Shown piece by piece: positions 1 through 21,286 of a stretch of 21,286 nucleotides of DNA. Source of the DNA: Flavobacteriales bacterium UBA4660 (GTDB lineage: Bacteria > Bacteroidota > Bacteroidia > Flavobacteriales_D > Sanyastnellaceae); the NCBI GenBank assembly GCA_002405435.1, contig DHLU01000041.1, forward strand, positions 1 through 21,286, read 5' to 3'. The number at the start of each line of letters is the position of its first letter. Position 1 is the first letter of the stretch. The notes beneath the pieces were generated by a model. It worked only from the letters and a program-made list of their open reading frames with translations, was not told where the DNA came from and ran no database searches. Position numbers and translations under genes: made by a program.

Positions 1-1
1 C

Positions 2-1429
2 CCCTATCCGCCCGAACAATATCCGGTGGATGAGTGGAGTCGTCACCTGAAAGCCCATTATGAGGCCGGTAAAAAAGTGGTGCTCGCCGGGCGGCTGATG
101 GGGTTCCGCGGCAAGGGAAAGGCGAGTTTTTGTGAATTGCAGGACAGCACAGGGCGCATCCAGCTTTATATCAACCAAGACGAGGTATGTCCCGGAGAAG
201 ACAAATCTTTTTATCAGGATGTGTTCCTGCACCTGTTTGACCTCGGCGATTTTATTGGTGTGCGCGGCGAAATGTTTACCACCAAGGTGGGCGAAATTTC
301 CGTGAAGGTTTCAGAAATACGCATGTTGGCAAAAAGCCTCAAGCCCCTTCCGGTAGTGAAGGTCGATGCAGAGGGCCATGCGCACGATGTGGTTACCGAC
401 CCCGAATTCCGCTACCGGCAACGTTATGCTGACCTTGTCATCAACCCACACGTGCGCGAAACCTTCGAGAAGCGCACACGCATGGTGAACGCCTTGCGCA
501 CCTGGCTCAACGAGCGCGGCGCACTCGAAGTGGACACCCCTGTGCTGCAGCCCATTCCCGGTGGTGCTGCCGCGCGCCCCTTCATTACGCACCATAATGC
601 GCTCGACATTCCGCTGTACCTGCGTATTGCCAATGAACTTTACCTCAAACGGCTCATCGTGGGCGGTTTTGACTGGGTCTTTGAGTTTTCGCGCAACTTC
701 CGCAATGAGGGAATGGACCGCACGCACAACCCCGAGTTTACCATACTGGAGTTTTACGTGGCCTACAGGGATTATTACTGGATGATGGAGGCGACAGAGC
801 AGATGCTGGAGTATGCGGCCATTCAGACCAACGGCACTACCGAACTGGTAGTAGGTGGCCGCACGATCTCCATGAAAGCACCCTTCCCGCGTGTTTCGAT
901 CTACGCAGCCATCCGCCATCACACGGGTGAAGATATCAGCGGTATGGATGAGACCGCGTTGCGCCAGCTGTGCAGCAAGCTCGGTCTGCAGACGGATCCT
1001 TCGATGGGTCGTGCTAAGCTGATCGATGAGATCTTCGGTGCCGCCTGCGAGCCCCACTACATACAGCCCACCTTTATTACCGACCACCCGGTGGAGATGA
1101 GTCCGCTTACCAAAAAGCACCGCAGCAAGGCCGGACTGGTTGAGCGCTTCGAACTGATGGTCAATGGCAAGGAAGTCGCCAACGCCTACACCGAGCTGAA
1201 CGATCCGATTGAACAGCGCGAACGGTTTGAAGAGCAGGTGCGTCTTATGGAACGCGGCGACCACGAAGCCATGTTTATAGACCATGACTTTCTGCGCGCC
1301 CTGGAATACGGTATGCCGCCCACATCGGGTATTGGCTTCGGTATAGACCGTCTTTGTATGTTGTTTGCCGGAGAGGCCTCTATACAGGATGTGCTGCTTT
1401 TCCCGCAGATGCGCCCGGAAAAGGAATAA
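2..1429 (+). CDS. lysS: Lysyl-tRNA synthetase, class II (5' end outside window)
   Basis: Charges tRNA-Lys with lysine in the cytoplasm. The reading frame is open from base 2 (PYPPEQYPVDEW...), so the true start lies upstream of the window. A GTG at 26 is internal and should not be taken as the start. Visible in order are an OB-fold anticodon-binding domain (AGRLMGFRGKGKASF, LQDSTGRIQLY) and the catalytic core. The core has the lysine-enzyme signature IPGGAAARPFITHHNALD, class II motif 2 (FSRNFRNEGMDRTHNPEFT) and motif 3 (GIGFGIDRLCMLF). The protein ends at the usual MRP position (FPQMRPEKE) and lacks the C-terminal extension some Bacteroidota LysS carry (from general knowledge). The next gene starts 74 bp downstream on the same strand, and no promoter was recognised between them. 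Family assignment is essentially certain. Confidence 0.97.
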   Translation, partial: PYPPEQYPVDEWSRHLKAHYEAGKKVVLAGRLMGFRGKGKASFCELQDSTGRIQLYINQDEVCPGEDKSFYQDVFLHLFDLGDFIGVRGEMFTTKVGEISVKVSEIRMLAKSLKPLPVVKVDAEGHAHDVVTDPEFRYRQRYADLVINPHVRETFEKRTRMVNALRTWLNERGALEVDTPVLQPIPGGAAARPFITHHNALDIPLYLRIANELYLKRLIVGGFDWVFEFSRNFRNEGMDRTHNPEFTILEFYVAYRDYYWMMEATEQMLEYAAIQTNGTTELVVGGRTISMKAPFPRVSIYAAIRHHTGEDISGMDETALRQLCSKLGLQTDPSMGRAKLIDEIFGAACEPHYIQPTFITDHPVEMSPLTKKHRSKAGLVERFELMVNGKEVANAYTELNDPIEQRERFEEQVRLMERGDHEAMFIDHDFLRALEYGMPPTSGIGFGIDRLCMLFAGEASIQDVLLFPQMRPEKE

Positions 1430-1503
1430 TGCAGCCGTTGCCCGGGATATGTGCTGTCTGCTGACTGCCTGATGTATTCCGACTCTTTACCCCGCACTGA
1501 ACC

Positions 1504-2793
1504 ATGCTCAGCGTACACATAGAAAACGATCCGCTGTTTTTCGGCAAGGTTTCATACACCTGGTCTTTGTTTGCCCGCTTCCTGAGGCTGCCGTACCGGC
1601 TTACAGATTCTCGCGAAGTTGCGCAGCTCGTTATTGGCACCGGTGTCGATGACCACCTGCTGATCAGCCGGTCATTTTATCTGCGGCTCGCCGAAGGCCG
1701 TTACGATTTCAGAGATCACTTCGGTGCAGGGCCGGTGGTAACCGGCCGAGATGGTCAGCCCGACTACCTGTCGTCGGTCTTTTACCTGATCAACTCCTTG
1801 CAGGAACATCACGCATCGCATGCCGATGATGTGGGGCGTTTTCCCTACGAGCAATCTTGCCAGTACCATTACCGCGTGGCCGACAAGAACCTGGTGGCCG
1901 AATATTTCCATCGGCTCTTCACACACCTGAAGCCGCAACTGCCTGTGCAGGTTTTTCCCGCCCATGACAGTGCTGTGATGCTCAGCCACGACATTGACCT
2001 GGTATATGGGGCCGTGTGGGATGACGGGCGTGCAGCGCTCCGCTGCGGCCGGGTAGATATCGCCCTGCGCCTGCTCTTCAATGCGGTCTTGCAACGGCCC
2101 GACTGGTTCAATATGGACAAGATCATGCAGGCGGAGTCTGCGCATGGCCTGCGCTCGGTTTTTTTCTGGCTGGCCAACCGTGGCGCTGTCAATGCCCGAG
2201 AGGTCAACGCCGACTATGCCATCAACGATTCACGCATCCGTGCGCAAATGCTGCGGGTGCAAGGGCGTGGTTTTGAAAACGGCCTGCACAAGAGTATTTC
2301 TCAAGACAACCATCTGGAGGAGATGGCGCGTTTTGACCAGCGCCCCACGAGCAACCGCCAGCATTACCTGAAGTTTCGCTTGCCCGGGCTCTACCACCAG
2401 TGCGATGCGGCCGGTATTGATGTTGACTGCAGCCTGGGTTTTGCGGGTATGGCTGGTTTCCGCAATTCATGCGGACTTGCGTTCAGGCCCTACGACCTGG
2501 ATGCAGAACGCAGTTTCAGGGTGACCGAATGCCCGCTGGCTATTATGGATTTCTCTCTTTTCAAGTATATGGGGCTCGACGCCCGCGCCGCGCGGTACCA
2601 TATCCTTGACTTTCTCGACAAACACCGGCACAATGCCCTGGTATCTCTGCTGTGGCACAATACCTTTTTTTCCAGTGTTCAGTACCGCGATTATCCCGGG
2701 GTGTATACGGCCGTACTCGCCTGGCTTCACGAACAGCGCTGGGAGGCAGTGCTTCCCAGGGAAGCGGCCGGTCACCGGTTGTGTATCTCCTGA
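1504..2793 (+). CDS. DUF7033-type polysaccharide deacetylase-like protein
   Basis: A 429-residue protein resembling the Bacteroidota polysaccharide-deacetylase-like family with an N-terminal DUF7033 region. Residues 1 to about 150 form the DUF7033-like part. From about 155 comes a divergent NodB/CE4-like barrel: SHDID at 161-165 fits the metal-binding Asp motif, GLH at 260-262 a histidine motif, RQHYLKF around 285-291 and DCSLGFAGMAGFR at 308-320 the later motifs, and LLWHN with H385 the C-terminal histidine. No signal peptide or membrane segment is visible, so it is probably cytoplasmic. The substrate is unknown; cell-surface glycan metabolism is an inference from the fold. It follows lysS on the same strand and converges on the response regulator gene with only 19 bp between the stops. 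The ATG at 1504 is the first start in the frame and has no obvious ribosome binding site. Confidence 0.82.
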   Translation: MLSVHIENDPLFFGKVSYTWSLFARFLRLPYRLTDSREVAQLVIGTGVDDHLLISRSFYLRLAEGRYDFRDHFGAGPVVTGRDGQPDYLSSVFYLINSLQEHHASHADDVGRFPYEQSCQYHYRVADKNLVAEYFHRLFTHLKPQLPVQVFPAHDSAVMLSHDIDLVYGAVWDDGRAALRCGRVDIALRLLFNAVLQRPDWFNMDKIMQAESAHGLRSVFFWLANRGAVNAREVNADYAINDSRIRAQMLRVQGRGFENGLHKSISQDNHLEEMARFDQRPTSNRQHYLKFRLPGLYHQCDAAGIDVDCSLGFAGMAGFRNSCGLAFRPYDLDAERSFRVTECPLAIMDFSLFKYMGLDARAARYHILDFLDKHRHNALVSLLWHNTFFSSVQYRDYPGVYTAVLAWLHEQRWEAVLPREAAGHRLCIS

Positions 2794-2809
2794 AAGCCGG
2801 CCGGCGCTT
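2794..2809. terminator. Possible bidirectional terminator in a 19-bp convergent gap
   Basis: The gap between the two convergent stop codons contains the perfect palindrome GCCGGCCGGC (2796-2805), flanked by AAGC and GCTT, which can extend the stem with a small bulge. There is no clear T-run on either strand. This is a weak candidate, supported mainly by its position. Confidence 0.3.
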
Positions 2810-2812
2810 CGC

Positions 2813-3562
2813 TCAAAGAATGTTGATGCGGTCAGCGAGTTCGTCGCGGAAGTTTCCTCCAACCGGAATTTCTTTTCCAATGTCCTGCATAATCAGCTCG
2901 CTGCTCACGATAAACTCGATCTTGTCGAGGTTGACGATAAAGGACCGGTGAACCCGCTGAAAAGTTTTATGGGGCAGTTTCTTCTCGATATCCTTCATCG
3001 TACCATGGATGGTGAATTTGTGGTCGCGCGTGATGATCATCACATAATCTTTAAGCGCTTCCACATAGTAAACATCACTTGCATTGAGTTTGGTCAGCCT
3101 CGCATGGTGTTTGACAAAAAGGTAGTCTGCACTTTGTTTATAGCTGCTGAGTGATTTCAGCAGTTCGTTTTCAATTTTCAGTTCTTTCTCCTTACCGTGT
3201 TTGTGCACGGCCATTTCAATGCAGGTGTGAAGGTCAATCTCTTTAAACGGCTTCAGCACATAGCCATGCGGCTCGGAAATTTTAGCCTTTGCCAGGGTCG
3301 CTTCATCGCTGTGTGAGGTGAGGTAGATGACCGGTATGTCCTGGTCTCGCTTGATGGCCTGAGCCGCTTCTATACCTGTCATTTCCCCTTTCAGCTTGAT
3401 ATCCATAATTGCCAGGTCTGGCTTTAACTCCCTGGCCAGCTCAACCGCCTTTTCACCCGTATCTGCATAGCCGACTACATTATAGCCCATTTTTTTCAGG
3501 CTTTTTTCGATATCCTTTCGCACGATGCTCTCATCTTCGGTAATGAGAATTTTGATTTCCAT
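2813..3562 (-). CDS. LytTR-family response regulator
   Basis: A 249-residue two-domain response regulator. The receiver domain (about 1-120) has the acidic pocket E9-D10, the phospho-acceptor D54 (AIMDIKL), T82/S83 and K104 (LKPF). A short linker leads to a LytTR DNA-binding domain (about 150-248; DVYYVEALKDYVMI, FQRVHRSFIVNLDKIEF). On phosphorylation it would act as a transcription factor binding direct repeats upstream of its targets. I chose the ATG at 3562 (MEIKILITEDE): it begins exactly at the first receiver strand and leaves 10 bp after the kinase stop. An upstream in-frame start at 3589 would add nine residues and overlap the kinase. It is the last gene of the MORN-kinase-regulator operon, and the kinase is its obvious partner. 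Target genes cannot be read from this window. Confidence 0.93.
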   Translation of the reverse strand: MEIKILITEDESIVRKDIEKSLKKMGYNVVGYADTGEKAVELARELKPDLAIMDIKLKGEMTGIEAAQAIKRDQDIPVIYLTSHSDEATLAKAKISEPHGYVLKPFKEIDLHTCIEMAVHKHGKEKELKIENELLKSLSSYKQSADYLFVKHHARLTKLNASDVYYVEALKDYVMIITRDHKFTIHGTMKDIEKKLPHKTFQRVHRSFIVNLDKIEFIVSSELIMQDIGKEIPVGGNFRDELADRINIL

Positions 3563-3572
3563 GGTCTGCAGG

Positions 3573-6062
3573 TTATGATTTCTTTTCAAAGGTAATGGTG
3601 ATTGCTGTTCCTTTCACTGACCGAACATCGAGGGTGCCGTCGAGTTGTTCGGTCAGGGTGTACACGAGCTGGATGCCCAAGGAGTCCTGCTCGGCAAACT
3701 GAAAGTCAGCGGGAAGACCAATTCCGTCATCGGCTACCCTGAGGGTGACCTGCCCCTTTCGCTCTCTGATTTCCAATGTGATTTTCCCCTTTTTTCTACC
3801 CCTGAAGGCATATTTCAGCGCGTTGCTGATGAGCTCATTGACAATGAGGCCGCAGGGCACCGACTGGTCTATGCTCAGGTTGACCGGGTCGAGTTTGGTC
3901 ACCAGTTTTACCTCCGCCTGGCCGGTCTGGTAGCTTTGAAAGAGGTTGCTGGCCAAGGCCTGGAGGTATCCCCTGAAGTCGATGCTCGAGAAGTCGGTGG
4001 TACGGTAGAGGGTTTCATGGATGAACGACATGCTCTTTATACGCTGCTGGCTTTCCTTGAGCAGTTCTTTGGTGCGTTCGTCGCTGACGTACGAAGACTG
4101 CAGGCTCAGTATGCTCGATAAGACCTGTAGGTTGTTTTTTACACGGTGGTGTACCTCCTGTAGGGGCACTTCTTTTTCTTTCAGCGATTCGCGTATCCGG
4201 CGGTCTATTTGTTTGCGCTGCGTATTGTCGTAAACCAGACAAGACACTTCTTCAAGACGCTCATCTATGTAGACCGGGTTGACAAAAGCGAGCATCCACA
4301 CGGTATTTCCGTTTTTGTCGCGCAGGGCAAATTCAAACTGCTGGGGACGTCCACTAAATGCCTCATCCATTGCACCCAGTTGCCCCTGGTTGTGGATGGG
4401 ATCCATCAGGGGCTCCAGGTCTTTCCGGATATTTGAGCCCCGCCGGATGTTCAGCCCGAACTGCTCCTTCATGCTTTCACGGAAATTCTCATTGAGGGTG
4501 GTAATCCCGAAGTCGGGGTTCATTGTCCAGATCATCAGGTTTTCAGTGGAGTTGAAAATGGATTCCAGTTTGGCCTGTGTCTGTTTCCTTTCTTCAATCT
4601 GCAGGCGCAACTCCTCATTCATTTCTTCGGCGGCTTTCAGCCGGTATTGCTCGCGCAATAACTGAAGCCGCGTGCTGAGGTTGTCTGCAGTGACCTGTAT
4701 GGAAGGGCGGTTTTCGTAGACCGTGAGTGTCGCCTTAAGGCCCACAAAAATTTCGTTTCCCCCGCGGTCTGTAAGTTTCACCTCCCGATAAATGGCTTCT
4801 TCTCCTTCCCTGATTTTTTCAAAATCTTCACTTACTGTTCCCCTGAACGGTCGCGAGACAAAGTGGGTAAATTTTTTATCATATACCTCGTCCTCATCAG
4901 CGCATCCGAGCATCACCAGTCCGGCTTTGTTGACATATTTCATGAGGCCTTCGGTAAGTATAAAGACCCCATTGGGCGAGTTCTCCAACAGGTTTTTGAA
5001 CCGGTGCGCACTCTGCTCGAGCGCAAACTCGGCCTTTTTTCTGGCCGTGACATTGTACATCAATAATGCCTTCGTGCGAATCCCATGGTAGTCAACAAAA
5101 CCCCCGGAAAGCTCCAGGTACATCCATTCACCCCTGCCATTTACGCACCGTGCCTCAATTTTTCGCGTATGTTGCTGGTCGAGGCTTGTGCCTATTCTCC
5201 TCAGGTCGGCCGGGGATATGAAATCTGTGATGCGCCGCGCGATGGCACTCGACCGGTCTTTCAGGGAGAACAGGGCGGCAAACTGTTCATTGCAGTCGAT
5301 GATTACGTTCTGAGAAACAAAGGCTACCGCCTCCAGCGTTACATTGGAAAGTGCCCTAAACCGCTCTTCGCTTTCTCGAAGCGCTCCCTCAATTTTTTTC
5401 TTTTCAGAGATATCGATGAGCGTGCCCAGGATGATGTCTTCGTTTTTTTCTGTCTTTTCCAGAAACGCATTTTCCAGGCACGTGCATTCCGTTCCGTCTT
5501 TTCTCCGGAGGTCTATTTCGTAACTTGTTACTACCTTTTTCTGCTGAAGTTCATCGAGAAATTCCTTCCGTTTTCCAGGAAAAAGGTAAAAATCTTTTCC
5601 ATCGGTTCCGATAATTTCTTCTGATTTTTCGTAGCCCAGCAACCTGGCAAAGGCCTCGTTGCAGGCCACTATTTTTCCGTCTGATGCCACCTTGTATACA
5701 CCCGCTACATTACGTGTGAAGAGCGCGTCGTACTGAAGACCCGTAGCCCCTTCACCCCATTCCTGCAGATAACAGAGGGCGTGGGTGAAATCAGGTCTGA
5801 TTGCAGAGATATGCAACTGAAAATCTCCCCAGCCCAACTCAACATACCCTAACTCTTCCAACTTTCGAATGACCGACCGGCTGTTTTCCTGCCACGATGC
5901 CTGTCCGAGCGCAAACAGGAGGTTGTTTGATTCCCCCTCCTTCTCTCCAAGTAAGCGTCGGAATTGTTTGTTGGACTGCTCTACCTTCAGGTCCGATACC
6001 CTTACCACGCAGCGCGCTCCGCGTTCGTCCCTGAGATATTCTTCCCAACTACCCCCCATCAT
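3573..6062 (-). CDS. Multi-PAS HisKA_2-type sensor histidine kinase, soluble
   Basis: An 829-residue histidine kinase with no membrane segment, so a cytoplasmic sensor. Residues 1 to about 108 look like a degenerate PAS-type module. Clearer PAS domains follow at about 110-220, 232-340, 352-460 and 498-615, with a coiled coil at about 463-500. The dimerisation domain is HisKA_2 type (EVHHRVKNNLQ, likely phospho-site H639). The ATPase domain shows an N-box (NELISNALKYAF, N742 and N747), a G1 box (DDGIGLP, 778-784) and a G2 region (SLGIQL, about 794-799). The ATG at 6062 overlaps the TGA of the upstream MORN gene as ATGA, implying translational coupling; a second ATG follows directly. It presumably phosphorylates the adjacent LytTR regulator. 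No residues reveal a ligand or cofactor, so the input signal is unknown. Confidence 0.94.
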   Translation of the reverse strand: MMGGSWEEYLRDERGARCVVRVSDLKVEQSNKQFRRLLGEKEGESNNLLFALGQASWQENSRSVIRKLEELGYVELGWGDFQLHISAIRPDFTHALCYLQEWGEGATGLQYDALFTRNVAGVYKVASDGKIVACNEAFARLLGYEKSEEIIGTDGKDFYLFPGKRKEFLDELQQKKVVTSYEIDLRRKDGTECTCLENAFLEKTEKNEDIILGTLIDISEKKKIEGALRESEERFRALSNVTLEAVAFVSQNVIIDCNEQFAALFSLKDRSSAIARRITDFISPADLRRIGTSLDQQHTRKIEARCVNGRGEWMYLELSGGFVDYHGIRTKALLMYNVTARKKAEFALEQSAHRFKNLLENSPNGVFILTEGLMKYVNKAGLVMLGCADEDEVYDKKFTHFVSRPFRGTVSEDFEKIREGEEAIYREVKLTDRGGNEIFVGLKATLTVYENRPSIQVTADNLSTRLQLLREQYRLKAAEEMNEELRLQIEERKQTQAKLESIFNSTENLMIWTMNPDFGITTLNENFRESMKEQFGLNIRRGSNIRKDLEPLMDPIHNQGQLGAMDEAFSGRPQQFEFALRDKNGNTVWMLAFVNPVYIDERLEEVSCLVYDNTQRKQIDRRIRESLKEKEVPLQEVHHRVKNNLQVLSSILSLQSSYVSDERTKELLKESQQRIKSMSFIHETLYRTTDFSSIDFRGYLQALASNLFQSYQTGQAEVKLVTKLDPVNLSIDQSVPCGLIVNELISNALKYAFRGRKKGKITLEIRERKGQVTLRVADDGIGLPADFQFAEQDSLGIQLVYTLTEQLDGTLDVRSVKGTAITITFEKKS

Positions 6063-7573
6063 TCTTCAGACTTTGTTCTAATTTCTATTTTATCCCCATT
6101 AATGGCCACGGCTATGCCCATTTCGTAGGTTACCGAATGTGTCAACACACCGGTCGTGTCGTAATACTGCCATTCTCCCTGCAACTCTCCTCCCTCATAC
6201 TCCCCTTTCATTTTGGTAATGCCGTCAGCATACCAGTACCTGTGTTTGCCTGAGGGGAGACCATTGCTGTACTCTCCCTCAAAACCTGTTCGTCCATCCG
6301 CGTATTTCCAAATCCATTTGCCGTTTCTTTCTCCGTCAAGGTATTCGCCTTCCTCGGTGTGGTCATTTACCTGATGAAACCACTTCCCGTTTTTCAGCCC
6401 TGAAATGAATTCTCCCTGGGCGATAATTACCCCTGTGCTGTCGTATTCAATGCTGGTCCCGTCTTCTTTTCCTTTCCGGTAGTTTTCTTCCCTGCGGAGT
6501 GTACCATCAGCGAAATACCACTTCCAGTTTCCTGAGTAACTATCCGACTTGTAATTTCCTTTTTGCATCACCTTTCCGTTTTTAAAGTAAAACGTCCATG
6601 CTCCTTCCCGCTTTCCTTCAACATAACTTCCTTCAGCACTCAACTCACCTGTAGTAAAATAAAGTTTCCACGGTCCTGTGCGCCGTGACAAAGTGTCCAG
6701 CATACCTTCTCCCAGCAACACATCACGCGAAAAATCCCTGGTTGTCTGTAGCAGACCGTTTTCATCGTAGTAAAAAAAACTACCCTGCTTCATTCCCTTG
6801 TTGTAACCACCCACCACCCTGACCTTACCCGTCTCGTCATATTCCCTTCGTATATCCAAAATAAAATTGTTGTTGTCGTCTGTTACCAGCTGGTCCATGT
6901 CATAGGTCTCCAGCCGTTCGAGGCTTCCGTCTTTTTTGTAATACTTGAAAACTCCATTCTTTTTACCCGCCGTATAGTATCCTTCCGTCCGGGCCACCGA
7001 ACCTGGTGTCCACCAAGTCAACCAGGTTCCCGCGCGTTCCCCTTTTTCGTTGCTGCGGTTTATCCTTTCCTCTCCGTATAAAAACCCGTTTCTGTATGTC
7101 AACAGCGTTATGATTTCACCCGACTTGCTGTATTCCAGTCCCCTTCCTTCCTCTTTGTTATTAACAAAATTGATTTCCTTATGCAGCCCACCATCCGCAT
7201 AATAGTAGCGCGTAACCCCTTGTTTTACTCCTCGTTCCCAGGAGACACGATGGCTCAATACACCCTTATCCGTAAAGACCCTTTCTTCTCCCCACTTGAG
7301 ATCTTCGCGGTAGGTAATTTCTCTCTCCAGGGTACTGTCACTGCGGTAAAATTTCCAAAGAGAATCCAGCAGATAGTTTTTTCTGTTGCCCTCGGTTTTC
7401 AGGCCGCCGTCGTCGTAATAGGTTTTCCAGTACCCGTCTGGTTTTCCATTTTTCATACTACCTTCACTGGAAACCAGGCCATTGTCGTAATAGAATTTCA
7501 CATATTCGCCCTGGGCTGCAGCCAGTGCAGCCATGGACAGGCAAAGCAGGGTGATGATGTGTTCTTTTGTCAT
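6059..7573 (-). CDS. Exported MORN-variant (YwqK-like) repeat protein
   Basis: A 504-residue protein starting with a signal peptide (MTKEHIITLLCLSMAALAAAQ, cleavage probably after the Ala-rich stretch). The rest is tandem MORN-variant repeats of about 20-25 residues, roughly 18 copies. Each has a core like G-x-W-x-x-Y-x-x-x-G-x-L-x-x-E-G-x-Y-x-x-G-x-x-x-G, e.g. GPWKLYFTTGELSAEGSY, GAWTFYFKNGKVMQKGNY and GNWKWYFADGTLRREENY. Homologues are often auto-named 'toxin-antitoxin system YwqK family antitoxin', but nothing here indicates a toxin-antitoxin role. A longer frame reaches a TTG at 7624. I chose the ATG at 7573 because it gives a proper signal peptide and sits just after a -7-like element. 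It is the first gene of the operon with the PAS kinase and LytTR regulator, so a surface or envelope role linked to that signalling is possible but inferred. Confidence 0.88.
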   Translation of the reverse strand: MTKEHIITLLCLSMAALAAAQGEYVKFYYDNGLVSSEGSMKNGKPDGYWKTYYDDGGLKTEGNRKNYLLDSLWKFYRSDSTLEREITYREDLKWGEERVFTDKGVLSHRVSWERGVKQGVTRYYYADGGLHKEINFVNNKEEGRGLEYSKSGEIITLLTYRNGFLYGEERINRSNEKGERAGTWLTWWTPGSVARTEGYYTAGKKNGVFKYYKKDGSLERLETYDMDQLVTDDNNNFILDIRREYDETGKVRVVGGYNKGMKQGSFFYYDENGLLQTTRDFSRDVLLGEGMLDTLSRRTGPWKLYFTTGELSAEGSYVEGKREGAWTFYFKNGKVMQKGNYKSDSYSGNWKWYFADGTLRREENYRKGKEDGTSIEYDSTGVIIAQGEFISGLKNGKWFHQVNDHTEEGEYLDGERNGKWIWKYADGRTGFEGEYSNGLPSGKHRYWYADGITKMKGEYEGGELQGEWQYYDTTGVLTHSVTYEMGIAVAINGDKIEIRTKSEE

Positions 7574-7578
7574 TGAGG

Positions 7579-7586
7579 CAAAATTG
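7579..7586 (-). promoter_or_regulatory. Probable -7 element for the MORN-kinase-regulator operon
   Basis: On the - strand the sequence CAATTTTG matches the Bacteroidota -7 consensus TAnnTTTG at all but the first base. It ends 5 bp upstream of the ATG at 7573, so a start site about 6 nt downstream would give an essentially leaderless mRNA. No convincing -33 element is present. Confidence 0.4.
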
Positions 7587-7648
7587 CGCGATTTCTTTTC
7601 CTTTCTGCTCAATTTCCTTTCCAAAGTTCTCCTTTACACACCTTACCC

Positions 7649-7690
7649 ATTACTATTATATTTTAAAAAGAATAGTTATAGATCATTAGG
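7649..7690. other. AT-rich tract, candidate DNA unwinding element
   Basis: A 42-bp stretch made almost entirely of A and T (includes TATTATATTTTAAAAAG at about 7654-7670) in an otherwise GC-balanced window. It lies just left of the abutting DnaA-box-like pair at 7693-7710 and marks the point where G/C strand bias changes sign. It could alternatively be ordinary promoter-proximal AT-rich DNA, although the nearest start codon is about 75 bp away. Confidence 0.4.
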
Positions 7691-7692
7691 GC

Positions 7693-7710
7693 TGTTAATA
7701 CTGTTGAAAA
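7693..7710 (+). repeat. Two abutting DnaA-box-like 9-mers
   Basis: TGTTAATAC and TGTTGAAAA follow each other with no gap and differ from TGTGGATAA-type boxes at two or three positions each. A similar abutting pair, TGTTGATAT-CGTGGGAAA, occurs at 8029-8046 at the other end of the gene-free region. Phased weak boxes next to an AT-rich tract are characteristic of origins, but these matches are degenerate. Confidence 0.4.
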
Positions 7711-7993
7711 GCCTCGTGGAGGAGGGATGCGGAACAGGATATACCCAATCGACAAACAGACTATGAACAAGCTTTCAACGGTGTTATGGGCTGAATTACA
7801 CCCAAATGAGCGTGCTGTACCCAACGTCGCGTACAGAGGGCAAGCAGGGATGTGCATAGGACCGGGGTTGCTCCGTATAGTGCACAGAACTGTGGAGAAA
7901 GTGGGGATAAGAACTGACAGAAGAAACAACGCTGGGGTGAAAACTTCATTAAGCCAGTACATGCCAGGGAAAAGCAATTTTGTTTGTGCTTTG

Positions 7994-8002
7994 TTATGCA
8001 CA
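7994..8002 (-). repeat. DnaA box TTATGCACA
   Basis: An exact match to the general DnaA-box consensus TTATNCACA, within the candidate origin. It is the only perfect box noticed in this region. A single 9-mer can occur by chance, so its weight comes from the neighbouring degenerate boxes and the strand-bias switch. Confidence 0.45.
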
Positions 8003-8084
8003 GCTATCACACAGAAAAACACCGCCTTTGTTGATATCGTGGGAAACTTCGCGCAAGGGTATGATAAATAGGGGATTGAGGCTA

Positions 8085-8092
8085 TATTTTTG
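8085..8092 (+). promoter_or_regulatory. -7 promoter element of the rpiB operon
   Basis: TATTTTTG is an exact match to the Bacteroidota -7 consensus TAnnTTTG. It ends 5 bp before the rpiB ATG at 8098, so transcription would start at or next to the start codon and the mRNA would be leaderless or nearly so. No clear -33 TTTG lies at the expected distance upstream. Confidence 0.55.
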
Positions 8093-8097
8093 ACCCT

Positions 8098-8538
8098 ATG
8101 CAGCATATTACCATTCACGTGGGCAGTGACCATGCCGGAGTAGAATTAAAAGAACAAGTGGTGAAATACCTCCAGGCACAGGGCCGGCGGGTGGAAGACC
8201 ATGGCACCTACGACACGGGGCGCTGCGATTACCCTGATTATGCACATGCAACCGCAAAGGGAGTGCTGTCAGACGGGGGTAGCGGCGTATTGATTTGTGG
8301 CAGTGCCAACGGAGTTTGTATGGCGGCTAACAAACACGCAGGTATCAGGGCAGCCTTGTGCTGGAATAAAGAAATAGCAGCACTGGCAAGGGCACACAAT
8401 GATGCCAACATCATTTGCCTGCCTGCGCGATTTATTACGGCAGAAGAGGCAATGGCCATACTGGATGCGTTTTTCAAGACACCCTTTGAAGGGGGAAGAC
8501 ACAGCGCGCGCGTGGAGAAAATAGACCTTGAACAATGA
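8098..8538 (+). CDS. rpiB: Ribose-5-phosphate isomerase B
   Basis: Interconverts ribose 5-phosphate and ribulose 5-phosphate in the non-oxidative pentose phosphate pathway (cytoplasmic). The 146-residue length is normal for RpiB/LacAB proteins. Motifs are GSDHAG (9-14), GVLICGSANGVCMAANKHAGIR with the catalytic Cys67, AHNDANI and the C-terminal GGRHSARV. The ATG at 8098 starts directly at the first strand (MQHITIHVGSDHAG) and follows a -7 element at very short distance. The stop overlaps the M28 peptidase start as ATGA (8535-8538), so the two are translationally coupled although no functional link is evident. Confidence 0.96.
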   Translation: MQHITIHVGSDHAGVELKEQVVKYLQAQGRRVEDHGTYDTGRCDYPDYAHATAKGVLSDGGSGVLICGSANGVCMAANKHAGIRAALCWNKEIAALARAHNDANIICLPARFITAEEAMAILDAFFKTPFEGGRHSARVEKIDLEQ

Positions 8539-10151
8539 ATATGATGAAGGAGTTAATGATAAAAAAAACCCTGTGTATGGGTCTGTGTGTGATGATGCTA
8601 ACCGGGTTAAAAGCCCAGGAGGATCCAGCAGAAAGGGAGGCTTTGAGCAGAAAATATGGCGCAAGCATTACAGCAGGAGAGCTGCGGGCGCACCTGGAAG
8701 TGCTGGCAAGTGATGCCTATGAGGGAAGAGAAACGGGCAAGCCCGGACAAAAAAAAGCCGCTCAGTACCTGGCGGATTATTACACCGGCGAAGGAATTGC
8801 GCCGGGTAACGGCAACAGTTATTTGCAACCTTTTCCACTGAAATTGACGCGCAACAACGAGGCTACGATGGAGGTGGCTGGAAAGACGTACCGCTTTGCA
8901 GATGATTTTTATTTCTGGGGCGGATTTAATTCGACTGAGTTGTCGCTGGAACAGTGCGTTTTTGCAGGCTATGGTATAGAGTCGCCGGCCTACAATGACT
9001 ATGCGGAGATCTCTGCTGAGGGCAAAGTAGTTGTGCTCATGAAAGGTGAGCCAAAGTATAAGGGAAAGAGCGTGGTTACGGGTACGGCAGTACCTTCTGC
9101 CTGGGCGGAGGACATGGAGGGCAAAATCATGTTGGCCGCCCAAAAGGGAGCCATAGGCGTTTTGATAATCGATGAAGAATATGAATTTTATGTCCCGCGG
9201 GTGAGGTTTTGGCTGGAACAGCCGATGATGCAGCTGGACAAGCCCGCATCCAAAGGGGGCGGATTGTTGCCCTATGCCGTGTGCAAGGAGTCGTTGGGAA
9301 ATGCCCTGCTGGCATCGGGCAAAAAAAAGTCGATTGCTGCACAGTGCAAGGCCATTTCAAAAAAGGGCAAACCGAAAAGCTTTTATTTCACGGGAAACGG
9401 AATTTTTAATGCGCGCAGAAATATGACTGCCCTGGCATCGGAAAATGTGCTGGCGTTTATCGAAGGAAGTGATCCGTCGCTGAAAGAAGAAATCGTGGTG
9501 ATATCGGCTCATTATGATCATATAGGGATCGTTAATGGTCAAATCAACAACGGTGCCGACGACGACGGAAGCGGCACAGTGACTACCCTTGAAATTGCTG
9601 AGGCTTTCGCTACGGCGCGTGAAGAGGGCAAGGGTCCGCGCAGAAGCATTTTGTTTCTGCATGTAAGCGGAGAAGAGAAGGGTTTATTGGGTAGCGAATG
9701 GTATACCGAATACCCCGTGTATCCGCTGGAGAATACCGTATGCGATCTGAACATTGATATGATCGGTCGAAAAGATTCGCTGCATACAACGGCCGAATAT
9801 GTGTACCTCATTGGCAGCGACAGGCTCAGTACTGACCTGCACCGCATCAGCGAACAATGCCATGAGACATACGCCAGCAACCTCTACCTTGACTACACCT
9901 ACAATGATCCCAACGACCCCGAACAGTTTTACTACCGGTCAGACCATTACAACTTTGCAAAGAACAATATACCGGTAATTTTCTATTTCACCGGTGTACA
10001 TCCCGACTACCACAAGCCCGGTGATGATGTGGAGAAAATCATGTTTGACAAAATGGAGACCATTGCAAGGCTAATTTTTCATACGGCCTGGGAGGTAGCC
10101 AACCGCGACGAACGGCCGAAAGTGGACGTGGTCGCAGCGCCGAGGGATTAA
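8535..10151 (+). CDS. Exported M28-family zinc metallopeptidase with PA-like insert
   Basis: A 538-residue secreted peptidase, probably an aminopeptidase. The N-terminus is a signal peptide (MIKKTLCMGLCVMMLTGLKAQ). A prodomain-like region follows (LASDAYEGRETGKPGQKKAAQYL, about 57-80), then a PA-like insert around 135-270 (VVVLMKGEP, AAQKGAIGVLII). The M28 catalytic domain runs from about 300. Predicted metal ligands and catalytic residues are H326 (SAHYDH), D343 (GADDDGSG), E380 and E381 (SGEEKGLLGS), D408 (NIDMIGR) and H493 (DYHKPGDD); all are present, so it should be active. The ATG at 8535 overlaps the rpiB stop as ATGA. An ATG at 8556 lies closely downstream of AAGGAG (8547-8552) and is an alternative start giving a cleaner signal peptide. 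Substrate specificity cannot be told. Confidence 0.93.
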   Translation: MNMMKELMIKKTLCMGLCVMMLTGLKAQEDPAEREALSRKYGASITAGELRAHLEVLASDAYEGRETGKPGQKKAAQYLADYYTGEGIAPGNGNSYLQPFPLKLTRNNEATMEVAGKTYRFADDFYFWGGFNSTELSLEQCVFAGYGIESPAYNDYAEISAEGKVVVLMKGEPKYKGKSVVTGTAVPSAWAEDMEGKIMLAAQKGAIGVLIIDEEYEFYVPRVRFWLEQPMMQLDKPASKGGGLLPYAVCKESLGNALLASGKKKSIAAQCKAISKKGKPKSFYFTGNGIFNARRNMTALASENVLAFIEGSDPSLKEEIVVISAHYDHIGIVNGQINNGADDDGSGTVTTLEIAEAFATAREEGKGPRRSILFLHVSGEEKGLLGSEWYTEYPVYPLENTVCDLNIDMIGRKDSLHTTAEYVYLIGSDRLSTDLHRISEQCHETYASNLYLDYTYNDPNDPEQFYYRSDHYNFAKNNIPVIFYFTGVHPDYHKPGDDVEKIMFDKMETIARLIFHTAWEVANRDERPKVDVVAAPRD

Positions 10152-10193
10152 CCCGGCTGATTCCATGTGGAACGCTGCCGTGGCCTGCGCGGG

Positions 10194-11441
10194 CTATGCG
10201 GGCTCTTCAAGTAACTGCGTGATGAAAAGTTCAAGCCGCGACGTATAGTGTTGGTAATAACGACCTGTGCCGGGACCATAAAAACCGGTGTGTATTTTTC
10301 TCACCACCCCTTTTCGGTCAACTACCAGCAGCGTGGGATATGACATTACCGCGTTAAGCATGGGAAATACCTGATTGCTCATGTGTTTTTCACCGCCGAG
10401 GTAAGACGCATAGGGCAGGTTGAGCTGGCGAAACTGACGGGCCACATTGCGCAGCAAGTCCTCCTGGCCTCCATTGCGCTCAAAAGCGACGGGAATAACC
10501 TGCAGTCCGCGGCTATTGTATCTGCGGTAGATATCGCCAAGCCAGACACTCTCGTCGGTGCAATTTGGACACCAGGTGCCGTGCAACTGGACAAGTGTGA
10601 CCTTGCCCTTGAGGCTGGAGACATCAAAAGTTACCGGCATACCGGAACTGTTGGTGACAGAAAAACGGAGCGGTTCACCGGAAGTTGTCACATAGGTCAG
10701 TGAGTCGGGATCGGTAAGGGCCGCAGCGTCGTCGTGCCGGGCCTCCCAGGTTTCGACGCTGTGGTTGCCCGAATAAAAAAGACCCCGGCTTATCACAGAA
10801 TCGCCGCGCTCAAATGAACCCGTAAAGTGAAACAAGTGCGTACCGTCAAAACAACTCAGGTAAAACGGTGCCGGAGAGCGGGTGCTGTCAAGGGTTCCCT
10901 GCAAAAAGCGGTAGTCACCGGTTTCGGTCATAAAGGTGCCTGACAGGTTGCTGCCTGATCGGTGGAGCAGGGCAACGGAGGGATAGCGGAGCGAATCAAC
11001 ATCCGGATTAAAGGTCACCCGGTAGCGTTTACCCTCGTCGCCGGGATGGTGCGCGGAGAAGTCGGCAAAGGCAGCTGGGCTTCCGGTAAAGTCAACGCGG
11101 TACTGCCCTTGCCGGGAATGGTCTTGCCAATAACCAGAGACCAGCGTGTCGTTGTGCAACCGCCCGTGCAGGGACGAGTTGAAAAGCGGTAATTTCACAT
11201 GAAAACTATCGGCAGCCCAAGTGAGCGCCTCGAGCGGTATTTGTTCGGTCCAGTTGTATAATACCCAACCGCCCGCCGAATCTACCGAGAGCCTTACCGG
11301 AATGCTGATGCTGTCGTTGACCGGAAAAGCGAGCGACCACTGCCCGGGCGTCATGCCGACAGGGCGGCTGTGTTCCGTACATGAAGCAAGGAACAGGCAG
11401 GCCAGAAAGGAGGGCAACCCTATATACCGGTTGGCAATCAC
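10194..11441 (-). CDS. TlpA-like thioredoxin-fold lipoprotein
   Basis: A 415-residue predicted lipoprotein. The start chosen is GTG at 11441: it gives a short signal peptide (VIANRYIGLPSFLACLFLASC) ending in the lipobox LASC with lipidated Cys21. The frame is open further to 11669, but that part overlaps the ALDH gene and lacks signal-peptide character. Residues about 25-255 are an uncharacterised, beta-rich region. From about 265 comes a TlpA/AhpC-TSA-like domain: QLHGTWCPNC with the redox pair C291 and C294, and SYPTLLVVDRKG with the cis-proline P369. It probably works as an envelope thiol-disulfide oxidoreductase. A -7-like CATATTTG ends only 6 bp upstream of the GTG, supporting this start and predicting a leaderless transcript. 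It lies 49 bp after the ALDH stop and converges on the M28 gene. Confidence 0.85.
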   Translation of the reverse strand: MIANRYIGLPSFLACLFLASCTEHSRPVGMTPGQWSLAFPVNDSISIPVRLSVDSAGGWVLYNWTEQIPLEALTWAADSFHVKLPLFNSSLHGRLHNDTLVSGYWQDHSRQGQYRVDFTGSPAAFADFSAHHPGDEGKRYRVTFNPDVDSLRYPSVALLHRSGSNLSGTFMTETGDYRFLQGTLDSTRSPAPFYLSCFDGTHLFHFTGSFERGDSVISRGLFYSGNHSVETWEARHDDAAALTDPDSLTYVTTSGEPLRFSVTNSSGMPVTFDVSSLKGKVTLVQLHGTWCPNCTDESVWLGDIYRRYNSRGLQVIPVAFERNGGQEDLLRNVARQFRQLNLPYASYLGGEKHMSNQVFPMLNAVMSYPTLLVVDRKGVVRKIHTGFYGPGTGRYYQHYTSRLELFITQLLEEPA

Positions 11442-11447
11442 AGCGGA

Positions 11448-11455
11448 CAAATATG
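11448..11455 (-). promoter_or_regulatory. Possible -7 element for the TlpA-like lipoprotein gene
   Basis: CATATTTG on the - strand differs from TAnnTTTG only at the first base. It ends 6 bp upstream of the proposed GTG start at 11441, the same geometry as at rpiB and the MORN gene. It helps choose the GTG start over the long upstream extension. Confidence 0.35.
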
Positions 11456-11490
11456 CAGGAAAAGCAGGCCGCTGCCTGCAACCGCATGCG

Positions 11491-13047
11491 TCAGAACTCA
11501 AAACGGATACCTTGGGCCAGTGGCAATTGCGTACTGTAATTGATGGTATTGGTCTGTCGGCGCATATAATTCTTCCAGGCGTCGCTGCCGCTTTCCCGTC
11601 CGCCGCCGGTTTCCTTTTCACCGCCGAAGGCCCCGCCGATTTCGGCCCCGGATGTGCCGATATTGACATTGGCGATTCCGCAATCGCTGCCGGCAGCAGA
11701 AAGAAACAACTCCGCCTCGCGCAGGTGGGTGGTCATGATGGCGGAGGAGAGACCCTGAGCCACGCCGTTTTGCATGGCAATGGCCTCATCAAGGGCTTCA
11801 TACCCCATCACATAGAGGATAGGCGCAAAGGTTTCGTGCTGCACGATCGGCAGGGTTGAATCCTTCACGCGAATTATGCAAGGCTTGACGTAACAACCAC
11901 TCTCGTAGCCGGGGCCACTGAGCACACCCCCTTCGACTTCCACTTTTCCACCTTGTTCCACTGCCTGGGCAATAGCGCCCATGTAAGCCTCAACGGCGGC
12001 TTTGTCTATAAGGGGCCCCACGTGGTTGTGCTGGTCGAGCGGATTGCCGATGCGCAGCTGCCCGTAAGCGGCCCGCAGGGTATCCAGAACCTCATCAATG
12101 ATGGTATTGTGCACAATCAGCCTGCGGGTGGTAGTGCAGCGCTGTCCGGCTGTGCCGCAGGCACCGAACACCGCTCCAATAATGGTCATTTTCAAGTCGG
12201 CGGAGGGGGTAACAATGATGGCGTTGTTTCCGCCCAGCTCGAGCAGGCTTCGGCCAAAGCGCTCGGCAACACGGCTTCCGACCAGGCGGCCCATGCGGGT
12301 GGAACCCGTGGCAGAAATAAGCGGAACGCGTGTATCGCTTACCAGCCATTCCCCCACGCGGTAGTCGCCGGTAATGATGCCCGAGATGCCTTCCGGCAGT
12401 TGGTTGGCCGCAGCCACTTCATTCCAGATATGCTGGCAGGCGATGGAACACAGCGGGGTTTTTTCTGAGCCCTTCCATACGCACACATTGCCGCATACCC
12501 AGGCCAGCGCGCTGTTCCAGCTCCAGACAGCTACCGGAAAATTAAAGGCCGAGACAATGCCTACCACCCCCAGTGGATGCCACTGCTCGTACATCCGGTG
12601 ACCGGGCCGCTCGCTGTGCATGGTCAGGCCGTAGAGCTGCCGCGAGAGCCCCACGGCAAAATCGCAGATGTCAATCATTTCCTGCACCTCGCCCAGCCCT
12701 TCCTGAAGCGACTTCCCCATTTCGTAGCTGACCAATTGCCCCAGGGGCTTTTTATAGGCGCGCAGCCGGTCGCCAAACTGGCGAACAATTTCACCCCGTT
12801 TGGGAGCGGGCATATCGCGCCAAAAGGGAAAGGCCTGCTGTGCACGGGCCAAGACCTCTTCGTAATCGGCGGCGGTCGCTGTAGTGACGCCGCCAATCAG
12901 TTTTCCGTCAACCGGACTATAGCTGTCAATCACGGGGCCGCTGCCAAAGAGGTGTTTTCCCGTGGAACACCCCTCAGATACTGGTTTAATGCCGAGCGTG
13001 CTGAGGATAGCGGCGATGTCGAAGTCGGTAGAGGCGGTGGTTGGCAT
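11491..13047 (-). CDS. amaB: ALDH7-type L-piperideine-6-carboxylate / alpha-aminoadipate semialdehyde dehydrogenase
   Basis: An NAD(P)-dependent aldehyde dehydrogenase of 518 residues, closest to the antiquitin (ALDH7) subfamily that oxidises alpha-aminoadipate semialdehyde to alpha-aminoadipate in lysine catabolism. Catalytic features are AFNFP with N169, K192 in WKGSEKTP, the general base E270 (LLELGGNN) and the nucleophile C304 (GTAGQRCTTTRR). The C-terminus GGGRESGSDAWKNYMRR and LPLAQGIRFEF is diagnostic of ALDH7. The start is the ATG at 13047 (MPTTASTDFD), because a perfect -7 element lies 18 bp upstream; the open frame up to 13125 would run through that promoter. It is divergent from kbl. 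The symbol follows the Pseudomonas lysine-pathway enzyme and is by analogy; family confidence is high, exact substrate less so. Confidence 0.92.
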   Translation of the reverse strand: MPTTASTDFDIAAILSTLGIKPVSEGCSTGKHLFGSGPVIDSYSPVDGKLIGGVTTATAADYEEVLARAQQAFPFWRDMPAPKRGEIVRQFGDRLRAYKKPLGQLVSYEMGKSLQEGLGEVQEMIDICDFAVGLSRQLYGLTMHSERPGHRMYEQWHPLGVVGIVSAFNFPVAVWSWNSALAWVCGNVCVWKGSEKTPLCSIACQHIWNEVAAANQLPEGISGIITGDYRVGEWLVSDTRVPLISATGSTRMGRLVGSRVAERFGRSLLELGGNNAIIVTPSADLKMTIIGAVFGACGTAGQRCTTTRRLIVHNTIIDEVLDTLRAAYGQLRIGNPLDQHNHVGPLIDKAAVEAYMGAIAQAVEQGGKVEVEGGVLSGPGYESGCYVKPCIIRVKDSTLPIVQHETFAPILYVMGYEALDEAIAMQNGVAQGLSSAIMTTHLREAELFLSAAGSDCGIANVNIGTSGAEIGGAFGGEKETGGGRESGSDAWKNYMRRQTNTINYSTQLPLAQGIRFEF

Positions 13048-13064
13048 GCGTGAAAATTTTCCGG

Positions 13065-13072
13065 CAAAATTA
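13065..13072 (-). promoter_or_regulatory. -7 promoter element of the ALDH7 gene
   Basis: TAATTTTG on the - strand matches TAnnTTTG exactly and lies 17 bp upstream of the ATG at 13047, giving a predicted leader of about 10 nt. It fixes the ALDH start by excluding upstream in-frame starts. No clear -33 element was found. Confidence 0.55.
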
Positions 13073-13145
13073 CCACGGACCGCCGCACCAGGCACCGGGC
13101 AGATGACGCTACCTTCGGCGGCCACACCACTAAGGGTTATCTAAG

Positions 13146-14339
13146 ATGTACGAAAACATGAAGGCTCACCTGCAGGCCGAACTGCAGTCCATCAAAGATG
13201 CCGGGCTATACAAGCGCGAACGCATCATCACCTCTCCCCAAGGCGCCGAAATCACGGTTGGGGGAAAACGGGTATTGAATTTTTGTGCCAATAACTACCT
13301 CGGACTTTCTTCACACCCCATGGTGACGGAAGCCGCCAAAAAGGCTATTGACACCCATGGATACGGAATGTCCAGTGTACGCTTCATCTGCGGTACCCAG
13401 GATATTCACAAGGAACTGGAGCAGAAAATTGCGTCCTTCTTGCACACGGAAGATACCATTCTCTATGCAGCGGCCTTTGACGCCAATGGGGGTGTTTTTG
13501 AGCCCCTGCTCAATGAGCAGGACGCCATCATCAGTGATGCGCTGAACCACGCCTCAATTATTGACGGGGTAAGACTCTGCAAGGCCCGGCGCTACCGCTA
13601 CAACAACAACGATATGGAAGACCTGGAGTTGCAGCTGAAAGCGGCGAACGACGCGGGGGCCCGATTCAAACTTGTGGTTACCGACGGCGTATTCTCTATG
13701 GACGGCTATGTGGCGCAGCTGGACGTCATATGCGCGTTGGCCGCTACATATGGGGCCATGGTAATGGTAGACGAGTGCCATGCAACAGGCTTTATCGGAA
13801 AGACCGGACGGGGAACCATTGAGCTGAAAAATGTGCTGGGCAAGGTGGACATCATCACCGGAACCCTCGGCAAGGCGTTGGGAGGCGCTATGGGTGGATT
13901 TACGACGGGAAGGAAAGAGATCATTGAGCTCCTCAGGCAGCGCTCCAGGCCTTATCTGTTTTCTAATTCGCTTGCGCCGAGTATCGTAGGGGCGAGCATT
14001 GCGGTGTTTGACCTCTTGAGCAGCACCACGGAACTGCGCGATACACTTGATGCGAATGTCACACGGTTTAAGGCAGGCATCCGCGAGGCTGGTTTTGAAA
14101 TTCGCGACGGAGCGTCAGCCATCGTGCCCGTAATGCTTTACGATGCAAAATTGTCGCAAGACTTTGCCGACGCGTTGCTGGAGGAAGGTATTTATGTGAT
14201 TGGCTTCTTCTACCCGGTAGTTCCCAAAGGACTTGCGCGGATCCGCGTCCAACTGTCGGCCGCCCACGAGCCCGCCCACATTGACAAGGCCATAGACGCT
14301 TTTACCCGCGTGGGGAAAAAACAGGGCGTTATAGCCTGA
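13146..14339 (+). CDS. kbl: Glycine C-acetyltransferase (2-amino-3-ketobutyrate CoA ligase)
   Basis: A PLP enzyme that cleaves 2-amino-3-ketobutyrate with CoA to glycine and acetyl-CoA, the second step of threonine degradation via threonine dehydrogenase. At 397 residues it is full length and collinear with E. coli Kbl. Shared stretches include [49 protein letters not shown] and [13 protein letters not shown]. The PLP lysine is K243 ([10 protein letters not shown]), and H135, D209 and H212 occupy cofactor-binding positions. This separates it from serine palmitoyltransferase and other alpha-oxoamine synthases. No threonine dehydrogenase gene is in the window. The ATG at 13146 matches family starts. 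The 98-bp divergent gap to the ALDH gene holds a weak -7-like TACCTTCG (13110-13117). A FAD oxidoreductase gene follows 25 bp downstream. Confidence 0.97.
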
Positions 14340-14364
14340 TGCCACGGCCCCGAACCGAAACGGT

Positions 14365-15372
14365 ATGAAAAAGTGCACCGTGGTTGGTCAGGGACTTGCG
14401 GGCACCGTGCTCGCATTTTTGCTCCAGCGAGCGGGCTGGCATCTGACCATTGTGGACCGCGGCCACGAGGGTAGTGCTTCCGCTGTGGCGGCGGGAATGT
14501 GGAACCCCGTTTCCTTTCGCCGTGTATCCGTTGAGCCCCTGTTGATGTCTAGCCATCCGGAAATGGCGGGCGTGTACCGGGCCATGGAGGTCTGGCTGGG
14601 AGAACGGTTTTTCTTTCCGACACCGCTGGTGCGTGTATTCCCCGATCAGCAAAGCGCCAACCTGTGGGACGAAAAAACCAGGAGACCCCTGTTGTCACCC
14701 CTTGTTCAGCCTGTACCACCCTCGCTTTCCCCCCATTTCAATGCGCCCTTTGGCACGGGATGCGTGGCGGGCGCCGGTTGGCTGGATGTGCCGAAAATGC
14801 TGGGTGCCGCGCGTGCCGCGTGGATGGCCTCAAACACACTGACAGCCGAAAGCCGGTCGGCGGGTTACAGCGGTGAGGTCACGATCTGGTGCACAGGCGC
14901 GGCGTGGCATGCGGAAGGCGCGGCATGGCGACATGCGGTAATTCCCAATAAAGGGCAGTTGCTGCAGGTGGAAATGGATGGCCCTGCCCTGGAAGAACTG
15001 GTGCATTTCGGAAACTTTCTGGTACCCTCAGGCAGCGGAGGCTATGTGACCGGAGCCACGTATGAACGTTCGTTTGACCATGCACAGCCTACGCCGGAAG
15101 CGCGGGCACTCCTGAGCACAGCCCTGGAAGAGGTGTACAGCGGCCCTTTTGCGATTACCGGACAAACCGCGGGCATACGGCCAACGACCCGTGACCGGCA
15201 GCCACTCATAGGACCCGTAGAAGGATGGACGAACCAGTACCTGTTTAATGGTTTTGGTTCGCGGGGCGTGCTGCTGGTGCCCTGGTGCGCTGCGCGGTTG
15301 GTTGAGCACCTGGAAACAGGTTGTGCATTACCCCGCGCGGTAGCCACTAGCCGCCTCTCTGCCCGGACATAG
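14365..15372 (+). CDS. DAO-type FAD-dependent oxidoreductase
   Basis: A 335-residue flavoprotein of the D-amino-acid oxidase/glycine oxidase superfamily. The N-terminal FAD-binding motif VVGQGLAGTVLA (6-17) ends its Rossmann unit at D31 (TIVDRG). The substrate-binding part is in the middle, and the C-terminal FAD-contacting segment includes GIRPTTRDRQPLIGP (270-284) and NGFGSRGVLLVPW (295-307). No signal peptide is visible. It starts 25 bp after the kbl stop on the same strand, so it is probably co-transcribed. Oxidation of glycine or another amino acid would fit next to a glycine-producing enzyme, but that is inference only. The segment around 100-135 (proline-rich, LLSPLVQPVPPSLSP) is not a motif I recognise. 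Confidence 0.85.
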   Translation: MKKCTVVGQGLAGTVLAFLLQRAGWHLTIVDRGHEGSASAVAAGMWNPVSFRRVSVEPLLMSSHPEMAGVYRAMEVWLGERFFFPTPLVRVFPDQQSANLWDEKTRRPLLSPLVQPVPPSLSPHFNAPFGTGCVAGAGWLDVPKMLGAARAAWMASNTLTAESRSAGYSGEVTIWCTGAAWHAEGAAWRHAVIPNKGQLLQVEMDGPALEELVHFGNFLVPSGSGGYVTGATYERSFDHAQPTPEARALLSTALEEVYSGPFAITGQTAGIRPTTRDRQPLIGPVEGWTNQYLFNGFGSRGVLLVPWCAARLVEHLETGCALPRAVATSRLSART

Positions 15373-15427
15373 GGATGAGTGAAAAATAATGCAGTTATGG
15401 AATTTTCAGAAAATACTGAAAGATTTG

Positions 15428-15435
15428 TAAATTTG
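15428..15435 (+). promoter_or_regulatory. -7 promoter element of the GbsR-TIGR01777 operon
   Basis: TAAATTTG matches the Bacteroidota -7 consensus exactly and lies 16 bp before the ATG at 15452. ATTTTC (15402-15407), about 20 bp upstream, may serve as a poor -33 element. The whole 79-bp gap is clearly more AT-rich than the flanking genes. Confidence 0.55.
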
Positions 15436-15451
15436 AGGCTTTCTTAAGCGC

Positions 15452-15967
15452 ATGGCTACACTGGCTCAGGCCAAACAGGAGTTTATTGAGGCATGGGGCG
15501 GACATGGCAGTGCCTGGGGTATCAACCGTACCATGGCGCAGATTCATGCACTCCTGCTCGTCAGTGAAGTGGCGCTGTCGACAGAAGATGTGATGGAAGC
15601 GCTTGAAATAAGCCGGGGCAATGCCAATATGAACCTGCGCGCGCTGGTTGAGTGGAACCTGATCAGCCGCACGGTAGTAAAAGGAAATCGACGCGAATAC
15701 TTTATTGCCGAGAAGGATGCCTGGCGCATCGCCACTCAGATTGCGCGGGAAAGAAGGAAGCGGGAAATCGAACCGATGTTGAAAACCCTGGAAGGCCTGA
15801 GTGCAATGGAAATCAGGGGAGAAGAGAAAAAGAGCGCCGAGGCATTCCGGCAGACGATTAAGAACCTGCGCGAGGTGACGCTCAGGGCCGACCAGGTTAT
15901 CAGCGTCGTGGCTAAAGCCGGAGGTCTGGCGGTAACAAAAAAAATACTCAAACTTTTTGTGAAATGA
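15452..15967 (+). CDS. GbsR/MarR-family transcriptional regulator
   Basis: A 171-residue winged-helix regulator of the GbsR type. N-terminal helices (MATLAQAKQEFIEAWGGHGSAWGINRTMAQIHALLLVSE) lead into the helix-turn-helix (LSTEDVMEALEISRGNANMNLRALVEWNLISR, about 43-74) and the wing (TVVKGNRREYFIAEKDAW). The C-terminal half is a helical dimerisation region. It is the first gene of a unit with its own promoter. Its stop overlaps the next start as ATGA (15964-15967), so the membrane protein is translationally coupled and likely regulated by it. No effector can be inferred. Confidence 0.9.
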   Translation: MATLAQAKQEFIEAWGGHGSAWGINRTMAQIHALLLVSEVALSTEDVMEALEISRGNANMNLRALVEWNLISRTVVKGNRREYFIAEKDAWRIATQIARERRKREIEPMLKTLEGLSAMEIRGEEKKSAEAFRQTIKNLREVTLRADQVISVVAKAGGLAVTKKILKLFVK

Positions 15968-16398
15968 AATCCGTGATGTTTGTGGTTAACCTGCTGGCGC
16001 TGGTCGTGACCGGACTTGTGCTGCTATCTGGCGCATTGGGTAAAGAAGAAAGCTTGCTCTGGGGCTTGTCGTTTCTTTTTTTGCTGGGCGTGCTGCAGAT
16101 AATCTGTGCGGTGGTATTGGTCTTTTTGTGGTCCAGGCTAGCTGCCCCGGTACGTCGGGTCTTAAGGTTCTATTTGGTAACCACGGGCGCGTACGGACTT
16201 GTGACCGTGGGTATATTCATGCTAAACCTGGGTGATTTAGGTCGATGGATGTCAGATCAGGAGTGGCTTGGCATTTTTTGGCTGGGCGTCCTTCCTTTTG
16301 TGCTGGCAACATATTTCACGCGGATTTGTTATCTCTATACCAGGCATGACTCCGAAAAAAAAGTCTGGGAAAGTGACATTCTGGACCAGGAGTTATAA
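15964..16398 (+). CDS. Small four-helix membrane protein of unknown function
   Basis: A 144-residue protein with about four hydrophobic helices (approximately residues 4-25, 31-57, 68-90 and 101-120) and a charged C-terminal tail (HDSEKKVWESDILDQEL). No catalytic motif or recognised domain is seen. Its ATG overlaps the stop of the GbsR-type regulator as ATGA, and the TIGR01777 gene begins 9 bp after its stop, so it is the middle gene of a tight three-gene unit. A role at the inner membrane is all that can be said. Confidence 0.8.
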   Translation: MKSVMFVVNLLALVVTGLVLLSGALGKEESLLWGLSFLFLLGVLQIICAVVLVFLWSRLAAPVRRVLRFYLVTTGAYGLVTVGIFMLNLGDLGRWMSDQEWLGIFWLGVLPFVLATYFTRICYLYTRHDSEKKVWESDILDQEL

Positions 16399-16407
16399 GA
16401 ACGGGAA

Positions 16408-17358
16408 ATGGAAATGAAGAACAAAATCGTTATTGCCGGAGGAACCGGGTTTGTGGGCAGACACCTCACCCATCGGTTTCTGCGGGAAGGATTTGAAGTG
16501 GCCGTTTTGGCGAGGCACACCGCAGCGTTGCCTGAGGGGGCGCAGATGGTGGTATGGAATGGCCGTGCCCCCGGGCCCTGGACAAGGGTACTGGAGGGTG
16601 CCGATCTGCTGGTGAACTTGTCGGGGGCCAGTGTCAACTGCCGGCACACGGCGTCCAACAAAAAAAAGCTGACAGAAAGCCGGCTCCAGGCGGTGAACGC
16701 CCTCGGCGCTGCGCTGATTGCGGCGGAACGCCCGCCGAAAACATGGATAAACGCCTCCGGCGCAGGCATTTACAATCCAGAGAGCCCCGGTGCACACGGG
16801 GAGGAATCCACAGACTATGGTGACGATTTTATTGCGGCCCTCGCCAGGTCGTGGGAGGCTGCCCTGTTTGAGTGTCCGGTTCACGGCATACGCCGGGTGG
16901 CTCTCCGCATGGGCGTTGTATTGGGCAAGGGTGGGGGCGCCTGGCCCGTATTGCTCAGGGTGGCAACACTTGGCGCAGGGGGCCGCAGCGGATCCGGCAA
17001 ACAGTTCGTTTCATGGATCCACGAAGAGGACGTTTTCGGCGCCATTCTGTTTTTATACCGACACTCCGTCATGGAGGGGCCGGTTAACCTGGTGAGCCCC
17101 AGTCCGGAAACCAACCGGACTTTTATGGCGGCAATCCGCAAGCAGGCCGGCATGCCGCTCGGCATTCCGCAACCGGCGTGGCTGGTGCGCATCGGCACCA
17201 CCCTGATGGGAACAGACCCCTCGCTGCTTCTCAGAAACAGCCGTGTGGTACCGGAGCGTTTGCTGGCTGCCGGGTTTAGGTTTTCACACGCCTCACTGGC
17301 CGATGCATTGGCCGGACTGAACGGGACAGCAGCGGTCAATGAACACGGAGGCCACTGA
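16408..17358 (+). CDS. TIGR01777-family SDR/epimerase-like protein
   Basis: A 316-residue extended short-chain dehydrogenase-like protein, related to E. coli YfcH and cell-division-linked homologues; its biochemical activity is not established in the family. The nucleotide-binding motif GGTGFVG is at 11-17. LVNLSGASV (68-76), KLTESRLQAVNAL (87-99), INASGAGIYN (114-123) and LRMGVVLGKGGGA (166-178) are family hallmarks. The C-terminal DUF1731-like part is about 255-305 (PAWLVRIGTTLMGTDPSLLL). A classical YxxxK catalytic pair is not evident, as is common in this family. ATG 16408 is used; ATG 16414 is equally possible. Last gene of the GbsR unit; its 3' end overlaps upstream in-frame starts of ferritin, but the ferritin promoter lies just past the stop. 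Confidence 0.92.
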   Translation: MEMKNKIVIAGGTGFVGRHLTHRFLREGFEVAVLARHTAALPEGAQMVVWNGRAPGPWTRVLEGADLLVNLSGASVNCRHTASNKKKLTESRLQAVNALGAALIAAERPPKTWINASGAGIYNPESPGAHGEESTDYGDDFIAALARSWEAALFECPVHGIRRVALRMGVVLGKGGGAWPVLLRVATLGAGGRSGSGKQFVSWIHEEDVFGAILFLYRHSVMEGPVNLVSPSPETNRTFMAAIRKQAGMPLGIPQPAWLVRIGTTLMGTDPSLLLRNSRVVPERLLAAGFRFSHASLADALAGLNGTAAVNEHGGH

Positions 17359-17364
17359 ATCAGT

Positions 17365-17372
17365 TATTTTTG
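17365..17372 (+). promoter_or_regulatory. -7 promoter element of the ferritin gene
   Basis: TATTTTTG matches TAnnTTTG exactly, begins 6 bp after the TIGR01777 stop and ends 20 bp before the ATG at 17393. It indicates that ferritin is transcribed independently of the upstream unit and argues against the longer in-frame start at 17339. Confidence 0.5.
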
Positions 17373-17392
17373 AAACCATAAAGTTGATTACC

Positions 17393-17911
17393 ATGATGAA
17401 CAAAAAAGTGGAAAAAGCGCTGAACGACCAGATACGGGTCGAGGCGGAGAGTTCGCAAGCCTACCTTGCCATGGCCTGTTGGGCAGAGATCCATGGTTTC
17501 AGCGGCACGGCGGCTTTCCTTTACCGCCACAGCGACGAGGAGCGCCTGCACATGCTCAAGCTCGTTCATTTTGTTAACGACCGCGGCGGACAGGCCGTGA
17601 TTCCCGAACTCAAACAGCCTTCCAGAACCTATAAATCCCTCAACGCGATCTTTCAGGCACTGCATGACCATGAGGTCAGGGTTACTGCTGAGATCAATTC
17701 GGTGGTGGACACCTGCCTGAAAGAGAAAGACTACACCACACACAACTTCATGCAATGGTATGTAAGTGAGCAGATTGAGGAGGAGACGCTCGCGCGCAAC
17801 ATTCTTGATAAGCTCAAACTGATCGGGTCAGACAAGGGGGGCCTGTACATCTTTGACCGCGACCTGGAGTCGACGAACGCAGCCCTCGAGGGCGGCGGCA
17901 AGGGCGCGTAA
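17393..17911 (+). CDS. Ferritin (non-haem, FtnA-like)
   Basis: A four-helix iron-storage protein that oxidises Fe(II) and stores it as a mineral inside a cage, in the cytoplasm. With the start at 17393 it has 172 residues, or 171 if the adjacent ATG at 17396 is used. A longer frame from 17339 would add 18 non-homologous residues and overlap the previous gene. Counting from the second Met, the ferroxidase residues are E16 (IRVEAESS), E49 and H52 (DEERLHM), a Glu in HEVRVTAE, and Gln/Glu in SEQIEEET; all are conserved, so it should be active. The tail RDLESTNAALEGGGKGA is unlike E. coli FtnA and may be disordered. It is followed by a 101-bp gap with two small inverted repeats. Confidence 0.95.
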   Translation: MMNKKVEKALNDQIRVEAESSQAYLAMACWAEIHGFSGTAAFLYRHSDEERLHMLKLVHFVNDRGGQAVIPELKQPSRTYKSLNAIFQALHDHEVRVTAEINSVVDTCLKEKDYTTHNFMQWYVSEQIEEETLARNILDKLKLIGSDKGGLYIFDRDLESTNAALEGGGKGA

Positions 17912-17920
17912 AGGTTCTTC

Positions 17921-17934
17921 ACACCAGCGGGTGT
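17921..17934 (+). terminator. Small hairpin downstream of ferritin
   Basis: ACACC-AGCG-GGTGT can form a 5-bp stem 10 bp after the ferritin stop. There is no U-run after it, so it is only a possible terminator. Confidence 0.2.
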
Positions 17935-17952
17935 ACAACACAAAGAATTTTA

Positions 17953-17971
17953 CCGGGTCTGTGTAACCCGG
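17953..17971. repeat. Inverted repeat upstream of the yfiR-like promoter
   Basis: CCGGGT (17953-17958) and ACCCGG (17966-17971) form a perfect 6-bp inverted repeat with a 7-bp spacer. It ends 6 bp before the -7 element at 17978, so it covers the position where -33 contacts would be expected. It could be an operator or part of a terminator for ferritin; there is no T-run. Confidence 0.3.
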
Positions 17972-17977
17972 GGCCGG

Positions 17978-17985
17978 TAGTTTTG
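17978..17985 (+). promoter_or_regulatory. -7 promoter element of the YfiR-phosphatase operon
   Basis: TAGTTTTG matches TAnnTTTG exactly and ends 27 bp before the ATG at 18013, giving a predicted leader of about 20 nt. The inverted repeat immediately upstream suggests regulation. Confidence 0.5.
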
Positions 17986-18012
17986 GTAAAAGCATCGCCT
18001 TAGTTGAAAATT

Positions 18013-18540
18013 ATGCCGGTTTTTAGAATTTTGCCCATCATTCTGCTGGCCTTTTTTGGCTTTGCCGCCGTCATTCAGCCGGGTCAGCGCGACGATGATA
18101 CCATCGCGCTCGTCAAGGCCAATTTTCTCTACCATTTTGCAAGTTCAGACGAGTGGCCGCAGGACGCCCGCAAGGGTCGGTTTGTTATCGGCATTTACGG
18201 CAACCACAGCCTGTTTGTGGAACTTTCAGCCAAATACGGGTCAAAGCCGGTCGGCAGCCAGGTCATTGAAGTGGTTGAACTGAAGTCTGTGGAAGACAGC
18301 CGGTATATGCACATCCTCTACCTCGACCGAACGAAACGTCAGGAAATGGCCGGCGTAACGCAGCAACTGCGCGGCAAGAGCACCATGCTCGTCACCCATT
18401 TTGACGGGGCGCTGGCCCAGGGCGCTGTGGTCAACTTTAAGGAACTGGGAAACACCATTCGCTATGAACTGAACAGGAAGGCCGCTGAGGAGCGCGGAAT
18501 CAGCCTGGGAACCAAAATAATTCAATGGGCTATCCAATGA
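18013..18540 (+). CDS. YfiR-like (DUF4154) periplasmic protein
   Basis: A 175-residue exported protein. The start at ATG 18013 gives a signal peptide (MPVFRILPIILLAFFGFAAV); the frame also extends to a TTG at 18004. The family signature follows: ALVKANFLYHFASSDEWP near the N-terminus, FVIGIYGNHSLF, the middle stretch MHILYLDRTKRQEM, and a C-terminal VNFKELGNTIRYELNRKAAEERGISLGTKI. In Pseudomonas, YfiR is a periplasmic repressor of the membrane diguanylate cyclase YfiN and uses disulfides (established). This protein has no cysteine, so that redox control cannot apply. It overlaps the next gene by ATGA and heads an operon that ends with a HAMP/SpoIIE phosphatase, its plausible (inferred) signalling partner. 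Confidence 0.85.
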   Translation: MPVFRILPIILLAFFGFAAVIQPGQRDDDTIALVKANFLYHFASSDEWPQDARKGRFVIGIYGNHSLFVELSAKYGSKPVGSQVIEVVELKSVEDSRYMHILYLDRTKRQEMAGVTQQLRGKSTMLVTHFDGALAQGAVVNFKELGNTIRYELNRKAAEERGISLGTKIIQWAIQ

Positions 18541-19481
18541 AAATACGCCACATGATTGCGGGTGCACTCTGCCTCCTGGTAGCCCCAGTGTTGTGGGCAC
18601 AAACTCCGCAGAACGACATTCCGATTACCGTCAGGGTAATCAAGACCTACGCCGCGGACCTCGACGGGGCCATCTTGCTGTCTGACTCCGCCTGTCTGCA
18701 CTCCCCGGAGAGTACCCACCACTACGCGTGGTACGCACGTGCCTTCGTGTACAAAGAAAAATTCAAGCGCACCGACTCGCTCAATATCTATTCGCCCTGG
18801 CGGGAAACAGCCCTGTTGTCGCTGCGCAGGAGCATGGAACTTGACGCCAAAGGAGAAAACGCCAACCAGGTTCCCATCCTGCTGGAATACCTGTCGAACA
18901 CATACCATGCGCAACTGGCAGAATGCCTCGACTTTTACACCCCGCTCAGGGAGACGGATTGTGGAATGTTGTGGGGCAAGTTTGTGGAGACGCAACAAAT
19001 GCTGGGCAATGAAGAACGGCTTGCCCAATACAGAAAAGACTACTATTTCACCTTTGCTGACCGGCATATGGTAATGTATGAGCAGAATCCTGCCCTGTAT
19101 GGCTTTGAGTTGGAAAAGGCTTTCGAATGTTACAGCGAGATTCTGAAAATGGATCCCCTTGATTACAAGGCCAACTACAATACAGCCATTTACTACTACA
19201 ACCAGGGTGTGACCATTATAGGAAGCTTCAATGAGAGCACCACACTGGAGGAGCTGATCGCCCTTCAGGAAAACTCGATTGCCTTGTTTAAGAAATCGTT
19301 GCCGTTTATGCTTAAGGCCCAGGAACTGAGGCCCGACCGCCAGGAAACGCTCAAAGGCCTCTACATTATTTACCGCGCATTGAGCGAAGACGACAAGTCA
19401 TTCTTTTACAAGGCTGAACTTGAAAAGCTGATCAAGTCGGGCGGAGCAAACCCCCTTAAGTGGGAAACTAACGACGAATAG
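18537..19481 (+). CDS. Exported helical-repeat (TPR-like) protein
   Basis: A 314-residue protein with a signal peptide (MKIRHMIAGALCLLVAPVLWAQ), hence periplasmic or surface-located. The body is alpha-helical, with TPR-like helix pairs such as FECYSEILKMDPLDYKANYNTAIYYYNQG and a C-terminal pair with KAQELRPDRQETLKGLYIIYRAL. I recognise no enzyme domain. The ATG at 18537 overlaps the YfiR-like stop as ATGA; the frame extends four codons further upstream but that would not give the coupled start. The membrane phosphatase gene begins 18 bp downstream. A scaffold between the YfiR-like protein and the periplasmic domain of the phosphatase is a possibility, not shown. Confidence 0.82.
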   Translation: MKIRHMIAGALCLLVAPVLWAQTPQNDIPITVRVIKTYAADLDGAILLSDSACLHSPESTHHYAWYARAFVYKEKFKRTDSLNIYSPWRETALLSLRRSMELDAKGENANQVPILLEYLSNTYHAQLAECLDFYTPLRETDCGMLWGKFVETQQMLGNEERLAQYRKDYYFTFADRHMVMYEQNPALYGFELEKAFECYSEILKMDPLDYKANYNTAIYYYNQGVTIIGSFNESTTLEELIALQENSIALFKKSLPFMLKAQELRPDRQETLKGLYIIYRALSEDDKSFFYKAELEKLIKSGGANPLKWETNDE

Positions 19482-19499
19482 CGAACACTGCTCCACGCC

Positions 19500-21284
19500 A
19501 TGGGCCGAATTAGGTTTTCAATAGCGAACAAACTGGGTCTTGGCTTCGGTCTTTTTATGGCCGTGGTGGGCGTGGCGTTTCTGCTCACCAACAACACGAT
19601 GAAGGAGAGCCGCGTCAGCAATGACCGGATTAACCTGGTGTATTCGCCGTCACTGCATAGCCTGGAGGCGCTTGACCGCAGCATGTCGCGGGTGATAAAC
19701 CTCACTACCCAATGGGCTTATGTGCAGCGAAGCACCGAATGGCCCGAACGCAAAGAACTCGTTGGGCTCGCCGCACGAACCGTCCCTCAGAACCTGCTCA
19801 ATGTCAGGCGCTGCGCGGAGGATTGGAGCCCGGAGGATCTCGATCATCTCAGGGAGATTGAAGCAGCAACCGGTAATATCCTCAATGTATCAGAAGCAGT
19901 ACGCGCCCTGTTGCCCGACCACCAGAGCTACAACTCTCCCGATACCACCATGCTGGTGGAATTTTACTTTCTGGAAGGGGAAACCATGAGCATGAACCAG
20001 GCGCGGCTCTATGAAAATATGACGGCGCTCCTGGATGGTCTCCGGGGAAATATTGACGTGGAGATCACGCAGATGAACGCGGCATTTGACCGCCTGCGGA
20101 ATTGGCTGGTTAACATTGCCCTCTTTGTGCTGGTGGGCGGTCTGCTTATCGGATTTTTTACGGCAAGGTCTATCGTCAGACCGGTTAACTCACTGAGAAG
20201 AAAGGTACTCAGCCTGGGGCAGGGTATTTATTCCGTACATCCGGTAAAGGCGGGCAACGATGAAATCGGCGATATGGCCGATGCTGTAGCGAAGGTGATC
20301 AGCAGCTTTGAACGCACCAAGGAATTTTCCATACAGCTGGGTGCAGGGAACTTCGCACTGCCGTTCACTCCCCTTTCCGAGCACGATGAGCTGGGCAAGG
20401 CACTCCTTCAGATGCGGCAGGACCTCGCCTCATACCGCAACGAAATGGAGACCAAGGTCGCGGAGCAGACCCAGGAAATCCGCCTTCAGAAGGAAGAAGT
20501 AGAGCAGCAACGGGAAAAGGTTACCGCGCTTTACAACGACCTGCAGGACAGCATACGGTACGCCCAGCGGCTCCAGCAGTCGGTGCTTCCGAGTGATGAG
20601 TACATCCACGAGTTGTTTCCCGACAGTTTTGTTTTTTACCGGCCGAAGGCTACGGTTAGCGGTGATTTTTACTGGTTTCGCCAGCAGGCGGGCAAGAAGA
20701 TTTTTGCGGCGGCTGACTGCACCGGTCATGGTGTGCCCGGCGCCTTCATGAGCCTGGTGGGTCACAACGTGCTCAACCAGGTAACCAAGGTGTTTACCCG
20801 CCCGGAACAGATTCTCAACGGACTTAACCGCGTGGCGGCAGAGGTGATTAAAAAGCAAACCGATGGTGACTATTCGCGCGATGGAATGGATGTAGCCATG
20901 TGTGTACTTGATCCCGACACCATGACCCTCGAGTTCAGTGGAGCCCATAACCCCATGTACCTGATCCGAGACGGCGCTCTGGAGGTGTATGATAGCGATC
21001 CTTTTTCGATTGGCTCATTCGAATATGGGGAAAGAGAATTCCGCGGTCACGCTGTGTCGCTGCAACCCGGAGACTGCATCTATCTTTTCAGCGACGGTTA
21101 CTCAGACCAGTTTGGAGGCCCAAGGGGTAAAAAATTCCTGCGCAAGCAATTCAAGGAAACCCTGCTCCGCATTCACCGCCTGCCGATGGCGGAGCAAAAA
21201 TGGAGGCTCGCTGAAATTCTCGACCGCTGGCAGGGAGAACTGGACCAGGTGGATGATATCCTGGTCATGGGGGTGCGTATCTAG
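19500..21284 (+). CDS. Membrane HAMP / SpoIIE-type PP2C serine phosphatase
   Basis: A 594-residue membrane signalling phosphatase. Layout: TM1 about 11-30; an extracytoplasmic helical sensor region about 31-202, like a four-helix-bundle chemoreceptor-type domain; TM2 about 203-220; HAMP about 217-275; a coiled coil about 306-350 (ETKVAEQTQEIRLQKEEVEQQ); and a SpoIIE/PP2C catalytic domain about 355-594. Metal-binding acids are all present: D389 (SGDFYWF), D406 (AADCTGHGVPGAFMS), D464 (DGMDVAM), D532 (YLFSDGYSDQ) and D585/D586 (VDDILV), so it should be active. Such enzymes usually dephosphorylate an anti-sigma-factor antagonist or similar phosphoprotein; no such substrate gene is in the window. 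It is the third gene of the YfiR operon, and the ORF is complete, ending in TAG. Confidence 0.93.
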   Translation: MGRIRFSIANKLGLGFGLFMAVVGVAFLLTNNTMKESRVSNDRINLVYSPSLHSLEALDRSMSRVINLTTQWAYVQRSTEWPERKELVGLAARTVPQNLLNVRRCAEDWSPEDLDHLREIEAATGNILNVSEAVRALLPDHQSYNSPDTTMLVEFYFLEGETMSMNQARLYENMTALLDGLRGNIDVEITQMNAAFDRLRNWLVNIALFVLVGGLLIGFFTARSIVRPVNSLRRKVLSLGQGIYSVHPVKAGNDEIGDMADAVAKVISSFERTKEFSIQLGAGNFALPFTPLSEHDELGKALLQMRQDLASYRNEMETKVAEQTQEIRLQKEEVEQQREKVTALYNDLQDSIRYAQRLQQSVLPSDEYIHELFPDSFVFYRPKATVSGDFYWFRQQAGKKIFAAADCTGHGVPGAFMSLVGHNVLNQVTKVFTRPEQILNGLNRVAAEVIKKQTDGDYSRDGMDVAMCVLDPDTMTLEFSGAHNPMYLIRDGALEVYDSDPFSIGSFEYGEREFRGHAVSLQPGDCIYLFSDGYSDQFGGPRGKKFLRKQFKETLLRIHRLPMAEQKWRLAEILDRWQGELDQVDDILVMGVRI

Positions 21285-21286
21285 TG

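What the first reader, a model, noticed from the sequence alone, without database searches (positions are those of the whole stretch)
7587..8047. Candidate chromosomal replication origin between divergent units
The only large gene-free stretch (524 bp between start codons 7573 and 8098) contains an AT-rich tract and about nine DnaA-box-like 9-mers. One is a perfect TTATGCACA (7994-8002). Two are abutting pairs at opposite ends (7693-7710 and 8029-8046). No coding gene explains it. The boxes are mostly degenerate, but Bacteroidota origins often lie away from dnaA and carry such weak tandem boxes.
Basis: partly seen in the sequence, partly recalled or inferred. Interest (0 to 1): 0.7.

Follow-up and report, generated by a model that had tools for sequence, protein, structure and literature searches.

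The report
Flavobacteriales chromosome replication origin (oriC)
The gap between two outward-facing genes is very probably where this bacterium starts copying its chromosome; it is an ordinary kind of element, but its place beside rpiB and away from dnaA recurs in many relatives of the same order.

Summary
The 524-bp gap 7574-8097 between a MORN_2-repeat gene and rpiB is very probably oriC of this Flavobacteriales MAG. (1) GC skew switches sign here. In two single-contig relatives the sampled chromosome-wide skew minimum falls at or within about 15 kb of rpiB. Of five further relatives, three show the switch clearly, one weakly, one not. dnaA lies 0.46 and 1.65 Mb away in the two single-contig relatives. 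(2) A MORN_2 homologue faces rpiB in 45 of 51 genomes. (3) DnaA-like boxes are enriched; the clade form is TATN(A/C)ACA, 105 against 15.4 expected in 49 gaps, 5 against 0.20 here. (4) A conserved block at 7650-7712 (AT-rich tract, TAG repeats, GGC, two tandem boxes) resembles the basal unwinding system; a profile built without this genome finds it at E = 4.5e-8. Against: the published-style search rule did not beat random sequences, and relative G038 has few boxes. Ori-Finder placement of oriC beside rpiB is in print for Tenacibaculum, same order (PMC9864904, passages), so this is a new member of a known kind. No replication experiment was available.

The parts
7574..8097 (.). Intergenic region taken as oriC (core about 7650-8040)
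7650..7689 (+). AT-rich tract (85% A+T), candidate DNA unwinding element
   Evidence: aligned with relatives
7673..7689 (+). TAG repeats (3'-GAT-5' trio-like; TAG at 7673-7675, 7679-7681, 7687-7689); only the three trios next to the spacer (7681-7689) fit the .A. rule in frame
   Evidence: (37 TAG against 16.4 in 17 genomes)
7690..7692 (+). GC spacer GGC between last TAG and first box; this distance is 3 bp in 10 of 17 genomes (15 of the 17 have a TAG)
7693..7701 (-). DnaA-like box GTATTAACA (proximal)
7702..7710 (-). DnaA-like box TTTTCAACA (abutting)
7762..7769 (+). DnaA-like word TATGAACA
7851..7859 (-). DnaA-like box CTATGCACA
7891..7899 (-). DnaA-like box TTCTCCACA
7902..7910 (-). DnaA-like box TTATCCCCA
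7994..8002 (+). DnaA-like box TTATGCACA
8029..8037 (-). DnaA-like box ATATCAACA
8238..8246 (+). Further TTATGCACA inside rpiB coding sequence (may or may not belong)
6059..7573 (-). Left flanking gene, MORN_2-repeat protein, transcribed away from the gap
8098..8538 (+). Right flanking gene rpiB (PF02502), transcribed away from the gap

Best explanation
The gap is the chromosomal origin oriC. DnaA binds the variant boxes spread over 7693-8037. From the tandem pair at 7693-7710 it extends across the 3-bp GC spacer onto the TAG-repeat strand and opens the AT-rich tract at 7650-7689. DnaB is then loaded and two forks leave in opposite directions, each co-directional with its flanking gene (MORN_2 leftward, rpiB-M28 rightward). 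Shown here: place, composition, boxes, conserved block, synteny, skew. Inferred from known DnaA biology: binding, opening and helicase loading.
For: GC and AT skew switch sign at 7.5-8 kb of the window; 13 of 17 2-kb steps from there to the contig end are positive. In G012 (same family, 4.10 Mb, one contig; 20 samples of 20 kb) cumulative skew is lowest at the rpiB sample; in 5-kb steps around rpiB the lowest point is 10-15 kb past it. In G038 (same order, 3.98 Mb, one contig) rpiB lies at base 880 and the lowest point is at the contig ends. Clear switch also in G039, G042, G009. dnaA lies elsewhere. MORN_2 homologue faces rpiB in 45 of 51 genomes. With the recalled consensus TTATCCACA and one mismatch, 48 boxes against 12.9 expected in 700 bp before rpiB in 51 genomes. 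TATNMACA 105 against 15.4 +- 4.2 in 49 gaps; the rpiB gap ranks first of 55 gaps in the G012 sample. Profile of the block without this genome: E 4.5e-8 here; with G012 also left out, the rpiB gap is the only hit in 620 kb of G012 (E 0.0093). TAG on the expected strand 37 against 16.4 +- 3.7, 0 of 2000 letter shuffles. Ori-Finder puts oriC adjacent to rpiB in 6 of 7 circular Tenacibaculum chromosomes and near it in the seventh (PMC9864904, passages read).
Against: No TTATCCACA in the gap. G038 has one TATNMACA in its gap (0.47 expected) and no profile hit; its skew curve also has local reversals (samples at 0.42 and 0.63 Mb negative, 3.91-3.94 Mb positive). In G012 another place (L122, near 1.58 Mb) ties with the rpiB gap for boxes per 500 bp. 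9 of 49 gaps have no TATNMACA, 7 of them under 400 bp. The unwinding-system search did not beat random sequences here (p 0.29) or overall (5 of 49 at p up to 0.05; 2 of 49 in the wrong-side control). G049 shows only a weak skew change and G054 none. Boxes other than the proximal one are not conserved in position. The own genome is 261 contigs, so its own skew minimum cannot be located. No read-depth or binding data.
Confidence: 0.9

Rival explanations
1. The origin is close by (within about 10-20 kb) but not in this gap; the gap merely lies at the skew switch because two divergent operons meet here.
For: Skew resolution is 5 kb in the sampled relatives, and in G012 the lowest point is 10-15 kb past rpiB. 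G038's gap is poor in boxes.
Against: In the own 41-kb contig the gap is the single densest place for the boxes. The conserved block is in the gap. In G039, G042 and G009 the sign differs over 70 kb or more to either side, beyond one operon pair.
Confidence: 0.06
2. The gap is a shared regulatory region of the MORN_2 and rpiB genes, with DnaA or another factor acting as transcription regulator at the boxes, not an origin.
For: The gap lies between divergent genes; four sigma-70-like promoter matches in 7500-8200 against 1.1 expected.
Against: It does not explain the chromosome-scale skew minimum at or near rpiB in two single-contig relatives.
Confidence: 0.03
3. Chance: an AT-rich gap with box-like words and nothing conserved.
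For: The boxes are individually weak and a perfect E. coli-type box is absent.
Against: Box enrichment, profile E 4.5e-8, synteny in 45 of 51, skew.
Confidence: 0.01

Closest known systems
Predicted oriC of Tenacibaculum (Flavobacteriaceae), adjacent to rpiB (PMC9864904; passages read)
   Same: Same order; origin next to rpiB.
   Different: There an Ori-Finder prediction, without description of elements in the passages read; here skew, synteny and a conserved block are compared across families.
Basal unwinding system (BUS) of Bacillus subtilis oriC: DnaA-boxes 6/7, spacer, DnaA-trios (PMC8287927 and PMC6669920, passages read)
   Same: Tandem boxes, short spacer, then 3'-GAT-5' repeats on one strand in AT-rich DNA; the spacer from the farther box is 12 bp, within the reported 10-13 peak.
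   Different: Box form is TTATNAACA-like; only three trios in frame here; origin not beside dnaA; activity untested.
Blattabacterium strain Bge (PMC2768785, passages read; its place in Flavobacteriales is recalled)
   Same: Origin placed by GC skew, not at dnaA.
   Different: That genome lacks dnaA and DnaA boxes, and its origin was put in dapB, not beside rpiB; the arrangement is therefore not universal if that order assignment holds.
Escherichia coli oriC (recalled)
   Same: Origin away from dnaA, with strong and weak DnaA boxes and an AT-rich unwinding element.
   Different: Different flanking genes; 13-mers and GATC sites were not looked for here; no TTATCCACA here.

Membership tests
bacterial chromosomal oriC | Lies at the GC-skew minimum | tested here: met
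   Met within sampling (5-20 kb steps) in G012 and G038 and as a clear sign change in 3 of 5 further relatives; own contig agrees locally, own genome too fragmented
bacterial chromosomal oriC | Cluster of DnaA boxes above chance | tested here: met
   not met in relative G038
bacterial chromosomal oriC | AT-rich unwinding region next to boxes | tested here: met
   85% A+T at 7650-7689 against 57% for the gap; actual opening untested
bacterial chromosomal oriC | Conserved place and flanking genes among relatives | tested here: met
   45 of 51 genomes
bacterial chromosomal oriC | Replication starts here in cells / supports autonomous replication | not testable with these tools
   needs read depth or a plasmid assay
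DnaA-box/DnaA-trio basal unwinding system | DnaA-box (pair), spacer of 0-16 bp, at least three .A. trios (PMC8287927) | tested here: inconclusive
   Pattern present with the clade box form (TTTTCAACA, spacer 12, GAT TAC TAG), but p 0.29 against random sequences
DnaA-box/DnaA-trio basal unwinding system | 3'-GAT-5' enriched next to the box on the expected strand | tested here: met
   37 against 16.4 +- 3.7 over 17 aligned genomes; complementary word 2 against 3.9; rows chosen by the alignment, so not blind
DnaA-box/DnaA-trio basal unwinding system | DnaA-dependent strand opening | not testable with these tools
   needs purified DnaA

The most novel reading that the evidence does not exclude
Many Flavobacteriales share an oriC architecture unlinked from dnaA and fixed between a MORN_2 gene and rpiB, with a shifted DnaA-box consensus (TTATNAACA, A at position 6) and a rigid unwinding module TAG-repeats / 3-bp G-rich spacer / TGTTNATNC, i.e. 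an order-level variant of the basal unwinding system.
Probability: 0.55. Interest if true: 0.55.

Novelty: new member of a known kind. Interest (0 to 1): 0.45.

Why it matters
Ori-Finder 2022's default cues are dnaA as neighbour and TTATCCACA as box, adjustable by lineage (PMC10225481, passages); both defaults are of little help at this locus. A neighbour pair (MORN_2/rpiB), a clade box form and a short conserved module would help to place origins in draft genomes and MAGs of this order, which replication-rate estimates from read depth need. It also gives a compact DNA target for testing whether the unwinding system known from Bacillus works in Bacteroidota.

Tried and rejected
Coding gene in the gap: no support. 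Structured RNA: none in Rfam; single-strand fold of 7640-7720 no better than shuffles (z 0.18). Repeats: none found in 7560-8110. An EM motif search ran away to a low-complexity motif (1660 sites) and was dropped for word counts. The box-trio search did not beat random sequences. Rival box clusters in the own genome: C42 (three TTATNMACA within 0.8 kb) and C44 (three TATNMACA within 120 bp) lie in or beside ORFs, and the profile does not hit the fetched parts of these contigs. Only the first 100 of 394 TATNMACA places were listed, so uniqueness of the cluster in the whole genome is not shown for that word; 88 TTATNMACA were listed.

Rows dropped and choices: of 53 genomes with RpiB (of 60 searched, own included) 51 were used; G010 (match cut by contig ends) and G052 (region limit) were not. 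Of the 51, G043 (169 bp upstream only) and G047 (gap not definable) were left out of the 49 gaps. Gap left ends were typed in from ORF starts, that of G031 by analogy with G012. The six genomes without a MORN_2 hit are G026, G031, G043, G044, G047, G054; G031 and G043 were not tested, since the left frame picked by the script was too short, and G031 has a 229-aa frame there, so it is probably a miss. G025 and G006 were left out of the profile. In one search, L032, L034, L035 and L037 were left out as same-order or likely so (L037 by guess), and one more locus for lack of upstream sequence; the other 75 are mostly of other orders by title only, and L043, titled Chryseobacterium, would be Flavobacteriales by name (recalled). 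Expected counts come from first-order Markov sequences, those from letter shuffles.

Full report
The window is contig C48:1-21286 of a genome of 2.80 Mb in 261 contigs, 78.6% complete. So the organism is a member of Flavobacteriales by the titles of its relatives.

Observation. The gap 7574-8097 separates a MORN_2-repeat gene (leftward) from rpiB (rightward). It has no perfect TTATCCACA, three boxes with at most one mismatch (0.15 expected; 0 of 300 Markov sequences reach three) and six with at most two (1.8 expected; 1 of 300). ORFs in the gap have no family match and no convincing tblastn match in 48 relatives' gaps, and no RNA family matches.

Skew. In the window GC skew is negative for about 3 kb left of the gap, near zero further left, and positive to its right. 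Two divergent operons alone could produce that; relatives in large contigs decide. In G012 (same family, one contig) 20 samples of 20 kb put the minimum of cumulative skew at the rpiB sample, and 5-kb steps put the lowest point 10-15 kb past rpiB at 3,633,429. In G038 (same order, one contig) rpiB is at base 880 and the minimum is at the contig ends, with local reversals elsewhere. Large contigs of five more genomes were sampled out to 120-310 kb. G039: 5 of 5 negative before and 5 of 5 positive after. G042: 5 of 5 and 3 of 3. G009: 3 of 3 and 2 of 3. G049: 1 of 5 and 5 of 5 (weak). G054: 2 of 3 and 2 of 3 with means near zero (none); G054 also lacks the MORN_2 neighbour. dnaA is 1.65 Mb from rpiB in G012 and 0.46 Mb in G038.

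Synteny. RpiB was found in 53 of 60 genomes searched, own included. In 51 of these the upstream side was read; a homologue of the window's MORN_2 protein faces rpiB in 45 of 51, own included. The gap is 273-591 bp, median 462, in 49 genomes.

Boxes. With TTATCCACA and one mismatch, the 700 bp before rpiB hold 34 boxes against 8.7 expected in 34 same-family genomes and 14 against 4.3 in 17 others. A word count over the 49 gaps gave TTATGAACA, TATCAACA, TATTAACAA and relatives among the top words: DnaA boxes with A in place of C at position 6. It also gave TAGGGGTGT, the junction of the block described below (5 genomes against 0.05). TTATNMACA occurs 53 times against 6.5 expected, TATNMACA 105 against 15.4 +- 4.2; the own gap has 5 against 0.20. 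Substitution counts keep T4, A7 and C8 most strictly. The word was derived from these gaps, so controls matter. Gaps of at least 200 bp in 620 kb of G012 hold 0.26 per 450 bp, with the rpiB gap first of 55, though in sliding 500-bp windows it ties with one other place, L122. In 560 kb of G038 the rpiB gap is not special. In 75 loci mostly of other orders the 450 bp before rpiB hold 30 against 15.6, 4 loci with three or more, against 17 of 49 gaps in the order. In the own 41-kb contig the gap is the densest place.

Conserved block. Aligning 19 gaps shows a block near the MORN_2 side: T-rich/A-rich tract, TAG repeats, a G-rich triplet, then TGTTNATNC in most rows. A profile from 16 rows without this genome finds window 7654-7712 at E 4.5e-8 in 58.6 kb of the own genome (both strands); the only other row is an opposite-strand echo of the same tract at E 0.029. 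A profile that also leaves out G012 finds only the rpiB gap in G012's 620 kb (E 0.0093), nothing in 560 kb of G038, and passes the inclusion line in 10 of 32 other upstream regions. In 17 aligned genomes the 36 bp before the box hold 37 TAG against 16.4 +- 3.7 in letter shuffles (0 of 2000); the complementary word CTA is 2 against 3.9, and GAT read on the same strand is 8 against 16.7. The last TAG ends 3 bp before the box in 10 of 17; two of the 17 have no TAG. These rows were chosen by the alignment, so the test is not blind. The pattern matches the basal unwinding system described for Bacillus: box pair, spacer, 3'-GAT-5' trios (PMC8287927, passages read). A search by that paper's rule with the clade box, scored in my own way, picks this site in the window (TTTTCAACA, spacer 12, GAT TAC TAG) but is not above random sequences (p 0.29), nor over all 49 gaps (5 at p up to 0.05). 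The module is therefore likely but not proven.

The initiator is present: the own DnaA, 476 aa, is an open frame in C196 with a DHATVLHACR motif near its end (that this is the box-reading motif is recalled).

Known or new. Ori-Finder predicted origins adjacent to rpiB in six of seven circular Tenacibaculum chromosomes and near it in the seventh (PMC9864904, passages read); Tenacibaculum is Flavobacteriales. In Blattabacterium, which lacks dnaA, an origin was placed by skew in dapB (PMC2768785, passages read). Searches for DnaA-trio with Bacteroidetes, for oriC with Flavobacteriia and DnaA boxes and for origin of replication with rpiB and Flavobacterium found no paper in the held library; the name Bacteroidota was not searched. 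A search for three box words found 31 papers; 15 were seen as a listing, one of them on an origin (a cyanobacterium, PMC4674748), none opened. Listings were not opened either. So the place of the origin has a published precedent; the box form and the module were not found described within those searches.

Verdict: oriC, confidence 0.9; new member of a known kind; moderate interest.

Noticed in passing
window 8535-8538 and relatives G002, G004, G009, G013, G014, G021, G023, G028, G029, G032: rpiB and the M28 peptidase gene overlap by four bases here; in 10 of 53 genomes the RpiB match sits in an open frame of 655-734 aa, perhaps an RpiB-peptidase fusion.
   Followed up: no
L193 (G012:C1:1983689): dnaA lies 1.65 Mb from the inferred origin on a 4.10-Mb chromosome, nearer the sampled skew maximum than the minimum.
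   Followed up: partly
L237:3847-4640 (G000 C42): Three TTATNMACA within 0.8 kb, beside an ORF that looks by eye like a sigma factor; a possible DnaA-binding cluster away from the origin.
   Followed up: partly
L238:2540-2659 (G000 C44:18039-18158): Three box-like words within 120 bp inside a 401-aa ORF whose function was not searched.
   Followed up: partly
L122 (G012, near 1.58 Mb): A second place with three TATNMACA per 500 bp, close to the sampled skew maximum.
   Followed up: no
window 2813-6062: LytTR response regulator and PAS-rich HisKA_2 kinase directly downstream of the MORN_2 gene in the same direction.
   Followed up: no
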